IMG/VR virus record: IMGVR_UViG_3300010296_000022
Location: 1-38,100 of that record
Source of the DNA: a virus
Reading direction: 5' to 3' (one strand)
Length of the DNA stretch: 38,100 bases
Program-made: the position numbers and the translations under genes
Notes under the pieces: model-generated
Databases searched by the model: none
What the model was told of the DNA's origin: nothing
The model's input: only the letters and a program-made list of their open reading frames with translations
Part shown: in pieces, positions 1 through 38,100 of the stretch
How the letters are laid out: each line of letters opens with the position of its first letter
Position numbering within the stretch: position 1 is the first letter of the stretch

Positions 1-87
1 CATGAAATCCTCACCCTGGGACCCACCCCCAGCATCCTCCCCTTCCCTCAGGGGGACCCAGAACTCGTATGGAACCCTGGATCATAA
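1..87 (+). CDS. Open frame running in from the left edge (28 codons, partial)
   Basis: The frame starting at base 1 is open from the window edge and reads a proline-rich peptide (HEILTLGPTPSILPF and on) to a TAA at 85-87. It overlaps the start of the glycosyltransferase gene by 19 bases, an overlap size common in this genome. I do not recognise the product. If the window's right end joins its left end, the frame would start at a GTG at 38095 behind an AGGG-type ribosome site and encode about 30 residues. It may equally be chance. Confidence 0.25.
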   Translation, partial: HEILTLGPTPSILPFPQGDPELVWNPGS

Positions 88-710
88 CAGCAGGAACCCC
101 CTCTCACGATAGTTTGAGACACAATTATTTTGAGGCGTCTCTTAAAAGATGCGAACCCGTGTCTTGGATTCATTACCAAAGACCCAGCGGCTCAAATCCG
201 AGAGGTGACTTTGGGTGTGGGGACTGGCTGGAAGTTATGAAGTGGAAAATCAGATGTGTCATAAATTCGCTCAGAATCGTCCCTGAGGAGGCTTGTGTGG
301 TTGTTAGCGACTTGGACATAGTCTGGATGCCTGGAGCCTTTCAGGAGCTTAATGAGGCATCAAAAAGGGGCATATATGCTATGTGTGAAGATGAGCAGGC
401 AAGACTCAATGCTGGATTGATTGTTGGCAGGAACACGCCAGAGTATCGATGGCTCTTTAGCCAGTGTTTAGCTTACATGTCATCAAACCCTGGGAAGCAC
501 GACCAAGATGCCCTCAGGGCGGTGGGTGACGGTAACGTCGGGACTCTTCCCCCGGCCTTCGCTAACACAAAGACACAGAGGCTAACGCCTATACCGAAGG
601 TTTTGTGCTTTCACGCAATCTGCACGATGGCTGATGAAAAGCAGAGTAGTATAGAGAAAAAAGAGGAGATGTTAAGAGGATGGTTGACAGGTGTTAGTCA
701 TACATCGTAA
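69..710 (+). CDS. GT-A type glycosyltransferase (nucleotide-diphospho-sugar transferase-like)
   Basis: This 213-residue protein has the layout of small GT-A sugar transferases of the nucleotide-diphospho-sugar transferase kind. A hydrophobic strand leads into the metal-binding D-x-D at residues 81-83 (VVVSDLDIVW). The acceptor-side block LNAGLIVG follows at 113-120, and HDQDAL at 144-149. Such enzymes move a sugar from a nucleotide sugar to an acceptor, here unknown; virion proteins, host surface glycans or modified DNA are all possible. It is on the plus strand, facing the late operon, and ends in a terminator. Its last codons overlap one copy of the dispersed 12-base element. No in-frame start exists further upstream, so ATG at 69 is used. 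The family assignment is fairly firm; the substrate is not known. Confidence 0.7.
   Translation: MEPWIITAGTPSHDSLRHNYFEASLKRCEPVSWIHYQRPSGSNPRGDFGCGDWLEVMKWKIRCVINSLRIVPEEACVVVSDLDIVWMPGAFQELNEASKRGIYAMCEDEQARLNAGLIVGRNTPEYRWLFSQCLAYMSSNPGKHDQDALRAVGDGNVGTLPPAFANTKTQRLTPIPKVLCFHAICTMADEKQSSIEKKEEMLRGWLTGVSHTS
690..701 (-). promoter_or_regulatory. Dispersed 12-base element, copy 1
   Basis: On the minus strand this reads ATGACTAACACC exactly. It lies in the last codons of the plus-strand glycosyltransferase and points away from it. It is therefore downstream of the whole minus-strand late operon and past the terminator hairpin. It is one of two copies not placed just ahead of a gene read in the same direction. 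Confidence 0.6.
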
Positions 711-718
711 AGTTATCT

Positions 719-785
719 CGCCTGCCAACAGTAAGCGGCTGTTGGACTACAGGCGGGTTTCCGAAGGCACGCACAGCCCTAAGGC
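719..785. other. Hairpin-rich segment between convergent genes
   Basis: The space between the plus-strand glycosyltransferase and the end of the late operon contains stacked inverted repeats. CGCCTG (719-724) pairs with CAGGCG (750-755) around CCAACAG (725-731) pairing with CTGTTGG (739-745). A small GCC-CTAA-GGC hairpin follows at 776-785. It could be part of a two-sided termination zone or a small structured RNA. No coding frame is convincing here. Confidence 0.35.
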
Positions 786-826
786 GACAAACGACTGGTT
801 TATTCATACTTGTTAGTTACTAGGCT

Positions 827-867
827 CCCTCCCCCTGCTGTTGGATACTACGGGGGGAGGGTTTTTT
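827..867 (+). terminator. Rho-independent terminator for the plus-strand gene
   Basis: A nine-base arm CCCTCCCCC (827-835) pairs with GGGGGAGGG (853-861). On the plus strand it is followed directly by six T residues (862-867). On the minus strand no T run follows the hairpin, so it best serves the plus-strand glycosyltransferase transcript. It abuts the end of the 1676-residue gene on the other strand. Confidence 0.8.
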
Positions 868-3800
868 ATTTACCCATCTTCGCCAAGTGTCGCTCGGCTT
901 TTTCGATGGATGTGAACACAGGACCAATGCGTTTGCCTCCTGATTCGTAAACCCTGACACCAGCTCTGGACGATGTTTGAACAGCTCTGTCCCCTCGCTC
1001 ATTGGTGTAGACAGCACCACCTCGGTTGTTCAGTTTGCGTTGGGGGGAGAATTTAATCATAGCATAATAAATGCCCTCATGCGTTGTTTGTATCCCCTTT
1101 GCGGCATCCCAAATCCAATGATGGATGATGTGCGGAGCAATTTCTTTTGGGATTTTTGAGCCTCCATCTGCCACTTTTCGTAAGTCGCTGATCCTCTTGT
1201 TGATTCGCCTGAAAAGATCTTTTCTTACAGCCTTCTGACCTGAAGCCGTTTTGCCCAAGGCGGCTCTTCGCTTGGCAAGCTCGCTAGCGTGTGTGGTTGA
1301 TCCTTTGCCTGTTAGCCATACATTGAGTTCAACTGCATCAATTGTCGGGAACGACCCCAACCCAAGCATGTGTCCGATAAACCCCTTCTTTCCTTCCCCG
1401 ATGCCTTTAATGTTAAGGAGGACTTTCTCCAGCTTTGACACATCACCTTTGGTTTTGTTTATGGCATCAGTTAAGGTCAGAATGTTTGACAGATTAAATT
1501 CTTTGGGGTTTGACAAGATACCTAACCCCCCAGGTCTTTTTTCGGTTGGGCGAAAATCTTGCCTACCAAATGCGTCGCGCATAATCATACCTTGCTCCCA
1601 AGCTTCGGCGTCAATCTTGCCTGACTCAATTGAGTTTAAAGCTCTTTGGCCTGAATCTGTTCCAAGCCACCATGCAGCAAGTTCTTCGGGCCTCATTTGA
1701 AGTTGCCCCTTTTTCCCTTTGGACAGAAACATTGCATCTGGGTTGAATTCGACCCCAAGTCTGTCTGCTGTTTTAGCGATTGTGCTGACATCTATTGCGT
1801 CTGCACCTATGGAAGATAGTGTTATCCAGTATGCCTTAGCCACATCCCTCGGAGTAATCGACCCCTCAAGCAATTGCTGTCTTTTGGTCACAATGTAATC
1901 CACAACAGGTTCAAGGTATGATGGGAATGACCCAATCAGCTTGAGCATGTTTGCATTTGGGGTAAGCCTCATGTCGGCCAATGCGGTCCGCAACTGGTCA
2001 GCACTGTGAGACTCAGCCCAAGTTTTTATTTCCCCTGCTGTCATAGGTTGCCCCATCTTGTCGATCTGCCTAGAGGGGGAGAACTTCACCTCTCCGCTTG
2101 ACAGCTTGTCTAGCTTGACGCCAGCCCCCATAAGGACAGCAGAGTTTGGTTTGCCGCTTTTTGTGACCACATCCGGTCTTGATGTAAGCTTTGTGACCTC
2201 TGTGAACTCCTTGAGGAAAGCCTTATCTTTCAGCCCCACAAAATACGGGTAATTCTCGTTGAGTTCAGGTCGATACTCAGGTGGCTTACCGTCATACTCA
2301 GCAATAGCAAGGAGAGTCCCTGGGCCGACACCTTCATAGGCGGGTTCCCGTAGATCGTTAGCTATTGTCTCAAGGTCGATGCCAAGTTCTTTTAGCCTGT
2401 TTGGTTTTATTGGAAGGGTCTTTGCATCCAGTTTTGTGTAAATTGCAGGAGCCGCCTTCCAAGGGATCTGCTCAAATGCTCTTGCGAAATCTTTGTATGT
2501 CTTGATGCCTGCAATCACAGACATCTGTTCTTTTGTGAGAGGGGACTTCTCAGCCTTCGAGCTGGTAATCCTTTTCATGGCCTCGCGAATGTGCCTGTTA
2601 GCCTCTTTCTCAGACACCTTGCCTGTGTTAACAAGCTCTTCCCACTTGAGTCCGTAATACCTCCTGGCAAGCATACTGTTCAGGTGGTTGTTAGGGTTCA
2701 TGGACGTAATGCCAACCAGAGGGAACCCGTCCCTGCGAAGTCTTGTTATGAATGCCTTGGCTGAGTTGATGTTGGTGAACCCCCACCCGTCATACAGAGC
2801 TAAGTGTCCAGGGCCTCCTCTAAACTGGACTGCGACACCGTTGGCACTTTTGTCTTTGGCACCAGAAGAATCAGAGGTAAGGACTTGAATATCTTTTCCG
2901 TTAAGATCCTTGAGATCTGCATTTGGATTGTCAGGCGACGGGCTAAACCGAACCAAATCCCTCTCCGTTAGCTTCACCTTTTGGCCTGGGTAAAACTTCC
3001 TGGTAGGACTGAAGTTGACTCCAGCTCTCGCGTAAGCGTCCTCACTGAAGACAGCAGCAGGGCCTTGGTCTTTCATCTGAATGATTCTATCCAGCCTGAA
3101 ATCCCGCCAAGGGAAATCCTTGTTTGCTTCAAAAGCTCGCCTCTGCCTTTTGGTCATTGTCCCCTCTGGAACAAGCGGATTGTTCTTCTGGTTTCGCACA
3201 GCCAAAACCTTGTTCAAGATGTCCCGCCTGCTTGCACTGCCAAGCACATCAGCAGTGGGTGTTTGACCAGAAGCCAGTGCATTTAAATAGGTGATCAGGT
3301 CATCAGCCATCTTGTCTCTAGACCCAAAAACCTTCTGTGTTTCTGGGTTCGCAAACTCTTTGTTGATCCTGTTTCTAAGCAGAGACATGTCCACCACTTT
3401 GACACGCATGGTTCCAGCGGATGGAGAAATGATGAAGTTGTATAAGACAGCATCTCTGTTGCTGATGGGAAGGTTGGCGTATCTTGTCAGCCCCCTTTTG
3501 GTCTTCGTAGTAGCAGCCGCATACAGAACATTCATCATGCCGCTGTCATCAGGCATGTCTCTGAGCTTTTCTAGGGCCTTCCTCAGGGTTCCTGTGATAT
3601 TCGGGTCAGCAAGAAGTGCTTCTATTTGAGTCTGACTAAATTTGACGCCAGAGTATGACCCATCTGGCTGACGGGTAAGACCACCTTCATCTGAGACAGT
3701 GTCCAATGTTTTAGCGAGTTGAGCCGCTCTCTGGGCTTCGATCTTTTTCTCAGCAGCGTTAGACTTAATCATGACCCTCTTTCCATTGACGGTCTTTGCT

Positions 3801-5896
3801 GCTCCCATATCGACTAGCTCTTGGAAAGCTTTGTCATCGCTCAAATCAAAGTCACTGTAAACTCTGACAGGCGAGTCAACTGCGAGGTCAATGTTGCGAC
3901 CCGACCTTCTCCTAGCCCTTACGAGGTCGTCCATTGCCATGTTAAGGGCCTTGGATTGTTTGATCGGTGTATCAAAAATGTCGGACTTGAAAGTGTTGTA
4001 GACACGATCCAGCTTGCCTGCCACAAACCGCTGAGTGATACCCCTGATAGCTTCCCTGATGGGATTGCCCTTAAAGAGGTAGTCACTGTTTTTGTTTTTG
4101 ATTTGGTTGGCGAAATACTCAGCACCCAATTCCTCTAGGATAGCATCGAGCTTTTTCTCCCGGCCCATGGGCTGACCACTCTCATCCACAAGAGGCTTGC
4201 CCCGCTTTTCGTATTCGTTAATGAAGGTGTCTAGCTCTTGGTCTTTGTATAGCTTGGCTACCTGATCCTTGATCCTCTGAGTCATGACCTCAAAGCCATC
4301 GATTCTTGCAAGTGCGTGGAACGTCTCATGTGCCAAGGTCCTGAGATCTGCATCAGTGTTAAGGTAAACAACAGGTCTCCCACCTTCCTCGGTGTAAGCA
4401 CCTCCACTACCTTTCAGGGTGACGTCTTCTCCAGCTTTGTTCTGACTGATGACAGTGTCATTGGTTCCGTAACGAATAACTGGACTGGCTTCAGAGGTGG
4501 ACCCTAAAATGATCTGCTCCAAGTCCATTGCTTTAACTTGATCATCCAGGGTTTTGTATTTGGTCTCGATTGCAGCTCGGTCCTCTGGGGTTTTAGCTTC
4601 AAGCCAAGTTTTGACATCATTAGCTTGAGCGGACTTTCTGGCAGTTCCTGTAACGCCTTCAGCAAACCTACCCATGGTCCCACCAAATGCGCCAAGACCA
4701 GCACCAGAACCAAGGCCCTGGGCCATGCCTTCAAGACCCCCAGTAGCTAGACCGATCCCAGCACCAATGGTGGCACCAGTCATTGCCCCAGATGCAGCTC
4801 TGCCTGCGTAGTTGATTGGGGTATCAAGAAACTTCAAGCCACCAGCTAACTTGCCAGCAGCCGTGTCAGGGGCATTCACGGCCACTCTGGCGAGTCCCCC
4901 CGTCCTGGACGGGTTAAGTTTCATTGCTTCGCCAAACCCTCTTAGAAGGCCTCCTGCGACCTCCATTGAAGCTGGGAGTCCTGCCACCAAGGCAGTCCCC
5001 ATGCCAGCAGTGCCTAGGTCTAATGCACCAGTGCCAACAGCAGCACCCACTCCCCCAGGAACAGCATACCTTCCTAGGCCTCCTGTAGCTTCATCAACGG
5101 CTGATGCGGCTGAATCAATCTTGGAGGCTGCTGCATCACGCAAACCTGCCAACCTCCTCCCACCGGAGGTCATAAGGTCTCCAGCTTTGACAGCAGCACC
5201 TCCAGCAACCTTGCCTACACCTTTGGATATGGTTGTCCCAACTTTCCCGAAGGGAACCACCAATGATGGATCAGCGAATTCACCCAAGAACTCTGCTGCA
5301 CCCCTGTTGACCTTGGACGGGTCAATGGTTGCAGAGTTCATCCCCATCCACTCCATGTATTCATTCCACGCAGATTGGTCTCCACGCTCGATTGCGGAAC
5401 GGACATTCTGCAACTCTTTGAGCTTCAGGAAATCTCTGTATTCGTTCTCCTTCTCATCATCAGTTCTGCCTCCAAATCCATTGATCTTCGACTGAAGGTA
5501 GCCTAGCCCCATATTGGCTAAGGTCTCTACGTCATAGGTCCCTGTCGCAACGCCTTCGACAAAAGATCTTGAGGCAGTGCCTGGGTCAGTCGGGTTGAAG
5601 TATGTCTTTATCGCTTCAGGCAGGTTCTGAGCAAGCCTGCCTACAGTTGTTGTAGCAGCGTCCCATGCCAGTTCAGCAAAACGCCCGACAGTCATGTCAG
5701 GCTTTGCTTGGAGGTATCTCTCAAAATCCTCTTGTGTAAGCGATGAGGATGGAGTGTCTGGGTTTTGGAATCTTGCTACCAGCTTCTCATCAGGCTCGGG
5801 ATAGTCACGCTTGATGATCTGCTTGATCCTCTCCTCAGACATGTTGTCTGGGAACTCAAGATCTACGTCGTAGTCTTCGAGGTATAGTTCTTGCAT
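866..5896 (-). CDS. Giant internal virion protein with HExxH metallopeptidase-like site
   Basis: This 1676-residue protein ends the late operon and starts at a TAATG overlap with the gene before it. Size and place fit the largest internal (ejection) protein of short-tailed phages. The N-terminal part is charged. Residues about 215-420 are rich in glycine and alanine and could contact membranes. An LAHETFHAL segment places H523-E524-x-x-H527, the zinc ligand and catalytic pattern of metallopeptidases, in a stretch resembling protease modules of phage 'polyvalent' proteins. Five segments reading K/N/R-F-S-P or close recur at about residues 753, 962, 984, 1272 and 1616, between what look like separate domains. 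Near 1510-1570 a GIGEGKKGF then PTIDAVELNVWL stretch resembles a helix-hairpin-helix module (weak). The virion role is inferred from position. Confidence 0.75.
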   Translation of the reverse strand: MQELYLEDYDVDLEFPDNMSEERIKQIIKRDYPEPDEKLVARFQNPDTPSSSLTQEDFERYLQAKPDMTVGRFAELAWDAATTTVGRLAQNLPEAIKTYFNPTDPGTASRSFVEGVATGTYDVETLANMGLGYLQSKINGFGGRTDDEKENEYRDFLKLKELQNVRSAIERGDQSAWNEYMEWMGMNSATIDPSKVNRGAAEFLGEFADPSLVVPFGKVGTTISKGVGKVAGGAAVKAGDLMTSGGRRLAGLRDAAASKIDSAASAVDEATGGLGRYAVPGGVGAAVGTGALDLGTAGMGTALVAGLPASMEVAGGLLRGFGEAMKLNPSRTGGLARVAVNAPDTAAGKLAGGLKFLDTPINYAGRAASGAMTGATIGAGIGLATGGLEGMAQGLGSGAGLGAFGGTMGRFAEGVTGTARKSAQANDVKTWLEAKTPEDRAAIETKYKTLDDQVKAMDLEQIILGSTSEASPVIRYGTNDTVISQNKAGEDVTLKGSGGAYTEEGGRPVVYLNTDADLRTLAHETFHALARIDGFEVMTQRIKDQVAKLYKDQELDTFINEYEKRGKPLVDESGQPMGREKKLDAILEELGAEYFANQIKNKNSDYLFKGNPIREAIRGITQRFVAGKLDRVYNTFKSDIFDTPIKQSKALNMAMDDLVRARRRSGRNIDLAVDSPVRVYSDFDLSDDKAFQELVDMGAAKTVNGKRVMIKSNAAEKKIEAQRAAQLAKTLDTVSDEGGLTRQPDGSYSGVKFSQTQIEALLADPNITGTLRKALEKLRDMPDDSGMMNVLYAAATTKTKRGLTRYANLPISNRDAVLYNFIISPSAGTMRVKVVDMSLLRNRINKEFANPETQKVFGSRDKMADDLITYLNALASGQTPTADVLGSASRRDILNKVLAVRNQKNNPLVPEGTMTKRQRRAFEANKDFPWRDFRLDRIIQMKDQGPAAVFSEDAYARAGVNFSPTRKFYPGQKVKLTERDLVRFSPSPDNPNADLKDLNGKDIQVLTSDSSGAKDKSANGVAVQFRGGPGHLALYDGWGFTNINSAKAFITRLRRDGFPLVGITSMNPNNHLNSMLARRYYGLKWEELVNTGKVSEKEANRHIREAMKRITSSKAEKSPLTKEQMSVIAGIKTYKDFARAFEQIPWKAAPAIYTKLDAKTLPIKPNRLKELGIDLETIANDLREPAYEGVGPGTLLAIAEYDGKPPEYRPELNENYPYFVGLKDKAFLKEFTEVTKLTSRPDVVTKSGKPNSAVLMGAGVKLDKLSSGEVKFSPSRQIDKMGQPMTAGEIKTWAESHSADQLRTALADMRLTPNANMLKLIGSFPSYLEPVVDYIVTKRQQLLEGSITPRDVAKAYWITLSSIGADAIDVSTIAKTADRLGVEFNPDAMFLSKGKKGQLQMRPEELAAWWLGTDSGQRALNSIESGKIDAEAWEQGMIMRDAFGRQDFRPTEKRPGGLGILSNPKEFNLSNILTLTDAINKTKGDVSKLEKVLLNIKGIGEGKKGFIGHMLGLGSFPTIDAVELNVWLTGKGSTTHASELAKRRAALGKTASGQKAVRKDLFRRINKRISDLRKVADGGSKIPKEIAPHIIHHWIWDAAKGIQTTHEGIYYAMIKFSPQRKLNNRGGAVYTNERGDRAVQTSSRAGVRVYESGGKRIGPVFTSIEKAERHLAKMGK

Positions 5897-7335
5897 TACC
5901 TAAAGGTTGGCTGACCGTCATCACCGTATCTTACTTTTGGTTTCGAGGATTCGGCTTGCGGGGAGGTTGAGAAGTTGGGAAAGGCCATGCCTCTGCCAGT
6001 TTTGAATGAATCTTCAATAGGCTTTGTGATGGCAAGAACAGCATTCTTCCTTAACTGAGCTTTGAGCTTCATTGTCTCATCGCTGTCACCAGCAGAAGGG
6101 AAATACTTCAGCCTGTCGTTCTTGTATTCCTCTTGGCCAATGGCTGCACCAGATTCTCGCCTCAAGTTAGCAGTGATCCAGTCCATCATGACTGCCTCGT
6201 ATTGTCGCCTTTCTTGGCTTTTTAGTTGGCTAGGGATAACTGACAAGATCCCCTGCATGGGGCCAGATCTGTCATACTTGTCAGATATCTTTGCAAGTTC
6301 TTGATCAGCACTTTCCATGCGATTAGCAAAACCGATTGCCTTTCTAGCCTCGGCATCCAGCTTGGGTGGATCAACATTAGGCCCCATCAATAAAGTGTAA
6401 ATGGTTCCCGCTGCCAACGGGTTGTCCTCAATCAGTTTGTTGATTGTTTTGGCCCTACTCTGGTTCAGCTCTTCCTGCGTTTGAGGTCGAGTGTCCGGCT
6501 TGTCTAGCTCTGCCTGCTGCTTGGCTTCCAATGCCTTCAATTGCTCTTTTGCCTCTTCAAGCTGTCTGACATTGTCGTTGAATGCATCTGTTTGCTCCAT
6601 AACTTGAGCAACATCCTGTTGGTTGGGTTGAGGTGTCCCCCCCATAAAGTCTTGAATCTGACTTTCAAGCTTCTGCATTTTTGCATCCTCAAACCCTTGA
6701 GCTTGCACACTCTTATCCAGTGGACTACTTGGGCCAAAGCGTTCAGCAAAAGTAGGTTCAAACCTTTGAGGTTCTTGGGGCATGTCAGCGACAGGTGCTG
6801 GTGGCTGCATCCTGACATCTTGAGGACGAATTGTAGGGGCAAAGTTTTTAATGCCTTCATCAAGCCTCTGAACTTCAGCTTGAGCTTCTTCTATCCGAGG
6901 GGTGAAGTCGGTTTTCTGAACAGGAACTTCTCCTGGGATAGATGACTGCAAGAACCCTTTGACCACTGCTGCTGTTTGGTCTTGCGTGTCAATTGCACGT
7001 TGCTCCTTAGCTACCTCTCTGTCGTGAAGCTGCTTCGCCATCGACACGATGAAGCCATCAGAGATTCCCTGAAGATCGCTGAGTCCCTTGTCATCCAAAA
7101 AAGCCTTCCAGTTACCTGGCTCAACTCCATATGTCTCAGCTAAGTCATCCGCAAAGGGAGCAAGCTTTGTCCTCAAAGAGGCAGCTTGGCTTTTGATCTT
7201 GGCCCTGCCTTCGATCCCCCTGGCAATACCCTTTCCAAATGCCGAAATGCCTCTGGCGAGGTTTTCGCCAGATCGGTCAACCATGTAAGGCTGAACGATG
7301 CCTTGCCCTGTGTAGCTCTGTTGTGAAAATGACAT
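5896..7335 (-). CDS. Internal virion / structural protein, coiled-coil rich
   Basis: This 479-residue protein begins MSFSQQSYTGQG. It is rich in alanine, glutamine, lysine and glutamate, with long helical, heptad-like stretches (about residues 115-165 and 215-300). It lies between two other candidate internal virion proteins, starting two bases after one and overlapping the next by one base (TAATG). Helical, glutamine-rich proteins at this place in short-tailed phage genomes are usually ejected with the DNA or line the portal channel. No catalytic motif is visible. The sequence alone does not name a family. Confidence 0.6.
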   Translation of the reverse strand: MSFSQQSYTGQGIVQPYMVDRSGENLARGISAFGKGIARGIEGRAKIKSQAASLRTKLAPFADDLAETYGVEPGNWKAFLDDKGLSDLQGISDGFIVSMAKQLHDREVAKEQRAIDTQDQTAAVVKGFLQSSIPGEVPVQKTDFTPRIEEAQAEVQRLDEGIKNFAPTIRPQDVRMQPPAPVADMPQEPQRFEPTFAERFGPSSPLDKSVQAQGFEDAKMQKLESQIQDFMGGTPQPNQQDVAQVMEQTDAFNDNVRQLEEAKEQLKALEAKQQAELDKPDTRPQTQEELNQSRAKTINKLIEDNPLAAGTIYTLLMGPNVDPPKLDAEARKAIGFANRMESADQELAKISDKYDRSGPMQGILSVIPSQLKSQERRQYEAVMMDWITANLRRESGAAIGQEEYKNDRLKYFPSAGDSDETMKLKAQLRKNAVLAITKPIEDSFKTGRGMAFPNFSTSPQAESSKPKVRYGDDGQPTFR

Positions 7336-7336
7336 G

Positions 7337-8401
7337 TTATGCTGCTTGAATAGAGTTAATCTTGCTGTCCATGAACTTCCTTATGACTGGCTTCAACCAC
7401 TCGTTCTTGGAAAGCCATTCGGCAAACTTTTGACCGTGCTTTATGTAAAGCTTACGAAGCCATGCTGGGCCAATGTTTAGCAGCCATCTTCTGAACATCA
7501 TCCACCTTGGGTTCTCAACACCGTAGACTTCTCGGGCTACCCAACACAAAGCTGACGCCATTATTGCGGATCCCCCAAGGTCTCCCGCCGCCCCTAAGCC
7601 CGCACCTGCCAAGGCTGTCATATTGTTTGCGCCAGCAATGTTCGCATTAAGTTTGCCTGCGTAGTTGTTGGCAAAAAGACTACCAGCGTATGCAGACTCT
7701 GGGTTGAACACGTTTCCAGGGTTGAAGCCTTGGCCTTGTCCAGCAACCATTCCTGCCTGACCGACAGATAGCCCAGGACGTCCGAGAATAGCCATGAAGG
7801 GGTCTTGGGCAGTGGCTGCATTCATGCCAGCAATCTGTTGTGCAAATGCCTGACGTCGTCTCTGAAGCTGCTCTGCTTGCAGTCCTTTGACCAATGCCTC
7901 TTGGCCTACGTCAGCCATACCAAAACCCATACCTCTAGCTGCCTGGGCGGACCTGACTTGTTGTTCCATCTCTCTTGCAAGATCAGGTGGCAAGCTTGCG
8001 CCTGCTTCTAAGTCAGACATGGCTTGCCTGTTCAGTTCGTCCATTAATGCAGCTTGCTCTGGGTTAGCTGCTCGGAATGCTTCGGTAGCTCTGACGCCTA
8101 AGTCTTCGACGTCTTGAATGTCAGCCTCCCTGGCCACTCGTCTTGCGTTGGCTTCAGCTTGGCCAAGCCTTGGCATGACGTCTTGCTCATAAAGCTCAAG
8201 AAGCCCAGGCTGACCGTCCTTGCCCATCATGACCTCTCTCAAGACTCGGAGGTCTAGTTGAGCGTAAGCAGGTCTGCCGTATTCGTCAGATGACTCTGCT
8301 GCATACTTGTCTGGTGCGAGATCAATCTGCGCTTCCATTGTGTCCCTTGTCTCCTGTGCGTAGTCACGAGGTTTGGGGGCGTCAGGCGTATACATTCCCA
8401 T
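7337..8401 (-). CDS. Internal virion protein with C-terminal CWVAREVYG segment
   Basis: This 354-residue protein has a helical, alanine- and glutamine-rich N-terminal two thirds. A glycine/alanine-rich hydrophobic stretch (about residues 245-285) could cross or disturb a membrane. The C-terminal block starts CWVAREVYGVENPRW and continues with many aromatic and basic residues. That block resembles one I recall at the end of many short-tailed phage structural proteins. The gene overlaps its upstream neighbour by 20 bases and sits in the block of ejection-type proteins. A structural role is likely; the specific function is unknown. Confidence 0.6.
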   Translation of the reverse strand: MGMYTPDAPKPRDYAQETRDTMEAQIDLAPDKYAAESSDEYGRPAYAQLDLRVLREVMMGKDGQPGLLELYEQDVMPRLGQAEANARRVAREADIQDVEDLGVRATEAFRAANPEQAALMDELNRQAMSDLEAGASLPPDLAREMEQQVRSAQAARGMGFGMADVGQEALVKGLQAEQLQRRRQAFAQQIAGMNAATAQDPFMAILGRPGLSVGQAGMVAGQGQGFNPGNVFNPESAYAGSLFANNYAGKLNANIAGANNMTALAGAGLGAAGDLGGSAIMASALCWVAREVYGVENPRWMMFRRWLLNIGPAWLRKLYIKHGQKFAEWLSKNEWLKPVIRKFMDSKINSIQAA

Positions 8402-8825
8402 AATTGTCCTTTTGGTATTCCCTGTGTAGGGTTGTAAATTCTCTCAATGATTTCCATCCACCGCATAGGTAAACGCAGGCGAAGATGACTTCGTGATACT
8501 GGCTCTTGAGGACGTCTGAGTGACACTGTTGCACTTTGTCCTCACTCTTTTCCCATTTGTTAGCGTCCAGCCATGCATTGCTGGACATGATGAGGAGTGG
8601 CATCAGGAAGGCCCGGTTGGCTTGGTAGAAAGGGTTCCCCGATACAGCCATCATCCAGGCTAACTGCATCTCAACAATCTCCTCATCAGAGATGTCTTTG
8701 TCTCCATCAACGATATCGTCAATTTGATGCGACCACTTGGCAAACAACTCCACAAAGTCCCAGGCCTGTTCATTGTTATTCGTCAGGCGCAGGAAGTCGG
8801 GTTTGATGGAGGTGTCGAAGTGCAT
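8382..8825 (-). CDS. Conserved-looking phage protein of the late operon, function unknown
   Basis: A 147-residue acidic, aromatic-rich, probably all-helical protein starting MHFDTSIKPDFL. It has no signal peptide or catalytic motif I can see. It starts with a TAATG overlap with the fibre gene upstream and runs 20 bases into the internal virion protein gene, so it is translated within the late structural block. An assembly or minor virion role is likely from context only. Confidence 0.6.
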   Translation of the reverse strand: MHFDTSIKPDFLRLTNNNEQAWDFVELFAKWSHQIDDIVDGDKDISDEEIVEMQLAWMMAVSGNPFYQANRAFLMPLLIMSSNAWLDANKWEKSEDKVQQCHSDVLKSQYHEVIFACVYLCGGWKSLREFTTLHREYQKDNYGNVYA

Positions 8826-9748
8826 TAGGCGAGCTTCAAAACCTTAACGACAGAATAAATCTCATCGTGACCCGAAATGTTTGAAGGTCTTCCTAGCCCG
8901 TATGTCGCCCTTGAGCCTGAGCTTCTAAACTTTAACTGAAAAGTCTTGGTCCCTGCTATGGTCACAATGCCACTTGCAAAAGTCCACTGAGTCTCAGTGT
9001 TTTTGCTGCTACCTCCAAATGCGGAGGTGCCATTAACAGCAATGGTAGCGTCTGTAGTGTTCTCAACCCAGCAGATGAACTGCCCGGTGTCGGCTGCCGG
9101 GGCTTGTGCTTCAATGAGGTATGTTCCTGCGTCTAGGTCCCAAGAATAAGCTACCGTATCAAAGTCAGCCAAAATAGACGATGGGTCAGTGCTTTGGTTC
9201 AGAACACGAACTTGGTCCACTGCGGAGTTTGTTGCTCCTGCATTAGTGTTTGTAGCCTGCTGCTCCCACATGATTGCGGCACCACCAAAGGACTCAGTGT
9301 CTTTTACTTCCCACTGAATGTTCCCGCTACCGTCGGTGGAGATGTATTTGTTAGCTCCATCAGCCACCAACAGGTTGATTGGAACACTAGAGACACCGGC
9401 CTGGGCGGACCACTCTGGGTTTGAGGCATCACCGTTAGTCTTTAAGAAGTAACCACTGGTCCCTGGTGCGAGGGTTACCAGATCTCCATTGGAGTCATAG
9501 TAAAGAATCTGACCGTGTGTTCCCTGGGCAAGCTTTGTCAGGGCCAGGTTGTGGTCACTGATCTTGCTGTTAATGTCGATTCCGTTTTGCAACTTGGATG
9601 TCACAACAGCTCCCTCAGTGATCTCTGACGAGTCCACTGTCCCTTGCAGGCTGATCCCAGGGGTGCCTAGAAGGTTGAGCTTTGAGTAAGTGACTCGTTC
9701 CGATGCGCTGAACTGATATCCAGGCTGAACATTGAAGGTAATAGCCAT
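8825..9748 (-). CDS. Tail fibre / spike-like protein
   Basis: This 307-residue protein starts MAITFNVQPGYQFSASERVTY. The middle part (residues about 78-115) has the HGQILYYDSNGDLVTLAPG and SGYFLKTNGD pattern found in trimeric phage fibre shafts. The C-terminal 130 residues are beta-rich, with WDLDAGTYLIEAQAPA, and resemble a jelly-roll or C1q/TNF-like head domain of receptor-binding fibres. It follows another fibre-like gene with a one-base gap. It probably helps bind the host surface; the receptor is unknown. Confidence is good for 'fibre-like', low for detail. Confidence 0.7.
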   Translation of the reverse strand: MAITFNVQPGYQFSASERVTYSKLNLLGTPGISLQGTVDSSEITEGAVVTSKLQNGIDINSKISDHNLALTKLAQGTHGQILYYDSNGDLVTLAPGTSGYFLKTNGDASNPEWSAQAGVSSVPINLLVADGANKYISTDGSGNIQWEVKDTESFGGAAIMWEQQATNTNAGATNSAVDQVRVLNQSTDPSSILADFDTVAYSWDLDAGTYLIEAQAPAADTGQFICWVENTTDATIAVNGTSAFGGSSKNTETQWTFASGIVTIAGTKTFQLKFRSSGSRATYGLGRPSNISGHDEIYSVVKVLKLA

Positions 9749-9749
9749 T

Positions 9750-10907
9750 TTATGCGGAGTGGTTGGTGCTGAAGCCAGTGATCTTTATTGCTGCGGTGGT
9801 GTAGGATGAGACCCCCAAAAGAGGCTCAAAGGAAGCCAGTCGGATTACGATCGAATCTGTAATCCAAGGTATCACAGCCGAGCCAGAAACCGACCAAGGA
9901 TTCCCGGCACCCGAAGCTGGCAAGTGATATGCAGCTGGGAAGTAGGGATTTGCCGCGTCACCATAAAAAACACCTACAGCTTGACCCGGTTCTCCAGACA
10001 AAGTGTATGCGATATGGATCGCTGAAACTTGATCTGTACTTGTCAATACAGATTGAGTTCCAGATATAATTGCATCCCCAATTGTTTTGATTGAAAATGC
10101 TGTTTCAGGCAAAACGCCACTAGAAGATGATCCGATCCCAGATGAAGCTCCCGCTAAAGACATGAAATTGGTCAGGTTGTTAATTTCATAATCGTTTGCG
10201 TAATCAGCCAAGGTCTTTAATGTGGCAGTCTGGACAACACCAGTAAAAGCATCAGAACCATCCTCAAAGTCTCCGCTTGATCCATATGTTCCCCCAGGGC
10301 TTTGCATGACAAAGTACCAGGGATTGGTAGCAGGAACAAAGCTAGGGATTGTTGGTTTGGTCTGCTCCAACACCCACTTTGCGTTAAGATCGGAATGCAG
10401 TGATAAGCTCCTTCTGGCTGGAACCGTGAAGGTCGTTTCTCCTGACAGCAGGTCTGATGATGAAACGACAAGATCGGAACCAGATGAATTAATTATCACC
10501 TTGCTGTTAATGACTCCAAGCTCTGGTGTTGGAAGATATGGAGAGGCCCATGCTCCAGTGATGAAGCTTACGTGCTTGCCGAGAGTAATTAGATCTGTCT
10601 CAACATCGTTCAGCGTCTGCCAAGCTGCCTGTGGATCCCCAATTCTGACAGATGGGTTGCCAGCAGAACCTCCTTCATTTGACCACGCGAGGCCAGTGGT
10701 CGCCTCAAAAGTTCTGACGTTAGCTGCTCCCAGCCCATCCACCTGAACAAAACCAGAGGTGCCGCTCAAGTTGTCTATAGAGCGAATGTTTCCGTCGGCA
10801 TAGTTCAGATGCTCAATCGCATCAATGAACTCGGTTCTTGTTACTGTAGACTCGCCAATAGGCGCGTTCACTGAATCTACACTGAAGTTTTTAGTGCTAT
10901 CGGGCAT
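9750..10907 (-). CDS. Fibre-like / tail-associated structural protein
   Basis: A protein of about 385 residues, rich in serine, threonine, glycine and asparagine, with little charge, as expected for a beta-structured fibre or tail appendage. The N-terminal part (TRTEFIDAIEHLNYADGNI) could attach to the tail. The start chosen, ATG at 10907, lies just after the stop of the tail hub gene. An in-frame ATG 18 codons further upstream would overlap that gene by about 50 bases. No enzyme motif is seen. Its place between the hub and another fibre gene supports a tail role. Confidence 0.65.
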   Translation of the reverse strand: MPDSTKNFSVDSVNAPIGESTVTRTEFIDAIEHLNYADGNIRSIDNLSGTSGFVQVDGLGAANVRTFEATTGLAWSNEGGSAGNPSVRIGDPQAAWQTLNDVETDLITLGKHVSFITGAWASPYLPTPELGVINSKVIINSSGSDLVVSSSDLLSGETTFTVPARRSLSLHSDLNAKWVLEQTKPTIPSFVPATNPWYFVMQSPGGTYGSSGDFEDGSDAFTGVVQTATLKTLADYANDYEINNLTNFMSLAGASSGIGSSSSGVLPETAFSIKTIGDAIISGTQSVLTSTDQVSAIHIAYTLSGEPGQAVGVFYGDAANPYFPAAYHLPASGAGNPWSVSGSAVIPWITDSIVIRLASFEPLLGVSSYTTAAIKITGFSTNHSA

Positions 10908-10908
10908 G

Positions 10909-13143
10909 TTACCAAGTTCCTCCGTGAACCCCTTCTCTGCGTTGACCAGAGGTGGATCCACTAGTTATTGAATGTATTCTGATTCGACCTTCTAGGCCTT
11001 GAAATTTGATTTGAAAATAACCACCGCGACGATCAACGCGCAGCTTGTGAGTGTAATACTGATAGAGATCTAGCTGCATCCCGTCGGCACCCAAAAGAGT
11101 CCCTCCCCCTGGTTCAGTTGCGTTGAGGATGACAGAATAATCTTCTTTGCCTGGGTTTTCGTGGTCGGCGTTAGGGTTGCCAATGTCCCAATCATCGATC
11201 CCGAAAGTCATGTATTTCGTTCTGTCTGGGAACGAATAAGAGGTGTCATCGAGGATAACTGTTTCCTCTTTCACTCCATCAACAATAGCCGTCACCTTGT
11301 AGCGAGGATCCCAGGTTGAAATGAACACTTGAGTTTCTTGGAACCTGCGCCTGTTGCCAGAGGCAAAGCCATAACCCCTGGTGGTCACCATGAAGTCAAT
11401 AGGTGTATCGACCACTCGGATCAACCTGTCGTTAATGACTGTCACATACGGATCGTTTGATTTGATCTGAATGGGCGTTGAGTTAATGAACCTGACCCCA
11501 CAGTCAAGTTGCTGCACTTCATCAACACCGTGGGTCCAGTCTCCTGATGCATACCCTAGGTAGAGGTTGTCAGCAGGTATTACGCACGGATCAGCAGATT
11601 CATCATTGCCGACCCCCCAAAGCCACCCGTCTTCGTCATCATACGTATTGACTGTCATCTCCTCTATAAACGAGGAAGATTCGCCAGAGAGGTCCGCATC
11701 AGCATCATCTATGACTCCACGCTCACGACTAGCAGTGATTGTTGTTCCACCATTGACTTGAAGTGTTTTGCCTTCATCGGGGATCTTGCTGACCAAGACA
11801 TCATAGGTGAATGACTGGCTAGACTCATTAGTAGATTCTGTTTCCCCATACTCATACAGGCCAACCACACCGTCATAGTTAACGTAGTAAAGCTGTTCGC
11901 TACCCTGGAAGTCTGCGACGAAAAGATACTTCACCTTGATGGCTTCACCTTCGTCATAGCCACTCCACGCTTTGTTGAGAAAATCGTAAACCAGAACAGC
12001 ATTGTTCTGCTGGGACCCGTCAAGAGGCACCGACAAGTAGTATTTGTTCCGCCAATAAGCGGCACAAGCAGTGTCCCTGGCGGTGGACATGTCAATGCGG
12101 TCAATGACTGGCTGTAGAGGGGTGCTAATAGGCTCTGAGACGCCCTGTAGCTTGTTTTGTTCAGTCTGCCGTAGCGATACGACCCCCCGCTGGGAAAGGA
12201 ACCACAGATCGGCTCCTGTGTTGGCTACTGACCGAGGCCCTACAAGGCCAAATTCAGTTGTCACTTGATCCAGGACTGCGTTTTGCCCCCAGTCACCAAC
12301 CAGATTGCTGACCGCATAAATGCTGGTTGTCTTGAATACTACGACCGACTGATCGTTAAACTTAAAGAGCCTCTCAATGTCGTCAGAGTCACCTTGGTTT
12401 ATTTTAAACGAAGCATACACCGGGTCATACGACGTATAATCAAGTATGTCCGAAACCGCGACATGGTCAGCCTTGTAACCCAGAGCAGGTTTGTGAGGAA
12501 CGAGCAAGCGATTCTGGAAAAAGAGGGTGGACTTTGCATTAGGTATGTTCTCCGTCCCACCCGCGCCAGACGCCGCTGGGGCCTCAATAAATCCTTCTTC
12601 AAAATTAGTTAAAACCAAATGAGAGGCAGAGTCTCCCCTGGAAAGGATGCACTTATCGAAGGCTTGGGTGAACCAAAATATATCCTCCGTGTTAGCGTCT
12701 TGGTAAAGAGTTGGTGGAACCGTGAGGTCAACTGCACACTTAACTCTGACAGCAGTGTTCCCCGGCCTGATTCTATACAGCAGAATATTTGTGTCGTCTA
12801 CACTGGTAGCGACTAGGACCCAATCAACTCCGTTTGGATCATTCCAGACACCGACACCATACACATCTCCAAGGTTACCCCTGAGAAAGCCACGAAAATC
12901 GATGTCCCCTTCGTCCCAATTAATTGGCCACTCCCAGGCATCCGTAAGATTGCCCCACGTTACTGGTGTGACGCCTTTTCTGGGTTCTGCAACTCCAAAC
13001 CGGAATCTTGCATTCCGAGCGTCGGCGACCATTCCTGGGGCCAGAAGATGAGGGCTAGTCCGCATGTCAACACCGACAAAGCCATTGTCGCCATCAGTAA
13101 TTGGAGCGTCATCGTTCTGAGTGTATGTCCTATGCTGCCTCAA
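10909..13143 (-). CDS. Tail tubular protein B / DNA-stabilisation-like tail hub protein
   Basis: A protein of 744 residues. The N-terminal phrase GFVGVDMRTSPHLLAPGMVADARNARF resembles the opening of tail-hub ('tail tubular B' or gp10-like stabilisation) proteins of short-tailed phages. Repeated blade-like segments follow, for example VVFKTTSIYAV, LWFLSQRGVVSL and VLVYDFLNKAWSGYD, consistent with a beta-propeller. It would form the nozzle under the portal that holds packaged DNA. The start is probably the TTG at 13143, which overlaps the TGA of the glycosyltransferase gene (TTGA). The first in-frame ATG at 13065 would cut into the conserved GVDM block. Confidence 0.8.
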   Translation of the reverse strand: MRQHRTYTQNDDAPITDGDNGFVGVDMRTSPHLLAPGMVADARNARFRFGVAEPRKGVTPVTWGNLTDAWEWPINWDEGDIDFRGFLRGNLGDVYGVGVWNDPNGVDWVLVATSVDDTNILLYRIRPGNTAVRVKCAVDLTVPPTLYQDANTEDIFWFTQAFDKCILSRGDSASHLVLTNFEEGFIEAPAASGAGGTENIPNAKSTLFFQNRLLVPHKPALGYKADHVAVSDILDYTSYDPVYASFKINQGDSDDIERLFKFNDQSVVVFKTTSIYAVSNLVGDWGQNAVLDQVTTEFGLVGPRSVANTGADLWFLSQRGVVSLRQTEQNKLQGVSEPISTPLQPVIDRIDMSTARDTACAAYWRNKYYLSVPLDGSQQNNAVLVYDFLNKAWSGYDEGEAIKVKYLFVADFQGSEQLYYVNYDGVVGLYEYGETESTNESSQSFTYDVLVSKIPDEGKTLQVNGGTTITASRERGVIDDADADLSGESSSFIEEMTVNTYDDEDGWLWGVGNDESADPCVIPADNLYLGYASGDWTHGVDEVQQLDCGVRFINSTPIQIKSNDPYVTVINDRLIRVVDTPIDFMVTTRGYGFASGNRRRFQETQVFISTWDPRYKVTAIVDGVKEETVILDDTSYSFPDRTKYMTFGIDDWDIGNPNADHENPGKEDYSVILNATEPGGGTLLGADGMQLDLYQYYTHKLRVDRRGGYFQIKFQGLEGRIRIHSITSGSTSGQRREGVHGGTW

Positions 13144-14165
13144 TGGTAGAACCCTGCCTTTTGCAGGACCTTGTCCAGGATCTTATTGCTATGATCCCAG
13201 TTTAATTTCATACCCCTCTCAGACGCCTTTAGCTCCCTGTCGGACCTTCGGTTACTGTATACCTCTCGCATTCTATCAACAAGGCTGGCTTGTCTTGCTA
13301 TAGCCCATAAACCTCTGTTGTCATAATGCCCGTCTGACTCTTGCAAATCATAGTCAACTGGGTATCCAACGCCTTCGTCAAAAAACTCAGTTATCCCACC
13401 GTAATTAACAGCGATGACGCTTCTGCCCGTGGCCATTGCCTCATGCTGATGCAACCCCCAGCCCTCACCTTTTGACGCACTGACAAAGCAATCAATGTTT
13501 GCATACCAGTCAGCCAGTTGCTTGCGAGTCCAGAACTCCTTCTTGAACTTGATCCTGGGATCATCAATATCGACGTCTGGGTCATCAGGGTGACACTTAA
13601 CCAATAGCCTTACGTCTTTCCTGCTTTTCGGGAATGCCTTCTTCCAGGCATCAACCACTTCAGGTAAACCCTTCCTACAGCCCCCAGCAAAAGTCCTTCC
13701 AGCAGTTCCGAAGATGTAAACATCTTTCTTCACCGGAGGGGTGTATCGATACATCTCTGTATCTATACCCATGGGGACCTTGACCATGGGCCTCTTGACC
13801 CCCTGAGCGTTAAAACAAATCTGATTGAATGCACTAGGCACCACAACCAGATCTGAGTTATTCAGATTAATCACACCATCCTTGTTCAACCTAGAGGTCT
13901 CCCACATGGTGTTATAAACAGTCCTCTTGTCCCCTCTAGGGGAAAAGGACGGACAATGGATGATCATTTGCCAGTCCTCCAGTTGGGGCTGATTGACCAG
14001 GGAATCCCTGATCAGTTTTGGTATAGGGCCTCTCCCGAACTCAGCCGATACAGGATAAATTGTTGTGTATCGACCCAGTTTGGCTAAACCCTCCGCAACT
14101 CGGAATAAATGTAGGCTGTAAGATGAAAAGCCATCTACAACCCCCCTCAGACATGCTCGCTTCAT
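13140..14165 (-). CDS. GT-B glycosyltransferase (group 1 / GT4-like)
   Basis: This 341-residue protein has the C-terminal donor-binding signature of GT4-type enzymes: SKGEGWGLHQHEAMATG at about 231-247, followed by AVNYGGITEF. Earlier segments VPMGIDTEMY (130-139) and FGTAGRTFAGGCRKGLPEV (152-170) fit the linker and nucleotide-sugar site of the GT-B fold. It probably transfers a sugar from a nucleotide sugar. Its position inside the structural block, between a lipoprotein gene and the tail hub (4-base overlap), suggests virion glycosylation or a change to the host surface. It is distinct from the GT-A enzyme at the left edge. The family is clear; the substrate is not. Confidence 0.85.
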   Translation of the reverse strand: MKRACLRGVVDGFSSYSLHLFRVAEGLAKLGRYTTIYPVSAEFGRGPIPKLIRDSLVNQPQLEDWQMIIHCPSFSPRGDKRTVYNTMWETSRLNKDGVINLNNSDLVVVPSAFNQICFNAQGVKRPMVKVPMGIDTEMYRYTPPVKKDVYIFGTAGRTFAGGCRKGLPEVVDAWKKAFPKSRKDVRLLVKCHPDDPDVDIDDPRIKFKKEFWTRKQLADWYANIDCFVSASKGEGWGLHQHEAMATGRSVIAVNYGGITEFFDEGVGYPVDYDLQESDGHYDNRGLWAIARQASLVDRMREVYSNRRSDRELKASERGMKLNWDHSNKILDKVLQKAGFYH

Positions 14166-14168
14166 AAA

Positions 14169-14633
14169 TCATTTGCCAAGGAGATTTAAGGCTTGCTGAA
14201 TCATGGGCTGAGTGCCTGCAAGCTTTTGTTCTACCCTAACCTTGGACTTTACCTCTTGTGCTATTGATTGATCTAGCTTGGACAACTGCTCCTTAAACTC
14301 CTGAGCAGCGGACACTGCTGAAACAGCAGCACCTTTCCACTTCTTGCCCTTGATGTGTGCGAAGATTCCAAGCAGTGCCAACACACTGTTTGCAACAAGT
14401 CCTCCGTATGGGGCTGGAGTGAAGTCTCCAATCAATGAAACAGTGGAAGCGACTTTAGGGGAAACGACATATCCGTTTGTGGACACAACCTGAACCGGGC
14501 CTTCTGGAGTCTCGACAGTGTTGGTGACGGTGACTGGATCATATACCTTGTCACTGACAGTCTCTAGCTGCTTGCAGCCAGAGAGGAAGTATACGGCACT
14601 TACAAAAAAGGCCAACTCAATCGCTTTCTTCAT
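14169..14633 (-). CDS. Lipoprotein with extra hydrophobic segment (possible lysis/spanin-type protein)
   Basis: With ATG at 14633, placed behind AAAGGA, the 154-residue product starts MKKAIELAFFVSAVYFLSGC. This is a signal peptide ending in a lipobox, so the cysteine at 20 should be lipid-modified. A second hydrophobic segment lies near residues 80-95 (GGLVANSVLALLGIFAHI), and the C-terminal half is helical and possibly coiled-coil. It overlaps the small two-helix membrane protein gene by 17 bases. A lipoprotein next to a holin-like gene suggests an outer-membrane spanin or superinfection-exclusion protein; I cannot decide between them. It would imply a host with an outer membrane. Confidence 0.6.
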   Translation of the reverse strand: MKKAIELAFFVSAVYFLSGCKQLETVSDKVYDPVTVTNTVETPEGPVQVVSTNGYVVSPKVASTVSLIGDFTPAPYGGLVANSVLALLGIFAHIKGKKWKGAAVSAVSAAQEFKEQLSKLDQSIAQEVKSKVRVEQKLAGTQPMIQQALNLLGK

Positions 14634-14811
14634 CTTTTGTTCCTTTAATAATTTTTGACCAAACCACAACGCACTTGCCCAGCATGTAACCAGCAGTTGC
14701 TAAGGCTATGCCTAGCCTAGCCCAATCCTCCATCCCCTCCGCCCAGGACACCGTCCAACCGATAGCCCCGATGCACAGAAACCTGATTGCATCAGTAGCC
14801 TCGCTTGCCAC
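14617..14811 (-). CDS. Small membrane protein, holin candidate
   Basis: A 64-residue protein with two hydrophobic stretches, about residues 9-24 (IRFLCIGAIGWTVSW) and 31-51 (ARLGIALATAGYMLGKCVVVW), and a charged tail KGTKDEESD. Size and layout match small phage holins. It starts at a GTG preceded by AAAAAGG and overlaps the lipoprotein gene downstream by 17 bases. The lysis enzyme candidate is not beside it but on the plus strand near 37.3 kb. The holin role is inferred from topology and neighbours. Confidence 0.55.
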   Translation of the reverse strand: MASEATDAIRFLCIGAIGWTVSWAEGMEDWARLGIALATAGYMLGKCVVVWSKIIKGTKDEESD

Positions 14812-14845
14812 CCTTTTTGCCCCCTTTTTTAGTTCCTTTGCTCAT
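14792..14845 (-). CDS. Tiny lysine/glycine-rich open frame (17 residues)
   Basis: It starts at an ATG overlapping the stop of the upstream gene (TAATG) and reads MSKGTKKGGKKGGKRGY before a TGA. It overlaps the start of the holin-like gene in another frame. Short basic peptides of this kind are sometimes annotated in phages, and the stop-start coupling is like other junctions here. It may only carry ribosomes forward to the next start. Low confidence. Confidence 0.3.
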   Translation of the reverse strand: MSKGTKKGGKKGGKRGY

Positions 14846-15117
14846 TACCACTTCACCTTGTCGGCCCAATATGCTGCTGACATTTTGCCCTTAGAAATGT
14901 TTTTGCCGTGACGGGCTTTAAAGCTGGCTCGCCTGGCCTTCTCAGACTTGGTCTGAGGGTTTTTGCCAGCTCCACTTACTCCCTGCTGCCCAAACCTGAT
15001 CAGCTTAACATTATCGCCTTCCTTGGCTAATACCGCGTGAGACTTCTTTGGGTGGCTGGGCGTCCTCTTGGGCTTGTTGTAGCCAGAGAACTTTTCGCCT
15101 GATCTCTCAACCGTCAT
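14845..15117 (-). CDS. Small basic phage protein, function unknown
   Basis: With the start at ATG 15117, which overlaps the TGA of the gene before it (ATGA), the product has about 90 residues and begins MTVERSGEKFSGYNKPK. It is strongly basic. It carries a GQQGVSGAGKNPQTKSEKAR segment and ends ISKGKMSAAYWADKVKW. I recall close relatives of this tail among conserved small proteins of several marine and soil phages, always without known function. Basic charge suggests nucleic acid contact. A longer frame upstream is present but would overlap its neighbour by 85 bases, so I reject it. Confidence 0.65.
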   Translation of the reverse strand: MTVERSGEKFSGYNKPKRTPSHPKKSHAVLAKEGDNVKLIRFGQQGVSGAGKNPQTKSEKARRASFKARHGKNISKGKMSAAYWADKVKW

Positions 15118-15449
15118 GCCCAGACTCTGCGGGGTGTTGCTGGGGTTGGTGCAACGATAAATCCATAAAGCGGCACAGCGTTCTCGCCCTCGAGGCAACG
15201 AAGATTTACGTGCCAGCCAGCCACTGCCACTGGGGCCTCCAGTTCATTGCCCTCAGCATCCCAGCTTCCGCCGTTGTAGATCACACCGAGTGTGTCGATG
15301 TTGCGGAATTTAGGACGGTCCTCCCATTCGGTGGCAACAGGCTCGGCCTCTGGGTCCGAGTTGTCCCAAGCAACCGCCACTTTGTCATAGAGGTTTGCCT
15401 TGGCTTCCTCCTCGGAGGCGAACTTAAGCATTAGGTCGGTATAGTGCAT
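15114..15449 (-). CDS. Small phage protein next to tail fibre genes, function unknown
   Basis: A 111-residue acidic protein starting MHYTDLMLKFASEEEAKANL. The N-terminal phrase looks like a short alpha-beta fold, with GWHVNLRCLEGENAVPLYGF near the end. It follows the large fibre gene after 29 bases and overlaps the next gene by four. Similar small proteins occur beside tail fibre genes in many phages, but I cannot assign a job. A second ATG at 15431 could also serve as the start. Confidence 0.55.
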   Translation of the reverse strand: MHYTDLMLKFASEEEAKANLYDKVAVAWDNSDPEAEPVATEWEDRPKFRNIDTLGVIYNGGSWDAEGNELEAPVAVAGWHVNLRCLEGENAVPLYGFIVAPTPATPRRVWA

Positions 15450-15478
15450 ATCAATTGATTGAGTGTCAGTGGTTAGAA

Positions 15479-17263
15479 TCAGGACGTGAGTGAAATCAGG
15501 TTCGTGTCTGATAGGGCTTCTCCGTAGACGGCAATGCGTTTGATGTGACCGTTGAGCGGGCCGCCGCCGCCATTATCAGTGCCGATATTAAGCTTGCTCA
15601 ACTGCTGCGGAAGTTGGCCACTTGTGTCCTCACTTACCGCGCCTCCGTTGTTAACCAGTTTGAATGAGTTGGTGTCGTAACTGATAGCAAACTTACGGTC
15701 GCTCATCGTGACAGCTTCGCTGACAACTCCAACTGATGCATTGCCGTCGGCTGCCACTGTCAATGAAGTTGGAGTTCCGGTTCCTCCAGACTGCAACAAC
15801 ACTCGATTCGAGGTCGTCGTGTCGGTTAAGTCAAACAGTGTCGGGTAGAATGTGCCGTTGACTGGCCCGGCCTCGACAACTACTGAGCCAGACCCAGTGC
15901 CAAACAAGCTAGAGTCAGTCATAGATAACGACTCTAGCGCTCTGGTGGCGGTGCTGCCCTCGACTTTGATGTAACTGCTCGCAAACGAGGCTTGTTCCAT
16001 CTGCGCCCCCCAGAGTAGGACTCCTGAGTAGTCGTCCCCGTCGAACGACAAATTCCCGCTGTTGTCCACTAAGCCAAGTAGAATATTGGTTGCAGACGTA
16101 GAAGCCGCAGTTTCTGTGACTGAGCAACGAAACCAACCATTCCCGCACGACTGAATCTGCCCTGAGCCACTGATAACTGAGGCAGAACCAGAACCAGTGA
16201 GTGTGAACGTGGTAGAGACACCCCAAGTCGCTGGGTTGCCAGCTCGCATGTTAAATTTAGTGTAACCGGCAGCTTTCACATAAACACTCAGGGTGTATGT
16301 TGTGCCGCTTGTAAACGAAATCGCTTTTGCTAAGTAGTGATTCGTGCTGGACCCCGTAGATGCGGCAACAAGCAAATCAGCCACAAGCTGGCCTGATGGC
16401 GCCACTCCGGCATTTGCCGTGACAGGCGTATTGTATTTGGACCAATACGCATTATCAAACTCCTCACTGTAGTTTAGGAGGTTGGTGCTTTGGCTCTCCA
16501 ACAAAATGCCCATAGACTGACCGTCTGCGGGGTCGTATTCAAAGCGAGGTTGCCCAGCAGTGGCCACCGATTTGAGTGTGGGGGCATACTCACGGTGAAT
16601 TTGGGTTGTGGTTTCATTAAGGACAGTCTCGCCAGTGGTGGACACGTTAGCTCCCCACATTAACACGTCTGCGGTGTCTGCATTGGTTGGACTCTGCCCG
16701 CCTCGCACTCGTATTCCAAATGCAGCAGAGGCAGCAGCAGTTGCCGTTGTCGTAAATTTCTGCCAAGAACCGGTGACTGTTGCTGCGGCAGCGTTGCCGT
16801 CCGCTTGGTAAACTTGTATTTCGTAACTGCTGGCTCCGTCAGTCGATTTCAACCAAACGGAAAACGTAACGCTATTGCCAGACGGGAGATTGATTGATTG
16901 ATTGTAACGGCTATTGCTGGACGTGTCGGTTGCACCGTTTAAGTTTAGCTGCACTCTGGTGGCTTGGCTTGCAGTTCCGTCTGGAGAGGCTGCGTGATTG
17001 GCTGTTATTGTCGGAGTGGATGCGCTGCCGCTTGCCGCTTCGGTCCAGTTGGCCGTGCCGGTTTTTGAGTCTAGCAGCAAATTCTCACTGCTCAGGTGTT
17101 TTTCATTACTCCAGAAGTGAACAGCAGAGGCAGCAGCTTTGTTCGTGTCAATCGGCGAGTCTGGCCGGCTGAACGTCATCCGTGGGTCAATGCGGCCACC
17201 GTTCGACGAGAAATTTGCCTGAAAGACGGGAGCCGACGATGGGAATGAATCTGAGTAGCTCAT
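15479..17263 (-). CDS. Large tail fibre / receptor-binding protein with carbohydrate-binding-like modules
   Basis: This 594-residue protein is very rich in serine, threonine, alanine and glycine. Two similar beta-sandwich-like modules can be seen. One is near residues 60-210 (SSENLLLDSKTGTANW to ADVLMWGANVSTTGE). The other is near 255-430 (SQSTNLLNYSEEFDNAYW to GVLLWGAQMEQASFASSYI). The repeated 'NLL..W' opening and 'VLLWGAQ' closing are typical of carbohydrate-binding-module-like fibre domains in phages. The end (LNGHIKRIAVYGEALSDTNL) resembles a LamG/concanavalin-type strand. It most likely binds host surface glycans. It starts two bases after the previous gene's stop. Confidence 0.75.
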   Translation of the reverse strand: MSYSDSFPSSAPVFQANFSSNGGRIDPRMTFSRPDSPIDTNKAAASAVHFWSNEKHLSSENLLLDSKTGTANWTEAASGSASTPTITANHAASPDGTASQATRVQLNLNGATDTSSNSRYNQSINLPSGNSVTFSVWLKSTDGASSYEIQVYQADGNAAAATVTGSWQKFTTTATAAASAAFGIRVRGGQSPTNADTADVLMWGANVSTTGETVLNETTTQIHREYAPTLKSVATAGQPRFEYDPADGQSMGILLESQSTNLLNYSEEFDNAYWSKYNTPVTANAGVAPSGQLVADLLVAASTGSSTNHYLAKAISFTSGTTYTLSVYVKAAGYTKFNMRAGNPATWGVSTTFTLTGSGSASVISGSGQIQSCGNGWFRCSVTETAASTSATNILLGLVDNSGNLSFDGDDYSGVLLWGAQMEQASFASSYIKVEGSTATRALESLSMTDSSLFGTGSGSVVVEAGPVNGTFYPTLFDLTDTTTSNRVLLQSGGTGTPTSLTVAADGNASVGVVSEAVTMSDRKFAISYDTNSFKLVNNGGAVSEDTSGQLPQQLSKLNIGTDNGGGGPLNGHIKRIAVYGEALSDTNLISLTS

Positions 17264-17265
17264 AA

Positions 17266-17925
17266 TTAAACAATTTTTAAAGTTCCTCCGTCTGAATATA
17301 TTGTACCAGATGCGAGGCCCGAACTAGATGTTGGGATGTTTGAAAACTGCGTGTTGCCCGATACCTCAAGCTGTCCCACCGAAACGCCCGCTGAGTCCTG
17401 AAAAGCCATCGACCCAAGCTGGCCGTTCAGCGGAACCTCGTTGGGTGCCGTGCCAACGTCTGGGATTTCAAGATTTGCCTTGGCACCATCCAAGGTGCTG
17501 GCACCAGTTCCACCTTCACCAATCTCAGTAGTTCCTGGGGTGACCTTGACGTAGGCACTGCCGTTATAAACTGCACTGTCGCCTACTGCATAACTGATAG
17601 AAAGATGCGTGAAGGCCGTATTAACAATGTAGAAGTCGCCCTGAGTCGTGCTGGTCAGATCAGACCCGCTGTCAGCAGTGCCAACAAAGTTGATTCCGTT
17701 GGTGACACTGTCTGGGAGCTGGTCTGGGTTCAGCTTATTGTCGGAACCCAGGGTGGCTATTCCGTAGGTTGAAAGGTCGCCTGCAAAAGAGGTTGCGATG
17801 TCAGCCTTAACATTTCCCGTGGTGATCTTTTGGGTGCCGTTAGTGCTGCCATCTATAACGAAGTTTGAGTCAGCAGCGAGTGTCGTCGCTGTCTTGCTCA
17901 GATCTTTAATGCGTGTAGTTGCCAT
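17266..17925 (-). CDS. Tail fibre-like protein
   Basis: A 219-residue protein beginning MATTRIKDLSKTATTLAADSNF, an opening common in phage fibre and collar proteins. It continues with beta-strand repeats, a GDSAVYNGSAYVKV segment, GEGGTGASTLDGAKANL and a C-terminal SGLASGTIYSDGGTLKIV. The last two patterns recur in trimeric fibre shafts. It is followed after two bases by the larger fibre gene, so the two probably form parts of one appendage. The evidence is repeat style and position, not a catalytic motif. Confidence 0.7.
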   Translation of the reverse strand: MATTRIKDLSKTATTLAADSNFVIDGSTNGTQKITTGNVKADIATSFAGDLSTYGIATLGSDNKLNPDQLPDSVTNGINFVGTADSGSDLTSTTQGDFYIVNTAFTHLSISYAVGDSAVYNGSAYVKVTPGTTEIGEGGTGASTLDGAKANLEIPDVGTAPNEVPLNGQLGSMAFQDSAGVSVGQLEVSGNTQFSNIPTSSSGLASGTIYSDGGTLKIV

Positions 17926-17927
17926 GT

Positions 17928-18086
17928 CTATTCTGGGTCAGGTGCGTCTTCCTGTAGGGTTAAGAAAAATTCTTCAATATCTGTTTGCAGGAACATGCCA
18001 TCGTCATCGATGAGGAAAGTTCCCTCAACAACAGCATCGCCACTAGTTGTGGCAATCGATGGTAGCCCTAGGCCTAGGCCGATCAT
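17928..18086 (-). CDS. Small late protein, 52 residues, function unknown
   Basis: A short gene with ATG at 18086 overlapping the previous stop (ATGA) and TAG at 17928-17930, two bases before the next start. The product begins MIGLGLGLPSIATTSGDAVV and ends acidic (TLQEDAPDPE). It fills an otherwise empty gap in a tightly packed operon, and its overlap style matches its neighbours; that is the main support. I do not recognise a family. Confidence 0.6.
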   Translation of the reverse strand: MIGLGLGLPSIATTSGDAVVEGTFLIDDDGMFLQTDIEEFFLTLQEDAPDPE

Positions 18087-18370
18087 ACATCGTAAGCAGT
18101 GATTTCACCTGAAACGACCGTGATGGACGTAGCTCGGCAGCATCTCCAATAAGATCCCGCCTGGAGGTTGACCCCCGTAAGGCTACCAAGGCCTGAGCTT
18201 GTGACGTTCAAAATGGTTCCAGCGTGTGCAAATACCCAGGAGAAGTTTCCGGTGATGGTTCCACCCCCTGATTGGTATTGTCCGGTGTCAGATCCCAAGC
18301 TTCCATCTTGGCCAACTCTGACTGTTCTGTATTTGTCGGTAGTATCGACTCCCGTTATTAATGCAGGCAT
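18083..18370 (-). CDS. Small virion-block protein, beta-rich, function unknown
   Basis: A 95-residue protein starting MPALITGVDTTDKYRTVRVG, with glycine, serine and threonine in excess and hydrophobic alternation typical of beta structure (TSITVVSGEITAYDV at the end). It lies between the head-completion candidate and the fibre genes. It is preceded, ten bases before its ATG, by a copy of the dispersed element. A decoration, adaptor or fibre-base role is possible, but nothing in the sequence decides. Confidence 0.55.
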   Translation of the reverse strand: MPALITGVDTTDKYRTVRVGQDGSLGSDTGQYQSGGGTITGNFSWVFAHAGTILNVTSSGLGSLTGVNLQAGSYWRCCRATSITVVSGEITAYDV

Positions 18371-18380
18371 TTATAGTTTA

Positions 18381-18393
18381 GGTGTTTGTCACC
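18381..18393 (-). promoter_or_regulatory. Dispersed element, GTGACAAACACC variant, copy 2
   Basis: The minus strand reads GGTGACAAACACC between two late genes, ten bases ahead of an ATG and in the direction of transcription. With the flanking bases it forms TAGGTG-ACAAA-CACCTA, a six-base stem with a five-base loop. A four-residue frame GTG-ACA-AAC-ACC-TAA is contained in it. Confidence 0.65.
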
Positions 18394-18410
18394 TAGAGTA
18401 AAAGAGCTAA

Positions 18411-19142
18411 CTAATAACTCGCTACCTGTAGCCGGGTCGTTTGACCCTGCTGGGTATGAAGCTTTAATAGCTCATGATCTAATGCTCCTCGGGCGTCTGA
18501 TTCTGCGACTCTCGCTCGATCCAACTCTCCATTGTGCCGCAAGTAATCGGCATAGGTTCCGCGGATGAGGTAGTCGGTAAAAATGTCTGGGACAGACACT
18601 AGGTCCCAGTAAGTAGGCTGTGCAGTTGGGCTATTGTCAGACCCACTAGCAACAGATTGATTCGCGGTGTAGAAGTTTCCCGCGCTTGTGTCATACACCT
18701 GGTCTCCTGCCACGTATGAAGAACTCGAAGAATATCTTTCTCCTGTCCATGTGGGAGGAAGTTTTCTGAACAATACAAACACTGTTGTGTTTGACTCAGC
18801 TATCTGAACTCCGTTTTCGCTCAGATACCAAGTGAGGTCCTGATTATCTTGGTTTGATTTGGGCGATTTGTTCCAGACCGCGAAAACCTCTGACATCTCT
18901 GTCTGGCCATCTTGGTTGAGAGCAACATAGTTGCCTTCAACACCACCAGATTGCGTCACAGTTCTTTCCTCTGTTACGCAGACGTCTGGCCATTTAGCAG
19001 CCTGCCAAGCGAACTTAACTCTCCTGGATGCAAGATCTCTGAAGAGCCTCCATTCAATGGTCGCCAAAGTAGTGCTATCGATCCCCGACAGGTTGAGGAC
19101 CTGGTTAAGCAATTGGCTGTATTTGACAGGGCTAAGAGCCAT
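18411..19142 (-). CDS. Head-to-tail adaptor candidate with a carbohydrate-binding-like insert
   Basis: A 243-residue protein beginning MALSPVKYSQLLNQVLNLSG. The start and the end (PDIFTDYLIRGTYADYLRHNGELDRARVAESDARGALDHEL) are helical, like tail-tubular-A/gp4-type adaptor proteins of short-tailed phages. That fits its place after the capsid gene. Between them, residues about 139-180 (YVAGDQVYDTSAGNFYTANQ, then PTYWDLV) match the pattern of chitin/cellulose-binding CBM5/12 modules, with aromatic residues at the usual places. The gene overlaps its neighbour by 11 bases. Adaptor role inferred; the CBM-like insert is seen directly. Confidence 0.6.
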   Translation of the reverse strand: MALSPVKYSQLLNQVLNLSGIDSTTLATIEWRLFRDLASRRVKFAWQAAKWPDVCVTEERTVTQSGGVEGNYVALNQDGQTEMSEVFAVWNKSPKSNQDNQDLTWYLSENGVQIAESNTTVFVLFRKLPPTWTGERYSSSSSYVAGDQVYDTSAGNFYTANQSVASGSDNSPTAQPTYWDLVSVPDIFTDYLIRGTYADYLRHNGELDRARVAESDARGALDHELLKLHTQQGQTTRLQVASY

Positions 19143-19443
19143 ATCCTACCTGGGTCTTCCCAGTGCCGCCCGACTTTACTTTTAGTTCAGGATTTTTCTC
19201 AGAGATGTATTTGCGGAAGGAAGGATCTTTCCAAATCTCCTTGCCCTCTTTGCGGGTCCACTCATGGTAGACCTTGGAATCCACCTCCATGATTGGCCTG
19301 CCTATGCCGTCAACCGATTTGCGGTTTTGGTTTTGACGAGCAATCTCGCGTTGTCTGGCAGCAGCTTCACCGTGGCTTTTGTGGTAGCCTTCGTAATGTT
19401 CCCTGGCCAGTTTCTCTCTGAGTTGTTCTGAGTAGTCGGACAT
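19132..19443 (-). CDS. Small charged protein after the capsid gene, function unknown
   Basis: With ATG at 19443 the product has about 103 residues, starts MSDYSEQLREKLAREHYEGY and is very rich in lysine, arginine, glutamate and glutamine. It is probably helical in its first half, with a basic, glycine-containing end. It follows the capsid gene and the hairpin at 19468-19491. The frame is open 12 codons further upstream, but that would run through the hairpin loop. A head-completion or assembly role is possible from position only. Confidence 0.55.
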   Translation of the reverse strand: MSDYSEQLREKLAREHYEGYHKSHGEAAARQREIARQNQNRKSVDGIGRPIMEVDSKVYHEWTRKEGKEIWKDPSFRKYISEKNPELKVKSGGTGKTQVGYGS

Positions 19444-19467
19444 GTTTTTTAAATTGGCCCCGGAAAT

Positions 19468-19491
19468 GGGGGGAGCCACTCAGCTCCCCCC
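19468..19491 (-). terminator. Strong hairpin after the capsid gene
   Basis: GGGGGGAG (19468-19475) and CTCCCCCC (19484-19491) form an eight-base GC-rich stem with an eight-base loop, 47 bases past the capsid stop. On the minus strand it is followed by ATTTCC rather than a full T run, so termination may be partial. Hairpins at this place in phages are usually partial terminators or message-end stabilisers that set capsid protein levels. Confidence 0.55.
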
Positions 19492-19537
19492 GCGTCCGAG
19501 GGTTGGTTTTTGCCCCAGTTACCCAGGGCAAATTCTA

Positions 19538-20551
19538 TTAGAGGGCAGGGCTGAACTGCCCCAGACCGATGGGGTTGCGAACCTGGAGGGCTGCGCGACC
19601 TTCGATCAGGAAGCGTTCGCCGCCACCTTTGTCTTCAAAACGCTCGATGGTTGGCTGCTTATTGACACGGAGATCAATCTTATCCATATCGAGCAAGTAG
19701 CCACGGCCAGCTTCCTGCGCGTTGCCAGCAGCGTTGAACCCAATGAAGTTATCAGCGATCACTTCAACAGAACCAAAGTCACCATCGAAGATGGTGGTGG
19801 TGTTGCTGATGCGGGTGCCGTCACCGTCGTAGTTCAAGTTGCGTTGGCTGTATCCAGCGGTTGCAATTGTGCGGGTGAAGTCCGTGAATGCGCGGCGCAG
19901 GGTTGCGTCGGCAAACAACTTGTAATCACCAGTCATACCAGTTGCAGACCAGATGGTTTGCAGCATGGTCTGAATGTCGGACTCAGTAATGTCAGCAGTG
20001 GGGTCACCGTTGATCTGGCCAGCCGCAGGACGGAAGGCAGCAGGAACTTGGTGGCCACCGCTCTGAGCAGCGATGTTCGCAGTGTCACGAATCCAAACAC
20101 CCAAGCCGCGAAGCAAGTAAGGGTTGGTTCCGTCATCGGCATCATGCTCCTGATCGGAAAGCAGGGTTGCTTCCATGTTGCGGACCAGCTCAACGCCAGC
20201 CTTAGCAGAAGCTTCTGCAATTTCATTTCCAGAACCGAGGCCAGCAACGTCGGACACTTCCTGAGCCAAACGCGAAACCTGGTAGGCTTTGCGGAAGGTT
20301 TGGAGGTAGCTAGACAGCAGCGCACGACTAGCAGCGTGGTTGTCATAAGACGACACGTCTGTGCCATCAACCGTTCCACCGAGAGCAGGGGCCGCATACG
20401 AATCGACAGGCCATGAGATAAATGTATTCTGCGGGGTGGTTCCTTTGTTGACGAGACTCATGAAAGGCGTGGCCTTTTCATCGACTCGCGTGATGAGGTC
20501 TAAAAGGTCTTCTCTTTTTGCGACCTGATTAATTTCAAACAGCATTGCCAT
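19538..20551 (-). CDS. Major capsid protein (DUF5309 / SU10-like HK97 fold)
   Basis: This 337-residue protein starts MAMLFEINQVAKREDLLDLI. It carries VDEKATPFMSLVNKG, QNTFISWPVDSYAAP and later RRAFTDFTRTIATAG, TTTIFDGDFGSVEVIADNF and AGRGYLLDMDKIDLRV. These match the layout of the DUF5309 group of HK97-fold major capsid proteins, where a diagnostic 'TPF.SL' segment is followed by a long spine-helix region. It would form the icosahedral shell. It is preceded by the scaffold gene and AAAAGGA as ribosome site, and followed by a hairpin. Length and order are normal for short-tailed phages. Confidence is high. Confidence 0.92.
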   Translation of the reverse strand: MAMLFEINQVAKREDLLDLITRVDEKATPFMSLVNKGTTPQNTFISWPVDSYAAPALGGTVDGTDVSSYDNHAASRALLSSYLQTFRKAYQVSRLAQEVSDVAGLGSGNEIAEASAKAGVELVRNMEATLLSDQEHDADDGTNPYLLRGLGVWIRDTANIAAQSGGHQVPAAFRPAAGQINGDPTADITESDIQTMLQTIWSATGMTGDYKLFADATLRRAFTDFTRTIATAGYSQRNLNYDGDGTRISNTTTIFDGDFGSVEVIADNFIGFNAAGNAQEAGRGYLLDMDKIDLRVNKQPTIERFEDKGGGERFLIEGRAALQVRNPIGLGQFSPAL

Positions 20552-20569
20552 GGTATAATCCTTTTGTTT

Positions 20570-21535
20570 TTAGATTTTAGCAGCAGCTCTAATCCAATCT
20601 TTCAGACCATCCCTAGAACCTGATTTGTAAATCCTGTCTCTGGCTGACTTCATCTTTTGTTCCGAATCGCTGACAGCAGGCTTGGTAGCCGCTGGTCTTC
20701 CTGGTTGTGGAGTTGGATCTGGGGTCCTAGTTTGCTTGGTTCCCTTTGCAGCCTGCTCCTGTTCTACATAGAAGCCGACCAAGGCCCTTGCTAAATACAG
20801 GTCCACATCCTGGAGGTTTTTAATTCCAGGGTTGGCCTGTTTGACCTGATCTACCCACGCCCTTGCTGGGTTTTTCGGATCGCGCAACCAAGGGTATTTG
20901 GTTACAGCGAATTCAAAAGATCGTGCCTGCTGCTCGATTTGCTTTCGTCTTTTCGGAATGTCTGACTCGCGGCTAAATTCTGCGTTGAGTGCCAAGTCTT
21001 CCAACCATGCCTCGACGTCTTCAGGCATGTTCTCCCCTACTCTCTGTTGAATTTCTCTTTCAACAGAATCAGGGTCACGCCTGTAGCGACTAAGGCTACG
21101 TTTTGCCCATCGTTCAGCAGCTAATGCGTCATCCTCAAGCCTCTCCAAATCATCGAAGGTGTCGGCCTGAGCTACCATTTCAGAGATGCTACTTTCCTCT
21201 TTGGGTTTCTGGGATTGCTTCAGCTCATATTGTTCCTGACGCATCTCATGGAGTTGTTCTTCCAACTCGCGTTTCTGAGCGGTCAGCTTGTTAATGCGCT
21301 TCTGCCACCCGGTCTCCCTCTGAGGGTCTTCCGGTTCTTCCTGAACACTTTCCTCGACCTGCTGCAATGCATCGTCTGGAGGTTCAGGAGCGGGTGTCTC
21401 TTCTGTGTTTGTAGGAGCGTCTTCTTGAGGTGTTAGTGATGCAGCTATTGCATCCCTCAATGCGTCCATGCCACCAAGTGGAGTCTCTTCCCCAGAGGCT
21501 TGGTTTTCCTCTGGCTTAATATCAGGATTGTCCAT
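20570..21535 (-). CDS. Scaffolding protein
   Basis: This 321-residue protein is highly charged. The N-terminal third is acidic and rich in glutamate, proline and threonine. A long coiled coil covers about residues 75-115 (KRINKLTAQKRELEEQLHEM), followed by helical charged stretches. The basic C-terminal part (EQKMKSARDRIYKSGSRDGL) would bind the capsid protein. Composition and position directly before the major capsid gene are typical of phage scaffolding proteins, which guide shell assembly and then leave. There is a 102-base gap upstream with a possible promoter. Confidence 0.85.
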   Translation of the reverse strand: MDNPDIKPEENQASGEETPLGGMDALRDAIAASLTPQEDAPTNTEETPAPEPPDDALQQVEESVQEEPEDPQRETGWQKRINKLTAQKRELEEQLHEMRQEQYELKQSQKPKEESSISEMVAQADTFDDLERLEDDALAAERWAKRSLSRYRRDPDSVEREIQQRVGENMPEDVEAWLEDLALNAEFSRESDIPKRRKQIEQQARSFEFAVTKYPWLRDPKNPARAWVDQVKQANPGIKNLQDVDLYLARALVGFYVEQEQAAKGTKQTRTPDPTPQPGRPAATKPAVSDSEQKMKSARDRIYKSGSRDGLKDWIRAAAKI

Positions 21536-21589
21536 GCTGTTAACGGTCGCAAGCTACCGAGAAGTCAGGAGTTCAAGGCACCCCAGGGG

Positions 21590-21616
21590 CCTATAGTTAA
21601 CCTCGGACAAGGTCAA
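21590..21616 (-). promoter_or_regulatory. Possible promoter ahead of the scaffold-capsid genes
   Basis: In the only sizeable gap of the head block, the minus strand reads TTGACC, then 15 bases, then TATAGG. Shifting the -35 by one base to TTTGAC gives a 16-base spacer. The match to a sigma-70 type promoter is moderate. A separate promoter for scaffold and capsid would make sense for dosage. GCGACGGT and GCGACCGT near the two ends of the gap may be related sites. Confidence 0.35.
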
Positions 21617-21637
21617 AAAAACCGTCGCAAAGTTTAT

Positions 21638-21904
21638 TTAGGTGTCAACCCCTATTTCTTCGTTGTTACGGTTGGCCGATTCAAAGATCGACTTAAACTC
21701 TGAATGCAGGTCTTGAATTGCAGCCAGTCTGCCAGCACAAAAATGTCTCTCTGAGTCATTAGCCTCGGGCAATGTAATCAGATTAACATCTGCTTGGGCC
21801 GCTTCATCCAAGATCCAGAAGATGGACTGTCGCACAGGGTGTTCCTCTGGCAGGGAAAAGGCCCTCAACAATTTCTCGGGGTATTCAAACACTTGTTCAG
21901 GCAT
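21638..21904 (-). CDS. Small protein between portal and scaffold, function unknown
   Basis: An 88-residue acidic, mainly helical protein (MPEQVFEYPEKLLRAFSLPE to FESANRNNEEIGVDT). It overlaps the end of the portal gene by eight bases, so translation is probably coupled. Many short-tailed phages carry a small unnamed gene at this place. The segment AGRLAAIQDLHSEFKSI is the most distinctive part. No catalytic residues are apparent. Confidence 0.6.
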   Translation of the reverse strand: MPEQVFEYPEKLLRAFSLPEEHPVRQSIFWILDEAAQADVNLITLPEANDSERHFCAGRLAAIQDLHSEFKSIFESANRNNEEIGVDT

Positions 21905-23996
21905 TTGGATTTACCCCCAATCGTCCGATCTGCTTATTTTGTTGTTGCATCACGCTCATATTAAGGTTCTGAGAATACATCTTCAGCAGTTCTTGGAACT
22001 GTTGGTCAGCCTCAAGCTGCTGTTGATATTTCGGATTGTTCTGAATGATCTGTTGGAGGAACTGCATCTTGATAGCAGCCGCTGGGTCATTCTCGACCAG
22101 CTTAGAAGGCGAGTTTCCAAGAGCCATGTATGCCACCTGAGAGTTCACCTCCTCAAACATTGCCTGACTGGCCTCTGCGTTCTGAATGACAAGCTCGTCA
22201 GCCAATGACGGATCAATAACTTGAAGCTTTTTGCGGATCAGCTTGGTGCGATCCACGATACCCATGGTGTCTTCAGGCAGCACGAACTGAGAAATCGCCT
22301 GAAGCTTCTTCTCAACGAACTCATTGTCCAACTCCCTAACATCGAAATGCAGGTTGAAGTTGAAGTTGTTGGGGTCCCTGGGGATAGGTTTACCTGTGCC
22401 TGTAACTACAGCGAACCTCTCGTCATCGTCGAATCTCTGGGTGAGATCCCACATACGGTTGACAACTGTAGACATGTGGCGCAACCAACGGTGAACGTAG
22501 GCTTGTTGCCGTAGCTGCGTTTCTACAGGCGGCACAGCGGAATTTGGCCTACCAAAGTATCGATCAGTCCTTACCTGGATCTGGTCCATGAGCTGGAATG
22601 CAAGGTCAGCCCCGCGCTTAGGTGTATCCATCCAAGAGATATCGCCGGGCCTTTGCTCAGACACCTGGACACCTGGGCCTATTTTAATGCGTTGACCATA
22701 GCGCAATGGGACGCGGAGAGGTGGAAGTGTGTCGAAAGATGATCTGTCAAACACCTGGTCAGCCTGAGCCTTATACTCAGCCTGCCATGTTTTCACGATC
22801 TCGCTGACACCCCTAGACTCAATAGGTGATCTGCGTGTTTTCTCGCGGGTAAAACACTCAAATGGGTAGGTGTCCCCTGCCTCTGTTACCAGCTCATGCT
22901 GTGCAAAGCATTCTTCACCCTTCTCATCCTTGTGCATGTAAGGGCTGAACACAGTCTGGTAGATTCCAGGGTTGCCGTTCTCAGTAACACGCCTTGAGTA
23001 TGCATGCACAATCTCTACGAGGTTGCTTCGATCATCCAGCTTCTCACTGTTACCTGTTACTGGCGAAAGCCCCGTGTCCCACACGGTGGTGTTGCGTCCT
23101 GCTGTTCGCTTGATCTTTTCAACAAACTTTTCATCCCAATCACCGTTAGTGGCTTTCTCCTCGATCTCTGCCAAGGTGTAATAATCGCGTCGAAAGATGG
23201 CCCTGGCCCTGTGCCAATCCTGTGTTTCAGGCGGGAACAGGATCTCAAAGTAAGGTCGAAGAGCTACAATGCTAGGTTGGTTTTTCGTCATCTGAGGCAC
23301 GTCGAACACAGTCTTGCCTGTCTTTGCGACCTCGTTGATGTGTTTGAGTGCCTTCTGCCTCTTCAGGCCTGGGTTGCTACCAACCAACAGGTCAGCCAAG
23401 TATTCCTTCTCGTTTTTGAGAGCCGACTGGAGTGCCTCGATGTTTGGTGAGTTATCGGTTCCTCCCATGAACCGGGCGAGGCCTTCGAGGGATATTTGCT
23501 GTGGGACCTGGGCATAGCAGCGATCCCAGGTAGTGTGAAGAACACTCCAGCCGTATTGTGCTGCATATTCTGCGTGGAGTTCCAATTCCTCCTCAAAGTC
23601 AGGTTGCAACACTGTCTGCAACATCCACCGAAGATAAACGCCGACCGCACTGGCATCTTCATGGTCTTTGCCCTCCACTCCTCCTACGTTCAAAGCAGCA
23701 CGGCTGAGAGCGGAGGTAGACAACTGCACCATGAAAGAACAGACCTCATCTGCAAGACGGATGCGAGTGTCAGATGCACCCTCCCAGGGAAAGGGTTGCT
23801 GCCCTAAGTCTCTTGCGTGTTTCTTGCCGTCCCTGCTCTGTCCATTCCAAGTCGAGAATCGTGTTTCATCGCTTTCCCTGACTCGGTAGGTGATCCGCTC
23901 GTCGCTGTAAGATCGAACAAAGTCCTTGTGAAGCTCGGAGATGTTAGGGTCCGTGGTGTGCTGGAGTTTATCTCCGTCAACGTAGTTGCTGTGCAT
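21897..23996 (-). CDS. Portal protein
   Basis: With ATG at 23996 the protein has 699 residues and begins MHSNYVDGDKLQHTTD. Between terminase and scaffold, a long mixed protein with DLGQQPFPWEGASDTRI, then ADEVCSFMVQLSTSALSRA and a glutamine-rich helical end (QQIIQNNPKYQQQLEADQQF) fits phage portals of short-tailed phages. Portals form the ring that carries the packaging motor and the tail. The frame stays open four codons upstream through the dispersed element to a GTG at 24008. ATG 23996 abuts the element and is my preferred start, but GTG cannot be excluded. Confidence 0.88.
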   Translation of the reverse strand: MHSNYVDGDKLQHTTDPNISELHKDFVRSYSDERITYRVRESDETRFSTWNGQSRDGKKHARDLGQQPFPWEGASDTRIRLADEVCSFMVQLSTSALSRAALNVGGVEGKDHEDASAVGVYLRWMLQTVLQPDFEEELELHAEYAAQYGWSVLHTTWDRCYAQVPQQISLEGLARFMGGTDNSPNIEALQSALKNEKEYLADLLVGSNPGLKRQKALKHINEVAKTGKTVFDVPQMTKNQPSIVALRPYFEILFPPETQDWHRARAIFRRDYYTLAEIEEKATNGDWDEKFVEKIKRTAGRNTTVWDTGLSPVTGNSEKLDDRSNLVEIVHAYSRRVTENGNPGIYQTVFSPYMHKDEKGEECFAQHELVTEAGDTYPFECFTREKTRRSPIESRGVSEIVKTWQAEYKAQADQVFDRSSFDTLPPLRVPLRYGQRIKIGPGVQVSEQRPGDISWMDTPKRGADLAFQLMDQIQVRTDRYFGRPNSAVPPVETQLRQQAYVHRWLRHMSTVVNRMWDLTQRFDDDERFAVVTGTGKPIPRDPNNFNFNLHFDVRELDNEFVEKKLQAISQFVLPEDTMGIVDRTKLIRKKLQVIDPSLADELVIQNAEASQAMFEEVNSQVAYMALGNSPSKLVENDPAAAIKMQFLQQIIQNNPKYQQQLEADQQFQELLKMYSQNLNMSVMQQQNKQIGRLGVNPNA

Positions 23997-24009
23997 GGTG
24001 TTTGTCACC
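23997..24009 (-). promoter_or_regulatory. Dispersed element, GTGACAAACACC variant, copy 3
   Basis: The minus strand reads GGTGACAAACACC between the terminase stop and the portal ATG, directly touching that ATG and pointing along transcription. The GTG inside it is in frame with the portal gene, so the element could itself hold the start codon. Confidence 0.65.
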
Positions 24010-24015
24010 TAGGGC

Positions 24016-25683
24016 CTAATATGACCCTGGTTCTGATGTGTATTCGGCCTGACGTGGGACATACATTGGGTCCATTAAAATCAGGTAGCGCAAGGCGTCA
24101 CAGGGATCTTTGCAAGCCCCTTTGTCACCATCCGCATTAGTCCACGTCCTCAGACTGTAAATTAAGTTACCGCACTCCTCGGAGATATAGAGTTTCGGCT
24201 CATTAAGAACCGTCAATTCTTCGGCCAGATTATAGGCAAACAAATTATTGACAAGAGCAACTGATTCGTCGATATGCGCCATGCTCGCTGGAACAAAATG
24301 TAACCCGTCCTGAGTCACCTGTCCTCCTGCACCTCGGTCTGGTGTAGCAAGCAAATCTATCAACGATTGGTTGTGTTCTCGCTGACCTAACACAGCAGTT
24401 CTACCAGCTCTGGGATCGATGTATCTCTCATGGATCCCGCCATCAGATTTCTCCACTTCCCTGATCAACTGTTTCCACTGAGCTATGTTTCGACCGCAAT
24501 CTGCTGTTTGTGCAGGCCCAGGTTTACCGTCGAGCTTGCTGCTTGGAACAGCCCATTCCCCATGGTTCTTGTAGTCAGGGAACTCCCTGTAGACAAAAAC
24601 ACGACCGAGGTCATCCACCCTAGCCCATAGAAAGAACCAATTCCGATCTCCTGGTGTAGGGTCACAAACCATGTAGTTTGTGCCTTCCCTAGGAACATCA
24701 GAGGCTTTGATAATGTTGCGATCAGTGAACCGAGGGAACTTGCCTGTAACAGGGTTGGAGACGTAGCCATAGGCCCTAATCTCTAGCTCTTCCCTAGTCC
24801 TCCCTTTCAGTGTCTTCTGTAACCTGTCAAAAGGCGTATACGGGTTCCACTCCGAGAAAAACCAAAACAGCTTACCGCTACCATTCTTGGTCCTCCCCTT
24901 ATACGGCATGTGACCAGGAGGGACTCCAGGGATTGTGCCAGGGCTTTTAGGATCAATCAGCTTGGCCTTCCTAGTCTCCTCGATCATGGCACCGTCCATG
25001 GCCGATTTAACAGCCGTAGAATATCCCTCGATTGGAGTAAATGTGATCAACATCTTCCCCTTGCGCGAGACAAGACGGTATTTAAGCGTCTCCACCCAGG
25101 CTTGTGGCACCAACTCATCAAACCAGATCAGGTCCAACTCAGTTCCCTCTAAAGTGCTGAGATCCTGAGTGTAATTTTTGAACCACATCTGAGAGTGGTT
25201 AGGGCCTACAATAGTCCTCCCTGAGAAGCCATTCTTCTGGGTGAAAGATATGTTCGCTACAGATCGAACAGCTTTTTTCTGTTCCTTCCATTGTAACGGA
25301 AGATACGTGTGAATGTAGGGCTGCTGAACCTGTATACTAGAGTCATTGCTAGAGTGACAGCACCAGATCTTCATGTTTGGCCTGTTCACCATGGCCCTGA
25401 CCATCCTCGAAGCTAAGTAACGACTCTTGCCACCACGATTGCCACCGAAGATGTAAATCACATCGATGTCAGGATTGTCGATCGCATCATCGACATCTTT
25501 CCAGTGATCAAAGACTCCAGAGGTATTATGATGATCCGTTCCATAGGTGTATGGATCAGCAGCCTCAAGCTCAATCAGTTCTTCCCTCTTTTGGTAATAC
25601 TCAAGAAGCTTCCCCTGATCATTCAGAGCTTCAGCCTCTTCCCTGGTAGGGATCTTGATGATGGGATGCGGAGTCCACTTCAT
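24016..25683 (-). CDS. terL: Terminase large subunit
   Basis: About 555 residues from ATG 25683, which overlaps the stop of the gene before it (ATGA); a TTG two codons upstream is less likely. The ATPase half has a Walker A FGGNRGGKS at about 79-87 and a Walker B LDLIWFDE at 183-190, with the catalytic glutamate last, then a coupling segment LITFTPIEG. The nuclease half has acidic residues expected for the RNase H-like fold: D341 in VCDPTPGD, D423 in YIDPRAGR, and D529 in KDPCDALRYL. It drives DNA into the head and cuts the concatemer. It lies between an HNH gene pair and the portal gene, the usual order. Confidence 0.95.
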   Translation of the reverse strand: MKWTPHPIIKIPTREEAEALNDQGKLLEYYQKREELIELEAADPYTYGTDHHNTSGVFDHWKDVDDAIDNPDIDVIYIFGGNRGGKSRYLASRMVRAMVNRPNMKIWCCHSSNDSSIQVQQPYIHTYLPLQWKEQKKAVRSVANISFTQKNGFSGRTIVGPNHSQMWFKNYTQDLSTLEGTELDLIWFDELVPQAWVETLKYRLVSRKGKMLITFTPIEGYSTAVKSAMDGAMIEETRKAKLIDPKSPGTIPGVPPGHMPYKGRTKNGSGKLFWFFSEWNPYTPFDRLQKTLKGRTREELEIRAYGYVSNPVTGKFPRFTDRNIIKASDVPREGTNYMVCDPTPGDRNWFFLWARVDDLGRVFVYREFPDYKNHGEWAVPSSKLDGKPGPAQTADCGRNIAQWKQLIREVEKSDGGIHERYIDPRAGRTAVLGQREHNQSLIDLLATPDRGAGGQVTQDGLHFVPASMAHIDESVALVNNLFAYNLAEELTVLNEPKLYISEECGNLIYSLRTWTNADGDKGACKDPCDALRYLILMDPMYVPRQAEYTSEPGSY

Positions 25684-25958
25684 GCCCAACGATCAAGTTG
25701 CTTTGGAACACCCTTGCAGATCAGCTTATCTGTCCCTTTCTCAACCCATACAGGGATCTCCAGGCCCTTTTGGAACAACTGATTGTCCTTCACCCTCACC
25801 AACCCTATCTCGGTCTTAATCAGGCTCCTGTTGAACGGTCTCTCAACCACCCTGGTCATCCTTGGCTCTTTGCCAGCTCTCCACCTAAGGTCAGGTGTTT
25901 CCAGCATAGACCTGCGTTTGGCAGGTCTTCCCCTCGTTCGCTTCTTTGTTTCAGACAT
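25680..25958 (-). CDS. Small basic protein ahead of terminase, function unknown
   Basis: A 92-residue basic protein with a very basic start (MSETKKRTRGRPAKRR), which looks AT-hook-like in its RGRP segment, then LVRVKDNQLFQKGLEIPVWV. It overlaps the HNH gene by eight bases and the terminase gene by four. DNA contact is suggested by charge and by the RGRPAKR motif. A role in packaging is possible from position, but no family is recognised. Confidence 0.5.
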   Translation of the reverse strand: MSETKKRTRGRPAKRRSMLETPDLRWRAGKEPRMTRVVERPFNRSLIKTEIGLVRVKDNQLFQKGLEIPVWVEKGTDKLICKGVPKQLDRWA

Positions 25959-26433
25959 AAAATAACTCCTCGCAAAAGGTGGTCCTAGGCAACTTCTGGC
26001 TCTTGCTCATGTTGCACCTAGGACACGCCACCCTCAAATTCCAAGGCTCATGTGGGCCTCCCCTAGAAATAGGGATGTGATGGTCAATGTGATAACCAGA
26101 CTCAAAGTCCCCACAATAAAAACAAGGCTTGCCTACCAATGGGTTCACCATCAAATCAGCCCAATCAGAACACCCCTGTGCATCGCCTTGCCTCTTCTTG
26201 GCCCTATATTTGTGGCAATGGAGATTGTGCTTATCCAGGTTAGCCTTCTTCCACTTGCGGCTACAGGCCCTCACAGAGGCCTTGTTGGCCTTGTAATAGG
26301 CATTGCCATAGGACCGATACTTCTCAGGGTTACGGGCCTTCTTGGCCGCACACGAACACCTGTTTGAGCAATACTTTGCCCAAGGCATCTTTGATTCATA
26401 AGTGGCCCCACAGACCACACATTGTTTTTCCAT
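25951..26433 (-). CDS. HNH endonuclease with N-terminal zinc ribbon
   Basis: From ATG 26433, preceded by GGGAGGAG, the protein has 160 residues. C5, C8, C22 and C26 form a zinc-ribbon-like start. A basic middle follows, then an HNH core: CFYCGDFESGYHIDHHIPIS with RGGPHEPWNLRVACPRCN and a final basic KSQKLP. The core has the H-D-H, the N of the WNL segment and the two C-x-x-C pairs. HNH genes beside terminases are known to take part in packaging cuts in some phages, or may be homing nucleases; here it sits between the small-subunit candidate and TerL. The TTG four codons upstream is a less likely start. Confidence 0.85.
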   Translation of the reverse strand: MEKQCVVCGATYESKMPWAKYCSNRCSCAAKKARNPEKYRSYGNAYYKANKASVRACSRKWKKANLDKHNLHCHKYRAKKRQGDAQGCSDWADLMVNPLVGKPCFYCGDFESGYHIDHHIPISRGGPHEPWNLRVACPRCNMSKSQKLPRTTFCEELFYV

Positions 26434-26477
26434 GACTCCTCCCAAAAGTCATTTACCAACCCGGTGGGAGAAGTGCG

Positions 26478-26510
26478 TTTGACATTTAGCGACCCCTCTT
26501 AAATGTCAAA
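26478..26510. repeat. Long perfect inverted repeat (11-base arms) upstream of the HNH/terminase genes
   Basis: TTTGACATTTA (26478-26488) is mirrored by TAAATGTCAAA (26500-26510) around an 11-base spacer. The spacer and right flank can also pair as CCCTC with GAGGGG-like sequence. It lies in the 223-base space between the small-subunit candidate and the HNH gene, next to a copy of the dispersed element. It could be an operator, a transcript-end hairpin or a terminase recognition (cos/pac) site. Nothing in the window decides. Confidence 0.5.
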
Positions 26511-26608
26511 GAGGAGGGCCTTTTGTCATCTGGGGTGTAAGTGGAGATCCGCAACGATTTCTTCATTCCTAGACAATGAGTGACCCCCCCTACCCCCTTT
26601 GTCTAAGC

Positions 26609-26620
26609 GGTGTTAGTCAT
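26609..26620 (-). promoter_or_regulatory. Dispersed 12-base element, copy 4
   Basis: Exact ATGACTAACACC on the minus strand in the gap before the HNH and terminase genes. A TATAAG lies 13 bases upstream on that strand and could be a -10 box, which would put the element at the transcript start. The frame it opens is only MTNTA then a stop. Confidence 0.65.
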
Positions 26621-26656
26621 CTTTCGCACAATACTTATAGTGTCTAATTGAGTGCT

Positions 26657-27166
26657 TTACCCATGATTGTTCTCTGGCAACGACTTAGGCTCAACGACCT
26701 CTGCATCTATGATATCTTTCTCTCTTTTAGTGGCCTCAAGTAGTTCTTTTAGACTATCTGAGGTAATCTGAACGGACCTGTGTTCAACTATTGTCGAAGG
26801 TTGGCCCTCTATCTGGAGAATTTTGTCAGTTACGATGCCGAATGGGACGGAACAATCCTTCCCCTTCATTTCCCCGTTCTCCACTGCTTCATGCATCTTC
26901 CCCAACAGTGCGTCCCTGGTTGCTTTAAGTCTATTGAGCAGAGCAGCTTTACCATTAGCCTCTATATCCTCCCTCTTGGCTATAGCTGCTATGGTTTGCT
27001 GGTTAGTTCCGAAGATTGCTGAGAGGACTTTCTGTGAGACACCCTCCTTGATCCCTCTGACCAAAGCTGCGTATCTCTCAGGATCCTTCCGCTTGAGTTC
27101 CTGGCCTGTATATTGGGTGTCAGTAGCTTTCCTTTCACCCCACTTAGTGAGACTGCCTTTAGGCAT
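26657..27166 (-). CDS. Terminase small subunit candidate (helix-turn-helix protein)
   Basis: With ATG at 27166 the product has 169 residues. A helix-turn-helix-like stretch is seen at about 35-60 (GIKEGVSQKVLSAIFGTNQQ, then TIAAIAKRE). Helical charged regions follow, and the end is acidic (KEKDIIDAEVVEPKSLPENN). This layout and the place ahead of HNH and TerL fit a small terminase subunit, which recognises phage DNA. It could instead be a transcription regulator. An in-frame TTG at 27220 would give 18 more residues. The gene is preceded by a degenerate copy of the dispersed element and a short open frame that overlaps this start. Confidence 0.6.
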   Translation of the reverse strand: MPKGSLTKWGERKATDTQYTGQELKRKDPERYAALVRGIKEGVSQKVLSAIFGTNQQTIAAIAKREDIEANGKAALLNRLKATRDALLGKMHEAVENGEMKGKDCSVPFGIVTDKILQIEGQPSTIVEHRSVQITSDSLKELLEATKREKDIIDAEVVEPKSLPENNHG

Positions 27167-27253
27167 AAAGTAATGGGAGGTGGAGAATACTTGACTGTAT
27201 TCTTCCAACCTCCCATCCAAGTTTAATCATTTTAGACACATTCCGCAATACCT

Positions 27254-27265
27254 ATGTTAGTCACC
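27254..27265 (-). promoter_or_regulatory. Dispersed element, GTGACTAACAT variant, copy 5
   Basis: The minus strand reads GGTGACTAACAT just after a stop codon and before the small-subunit candidate, in the direction of transcription. It shares 14 bases (ATGGTGACTAACAT) with the copy at the right edge of the window. Confidence 0.55.
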
Positions 27266-27266
27266 A

Positions 27267-27599
27267 TCAATCAAATCCTATGACTGGACCCTGGAAAAAG
27301 CTCTTGAGGGCCTTGATGCCTCCTACAGTGCCGTTCAGGCATGTCAGGATTATGTCAGCTATGGTGAGGCAATAGATGCGTTCTGTGTCATATCCGTCAA
27401 TGATGTATGGCTCCCAGGTGTTTGGGTCATCGGAGGGTTGTTTTACGCCTGACCATGGCCCTGCGACTTGGGCAAGGGCGTATTTGCCTCCTGCCAGAGG
27501 GACGAATATGGCGAGGATCATGTAATTTGTCTCTGGGTTCCACCACTGGGCGGTGACTCCGTGTTGGTGCTTGAGGCACACTGTTGGTTTTAGGTTCAT
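27267..27599 (-). CDS. Unknown protein of the early operon
   Basis: About 110 residues from ATG 27599, or a GTG at 27632. It begins MNLKPTVCLKHQHGVTAQWW and is beta-rich, with a hydrophobic segment (IFVPLAGGKYALAQVAG) and a C-terminal helical hydrophobic part (YCLTIADIILTCLNG). No motif is recognised. It overlaps a zinc-ribbon frame by some 170 bases, unusual for this genome, so either one of the two is not translated as drawn or a frameshift joins them. Confidence 0.5.
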   Translation of the reverse strand: MNLKPTVCLKHQHGVTAQWWNPETNYMILAIFVPLAGGKYALAQVAGPWSGVKQPSDDPNTWEPYIIDGYDTERIYCLTIADIILTCLNGTVGGIKALKSFFQGPVIGFD

Positions 27600-27702
27600 T
27601 GGTATTCTTCTCTTTGTAACCCCAACCCTCACAGTCTGGACACAAATCCTGGGTCCTAGGCGTCACTATCCACCCGGTTCCTCTGCATGTCTGGCATATC
27701 AC
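27427..27702 (-). CDS. Zinc-ribbon frame (DnaJ-type C-x-x-C repeats) overlapping its neighbour
   Basis: From GTG 27702 the first 34 residues hold two C-x-x-C pairs with glycines: CQTCRGTGW and CPDCEGWGY. This is the style of the DnaJ central zinc finger and of many small phage zinc ribbons. After that the frame becomes arginine-rich and overlaps the better-looking gene 27267-27599 in another phase. The zinc-ribbon part is probably real; the C-terminal part may be read-through, or the two frames may be one protein joined by a frameshift. Confidence 0.45.
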   Translation of the reverse strand: MICQTCRGTGWIVTPRTQDLCPDCEGWGYKEKNTNEPKTNSVPQAPTRSHRPVVEPRDKLHDPRHIRPSGRRQIRPCPSRRAMVRRKTTLR

Positions 27703-27853
27703 GCGGTCTTTTCCTTTTTACGGGCCTTCCATTGAATTGTGCTGGGTCTCCACCTCTGGTAGACCAGAAGTGTTCGCATCCATTGTCAATATCAGTGGCT
27801 AGGCCGTAGTAATCCAGCCCTTCATCGTCGCTCTGTTTCGGTATGTCTTCCAT
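27656..27853 (-). CDS. Small protein of the early operon, function unknown
   Basis: A 65-residue protein (MEDIPKQSDDEGLDYYGLAT...) with an acidic start and a basic end (GRPVKRKRPRDMPDMQRNR). It begins one base inside the stop of the PDDEXK-like gene (TAATG) and overlaps the zinc-ribbon frame by 47 bases. No family is recognised. Support comes mainly from the stop-start coupling. Confidence 0.45.
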   Translation of the reverse strand: MEDIPKQSDDEGLDYYGLATDIDNGCEHFWSTRGGDPAQFNGRPVKRKRPRDMPDMQRNRVDSDA

Positions 27854-28314
27854 TAGAATGGGTATGTCAGTTTCTCCTGGGGAAGAGCGTAGAGATCTCC
27901 TCTTCCAAAGTTAGTGATGTTCTCCTTAGCCAGTAGCTCTTGCTTAGTGGCTAGGCCCACAAACTTGTAGGTGGGGAATGTGCCTACCATCAGTGCGTAG
28001 AGATCCACTCCTTCACCCTTCCACTTGGCGGCTATGAGATGTCCCTTGGCGTATTTGGTGGTCTTGATGTCCACGGTAAGGCCATTGTGAAGAATGCAGT
28101 CAGCCTCTGGTATGACCTCTATCTGAAAGTCAGGGTAGACGTTGAAGATCTTGCAGTAGGCCATCTCACCCGCAATACCCTCTAGATCGGTCTCCTCGTC
28201 ACTCTGAGGCCCTTTCCGCACATTCACCTTCCCTTGCTGCCTAGCGTGTTCATGACGCCTTTTAGCGAGGAATTTCGCGTATCTCTGCTCTTCAGGTGAT
28301 AGCGTGACTTCCAT
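27853..28314 (-). CDS. PD-(D/E)xK nuclease-like protein
   Basis: A 153-residue protein with the order expected for a PD-(D/E)xK fold. It has a helix with glutamate (LEGIAGEMAYCKIFN, about 44-58), then D71 in EADCILHNG, then the VDIKTTKYAKG segment at about 81-91 with the D-x-K pair. It may process DNA during replication or recombination, or be a degraded endonuclease; a target cannot be read from sequence. It follows the dNMP kinase gene with no overlap and has a copy of the dispersed element 20 bases upstream. Confidence 0.65.
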   Translation of the reverse strand: MEVTLSPEEQRYAKFLAKRRHEHARQQGKVNVRKGPQSDEETDLEGIAGEMAYCKIFNVYPDFQIEVIPEADCILHNGLTVDIKTTKYAKGHLIAAKWKGEGVDLYALMVGTFPTYKFVGLATKQELLAKENITNFGRGDLYALPQEKLTYPF

Positions 28315-28318
28315 GTAG

Positions 28319-28843
28319 TTACATTTGGCTCCAGGTGTTTGTCACCTGGACCAAAAAATCTTGCTCCGACATCGCGTTAAGTATGGAGTAATCAGCCTTC
28401 ACAGATTTCACACTGGTCTCGGATACATGCTCATCTTTCAGCCCTGTATCTCTGATGATCTTCCAGACCTGACCACCCAGGTTCCTGACCCACTCACCCT
28501 CAAACGGAAACCTGACGTCATCAATGATCAGCATGTTGTATCCATGGTTCCTGTAGTGGTTCCATGCCTCCAGCAATCGTTTGATCCAGACGTCCTTTCC
28601 ATGCAGCTCTTTCATGGACTGACCTACTGCCTGATATACGGGCCTCAGGACTGCCTTATCCTCTTCTTTGTAGGTCCCAAAGATCTTTGCCACCTCTGCC
28701 TTAATTGGATCTCCAAAACCCAACCTGATAGGCACTAGGCCCTGCTGTTCAGCTAAAGCAATGAGATGCCTCGCTGCTGTTGTCTTCCCACTACGTTTGG
28801 TCCCTGCCAAACCTATGATGAATTCACTCTTCTTCCCCGTCAT
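28319..28843 (-). CDS. Deoxynucleoside monophosphate kinase-like P-loop protein
   Basis: From ATG 28843, overlapping the previous stop by one base (TGATG), the protein has 174 residues. It starts with a P-loop IIGLAGTKRSGKTTAARHL at about 9-27. It carries YNMLIIDDVRFPFEGEW near 110-126, the acidic segment following the P-loop in phage dNMP kinases, and the late DEHVSETS segment. Such enzymes raise nucleotide pools for phage DNA synthesis. A GTG three codons upstream could also start it. The last codons (VTNTWSQM) are encoded by a copy of the dispersed element. Confidence 0.75.
   Translation of the reverse strand: MTGKKSEFIIGLAGTKRSGKTTAARHLIALAEQQGLVPIRLGFGDPIKAEVAKIFGTYKEEDKAVLRPVYQAVGQSMKELHGKDVWIKRLLEAWNHYRNHGYNMLIIDDVRFPFEGEWVRNLGGQVWKIIRDTGLKDEHVSETSVKSVKADYSILNAMSEQDFLVQVTNTWSQM
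28331..28349 (-). promoter_or_regulatory. Dispersed element, GTGACAAACACC variant, copy 6, perfect hairpin
   Basis: CCAGGTG-TTTGT-CACCTGG is a perfect seven-base-arm inverted repeat containing GGTGACAAACACC on the minus strand. It lies in the last codons of the kinase gene, about 20 bases ahead of the next ATG, oriented with transcription. Confidence 0.65.
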
Positions 28844-29061
28844 CAGTTCCACCTGTTGTTTACCTGCTGCTCTTCTTCTTCCTCGTCCTCTTCCTGGTCG
28901 TCCTCAAAATCTGAATCTGCCTGCACATCAAAATCTGAATCTGCCTGACTCAGAATAGACAACCCATACATCAGGTTACCTAGTTGCTGGGGGGTGTTCA
29001 CTTCATTAAGACATTCGACGATATTACCCTCATGATCTTCGAGAGAGATAGTGATAATCAT
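28843..29061 (-). CDS. Small, very acidic protein
   Basis: A 72-residue protein starting MIITISLEDHEGNIVECLNE. The second half is almost only acidic residues and glutamine (FEDDQEEDEEEEEQQVNN). Two copies of QADSDF arise from a 24-base tandem duplication. It starts by ATGA overlap with the helicase gene and ends at the kinase start. Acidic tails like this occur in single-strand DNA-binding partners and in DNA-mimic inhibitors; either role would be speculation. No family recognised. Confidence 0.6.
   Translation of the reverse strand: MIITISLEDHEGNIVECLNEVNTPQQLGNLMYGLSILSQADSDFDVQADSDFEDDQEEDEEEEEQQVNNRWN
28904..28947 (-). repeat. 24-base tandem duplication in the acidic protein gene
   Basis: TCAAAATCTGAATCTGCCTG is present at 28904-28923 and again, identical, at 28928-28947. 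The period is 24 bases (eight codons), so the duplication keeps the frame and repeats QADSDF. The identity suggests a recent slippage event. Confidence 0.85.
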
Positions 29062-30380
29062 TTGATGGAATTGACTAGTATGGGGCCTTCCTCGACTCCC
29101 TTGAATCTACTATTCCATCGCGTGTATTCCAAGCTCACCTTGGCCTCTTGAACTCCATTTCGATTCTTTCGGATCCAGAGGTTCACAATCCCATCATCTG
29201 GCTCCTCATCGGAGGTGTTCTTCATAAGAAAAGCTACGCTGTCAGCGTCCTGTTCTGCTGTCCCAGAGTCCCTTAGATCTGACATCCTGGGTATCTGCTT
29301 CTCCCTCTTCTCAATCTCCCTGTTCATCTGAGCCAACAAGATCACCGGAACCCCGCATTCGAGTGCCATGACCTTGATGGTTCTGGTGATTGCTCCAATC
29401 TCATTAACCCGGTTCTCATATCGTCCACCACTCCTTATGAGAGTCAGGTAATCGATGACCAACATGTCCACTCCCTTGTCCTGCACAAACCTCCTGGCTT
29501 GAGACCTAAGCTGGTCCACGGTGATGGCTGGGGTGTCCTCAATGTGGATCGGTAGCTCGAAGAAATCCTTGGCCGCCTTAGCAAGCTTGGTTTTGTCGCC
29601 CATGCCTGTTTTCAAGTAGTGCCTCACATCCTCTCCCGACATGATGGCAACAGCTCTCTCAGCAATGGAGTTGTAAAGCATCTCAAGGCTCCAGATAGCC
29701 ACCTTCTTGCCCTGCTTAGCTGCTTGGATAGCAAGGAACATGGAGAAAGCAGATTTACCACCACCTGGACGTCCTGAGATGATGTAAACAGCCCCAGGGA
29801 GAAACCCTCCAAGCTTGTCATCCAAACCATATATCCCACTCTTGATGGATAGGTCTGGGACACCGCCATCCTTAGCACTCTCTAGAACGTCCATAAAGGC
29901 CCTCTGAGCCTCTTTCTGATCCTTCTCGGTAGTCATACCCTTAGTGGTCTCCCAAAGAGCGTCCTGAAGGCCCTGAAGAAGCTTTTCGGGATCTTCCTCC
30001 TGCTGTGCTGCTGTCAGTGCATTGTAGTGCTTCATGAACACCTGACGCCTCACATACACGGCATAGGCTTGTTCAGCATAGTAGGACAGGTTTGAAGCGG
30101 TTGAGGATTCACGTATCAGGTCGTCAATGTAAAGGGCTTCAGACATGACTTGGCGACTCACTGTGAACTGGTCAATGGTTCCTCCAGCTTTGGAAACAGA
30201 CTCACAAGCAATCCACACGCGACGGTTCCTGGGATCAGCAAACCAATCCTCTGAAATGCCGAGTTCCTCGGCTTCCGAAAATGCACCAAGAAGGACACAG
30301 CCTAAAAGGCCCTTCTCAGCGAGGATGTCCTCGGGAACATCGTAATCGATAGTGATGGTGTTTTTCTTAGCGGAAATCAT
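29058..30380 (-). CDS. dnaB: Replicative DNA helicase, DnaB type
   Basis: A 440-residue DnaB-family helicase. The N-terminal part (EDILAEKGLLGCVLLG) is the helical collar domain. The RecA-like motor has Walker A GRPGGGKS at 203-210, the KVAIWSLEM strand at 226-234, Walker B MLVIDYLTLI around 306-315, and the QMNREIEKRE and SDLRDSGTAEQDAD blocks (351-380) that hold the hexamer's sensor and arginine-finger regions. It unwinds DNA ahead of the fork. It starts with an ATGA overlap with the winged-helix gene, so initiator and helicase are coupled. No helicase loader is recognised in the window. Confidence 0.93.
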   Translation of the reverse strand: MISAKKNTITIDYDVPEDILAEKGLLGCVLLGAFSEAEELGISEDWFADPRNRRVWIACESVSKAGGTIDQFTVSRQVMSEALYIDDLIRESSTASNLSYYAEQAYAVYVRRQVFMKHYNALTAAQQEEDPEKLLQGLQDALWETTKGMTTEKDQKEAQRAFMDVLESAKDGGVPDLSIKSGIYGLDDKLGGFLPGAVYIISGRPGGGKSAFSMFLAIQAAKQGKKVAIWSLEMLYNSIAERAVAIMSGEDVRHYLKTGMGDKTKLAKAAKDFFELPIHIEDTPAITVDQLRSQARRFVQDKGVDMLVIDYLTLIRSGGRYENRVNEIGAITRTIKVMALECGVPVILLAQMNREIEKREKQIPRMSDLRDSGTAEQDADSVAFLMKNTSDEEPDDGIVNLWIRKNRNGVQEAKVSLEYTRWNSRFKGVEEGPILVNSIK

Positions 30381-30868
30381 ACTTTGTAGAACGGTTTCCC
30401 TGCCTTGATGTCAGCAGGGACGGAGCGAGAGACAGAGTTCCTTTTGGATCTTCCAGCAAGGATGATCTCAGTCATGATCTCATCCCTCTCCTCCTTATTA
30501 CTATTACTATATATATTATCTCTATTAGTTAGTGTCCGTCCTCGCGGACATGTTATATCGTTAACGTGTCCGTCATCGCGGACACGTCGTTGGGCCTTGG
30601 TGTTAGTCATAGAGGCCGACTCTATCGGCTTTCCCTTGCCCCTGGCTAGATAGCAAGTGGATCTGCCTGCCTTTTTCTGGATCAGCCATCCGTGTTCAAC
30701 CAGGGTTTTCAGAGCTTTCCACAACCGGGTCTTACACACTCCGATCCTCTTGGCCATGGTTCTCTTGTCGTCGAAGCAGCAGCCCCTCATGCACACGTAG
30801 AGGTAGGCCTCCCTCTCGATAAGAGAGAAGCCCACCTCATAGATGTGTTCAGGGACCCTTGGGATCAT
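30377..30868 (-). CDS. Winged-helix replication initiator candidate (lambda O-like)
   Basis: A 163-residue protein. Residues about 30-75 form a winged helix (DDKRTMAKRIGVCKTRLWKA, then LVEHGWLIQKKAGRSTCYL). The middle, about 83-125, is low in recognisable structure and is encoded by the inverted repeats and the AT-rich tract described separately. The C-terminal part is basic and ends ADIKAGKPFYKV. A DNA-binding protein just ahead of DnaB, with repeat sites inside its own gene, is the plan of lambda O/P-type initiation. It could instead be only a transcription regulator. It starts with an ATGA overlap with the HNH gene. Confidence 0.65.
   Translation of the reverse strand: MIPRVPEHIYEVGFSLIEREAYLYVCMRGCCFDDKRTMAKRIGVCKTRLWKALKTLVEHGWLIQKKAGRSTCYLARGKGKPIESASMTNTKAQRRVRDDGHVNDITCPRGRTLTNRDNIYSNSNKEERDEIMTEIILAGRSKRNSVSRSVPADIKAGKPFYKV
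30495..30587. other. Candidate replication origin: two iteron-like inverted repeats plus AT-rich tract
   Basis: Two 18-base sites, TGTCCGTCCTCGCGGACA (30533-30550) and TGTCCGTCATCGCGGACA (30567-30584), differ by one base and are 34 bases apart. The second extends to nine-base arms ACGTGTCCG/CGGACACGT. Next to them is an AT-rich tract (about 30495-30532) that could melt. The two copies fall in different reading frames of the surrounding gene, so they are kept as DNA, not as protein repeats. This matches the lambda pattern of iterons and AT-rich DNA inside the initiator gene. An operator function is the main alternative. Confidence 0.6.
30599..30610 (-). promoter_or_regulatory. Dispersed 12-base element, copy 7, inside the initiator gene
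   Basis: Exact ATGACTAACACC on the minus strand, read in frame as MTNT in the initiator protein. It is the only exact copy well inside a gene. It sits 15 bases from the iteron-like repeats, so it may control transcription through the candidate origin. Confidence 0.6.
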
Positions 30869-31290
30869 ACTTCAGCCCAGGCTCCTTGGTAGAACTCCCG
30901 GTCGTAGTGCGGACTGTCGTATCTGAGAACTGGCTCAAACAGGTCCAGAAGATCAGCTACGGCTACGGCCTTCATGCGCTTGATCTTTCTTTTGATGTAA
31001 GCAGCCCGATCCCTCACGGTCGGCATGTCCAGCTCCACGTATATGTCAGCAATGTCGTCCATGGTGAATCCGTCACACAGGTGATGAAATATCATGCACA
31101 ACTCTGCTGAGTCTTTCTTCATGATCCCCAACCGTGTTAAGTCCGGCCCACTCATAGATCTTTCATGGGCCTTACCGTGACAGCTTACGCATAACCACAC
31201 GGTGTTTTCTCCGCTCCGTGACTTAGGCACTACGTGGTGCTGGTGGTTTGCTGGCTCCCCGCACTCAAAACATCTGTTTGACGTGTTCAT
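30865..31290 (-). CDS. HNH endonuclease-like protein
   Basis: A 141-residue protein. The first 45 residues carry an HNH finger: C7-x-x-C10, then HQHHVVPKSRSGENTVWLC with the histidines at 16-19, N29, and C34-x-x-C37H. The rest is helical and basic (YIKRKIKRMKAVAVADLLDL). The ATG follows GGAAG by four bases, and the gene overlaps the initiator by four. Such nucleases in replication blocks may be homing enzymes or may nick during replication and recombination; the role is open. Confidence 0.8.
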   Translation of the reverse strand: MNTSNRCFECGEPANHQHHVVPKSRSGENTVWLCVSCHGKAHERSMSGPDLTRLGIMKKDSAELCMIFHHLCDGFTMDDIADIYVELDMPTVRDRAAYIKRKIKRMKAVAVADLLDLFEPVLRYDSPHYDREFYQGAWAEV

Positions 31291-31301
31291 CGCGCTTCCA
31301 G

Positions 31302-32099
31302 CTACAGCAACTCAATGATTCCAGATTCAACTTTAGGACACCGGGCATATTTCACCTTGATGCCTTTGACCCACTTGTTCCAGTGGTAGCAAAGTTTTGC
31401 ATATACTTGGTATCGTGATGCGCCGTAGCTCTTTATTGGGGAATGCTTCAGCGCGAGGAAGTGGTTCCTCAGGACCAGTATGGGGTCATCTGATTCCATG
31501 TTAGTCCCCTTGCAGAAACGATCATGGAAAATGTAAAGGATAGCAGGGTTCCGCTTCATTGCCTGATAGAAAAAAGCCCCATAAGGAGGCCCAAAACAGA
31601 TTGGCTTGGCAGCAGCAGAAGCGGCTGCTGCCTTAATATACCGCTCTTCGTCGCGTTTGATTTCATTTAAGATTTCGAGGTTGCCAATCGGTCCAGTTTT
31701 AGTTGTAGCGAGATTAATCCTAAACCTTACCAATGCTGCTAAATGGCTGCTGTATTTTAGGCCTGCAATATGAATCGAATCTGTAGCGCTTCGCGGCCTT
31801 CCGTTGTCGATCGTGAATATTGTCTTTTCGCTGCAACTAAGATTTTCGGCCACCATTAGTTTGACAGGCATGTTGGCTGCAATGACTGCATACAGCCGGT
31901 GCTGACCGTCAATCAGGTCACCATCCAGGTTGAACTTGATAGTTTCTCCATTCTCGATCCATTGGTTTGCCCTCATCTCCCTTTGGAATCTGGACACCAA
32001 AGGCTTCGATAGCCTGCGGTTCACGCGGTTTCTTTTCAGCCACTCCCTAGCAATTTGCGGGGTGACATTGACATTTTTAACACTCGGACTGTTATTCAT
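31302..32099 (-). CDS. ParB/DGQHR-type protein
   Basis: A 265-residue protein with ENGETIKFNLDGDLIDGQHR at about 49-68, followed by LYAVIAANMPVKLMV. The DGQHR motif defines a ParB/Srx-like fold seen in phage proteins and in DndB-type regulators. The N-terminal LKRNRVNRRLSKPLVSRFQR is basic. It may bind DNA or nucleotides; no reaction can be assigned. It starts with an ATGA overlap with the upstream gene and is 12 bases ahead of the HNH gene. Confidence 0.7.
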   Translation of the reverse strand: MNNSPSVKNVNVTPQIAREWLKRNRVNRRLSKPLVSRFQREMRANQWIENGETIKFNLDGDLIDGQHRLYAVIAANMPVKLMVAENLSCSEKTIFTIDNGRPRSATDSIHIAGLKYSSHLAALVRFRINLATTKTGPIGNLEILNEIKRDEERYIKAAAASAAAKPICFGPPYGAFFYQAMKRNPAILYIFHDRFCKGTNMESDDPILVLRNHFLALKHSPIKSYGASRYQVYAKLCYHWNKWVKGIKVKYARCPKVESGIIELL

Positions 32100-32488
32100 T
32101 TGATTACTTTCTTTTTTAGGTATTCGATTAGTTCTTTTCCCTCTTCACCACATGCCCTCAAGCCAACCAGAAACGACCTTGCCTTGTGTCGATCCACCAT
32201 GTTCGCATCCAGGAGGTCTCGCACATAGCTCAAGTATCTTTCTGCTTCGCCTGGGTCATGTGTTTCAGTTGCGGGGAAAACGGGAGGCAATGGAGTTCCT
32301 TTGTCATACCAGAACACTCGCTTGGCCAAAAAAGCCTCTGCAAAATCCTGCATCAACTTAGGCATTTTTCCCCATGCCTCCCGTTTTAGTTGGAAGACTC
32401 TCTTAGCTCTTGGCGACACCTTGGCTAGTCGAGTTGAAACGCGATATAATCGCTGCTTTGGATGGCGTATAGGAAGGCCATGCATCAA
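32096..32488 (-). CDS. Unknown protein of the early operon (start uncertain)
   Basis: The frame is open for 130 residues, but the first 29 overlap the exonuclease gene in another phase. An internal ATG at 32365, 11 bases after GGGAGG, would give 89 residues starting MPKLMQDFAEAFLAKRVFWY, which I favour. The remainder is helical and ends basic (ELIEYLKKKVIK). It overlaps the next gene by four bases (ATGA). No motif is recognised. Confidence 0.5.
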   Translation of the reverse strand: MMHGLPIRHPKQRLYRVSTRLAKVSPRAKRVFQLKREAWGKMPKLMQDFAEAFLAKRVFWYDKGTPLPPVFPATETHDPGEAERYLSYVRDLLDANMVDRHKARSFLVGLRACGEEGKELIEYLKKKVIK

Positions 32489-33248
32489 GCTTCATACAGG
32501 ACAAAAGCTGCCTGTATGCGGCTACAACTTCAGTCTCAGCCTCCGCAACATCGGCTTCAGCTAAGATCAGTTGTGATGCGTCAAATGGAGGCTCAGTCTC
32601 CACAACAGCCCAAACCCACTTGCGAACCTCCACGCCTGCTTTCTGCAAGATCCTGGTGTAGTTATACTGCTGCCAGTCATAACCAAGGTCCCTGCATTTA
32701 CGCAGGAATGCCCGCGGATTCGCTCCACCTTTGGCTGTTGTTTTAATGTCAATGACTGTGTCCCCGATCAACAGATCGACACGACACTTCACGTCAAGCC
32801 CCTTGACAAAGTCTTCGCAAAACACTGAGACTTCGGATTGAGGGTTCCGAATGTGAGCTTCTCTGACCTCCGACAATTCTGAGTATGCGGCAAACATCAT
32901 CTGGATTGATCGGAGGTCGTCTTGCTTTATCACTTGAACGCCCTTCTCCTCTTGCTCTGCCCAGTATTCCTTGGACGCCTTTTTGCGCCTGTCCTCAAAC
33001 TCAGGAGGACACACGCTGACCTCATCGTCGAACCTTGAACGCTCAAGCGCATACAGGTGAAAGAGGGTCCCCTTCTCCATGGAAGGAGACCGCCTTTCGG
33101 TGAAGAGCTTGTTGCGATAGGCATGGAAAGCCTTTGGCGTCACCTTAAACTTTTTGAGTTCACTGGTGGACAAAGCTTTGTCAGCCCTATACACAGGCTC
33201 GGCAAGGTTCTGATAGATCCCAGTTGAATAATTAGATCTGAATTTCAT
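32403..33248 (-). CDS. RecE-like / PD-(D/E)xK exonuclease (DUF3799-type)
   Basis: From ATG 33248, six bases after GGAGG, the protein has 281 residues. It has the PD-(D/E)xK exonuclease order: an early helical part with SELKKFKVTPKAFHAYRNKL, then EKGTLFHLYALE (around 55-67), then GLDVKCRVDLLIGDTVIDIK around 145-164 with the catalytic D and D-x-K, and DWQQYNYTRILQKAG after it. Such enzymes resect 5' ends to give single strands for phage recombination. It overlaps the SSB-like gene by 17 bases. A start further upstream is in frame but lacks the ribosome site. Confidence 0.75.
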   Translation of the reverse strand: MKFRSNYSTGIYQNLAEPVYRADKALSTSELKKFKVTPKAFHAYRNKLFTERRSPSMEKGTLFHLYALERSRFDDEVSVCPPEFEDRRKKASKEYWAEQEEKGVQVIKQDDLRSIQMMFAAYSELSEVREAHIRNPQSEVSVFCEDFVKGLDVKCRVDLLIGDTVIDIKTTAKGGANPRAFLRKCRDLGYDWQQYNYTRILQKAGVEVRKWVWAVVETEPPFDASQLILAEADVAEAETEVVAAYRQLLSCMKLDAWPSYTPSKAAIISRFNSTSQGVAKS

Positions 33249-33882
33249 CAACTTCCTCCACCTGGTCATAATCAACGGGATGACCTTCCAACTTTTTGCC
33301 CTCAGGAGAAGATAACACTTCCATCTGGGTGCGTTCGTTCAGCTTGTCCCAGTTGTGTGGATGTTCCTCAAGCTCGTAGAACCAAGTGTCGTTTACAAGG
33401 GGCGGCACCGGGAATCTGAACTTACTCTCATCCGCATAATCCTTAAGGTCAGTTCCTGATACCCTTGGGACCGGCTTAAACCCGTCAACGTAAGCCACCA
33501 GATTCCCATCCGATCCGGTGAAATGTTTCACTTCAATCATTAGGGCCTTACCCAGGAATGCATCTAAATCTGATTTGACCATTGAGTATCCACCCGTGAT
33601 CGCATCGACAAAATGCCGCAACTTTGCCTTCTCGCCTGTGGACAGGCTGACCTTTTTGCTAATGAAGGCAGGTTTTTCCGGTTCACCCTCCTTGTATTGC
33701 TTGCAGCATTCACTTGCCTCAAACATGAGCTTAATCATCGGCCTATGTTTGGTTACGTTGGCGAAGGTTTTAGGCTGAGTTCCAAGCGTGGCGTATCCAA
33801 TAAACCTTGCGCTTGTCAGACCTTCAGGGATGTCCGGTGCAAAGGTTTTCTTTTCTCCTACTGGTTCAATCTTTATTGGCAT
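33232..33882 (-). CDS. Single-stranded DNA-binding-like protein
   Basis: A 216-residue beta-rich protein starting MPIKIEPVGEKKTFAPDIPE, with SARFIGYATLGTQPKTF and later KALMIEVKHFTGSDGNLVAY. The end is acidic (DYDQVEEVDEIQI), as in proteins that recruit partners through a negative tail. Its place between a resolvase-like gene and a RecE-like exonuclease supports a single-strand-binding or recombination-partner role. The match to a named family is by layout and context, not by a catalytic motif. Confidence 0.5.
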   Translation of the reverse strand: MPIKIEPVGEKKTFAPDIPEGLTSARFIGYATLGTQPKTFANVTKHRPMIKLMFEASECCKQYKEGEPEKPAFISKKVSLSTGEKAKLRHFVDAITGGYSMVKSDLDAFLGKALMIEVKHFTGSDGNLVAYVDGFKPVPRVSGTDLKDYADESKFRFPVPPLVNDTWFYELEEHPHNWDKLNERTQMEVLSSPEGKKLEGHPVDYDQVEEVDEIQI

Positions 33883-34258
33883 TATTTTTTCCTTTCTTTT
33901 GTTGTAGTTGTCTTTGTTCTTCTAAGGACTTCAAATCCGCATGTTGCAGAATCTGAAGTAAATCTTCTGCGTTGGGGAAGATGGCTACCCACCTCCCAAA
34001 AATCCTCCACACGACGACCGGGATCTCCCACTCCTTGGCGTCACCCATGGCTTGAGCCATCCAGTCCCTGAGCTTGGCGATCTTCGCATTCTTGACCTCC
34101 CAGTGAATGGGGCTGGTATCAGGACATGTAACATCGGGTGCATCACAACCCTGCTGCGATTGATGGAAACCAGTCCGCTTGGCCTTGAAGCCAAAAAATC
34201 GCAGCACTGCTACCCACATCCTTTCGCCTCTCTTGCCCTTATCCTTCGCGTTTACCAT
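33866..34258 (-). CDS. Holliday-junction-resolvase-like PD-(D/E)xK endonuclease
   Basis: A 130-residue protein with the short archaeal-Hjc-like order. A basic helix with glutamate is at residues 7-15 (KGKRGERMW, E12). D42 is in DAPDV, and E54-x-K56 is in IHWEVKN. The helix KLRDWMAQAMGDAKEW and the strand PVVVWRIFGRWVAIFP follow. Small nucleases of this type cut branched DNA or trim recombination intermediates. It overlaps the small gene upstream by 20 bases and the SSB-like gene by 17. The fold is convincing; the precise substrate is not known. Confidence 0.75.
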   Translation of the reverse strand: MVNAKDKGKRGERMWVAVLRFFGFKAKRTGFHQSQQGCDAPDVTCPDTSPIHWEVKNAKIAKLRDWMAQAMGDAKEWEIPVVVWRIFGRWVAIFPNAEDLLQILQHADLKSLEEQRQLQQKKGKNNANKD

Positions 34259-34409
34259 CTCTGATGAGTCCCAATATTTTCATTTTCTTGACCATGTCTA
34301 TCATCGCTTCCTTGTAGTTTTTGTATTCAGGGAAGTCTTGAGCGATGTCGTCCCAGTAAAGGCCGGGGTGAGTTCTGATAACTCGTAAGTCCTTGTTAAT
34401 GCGTATCAT
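34239..34409 (-). CDS. Small basic protein at the head of the early operon (56 residues)
   Basis: ATG at 34409, stop TAA at 34239-34241. It reads MIRINKDLRVIRTHPGLYWD, then DIAQDFPEYKNYKEAMIDMV, and ends basic (RDGKREG). It starts two bases past a copy of the dispersed element, within the short frame that element opens. It overlaps the resolvase gene by 20 bases. This makes it the first or second gene of the leftward early transcript. A helix-turn-helix-like shape is possible but not certain. Confidence 0.6.
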   Translation of the reverse strand: MIRINKDLRVIRTHPGLYWDDIAQDFPEYKNYKEAMIDMVKKMKILGLIRDGKREG

Positions 34410-34410
34410 A

Positions 34411-34422
34411 GGTGTTAGTCAT
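34411..34422 (-). promoter_or_regulatory. Dispersed 12-base element, copy 8, at the head of the early operon
   Basis: Exact ATGACTAACACC on the minus strand, one base ahead of the ATG of the 56-residue gene. Its own frame reads MTNTYDTH and stops 14 bases inside that gene. It lies in the divergent control region between leftward early genes and the rightward RHH gene. Confidence 0.7.
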
Positions 34423-34468
34423 ACGTGCGTTGTGAATAAGTTTTTGTAAAAATTGCTTGCTTACATGT

Positions 34469-34491
34469 TATAGGGTGCCAAACACCCTATA
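34469..34491. promoter_or_regulatory. Perfect palindromic operator at the RHH gene start
   Basis: TATAGGGTG-CCAAA-CACCCTATA has nine-base perfect arms and a five-base centre, and its last base is the A of the RHH gene's ATG. The core GGTGCCAAACACC differs by one base from the GGTGACAAACACC variant of the dispersed element. It is therefore probably the strongest, symmetrical site of the same protein. A site covering the start codon suggests self-repression. Confidence 0.65.
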
Positions 34492-34682
34492 TGCCTAGTA
34501 TACGTGCCTTGGGTAAAAAGTGTTTGGCGGCTTGGTTAGATGACCGCCTTCTTAATCGCTGGAAAAAGTATTGTGAGAGCCTGGGAATGACCCAGACTGA
34601 TCGACTTGCTCTTCTATTGTCTCAAGATTTGAAACAAGCAGATGAGACAGCATATCGGAAACGTCAACGCCAAGCAAAGTAG
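34491..34682 (+). CDS. Ribbon-helix-helix-like DNA-binding protein (candidate regulator)
   Basis: A 63-residue protein reading MPSIRALGKKCLAAWLDDRL, then LNRWKKYCESLGMTQTDRLA and LLLSQDLKQADETAYRKR. A short strand (KCLAAWL), a helix (DDRLLNRWKKYCESLG) and a second helix beginning with TQTDRLALLLSQDL fit the CopG/Arc fold. The palindromic operator overlaps its ATG, and no Shine-Dalgarno is seen, so it may be read from a message starting near the ATG. It could control the dispersed element. A 57-residue frame lies on the opposite strand. Confidence 0.55.
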   Translation: MPSIRALGKKCLAAWLDDRLLNRWKKYCESLGMTQTDRLALLLSQDLKQADETAYRKRQRQAK

Positions 34683-34725
34683 CGGCTTGGGTAGCCAAAT
34701 TGGTTTGTTGTTCTGTCAATCTCAT
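34552..34725 (-). CDS. Leftward 57-residue frame antisense to the RHH gene
   Basis: ATG at 34725, stop at 34552-34554. The product begins MRLTEQQTNLATQAATLLGV and ends in a serine-rich tail. It starts exactly where the short frame of element copy 9 (MTNTA) ends, sharing ATGA. That is the coupling used throughout this genome. It overlaps most of the RHH gene on the other strand, so both cannot be under strong protein constraint. Either one is unreal, or they form an antisense switch pair. Confidence 0.3.
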   Translation of the reverse strand: MRLTEQQTNLATQAATLLGVDVSDMLSHLLVSNLETIEEQVDQSGSFPGSHNTFSSD

Positions 34726-34727
34726 GC

Positions 34728-34739
34728 GGTGTTAGTCAT
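34728..34739 (-). promoter_or_regulatory. Dispersed 12-base element, copy 9
   Basis: Exact ATGACTAACACC on the minus strand, facing leftward from the integrase upstream region. The frame it opens, MTNTA, stops in an ATGA that starts the 57-residue antisense frame. Confidence 0.65.
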
Positions 34740-34840
34740 GTAATACGATCCCACAGTCGGGAACGTGCCAATTATTTTTATCTTTTTATCAGACACCCTC
34801 AGACATTTGCTGACCAACCCTAAATTTCCAGGAGGAAAGA

Positions 34841-35809
34841 ATGCACAATGGCATTGTGGGGGTCAGGGGTTCGACTCCCCTCGGCTCCACCAAATTTACT
34901 TCAGGGGAACCTTCCCTTTTTCTCTCCAGCCAAGACCAAAAGGTTGTTGAGGAAATGTGGGAAAACGGTGTCTCCCTCATCCAAGTGTGGTCCGATTGGC
35001 GTCGGTTGTATCTCGCTAGCGATCAGTCAGTCAAGCAATCTGTTCACCTTTTTTTATCCCACCTTCAACAGGCCCACTACAGCCACCGCTATTGCCAAGA
35101 ATTTGGTTATGTCCTGAGACGTCTCAGCCTGTTCATAGATGTTGAGGTCCCCATCTGTCAGGTCTCCACAAAAAGTTGGTGGAGATCTCTGGATGCAATG
35201 AAGGCTGGAGATGCAGCTAGAAGGAAGGTGTCGGTGTTTTTGAACTGGTGTTTGAAACAAGGCTTTATCAAGGAACCCGTCGTAATCCACGGCAAGCCAT
35301 CGATGCCTGATGGCGAGATCCAAGTGCTACCCAATCGAGTTGTTGCCTCGCTTATCCAAAGCTGTCCTTTAGATCTTCTGGGTTACCTTTGGTTGTGTCT
35401 CTGCATGGGGCTAAGAGTGGCCGAAGCAAAACGGACTGAACACCTAGCCCACCGGGATGGTTGCCTGATAGTTGGGGCCTCCGCTGCCAAGACTAGGACC
35501 AGACGAGTCCTAGACATTCTCCCTGGTCATGGGAAATTCGCTGAACTTATCCAGCCTCAGATCAACCTGAAGAAACGTATGCTCGCCCTCAGGGCCGACT
35601 CTGGGATCTCGGACTGGCCCAGGAACTGTATGCGCCACACAGCAGCTTCTCACTGGCTAAACAAACTTCGATCCGCTGAGTCGGCTGCACTCCACCTCGG
35701 AAACTCTCCGGTCATGCTTCACCGTCACTACAAGGCCCTAGTCACTAAGAAGGAATCAGAAGAATTCTTCGCCATCTGGGACGAGGCATTGTCAAGGAAA
35801 TTTGGTTAG
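34841..35809 (+). CDS. int: Tyrosine recombinase / phage integrase with attP in its 5' end
   Basis: A 322-residue tyrosine recombinase. The catalytic set is R192 (CMGLRVAEAKR), K217 (AAKTRTRRVLD), N262-x-x-R265 (NCMRHTAAS), N288 (HLGNSP) and nucleophile Y297 (HRHYKALV). The usual histidines at the first and fourth of these positions are asparagine, a pattern I recall from PVC-group integrases. ATG 34841 follows AGGAGG by five bases, so this start is well supported. Codons 3-17 lie in the 3' half of a tRNA-Ala sequence, the likely attachment site. A crossover there would remove the start and ribosome site from the gene body. It inserts and probably excises the phage. Confidence 0.9.
   Translation: MHNGIVGVRGSTPLGSTKFTSGEPSLFLSSQDQKVVEEMWENGVSLIQVWSDWRRLYLASDQSVKQSVHLFLSHLQQAHYSHRYCQEFGYVLRRLSLFIDVEVPICQVSTKSWWRSLDAMKAGDAARRKVSVFLNWCLKQGFIKEPVVIHGKPSMPDGEIQVLPNRVVASLIQSCPLDLLGYLWLCLCMGLRVAEAKRTEHLAHRDGCLIVGASAAKTRTRRVLDILPGHGKFAELIQPQINLKKRMLALRADSGISDWPRNCMRHTAASHWLNKLRSAESAALHLGNSPVMLHRHYKALVTKKESEEFFAIWDEALSRKFG
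34848..34892 (+). other. attP: Phage attachment site: 3' half of tRNA-Ala(GGC)
   Basis: The 45 bases fit canonical tRNA positions 32 to 76 without gaps. They give anticodon loop ATGGCAT (anticodon GGC), stem 39-43 TGTGG, a five-base variable loop GGGTC, T arm AGGGG-TTCGACT-CCCCT, acceptor strand CGGCTCC, discriminator A and CCA. U at position 70 agrees with the G3-U70 pair of tRNA-Ala. Four of five bases upstream (34844-34847) still pair with the 3' anticodon stem. There is no 5' half, so this is not a tRNA gene but a piece that would restore a host tRNA-Ala on integration. Confidence 0.85.
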
Positions 35810-35810
35810 G

Positions 35811-35830
35811 CCCCTCACGGTGGTAAGGGG
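35811..35830 (+). terminator. Hairpin after the integrase gene
   Basis: CCCCT (35811-35815) pairs with AGGGG (35826-35830), extendable by a G-T and a G-C pair. It lies directly after the integrase stop. No T run follows on the plus strand, so it is a weak terminator at best. It separates the integrase from the promoter downstream. Confidence 0.4.
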
Positions 35831-35858
35831 TCCAACTAAAAAAACTTGATTTAATGTG

Positions 35859-35887
35859 TTGACGTTTAATTAAACGTGATACATATT
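35859..35887 (+). promoter_or_regulatory. Promoter with palindromic operator for the rightward operon
   Basis: TTGACG (35859-35864), a 17-base spacer and CATATT (35882-35887) make a fair sigma-70 type promoter in AT-rich DNA. A perfect 16-base palindrome, ACGTTTAATTAAACGT (35862-35877), starts inside the -35 box and fills most of the spacer, an ideal place for a repressor. It differs in sequence from the dispersed element. Start of transcription would be near 35893-35895, about 20 bases before element copy 10. Confidence 0.6.
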
Positions 35888-35914
35888 AATCATCTCAGCG
35901 GCAATGAGGCCGTT

Positions 35915-35926
35915 ATGACTAACACC
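35915..35926 (+). promoter_or_regulatory. Dispersed 12-base element, copy 10
   Basis: Exact ATGACTAACACC on the plus strand, just downstream of the promoter and pointing along transcription. Its ATG follows GAGG by five bases, the only exact copy with a clear ribosome site. Confidence 0.7.
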
Positions 35927-35965
35927 CAGCAGCATGAAGCACTGGAGATTACCAAGAAAACCTAG
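35915..35965 (+). CDS. Possible leader peptide MTNT...
   Basis: A 16-residue frame starting at the element's ATG reads MTNTQQHEALEITKKT and stops 14 bases before the next gene's ATG. It has a ribosome site (GAGG, five-base gap). It may be a translated leader that controls the operon, or the ATG may be incidental to a DNA-binding site. Low confidence as a real peptide. Confidence 0.35.
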   Translation: MTNTQQHEALEITKKT

Positions 35966-35979
35966 AAGAAAGAGCAAGT

Positions 35980-36276
35980 ATGACCATTACTATCGAAGAA
36001 GCAAAAAGCATATGGGCGAAAGTCGAGAGACTCGACAAGACCAAGACAGTATTTATCGCTGGATTAACCGACATCCTGACAGCACTAGGATTTGATCCCG
36101 TTGAGGGGTATGAGGACTACGTGGTCACTAGGAACATGTTTAAAAACATTATTGAAAACATGCATAGAGAGGATGAGGACGCGAATAGGCTGAGTGAAAT
36201 ACTCCTCTCCTGCAACATCTCCGTCAATGCCTTGGCTGACATGTTGGATTTCTACAGCGAAAATCAACACGCCTGA
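35980..36276 (+). CDS. Small acidic protein, first full gene of the rightward operon
   Basis: A 98-residue, mostly helical protein starting MTITIEEAKSIWAKVERLDK, with FIAGLTDILTALGFDPVEGY and a negative end (ALADMLDFYSENQHA). No known motif is seen. Its stop touches the methyltransferase ATG with no gap, so the two should be translated together. First genes of such operons are often regulators or anti-host proteins, but nothing here proves it. Confidence 0.6.
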   Translation: MTITIEEAKSIWAKVERLDKTKTVFIAGLTDILTALGFDPVEGYEDYVVTRNMFKNIIENMHREDEDANRLSEILLSCNISVNALADMLDFYSENQHA

Positions 36277-36288
36277 ATGACTAACACC
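36277..36288 (+). promoter_or_regulatory. Dispersed 12-base element, copy 11, forms the methyltransferase start
   Basis: Exact ATGACTAACACC on the plus strand, directly after a TGA stop. Its ATG is the first ATG of the methyltransferase frame, giving MTNTSYGM. An internal ATG eight codons in is an alternative start. Confidence 0.65.
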
Positions 36289-37287
36289 TCTTATGGCATG
36301 GCACACACACTTACAACTTTCCACCTCTTCGCAGGAGCAGGAGGAGGAATTCTCGCTGACATCTTACTTGGACACAATCCAGTCGGAGCGTGTGAAATTG
36401 AACCCTACCCACGTAACATCCTGCTCCAACGGCAACGCGACGGATACCTCCCAAGCTTCCCTGTGTGGGATGATGTGGCTACCCTCGACGGAAATCCTTG
36501 GCGAGGAACAGTTGACATTCTTTGTGGAGGATTTCCCTGCCAAGACATCTCAGCAGCAAACCCAAAGGGCAAAGGAATTGAGGGAAGTCGGTCAGGACTT
36601 TGGAAGGAGTATTCAAGGCTTATTGATGAGATCCAACCTGCAATTGTCTTTGCCGAAAACAGCCCGCTGCTTCGGACCAGAGGACTTGGAACCGTCCTCA
36701 AGGACCTTGCCAAGTTGGGGTATAATGCACGATGGGGAATTATGGGAGCTAGGCACGTCTCTGCACCCCACAGAAGAGACCGCATGTGGGTATTGGCCTA
36801 CCGTCACGACAGATCCTTCAATGAGAAGCACGAAATACAAACAGGGGGGGACACCTCTTTCGTATGCAGTTCAGCAGAAGCAGTGGATCACTCCGACAGC
36901 TTACGATGCGAAGGGGACTCAGAGGTGGAGGGAAGAGTTTCAAAATGGATTGGTGGCGCAAGTCGCCAACCCCGCACAGTGGCCAACCCCGCGAGCAAAC
37001 GACCACAAAGGGGGAGAGGCCCCAAGAAGCCTGACGAGGAAGGACGGGAAATCCAGAATGGACAAGATTCCCAATGTGGTCGCTTATGGTGGGCTAACGA
37101 CCCAGCAGATCTCAGAGCTGGATCAGACGTCGGCTCACAGGACATTACGGATCAACCCGTCGTGGACAGAATGGCTGATGGGGTGGCCTATCGGGTGGAC
37201 AGACTCAAGGCCATTGGAAACGGCCAAGTTCCGCAATGTGCAGCATTGGCATTCAGAGTTTTGTCGCACGGACTTTTGCCAATATGA
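36277..37287 (+). CDS. dcm: DNA cytosine-5 methyltransferase (Dcm-like)
   Basis: A 336-residue C5 cytosine methyltransferase. Motif I is LFAGAGGG (17-24), motif IV GGFPCQ (84-89) with catalytic C88, motif VI AEN (126-128), motif VIII HRRDRMW (165-171), and motif X KAIGNGQVP (311-319) after RVDRL. All key residues are present, so activity is likely. The target recognition region (about 175-300) is unusual and arginine- and glycine-rich. The enzyme would mark phage DNA against host restriction or regulate expression. A second long frame covers nearly the whole gene. Its stop TGA lies in the next copy of the dispersed element. Confidence 0.92.
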   Translation: MTNTSYGMAHTLTTFHLFAGAGGGILADILLGHNPVGACEIEPYPRNILLQRQRDGYLPSFPVWDDVATLDGNPWRGTVDILCGGFPCQDISAANPKGKGIEGSRSGLWKEYSRLIDEIQPAIVFAENSPLLRTRGLGTVLKDLAKLGYNARWGIMGARHVSAPHRRDRMWVLAYRHDRSFNEKHEIQTGGDTSFVCSSAEAVDHSDSLRCEGDSEVEGRVSKWIGGASRQPRTVANPASKRPQRGRGPKKPDEEGREIQNGQDSQCGRLWWANDPADLRAGSDVGSQDITDQPVVDRMADGVAYRVDRLKAIGNGQVPQCAALAFRVLSHGLLPI

Positions 37288-37291
37288 CTAA
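36293..37291 (+). CDS. 332-codon overlapping frame inside the methyltransferase gene
   Basis: Shifted by one base from the methyltransferase, this frame stays open for 332 codons. The product has its own pattern: LTFFVEDFPAKTS (74-86), DFGRS (102-106), LPSWGIMHDGELWEL (139-153), and three related repeats, YWPTVTTD, WITPTAYDAKGT and WPTPRANDHKGG. It ends in NPSWTEWLMGWPIGWTD (288-304). I recall phage database entries with this same order, LxLFLE-AKTS through repeated WPTP to GWTDL. It ends in TAA four bases past the methyltransferase stop. It may be a real overprinted gene, or a by-product of conserved methyltransferase codons. Confidence 0.5.
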   Translation: MAWHTHLQLSTSSQEQEEEFSLTSYLDTIQSERVKLNPTHVTSCSNGNATDTSQASLCGMMWLPSTEILGEEQLTFFVEDFPAKTSQQQTQRAKELREVGQDFGRSIQGLLMRSNLQLSLPKTARCFGPEDLEPSSRTLPSWGIMHDGELWELGTSLHPTEETACGYWPTVTTDPSMRSTKYKQGGTPLSYAVQQKQWITPTAYDAKGTQRWREEFQNGLVAQVANPAQWPTPRANDHKGGEAPRSLTRKDGKSRMDKIPNVVAYGGLTTQQISELDQTSAHRTLRINPSWTEWLMGWPIGWTDSRPLETAKFRNVQHWHSEFCRTDFCQYD

Positions 37292-37295
37292 CACC
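37284..37295 (+). promoter_or_regulatory. Dispersed 12-base element, copy 12
   Basis: Exact ATGACTAACACC on the plus strand. It contains the stops of both overlapping frames (TGA 37285-37287, TAA 37289-37291) and an ATG. The frame from that ATG, MTNTFLL (37284-37307), stops in a TAATG that starts the hydrolase gene. It is the clearest stop-start chain in the window. Confidence 0.7.
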
Positions 37296-37306
37296 TTTTT
37301 GTTGTA

Positions 37307-37717
37307 ATGAAGGCACTTTACCTATCCCTACTCCTTTCCACCTCTGTTTTGGCTGATCATGTGGTCGCATTGACCATCTTGGCTGAAGCTAGAGGTGAGG
37401 GGGAGGCGGGCATGACATCAGTGGCTTGCGTGATTCTTCAACGCAGCATTGAGCGGGGGATCACCATGCGCGAGGTCTGCTTGCAGAAGCTCCAGTTTAG
37501 CTGCTGGAACGGCAAGTCCTACCAAGACCTAGCTCCCCTACTCCGCACCCCTCAGGCAAGACATGCACTATGGCTTGAGGCCAACCCTGACAGGTTGGAT
37601 CTGGACGCAATGAAACATTGCAACCATTACCATGCTGACTGGATCCAGAGGCCCTACTGGGCCAAAGGAGAAAAACCATTGCTCAAAATCGGAAGACACA
37701 TATTTTATCGACTATGA
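37307..37717 (+). CDS. SleB-like cell wall hydrolase with signal peptide (endolysin candidate)
   Basis: A 136-residue protein with a signal peptide (MKALYLSLLLSTSVLA) and a SleB/hydrolase_2 domain. ALTILAEARGEGEAGM carries the catalytic-type glutamate at 27. SVACVILQRS, the cysteine-containing VCLQKLQFSCWNG (57-69) and the end HYHADWIQRPYWAKGEK follow, then IGRHIFYRL. Such enzymes cut peptidoglycan glycan strands. Export by signal peptide would remove the need for a holin. It starts at a TAATG after the short element frame and overlaps the next gene by four bases. Its place beside a methyltransferase, away from the holin-like gene, is unusual. Confidence 0.85.
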   Translation: MKALYLSLLLSTSVLADHVVALTILAEARGEGEAGMTSVACVILQRSIERGITMREVCLQKLQFSCWNGKSYQDLAPLLRTPQARHALWLEANPDRLDLDAMKHCNHYHADWIQRPYWAKGEKPLLKIGRHIFYRL

Positions 37718-37890
37718 ACGAAAACGAAGCATCAGAGATTTACGCATTAGCTTTGGTTGGGGTTCAGGCTGTAGAGGAGGACGTTCAGCCACTGTTCCAA
37801 AAGATCCTCTCCATTTCAGAACCACACATGAACAAGGACCAAGCCAAAGAGATTTATGAGTCAATCATCTCGCGACCAGAAGACAATTAG
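37714..37890 (+). CDS. Small acidic protein (58 residues), function unknown
   Basis: It starts with an ATGA overlap with the hydrolase stop and ends at TAG 37888-37890. The product reads MNENEASEIYALALVGVQAV, then EEDVQPLFQKILSISEPHMN, and is helical and acidic. It overlaps the next gene by 35 bases. Coupling and composition suggest a real gene. No family recognised. Confidence 0.55.
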   Translation: MNENEASEIYALALVGVQAVEEDVQPLFQKILSISEPHMNKDQAKEIYESIISRPEDN

Positions 37891-38068
37891 ACGAGGGCCT
37901 CCCAAAGGATCTCAGAACAGAATCAAGGTGGCAGGGAAACCTGCCTCCTCTTTTTTGCACATGCGGTGCCGACCCGATCAAAAGGAAGCTTGGACCGAAG
38001 CTGCTAAGGCCGAAGGCAAGTCACTGTCTGACTGGGTGCAAGATACCTTGGATGCCTCTTGCCAGTGA
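37856..38068 (+). CDS. Small DNA-binding-like protein, ribbon-helix-helix type
   Basis: A 70-residue protein with a basic, flexible start (RRGPPKGSQNRIKVAGKP). It is followed by SSFLHMRCRPDQKEAWTEAA and KAEGKSLSDWVQDTLDASC, the strand-helix-helix pattern of small RHH proteins. It could be a regulator of the operon or the antitoxin-like half of a pair. AAAGAG precedes the ATG. Its stop overlaps by one base a copy of the dispersed element in reverse orientation. Confidence 0.55.
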   Translation: MSQSSRDQKTIRRGPPKGSQNRIKVAGKPASSFLHMRCRPDQKEAWTEAAKAEGKSLSDWVQDTLDASCQ

Positions 38069-38079
38069 TGTTAGTCACC
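38068..38079 (-). promoter_or_regulatory. Dispersed element, GTGACTAACAT variant, copy 13
   Basis: The minus strand reads GGTGACTAACAT at the end of the rightward operon, opposing it. Like copy 1 it lies at the 3' end of plus-strand genes and points the other way. It shares 14 bases with copy 5. Confidence 0.5.
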
Positions 38080-38100
38080 ATGTAGGGTGATGGGGTGAAA

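Follow-up and report, generated by a model that had tools for sequence, protein, structure and literature searches.

It is rare for the replication origin of an uncultivated phage to be pinpointed by sequence analysis, and the locus described here raises the question of whether a short segment inside the gene directly ahead of a phage dnaB might be one. The stretch of DNA analyzed, hereafter the window, comprises positions 1 to 38,100 of the 38,100-base IMG/VR record IMGVR_UViG_3300010296_000022. An earlier examination of its letters (the sequence-only reading) had proposed that two inverted-repeat sites beside an AT-rich tract form a lambda-like origin within an initiator gene.

A Dyad Pair Adjoins the Least Stable DNA of the Window

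The gene in question (30377..30868, minus strand), a winged-helix (WH) replication initiator gene according to ORF, PHROG, and AlphaFold2 evidence, encodes 163 residues and would house the origin. Its end shares 4 bases with the next gene, which encodes a DnaB-type replicative helicase (29058..30380, minus strand; Pfam DnaB_C, E = 1.1e-64; PHROG 19, E = 1.5e-81). In the AlphaFold2 model of the WH protein, with a mean pLDDT of 62, the winged helix (residues 7-75) is followed by a low-confidence linker (residues 85-125, pLDDT under 50) and a helix at residues 125-141. The sequence-only reading was thus right to place a winged-helix gene directly ahead of DnaB. The linker-coding stretch defined by the model (30494..30616, minus strand) is nearly exactly the interval marked by that reading and coincides with the putative origin.

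Within this stretch lie two 18-bp dyads of the form TGTCCG-N6-CGGACA, both on the minus strand. Dyad 1 (30567..30584; TGTCCG-CGATGA-CGGACA; TGTCCGTCATCGCGGACA) is distal to the AT-rich tract, and dyad 2 (30533..30550; TGTCCG-CGAGGA-CGGACA; TGTCCGTCCTCGCGGACA) adjoins it. As had been claimed, they are identical at 17 of 18 bases with a start-to-start distance of 34, and no other such pair exists in the record. Together with their flanks, the dyads are the sole matches at ≤3 mismatches in the 38,100 bases, and such a pair arose in none of 100 shuffles. They are also the only two perfect dyads with 6-bp arms in the window that share a like arm and loop (like dyad pair within 100 bp: 0/60 shuffles). 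The two starts differ in codon phase (2 and 0 modulo 3), which confirms that the copies are in different reading frames.

Directly after dyad 2 comes a CTAACTAAT junction (30524..30532, minus strand), within the 38-base AT-rich tract (30495..30532, no strand assigned) that is the presumed unwinding element. This tract, correctly singled out before, proved to be the AT-richest and least stable DNA of the record: the AT-richest 38-base windows (84%) start at 30494-30496, and the weakest 40-, 50-, and 100-base windows by nearest-neighbor energy start at 30494, 30486, and 30434, respectively. The least stable stretch of the 38.1-kb record therefore abuts dyad 2. At 30.5 kb the cumulative GC skew does not turn, and there are no DnaA boxes near the putative origin, the two loose matches to the consensus in the window lying at 34439 (minus strand) and 37953 (plus strand). 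A third, weaker repeat reported at about 30613-30631 (30616-30630) is not conserved: several close relatives have broken arms there, and it hence lies outside the origin element.

The Dyads Persist in Divergent Relatives

Close relatives comprise seven IMG/VR contigs whose WH genes show 93-98% identity. Searching with the large terminase yielded 50 loci, including three with WH genes of 58-69% identity and seven of 28-32% (tblastn; for six of these seven proteins, 25-29% over whole proteins), and a second scan, with a WH alignment, gave 28 loci. We found iterons at the same place, the linker, in 26 of 31 WH genes (window included), down to 25-32% identity. The 93-98% clade has two dyads 34 bp apart with arms TGTCCG/CGGACA, the 69% clade has two dyads 34 bp apart with arms TGTACG/CGTACA or CGGACA, and the distant clade has three or four dyads 23 bp apart, with TGTCTC, TGTCGC, TGTCCT, or TGTATC facing GGGACA or GATACA. 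Since the two spacings differ by 11 bp, approximately one helical turn, the dyads' faces would stay roughly in register. In all 17 iteron genes scored, CTAACTAAT follows the last dyad and leads into AT-rich DNA; the distant clade has a run of ACTAATCAA-like repeats there.

Within the dyads, change is unevenly spread. In the seven close relatives both arms are unchanged, and the loops read CGAGGA, CGATGA, or CCATCA. Among the distinct sequences of the window clade, variable columns number 0/24 in arms, 4/12 in loops, and 50/456 in the rest of the gene; arms differ from loops (Fisher P = 0.008), and the comparison of arms with the remainder of the gene does not by itself reach significance (P = 0.16). 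Across clades, in the sequences compared, the arms covary as palindromes. Over 23 distinct sites, 92% of the arm cells are paired versus 80.9% when shuffled (0/500 shuffles reach this value), which is not to be read as a probability since the sites are kin by descent, and 12 cells are doubly changed versus 4.3 in shuffles. When the arms are slid as a control, pairing drops to 13-57%. No recognition-helix residue tracks the change of arm from TGTCCG to TGTACG, the helix of the HTH being identical between the two clades.

Synonymous sites tell a similar story. When the window is compared with five genes of the 69% clade, codons 86-115, which hold the iterons and a dispersed element described below, show 0.13-0.20 synonymous differences per site versus 0.57-0.69 in the WH domain, while nonsynonymous differences are alike in the two regions (0.16-0.20 versus 0.14-0.16). 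Over the AT-tract codons both kinds of difference are high (about 0.5-0.6), and so it is composition that is kept there, not sequence. Along with the arm covariation and an intergenic copy of the module, these data support the earlier claim that the DNA, and not the protein, appears to be conserved.

In a Sister Lineage the Module Lies between Genes

The remaining 5 of the 31 WH genes (L124-L128, 27-31% identity) have no iterons, and the linker is missing from the WH proteins read in L124 and L126. An intact protein with no repeats in its gene had been set down in advance as the finding that would count against the sequence-only reading. Such genes do exist; in two of the five, however, the module is present elsewhere, and the other three are on short contigs. 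The two cases are the longest contigs among the five, namely the 44,230-base record behind L126 and the contig behind L127, in which the module lies outside the WH gene, about 5 kb upstream. Its two dyads, spaced by 23 bp, have a new sequence (GGTTCCA/TGGAACC type), and CTAACTAATCAAAG comes after them; the CTAACTAAT junction is present in this copy too. In the 44,230-base record it sits between two convergent ORFs (unannotated; our own ORF reading), far from dnaB. No such pattern was found in the remaining three contigs, which are 4.6-8.4 kb long. Because the module is intergenic where the WH protein has no linker, the DNA is what is kept, and the intergenic copy favors a DNA element and speaks against an operator for dnaB.

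Dyad Clusters Occur at Known Origins and Recur in Genes ahead of dnaB or a Loader

To gauge the specificity of this signal, a dyad-cluster detector was run over 418,399 bases, shuffled sequence giving 0.025 clusters per 38 kb. Each of the eight iteron-group records scanned had a single cluster, which fell within its WH gene; the detector also found the intergenic module of G014 and, as a positive control, lambda ori. Nothing was found on G019 and Phage C75C1, and one further dyad pair lies beside the integrase end in G009 and G016. Applied to P22, the detector finds the origin, but since a pair in the annotated left operators is flagged as well, a dyad cluster alone is no proof of an origin.

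In a screen of 23 loci, just two outside the iteron family, L021 and L022, had clusters, in each case within the gene that precedes dnaB. Clusters also occur in the WH gene ahead of a DnaC-like loader in L131 (a genome of the phylum of the Verrucomicrobia metagenome-assembled genome [MAG] mentioned below). Among stretches beside the TerL hits in six genomes of that phylum, a single one, L199, has a dyad pair in the gene that precedes dnaB, and its spacing is again 34 bp. The WH/iteron family suggests a rule for finding such elements: like dyads should be sought in the linker-coding part of whichever gene precedes dnaB or the loader. The unrelated initiators of L021, L022, L131, and L199 show the same. 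In the chromosomal stretches L136, L197, L199, L200, and L201, some clusters occur at other places.

In L019, L020, and L022, the gene ahead of DnaB encodes a linker with tandem peptide repeats, probably reflecting additional intragenic iteron arrays in unrelated phages. Two relatives (L138:6394-6443 and L151:17961-18010) have, immediately past the integrase gene, GCTAAG-N8-CTTAGC with an imperfect copy 30 bp on; these are likely operators, and the dyad detector found no pair of this type in the window.

The Segment Is Very Probably a Replication Origin

We consider it very probable that the segment is a theta-type origin of a temperate phage, at which the WH protein would bind the dyads, the DNA melt, and the phage DnaB be loaded. 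Sites, AT tract, conservation, covariation, gene order, and relocation in the sister lineage can all be read directly from the DNA; dimer binding, melting, and helicase loading are proposed by analogy with lambda. The WH protein, probably as a dimer, would bind each 18-bp dyad, and the two bound dyads, whose 34-bp spacing is one turn more than the 23 bp of the distant clade, would form a nucleoprotein complex that melts the adjoining CTAACTAAT/AT-rich tract. The phage's own DnaB would then be loaded on the opened strand, perhaps via the C-terminal helix of the initiator. We propose that the origin sits in linker-coding DNA because the linker tolerates sequence change.

This layout has known counterparts. 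As described in PMC3349717, lambda ori consists of four 18-bp iterons and a 38-bp AT-rich sequence in gene O; O dimers occupy the four inverted repeats beside an AT tract given as 38-40 bp (PMC7466680, PMC5043065, and PMC3349717). The minimum for unwinding stated in PMC7466680, two iterons plus the AT region, fits the two-site form of the window. Both systems have 18-bp imperfect inverted-repeat iterons and then an AT-rich tract in the middle of an initiator gene, and the lambda iteron spacing as described, 20-24 bp, is like the 23 bp of the distant clade. Lambda differs in having four iterons, a P gene beside O, and the use of host DnaB, whereas the window has two iterons and a phage DnaB. 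The closest known layout is that of P22, where a rep_origin is annotated inside gene 18, which is followed, with a 4-base overlap, by the DnaB-like gene 12. At this origin our detector picks out dyads with a 24-bp spacing, and an AT-rich tract follows. However, the annotation of gp18 is O-like, with 34% identity to lambda O, and the P22 dyad sequences are unrelated to the two sites, 34 bp apart, of the window. Of the lambda/P22 type of architecture, the window shows multiple dyads in the initiator gene, an adjoining AT tract, and DnaB next; 25 relatives have 2-4 such dyads in the gene. The proposal of a lambda-like origin in an initiator gene has survived the sequence-based tests applied here, and the relatives extend it.

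The relatives form a graded series, from 98% down to 25-32% protein identity, along which sites, spacing, and initiator diverge stepwise; with the sister lineage that has the module outside the gene, this makes both the co-evolution of initiator and iterons and the intragenic placement testable by swapping. It may even be, and we suggest this tentatively, that the origin is modular and relocatable, with a fixed unwinding element (CTAACTAAT plus AT tract) and interchangeable dyad arrays, in or out of the initiator gene, the linker existing only while it houses the origin. The unwinding element would then perhaps be read by a conserved or host factor, and the arrays would be recoded lineage by lineage with helical phase (23 or 34 bp) kept.

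Other functions for the dyads have to be weighed. They could be operators, by which the WH protein or another regulator controls transcription into dnaB from a promoter in the AT tract, the origin being elsewhere. Dyads of such size are typical for operators, as the detection of the P22 left operators also illustrates, many MarR/ArsR-type regulators appear among the Foldseek matches to the WH model, and dnaB begins about 115-150 bp past the AT tract. We nevertheless regard this as unlikely since a search for promoters of the sigma-70 type found 0 in 29900-31400, the sister-lineage module lies between convergent (unannotated) ORFs far from dnaB, and three or four evenly spaced copies with a CTAACTAAT tract are more reminiscent of an iteron array.

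We give still less credence to the idea that the dyads are hairpins, i.e., RNA regulatory stems or single-strand priming sites instead of duplex protein sites. Nearly every copy in the distant clade has a mismatch or T-G at arm pair 5-14, the polarity being fixed (TGTCYC...GGGACA), there is no Rfam match, and the module persists between genes and, in the window, adjoins the least stable DNA. These points outweigh the covariation of the arms, the folding of each 18-mer to a 6-bp stem (-5 kcal/mol), and a 61-mer fold unmatched by any of 200 shuffles. It is least credible of all that the repeats arose by chance or as a by-product of coding for linker peptides, with no role of the DNA. Although repeats do give repeated peptides in some unrelated initiators (L022 and L131), the copies in the window are in different frames, synonymous sites are more conserved than the protein, and an intergenic copy exists.

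Identity of the WH Protein

Among PHROG families, the WH protein itself shows weak similarity (best 7e-4) to those labeled "replication initiation protein," "DnaD-like helicase loader," and "O-like"; its relatives give stronger initiator-family matches. Its best matches of this kind, the DnaD-like/O-like families PHROG 270, 186, 678, and 391, share a WH N-terminal domain with it; at 163 residues, however, it is much shorter than these profiles, and the scores are weak. Judged by PHROG, the WH protein and its relatives appear nearest to phage initiators. With hhalign, E values were 0.36 and 0.055 against lambda O alone and 0.0053 (probability 6.8%) and 0.059 against the lambda and P22 pair, values that do not make a convincing case for homology to either lambda O or P22 gp18. 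A search of 50,697 phage records gave no match up to E = 1, while the hits from PDB sequence search and Foldseek were all generic winged helices, none of the Foldseek hits reaching E ≤ 0.001. We found no description of the WH/iteron family in the literature covered, most subscription journals being outside that coverage. Within the gene, at 30475-30500 (minus strand), AAGGAGG is followed by ATG, and a tiny ORF overlaps an in-frame ATG; an internal start here, yielding a C-terminal fragment of the initiator, is possible.

A Dispersed Element and Other Features of the Window

An exact copy of a dispersed element, GGTGTTAGTCAT, neighbors the origin module (30599..30610, plus strand), 14 bases from the nearer dyad. 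The window holds eight exact copies (690, 26609, 30599, 34411, and 34728 on the plus strand; 35915, 36277, and 37284 on the minus strand), as well as GGTGTTTGTCAC variants at 18381, 23997, and 28334, and by the ORF list the GGTGTTAGTCAT copies mostly point against the direction of the surrounding genes. The form GGTGTTWGTCAY occurs 7-11 times in four relatives and once or twice in two others, and is absent from the distant-clade records G010, G018, and G020. In the two nearer clades the WH gene contains the element; in the distant clade it does not. That the element might control transcription through the origin, as the sequence-only reading had suggested, is unsupported, and we rejected it as a necessary control since the 25-32% identity clade has iterons without the element in the gene. 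It is a separate system, a copy of which happens to be near the origin in the two nearer clades. Mycobacteriophage L5 has many asymmetric 13-bp stoperators, which lie in one orientation relative to transcription and are bound by the immunity repressor. GGTGTTAGTCAT resembles the L5 stoperator sequence GGTGGMTGTCAAG given in PMC3029335, and the copies are possibly a stoperator-like system outside mycobacteriophages.

As for the host, the TerL alignment matches one contig in genome_contigs, from a Verrucomicrobia MAG, and 12 of 387 genomes of that phylum, the sole phylum covered in the latter search; the host is perhaps a member of Verrucomicrobiota. At the start of the integrase ORF, 34841-34893 resembles the 3′ end of a tRNA or tmRNA (GGTTCGACTCCCCTCGGCTCCACCA) and is a probable attP, with no exact match of this tRNA end in the 387 genomes. 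Finally, two long ORFs overlap in different frames at 36277-37291, both resembling, by eye, parts of a DNA cytosine methyltransferase, which would point to a frameshift, a sequencing error, or recoding.

Follow-up and report, generated by a model that had tools for sequence, protein, structure and literature searches.

A 63-residue ribbon-helix-helix-like protein as candidate multi-site repressor in a family of integrase-bearing phages

Introduction

How temperate phages that lack a recognisable CI-like gene keep lysogeny is often unclear. The question is raised by a locus in a 38.1-kb virus record (the window, by which we mean the whole stretch of DNA analysed), where a gene for a small ribbon-helix-helix (RHH)-like protein, here called RHH-A, lies among copies of a short element that is dispersed through the genome. 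What reads the element, and could it serve to keep a prophage silent?

The window comes from a tailed phage and is organised as two large transcription units. The leftward unit runs from about 34409 down to 866 and contains the replication, terminase, portal and structural genes. The rightward unit runs from 34491 via the integrase to the right end of the window. In the relative L010 the counterpart of this right end continues into a site matching window position 690, and the rightward unit therefore probably extends into 69-710.

The phages of this family are uncultured and carry an integrase, which in the window is of the tyrosine type (34841-35809, plus strand). The 5′ end of its reading frame holds a sequence matching the 3′ end of a tmRNA, at about 34848-34892 (Rfam E = 1.8e-9 for the small region searched, under the gathering score). 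The tmRNA-type sequence is kept in relatives, but in different reading frames, which suggests that it is probably the attP core. If so, integration would part the integrase from the RHH genes. An integrase together with a tmRNA-type att sequence is consistent with temperance, and we infer a temperate lifestyle. The sole match of the family in the genome collection is a marine Rhodospirillaceae MAG, with no sign of an actinobacterial host; a host search with the att sequence gave no exact match among 289 genomes of the MAG's class.

An earlier note on this DNA had seen no classical CI-like repressor, and had named the RHH gene as the best repressor candidate. The first point agrees with our scan of 28 mostly non-structural ORFs, in which no CI-like repressor (HTH_3, S24) was found, and no protein comparable to the L5-type repressor of about 183 residues (HTH plus stoperator domain) was recognised. 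The second point is the subject of what follows.

Results

A dispersed element at gene boundaries

The occurrence of RTGACWAACACC is non-random, with 11 exact copies in the window (eight on the minus and three on the plus strand) compared with a chance expectation from composition of 0.0146 copies, and no match for a reversed control pattern. Eight of the copies have the form ATGACTAACACC, and GGTGACAAACACC is found at 18381, 23997 and 28334. With genes modelled simply as longest ORFs, 8 of the 11 copies fall at the edge of a gene or in intergenic DNA, in a genome that is 93.5% gene interior.

Within the leftward unit, minus-strand copies occur at 18381-18392 (between genes, with a structural-region gene starting 10 nt further on), 23997-24008 (overlapping the portal gene start), 26609-26620 (intergenic), 28334-28345 (in the deoxynucleotide kinase gene, at its 3′ end) and 30599-30610 (within the 3′ part of the gene at 30377-30868, and kept in relatives). 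The minus-strand copy at 34411-34422, conserved in relatives, belongs to the divergent control region and directly precedes the leftward genes, while that at 34728-34739 is immediately upstream of a second RHH-like gene, RHH-B, discussed below; both are ATGACTAACACC. The last minus-strand copy (690-701) is beyond the end of the leftward operon, within the 3′ end of a convergent gene. The plus-strand copies are at 35915-35926, downstream of a rightward TTGACG promoter-like sequence, at 36277-36288, overlapping the methylase gene start, and at 37284-37295, overlapping the methylase stop and 11 nt before the hydrolase start. A near-copy, GTGACTAACATC (38067-38078, minus strand), is kept in G002 and appears as GTGACTAACACT in G005 and G006. 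It is at the end of a further small RHH-like gene (37856-38068; Arc-like PHROG, E = 7.5e-4; TacA1, E = 2.3e-4), which is kept in some relatives only.

Nearly all copies have the direction of local transcription, the exceptions being 690 and the near-copy at 38067; for the copy at 34728 this depends on RHH-B being a true gene. The distance from a copy to the next start ranges from -12 to more than 200 nt.

The element changes in concert between lineages

Relatives were collected with RHH-A (six by search, 12 in all by alignment), with the terminase (50) and with the integrase (12, all but one of them close). In those with terminase identity of 73% or more, the element takes the form of a 13-bp pseudo-palindrome, GGTG-AC[TAC][AGC]A-CACC. 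It is absent from phages with terminase identity of 69% or less, some of whose contigs are fragments. An element-free relative, L038, has short repeats of ACAAACCGCCTAC and variants at 133-196, which were rejected as a dispersed element because they form a single local cluster. A host repeat was also rejected: the MAG that holds a phage contig has seven elements in the 19 kb of that contig and one in the remaining 1.28 Mb or so, making the element a property of the phage.

The GGTG and CACC half-sites are invariant across lineages, and the centre differs. It is ACTAA or ACAAA in the window, G005, G006 and G017 (ACTAA in G017), ACTGA in G011 and G013, and ACCAA or ACCCA in G016 and G020, and within each lineage almost all sites have undergone the change together. 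Eight genomes have a site close to the 3′ end of the kinase gene, at the same codon position, where it is read in frame as V-T-x-T and has the centre typical of the lineage. Concerted change at about ten places per genome implies a shared trans-acting reader.

Information content indicates that the left GG of the 13-mer has been lost from most copies in the window's own lineage. The asymmetric copies of the window had been proposed as weaker half-sites of a symmetrical master site, which does not fit the full pseudo-palindromes of the relatives.

The control region ahead of RHH-A

RHH-A is preceded, 4 nt before its ATG, by an operator-like core GGTGCCAAACACC (34474-34486, plus strand), which is GGTGTCAAACACC in relatives. 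As the earlier note had said, this core is one base from the GGTGACAAACACC sites. The window's lineage and G017 share the arrangement GGTG[C/T]CAAACACC-N4-ATG, while in G011, G013, G016 and G020 the sites are further upstream in the same intergenic region. The control region of every lineage has two sites ahead of RHH-A, some of them imperfect. Between the two in the window is its sole TTATNCACA, a DnaA box (34431-34439, minus strand); G005, G006, G013 and G020 also have a DnaA box in or beside the control region.

The core is embedded in a longer inverted repeat, TATAGGGTG-CCAAA-CACCCTATA (34469-34491), which had been described as a perfect 23-base palindrome covering the start codon of RHH-A and flanked by exact copies of itself. 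It consists of 9-bp arms around a non-symmetric 5-nt centre; it does overlap the start codon, but covers only the A of the ATG, and what flanks it at 34411 and 34728 is the exact but asymmetric element ATGACTAACACC. Inverted repeats of this kind (9-bp arms, loops of 0-10 nt) occur at close to the chance frequency (five in the window, 0-4 in shuffled sequences), and the outer arms are not conserved in relatives, where only the 13-bp core is kept. The extended palindrome was therefore rejected as a special master site, its symmetry outside the core being a local accident.

RHH-A is the best candidate reader

The 63-codon ORF noted at this position was confirmed (34491-34682, plus strand). It is present in all 12 of the element-bearing loci that span the region, flanked in each by a RusA-like gene on one side and the integrase on the other, and it is missing from G026, an element-free relative of 44.7 kb. 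Relatives that keep the elements and lack the RHH gene had been named as the finding that would speak against this candidate; none was found among these 12 loci, and RHH-A keeps its place as best repressor candidate. About nine other genes have the same phyletic pattern. In the N-terminal third of RHH-A, which overlaps no other gene, there are 140 synonymous and 5 non-synonymous pairwise codon differences, and it is concluded that RHH-A is under strong purifying selection. Its residues R5, K9, C11 and W15 are invariant across lineages, as are the half-sites.

The AlphaFold2 model of the RHH-A monomer (pLDDT 78) begins with an extended N-terminus, followed by three helices, a short one at 12-15 and longer ones at 18-31 and 35-62; no strand is assigned by DSSP. 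This fits a strand-helix-turn-helix arrangement, and nearly all the top fold matches are RHH proteins (CopG, ParG, Arc, MazE, PutA, TacA), with CopG first in Foldseek, in line with the RHH-like gene originally suggested. The matches are individually weak: the best E-value is 0.36, there is no significant Foldseek E-value for the model of either RHH-A or RHH-B, and a second look using VIA-align gave Z of 6.3 at most, in a listing from which the absence of a family does not exclude it. Sequence profiles (Pfam, PHROG, PDB) gave no significant match to RHH-A, the nearest being a weak RepB-RCR_reg (E = 0.15), and a search of annotated phages gave none. The fold is thus predicted to be RHH-like on weak individual scores, and the candidate DNA-facing strand residues (C, A/G/S, W) are atypical of the RHH group.

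Taken with the concerted change of the sites, this leads us to the reading that we hold, by a little, to be probable: RHH-A is a multi-site repressor that reads the dispersed element and silences the prophage in a stoperator-like manner. RHH-A would be the immunity or master repressor of the phage, and would bind the 13-bp pseudo-palindromic operator GGTGWNNNWCACC, probably in dimeric form and by means of its N-terminal arm and strand; GGTGACTAACACC and ATGACTAACACC are candidate target DNAs. The two control-region operators, which precede RHH-A and the leftward operon, would provide autoregulation and keep the leftward promoter shut. About nine further copies inside both operons would hold back leaking transcription, as Cluster A stoperators do, so that the prophage would be blocked at many points. 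Drift of the centre across a whole lineage would then create different immunity specificities.

Several observations stand against this, among them the atypical strand residues, the weak fold scores, the negative profile searches and the other genes with the same phyletic pattern. The distance between RHH-A proteins does not track that between elements: the co-variation that the earlier note had suggested looking for was not significant (Mantel r = 0.05, n = 5 lineages, 42 of 120 permutations). A correspondence between strand residue 13 (A, S, G) and the centres (TA, TG, CA/CC) was also rejected, since it has three classes only. Several sites in relatives are reversed relative to transcription.

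RHH-B and other possible readers

The reader might instead be another protein of the phage, with RHH-A acting as an anti-repressor, a Cro-like protein or an antitoxin. We regard this as unlikely. One contender is RHH-B, a 57-residue RHH-like ORF that the earlier note had missed (34552-34725, minus strand). It is convergent with RHH-A, overlaps its 3′ end by 131 bp, and has its ATG 2 nt downstream of the element copy at 34728. Every lineage has such a small minus-strand ORF between RHH-A and the integrase, overlapping the 3′ end of RHH-A, and the model of RHH-B has two helices and matches RHH antitoxins. Outside the overlap, the minus frame ranks first of the six frames for synonymous fraction in the window's lineage (0.46) and shares first place with one plus frame in G011/G013 (4 to 2), while in G020/G016 the synonymous fraction gives it no support (1 to 7). 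However, the half-sites are constant, whereas the N-terminal strand of RHH-B varies by lineage (MRLT, VRLIIS, IVFNV) and in the window is truncated, which makes RHH-B a poorer candidate reader; and there is no element at RHH-B in G011, G013, G016 and G020.

The HTH_36 replication-type protein encoded at 30377-30868 and the integrase both share the phyletic pattern of RHH-A, and there is a precedent for the integrase in MrpR of SP-beta, a repressor with a recombinase fold. Against them, homologs of the 30377 protein are only 28-31% identical between lineages, and an integrase is expected at its own att and arm sites.

Do the sites block elongation?

If RHH-A or another repressor is the reader, the sites could still be ordinary operators on internal promoters, with no block to elongation. 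Promoter-like sequences do adjoin the 35915 and control-region sites, and are found above the 95th percentile of background near 10 of 59 sites, compared with 3 expected, so some sites may be plain operators. Most, however, have no above-background promoter-like sequence on the relevant strand, and many are 0-20 nt before start codons or within gene ends, which is too close for a promoter plus leader. As an account of the whole set, this has a small probability. The rightward promoter-like sequence ahead of the 35915 site (35858-35890, TTGACG...CATATTA) has a 16-bp perfect palindrome, ACGTTTAATTAAACGT, between its hexamers. G002, G005 and G006 retain this palindrome, which G017, G016 and G020 lack, and another regulator may use it as its operator.

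The element might also act in RNA, as a hairpin or a sequence for translation control, antitermination or processing. It is mostly co-directional with transcription and close to start and stop codons, GGUG-N5-CACC is able to pair, and the Cluster K start-associated sequences provide a precedent. But 8 of the 11 window copies (ATGACTAACACC) are unable to form the 4-bp stem, and the outer pairing is lost even from one phage to a near-identical one (CCAGGTG/CACCTGG at 28334 is CGAGGTG/CACCTGG in G002), for which reasons a hairpin was rejected as the main reading. The wide range of distances to the next start, the antisense or reversed sites and the lack of an Rfam match for the element also count against action in RNA, which we consider very unlikely. 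Two related candidates were rejected, namely a start-associated sequence, for which the spacing is too variable, and a conserved MTNT mini-ORF or leader peptide, for which the frame and encoded residues vary by site and lineage.

It is most improbable that the sites are centromere-like or genome-organising and bound by an RHH protein of the ParG or omega type, or are packaging or replication sites: RHH proteins include centromere binders, ParG and the pCXC100 ParB are among the fold matches and there is a DnaA box in the control region, but no ParA-like partner was recognised (the lone ParA-profile match, E = 0.003, is in the DnaB helicase), the phage has an integrase, and the sites track gene boundaries and are not clustered.

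Discussion

Repression by RHH-A at dispersed sites is therefore the reading that we favour. The family offers a compact candidate system, with one 63-residue protein, a 13-bp site that occurs in several natural specificities, and about ten sites per genome. If the reading is true, genome-wide silencing by dispersed sites has arisen with a DNA-binding fold other than that of Cluster A, and the natural variants of site and protein would permit residue-by-base mapping of immunity specificity. A wider proposal, which is possible though doubtful, is that this is stoperator-like immunity outside the actinobacteriophages, in which a small RHH repressor acts together with a convergent RHH gene as the possible opposing arm of a lysis-lysogeny decision, and the centres define immunity groups.

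In predicted fold and size, RHH-A is like Arc of P22 and plasmid CopG. It differs from them in having no significant sequence similarity, and in its genome-wide set of sites. The operators for which Arc and CopG are known lie at their own promoters and are not spread through a genome.

The element is short and spread through the genome near gene boundaries, like the repeats of Cluster K and Cluster O phages. In the sections of the reports that deal with them, the start-associated sequences of Cluster K precede starts by 3-7 bp and have a Shine-Dalgarno core, the Cluster O repeats are 17-bp palindromes with 7-bp perfect dyads, and neither is assigned a reader (PMC3203893, PMC4351075). Unlike the Cluster K sequences as described there, the element has no AGGAG core and no fixed distance to starts.

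Another parallel is SP-beta, whose 15-bp intergenic SPBRE repeats, proposed in silico as a repressor site, proved later to be bound by the master repressor MrpR, a protein with a tyrosine-recombinase fold (PMC10516654). Here too, a repeated intergenic element is proposed in silico as a repressor site. The SPBRE repeats are in promoter regions (PMC10516654), whereas many of the present sites have no promoter-like sequence, and the candidate reader is an RHH protein.

The main comparison is with the L5-type phages of Cluster A. These are temperate, and have dispersed 13-bp stoperators in short intergenic spaces and mostly in one orientation; their repressors, monomers of 183 residues, have a stoperator domain separate from the HTH and bind asymmetric sites (PMC9283540, PMC6550527). 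Sites against transcription are poorly tolerated by L5 stoperators (PMC9283540); in the window most sites have one direction relative to transcription, with the exceptions given above, and in relatives, where the motif is pseudo-palindromic, several are reversed. As in Cluster A, many copies of one short motif are placed at gene boundaries, one conserved site lies by the repressor gene, and the motif drifts between related phages. The differences are that the candidate is a 63-residue RHH-like protein and that the site is pseudo-palindromic in most relatives. Dispersed repressor sites are of a known kind; what would be new here is their occurrence in a family with no sign of an actinobacterial host, together with a small RHH candidate and its convergent RHH-like partner.

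Follow-up and report, generated by a model that had tools for sequence, protein, structure and literature searches.

Recombinases that disrupt their own gene have been described as exclusively archaeal and are termed suicidal integrases (2021 review, PMC8371274). In the SSV-type systems (SSV1/SSV2, pTN3 and pT26-2) an attP of 40–50 bp, corresponding to part of a tRNA, lies inside the integrase gene, and integration should part the start of the gene from its catalytic body, with the latter remaining next to the tRNA (PMC8371274). The attP of the Myxococcus phage Mx8 alters the C-terminus of its integrase (PMC6070905, PMC4383910, PMC4701971). The serine integrases of the streptococcal ICEs that target rumA are also bacterial and, like Mx8, have an att site within the integrase coding region that is altered by integration; in both the enzyme is still active, with changed activity. 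The int genes of ICEKp1 and ICEclc are driven by the tRNA promoter or by another upstream promoter depending on the state of the element, and the start of int is kept (PMC13023037). In these elements the promoter that serves int only in the circle lies beyond attP, and upon integration the tRNA gene comes to lie upstream of int. The mycobacteriophage Brujita type of integrase has no arm-binding domain; its attP lies inside a regulated gene, and the gene that is split is the repressor, not the integrase.

The locus described here is part of the IMG/VR viral record IMGVR_UViG_3300010296_000022, of which positions 1–38,100 (38.1 kb, referred to as the window) were analysed. The window encodes a tailed phage gene set with an SU10-type major capsid protein, a terminase-like protein and a DnaB helicase, along with exonuclease VIII, a RusA-like resolvase, a C5 methylase and a PF07486 cell-wall hydrolase, and the last of these indicates a bacterial host. 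Most of the 27 genes tested in it have no Shine-Dalgarno match, hence the phage appears to be SD-poor and its host is probably SD-poor as well. Among known phages and plasmids no close match to the integrase (Int) or to attP was found. It is probable that the 5′ end of int is fused to attP in such a way that integration at a host tRNA-Ala(GGC) gene switches int off. The features on which this proposal draws are as follows.

34830–34835, plus strand: AGGAGG ribosome-binding site, 5 nt before the ATG at 34841 (34841–34843), kept in lineages A and C and absent in B.
34841–35809, plus strand: integrase gene int, 322 aa, a predicted tyrosine recombinase with the motifs GLR...MRHT...LGNSP...HY.
34844–34892, plus strand: putative attP, an identity block covering tRNA-Ala(GGC) positions 28–76 including CCA, within int codons 2–18 (sequence, Rfam, ARAGORN).
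34844–34858, plus strand: anticodon stem-loop CACAAT-GGC-ATTGTG, a perfect inverted repeat that is identical in all relatives.
34893–34921, plus strand: spacer from the tRNA CCA to the first conserved residues (LSxQD), of a length that differs by lineage and compensates upstream offsets.
34922–35806, plus strand: conserved, structured integrase body, residues 28–322 (conservation, structure model).
34955–34957, plus strand: internal ATG (Met39), an alternative start candidate that is not conserved.

The tRNA half comprises 45 bases (34848–34892) that correspond to positions 32–76 of tRNA-Ala(GGC), with a 5′ extension to 34844 that adds positions 28–31 (CACA). Since every length over the 45 bases is canonical and the match recurs in all relatives, it is not a product of chance. 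Joined to a consensus or to a real 5′ half, the bases are recognised by ARAGORN as tRNA-Ala(ggc), and a real tRNA-Ala(ggc) borne by another phage contig, L020, has an anticodon arm and variable loop identical to those of the window. Rfam places the half in the tRNA/tmRNA clan (E 7.6e-13) and ranks the tmRNA model first by virtue of the T-arm, acceptor and CCA; however, the anticodon arm fits that model poorly, and tmRNA as the target is ruled out by the anticodon stem-loop, the variable loop and the match to the tRNA-Ala(ggc) of L020. The inverted repeat of the anticodon stem-loop is likely to hold the core sites of the integrase, flanking the crossover. The placement of attP within the integrase gene had already been proposed from the window alone, and it is the same in all relatives. 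A weak terminator-like hairpin with a T-run follows the tRNA half directly (34903–34917); it is also present in L002, is not conserved in the other lineages and after integration could terminate the host tRNA transcript.

Four scans of IMG/VR, whose queries were the Int protein, an alignment, the anticodon arm and a pattern of catalytic motifs, converge on the same 11 loci encoding close relatives. In each of these (11/11) int has this half-tRNA at its 5′ end; a twelfth contig stops just after the tRNA half. The relatives fall into three lineages. Lineage A (the window, L002, L003, L006 and L007) has AGGAGG followed by ATG or TTG and reads the tRNA in the frame HNGIVGVRGSTPLGSTKF, lineage C (L012, L014 and L021) has AGGAGG followed by TTG and the frame TTMALWGSGVRLPSAPP, and lineage B (L004, L005, L009, L023 and L016) has an ATG without a Shine-Dalgarno sequence and the frame QWHCGGLGFDSPRLHH. 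One tRNA half is therefore read in all three frames, one per lineage, and the resulting peptides are unrelated. From the window it had been argued that the tRNA sequence is under double constraint, as a tRNA and as coding sequence. This idea was dropped because the half is open in three frames and three unrelated peptides are tolerated, which leaves no sign of a coding constraint. The changes that do occur within the half are tRNA-like, with pair 49–65 being A-U in lineages A and C and U-A in B.

The distances on either side of the tRNA half vary in a compensatory manner. Counted in nucleotides from the start codon to tRNA position 32 and onward to LSxQD, they are 7+74, 10+74, 9+75, 17+64, 11+64 and 20+64, and every sum is a multiple of three. 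If the six offset states are independent, the chance that all are in phase is (1/3)^6 = 0.0014, or about 1 in 700. L007 and L012 differ by the deletion of one base on the upstream side of the tRNA and the insertion of one on its downstream side, and the tRNA itself is the same in both. Insertions and deletions on the two sides thus compensate one another, and the phase between the upstream start and the enzyme body is preserved.

Further evidence on the start codon comes from the signals around it. The anti-SD pairing of int (-10.3 kcal/mol) is the strongest among the 27 genes tested in the window, and in both lineage A and lineage C the AGGAGG is spaced 5 nt from the start. Conservation of the protein begins at L28, and from LSxQD onward synonymous changes per site exceed replacement changes, which indicates strong purifying selection on the integrase from residue 28. 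Between the CCA and L28 none of the loci has an in-frame ATG, GTG or TTG. The internal ATG 34955, which had been suggested as a functional start, is ruled out as the start of int as its codon is not conserved: L006 reads ATT at this position and lineage C reads GTC. Taken together, the preserved phase, the lack of start codons between CCA and L28 and the variable codon at 34955 argue that translation of int starts upstream of attP. The sequence-only reading had named downstream starts (after 34892) in all relatives as evidence that would count against it; the starts of the relatives were found to lie upstream instead, in frames kept by compensation and with strong Shine-Dalgarno sequences in two of the lineages, so its claim of a start upstream of attP in the phage form is upheld.

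According to a contrary explanation the upstream ATG is spurious, Int always starts downstream of attP, and the tRNA half lies in a 5′ untranslated region that is open by chance. The half indeed lacks stop codons in all three frames, which makes its openness uninformative, and two further contigs with the same half, L011 and L019, start int downstream of it. However, stop codons separate the tRNA half from int in L011 and L019, while in the relatives of the window six offset states are phase-locked to a start that is preceded by a strong ribosome-binding site in two lineages. A downstream start would also need a codon that is neither present before residue 28, where purifying selection sets in, nor conserved at 34955, and this explanation is considered very improbable.

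L011 (1722–3034) and L019 (2762–3976) belong to other phages and carry the tRNA-Ala(GGC) 3′ half before other integrases with a conventional, downstream int start. As the same half precedes different integrases, tRNA-Ala(GGC) appears to be a shared target.

Int was not matched by direct sequence searches against Pfam, PHROG and PDB. When Int and eight relatives were aligned by hhalign as a profile to a profile of PF00589 members, residues 25–321 matched with a probability of 99.5% (E 6e-23). The leading Foldseek matches are tyrosine recombinases, with Brujita Int first and the integron and lambda integrases also present; the AlphaFold model behind them is of low confidence (pLDDT 51) and poor in the catalytic half, and its use was confined to the N-terminus and to weak support for the fold. 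Homology spans both the core-binding and the catalytic domains. The alignment shows GLR, KT.TRR, MRH and HY to be invariant motifs, with the terminal tyrosine in place. Asparagine replaces the two usual histidines (PRNCMR and LGNSP), as it does in L031, and LGNSP also occurs in L011. By homology, then, the product of int is a tyrosine recombinase.

The N-terminus of Int is distinctive. In the structure model residues 1–28 are unstructured and the first helix begins at residue 30, which fits a tail that is dispensable and indifferent to its reading frame. An N-terminal arm-binding domain is not recognisable. The integrases of L011, L031 and two Akkermansia phages have 50–60 additional N-terminal residues without a counterpart in Int, and for this reason Int appears to lack an arm-binding domain.

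It is proposed that expression of int in the circular or incoming genome would depend on transcription and translation signals located immediately upstream of attP, and that the reading frame would run uninterrupted across the tRNA-Ala(GGC) 3′ half and continue into the enzyme body. Int would then recombine attP with the host tRNA-Ala(GGC) gene, the predicted attB, probably within the anticodon stem-loop. Wherever in 34844–34892 the crossover took place, it would fall between the start codon and the conserved body, and the geometry of 34841–34892 thus bears out the earlier claim that any crossover in the block parts the ribosome site and the start from the int body. The 5′ half of the host and the 3′ half of the phage would restore the tRNA gene with the int body directly behind it, without a proper start, while the far end of the prophage would receive the start codon, the ribosome site and any promoter, together with the GGACA-N5-TGTCC palindrome that lies upstream of int. 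One end of the prophage would accordingly show the LSxQD...QVW integrase body within about 30 nt of the CCA of a tRNA-Ala(GGC), and the other AGGAGG-(A/T)TG-CACAATGGC...CCA followed by host DNA. Integration would thereby silence the integrase and give the reaction a direction. An integrase without an arm-binding domain and accessory factors would need such a direction, and the loss of its own expression would supply one.

Shut-off is favoured by the generic tRNA-Ala 5′ half, which supplies no ATG, GTG or TTG in the frames of lineages A and B and only the anticodon-loop ATG in that of lineage C, as judged on a consensus tRNA and not on that of the host. Two observations speak against it: lineage B has no Shine-Dalgarno sequence, and the ATG of lineage C at tRNA positions 32–34 would survive integration in frame. 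A sigma-70 promoter scan of the window found no site, and by eye lineage B shows a TATAAT-like box ahead of the start. Some Int could still be produced in the lysogen from read-through or from a weak start within the gene. Since attL and attR were not found and integration was thus not seen, we infer the shut-off from the arrangement of the locus.

No attL was found among the 16 IMG/VR contigs with the anticodon arm, and neither IMG/VR nor the genome scan yielded an attL, an attR or a lysogen, every locus being in the attP form. This would also be expected if the half-tRNA were a relic or decoy and the phages did not integrate at this site. Against such a decoy stand the retention of the half down to the CCA in all relatives, its tRNA-like variation at pair 49–65 between lineages A/C and B and the strong purifying selection on the adjacent integrase, and it is scarcely credible.

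Alternatively, integration could act as a state-dependent switch, with int being expressed in the lysogen from the host tRNA-Ala promoter and from a start within the tRNA or the gene (GTG 34856, ATG 34955 or the anticodon-loop ATG of lineage C) to give a shortened enzyme that excises the prophage. ICEKp1 provides a precedent (PMC13023037), the structured Int body of the model would remain intact after integration, and persistence requires that the phage excises. The ATG 34955 of the window has a weak anti-SD pairing of -6.2; yet the GAGGA concerned is just 2 nt from it, and no internal start is conserved across the lineages. Moreover, the transcript would be severed by tRNA processing and, in the window, would meet the weak hairpin after the tRNA. 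A switch of this kind is regarded as unlikely.

With silencing of int as the preferred reading, the locus shares with the archaeal SSV-type systems an attP of similar length and origin inside the integrase gene and a body that would stay beside the tRNA, and the resemblance pointed out in the sequence-only reading is one of the same geometry (PMC8371274). That reading also called the arrangement unusual for a bacterial phage, which agrees with the exclusively archaeal distribution given in the review (PMC8371274). Unlike the archaeal enzymes, Int has no match to Phage_integr_3 (PF16795) in a Pfam search and its host is bacterial, and the cut lies almost at the start codon, so that a few unconserved residues and the expression signals would be lost and not an N-terminal domain. 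Whereas the Mx8 and rumA ICE integrases are altered at the C-terminus, here attP sits in the first codons of int, whose start would be removed. In ICEKp1 and ICEclc int is translated from a start of its own that lies downstream of att; here the start and ribosome site would be displaced and no conserved start lies downstream of attP. The Brujita-type integrase is similar in that Int, too, appears to have no arm-binding domain. The integrases of L011 and the Akkermansia phages, tyrosine recombinases of the GNSP type, have a body homologous to that of Int, but in L011 the gene begins downstream of the same tRNA half. In the open-access literature, a limited test of novelty, no bacterial phage was found whose int loses its start on integration, and a self-disrupting int geometry in bacterial viruses would be new with respect to its description as archaeal only.

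The host is probably a member of the Verrucomicrobiota, a lead suggested by the best named relatives of L011, which are Akkermansia phages; a literature search for Verrucomicrobia prophages at tRNA-Ala found nothing. The sole match in the genome scan is a viral contig, L025 (NZGJ01000009.1), that is binned in the Rhodospirillaceae MAG MED687. An alphaproteobacterial host was rejected, as only 1 of 289 alphaproteobacterial genomes carries the tRNA half within 3 mismatches and in the MAG the half is found only on the viral contig. L025 is likely to have been misbinned into a class without the tRNA target of the phage.

The region upstream of int contains three further conserved features.

34491–34682, plus strand: small conserved ORF upstream of int, without a match in Pfam or PHROG.
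34552–34725, minus strand: small ORF of 57 aa divergent from int, with counterparts in all lineages and no significant family match.
34802–34815, no strand assigned: imperfect palindrome GACA-N5-TGACC with the consensus GGACA-N5-TGTCC, a conserved element before the start in every lineage.

The two ORFs overlap by about 130 nt and both have counterparts upstream of int in the three lineages. The product of the first is possibly a ribbon-helix-helix DNA-binding protein, as judged by eye only, and that of the second may be a regulator or directionality factor. The palindrome is a candidate operator or recombination-protein site; it lies between the divergent small ORF and int (L012 11355–11369, L004 9920–9934) and is near-perfect in lineage C. 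Related GACAC-N5-GTGTCC palindromes form short arrays, repeated at intervals of 23 nt and located some 4.2 kb upstream of int (L007 5655–5715, L012 7122–7182, L021 1763–1823, L004 5858–5895), and the window has two copies of this type at a 34-nt spacing inside a replication-like gene (30532–30587). Might these arrays be origin iterons or operators?

The furthest-reaching proposal is that Int is a true bacteriophage suicidal integrase, whose integration is one-way in a single lysogen and whose excision needs Int provided in trans by a related incoming phage, and that it arose independently of the archaeal families by losing the arm-binding domain and having attP fused to the start of its gene. 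This is held tentatively, as a possibility deserving attention. Were such enzymes to have originated a second time, apparently by convergence, in tailed phages of bacteria, self-splitting would prove to be a general solution to the problem of integrase directionality, and the splitting of the gene would be tied to the loss of the arm-binding domain and of accessory factors. The arrangement would amount to a simple genetic switch in which int is expressed only when the genome is circular, and how such prophages exit the chromosome would become directly testable. The locus also offers a natural example of a single tRNA sequence that is read in three protein frames at no apparent cost.
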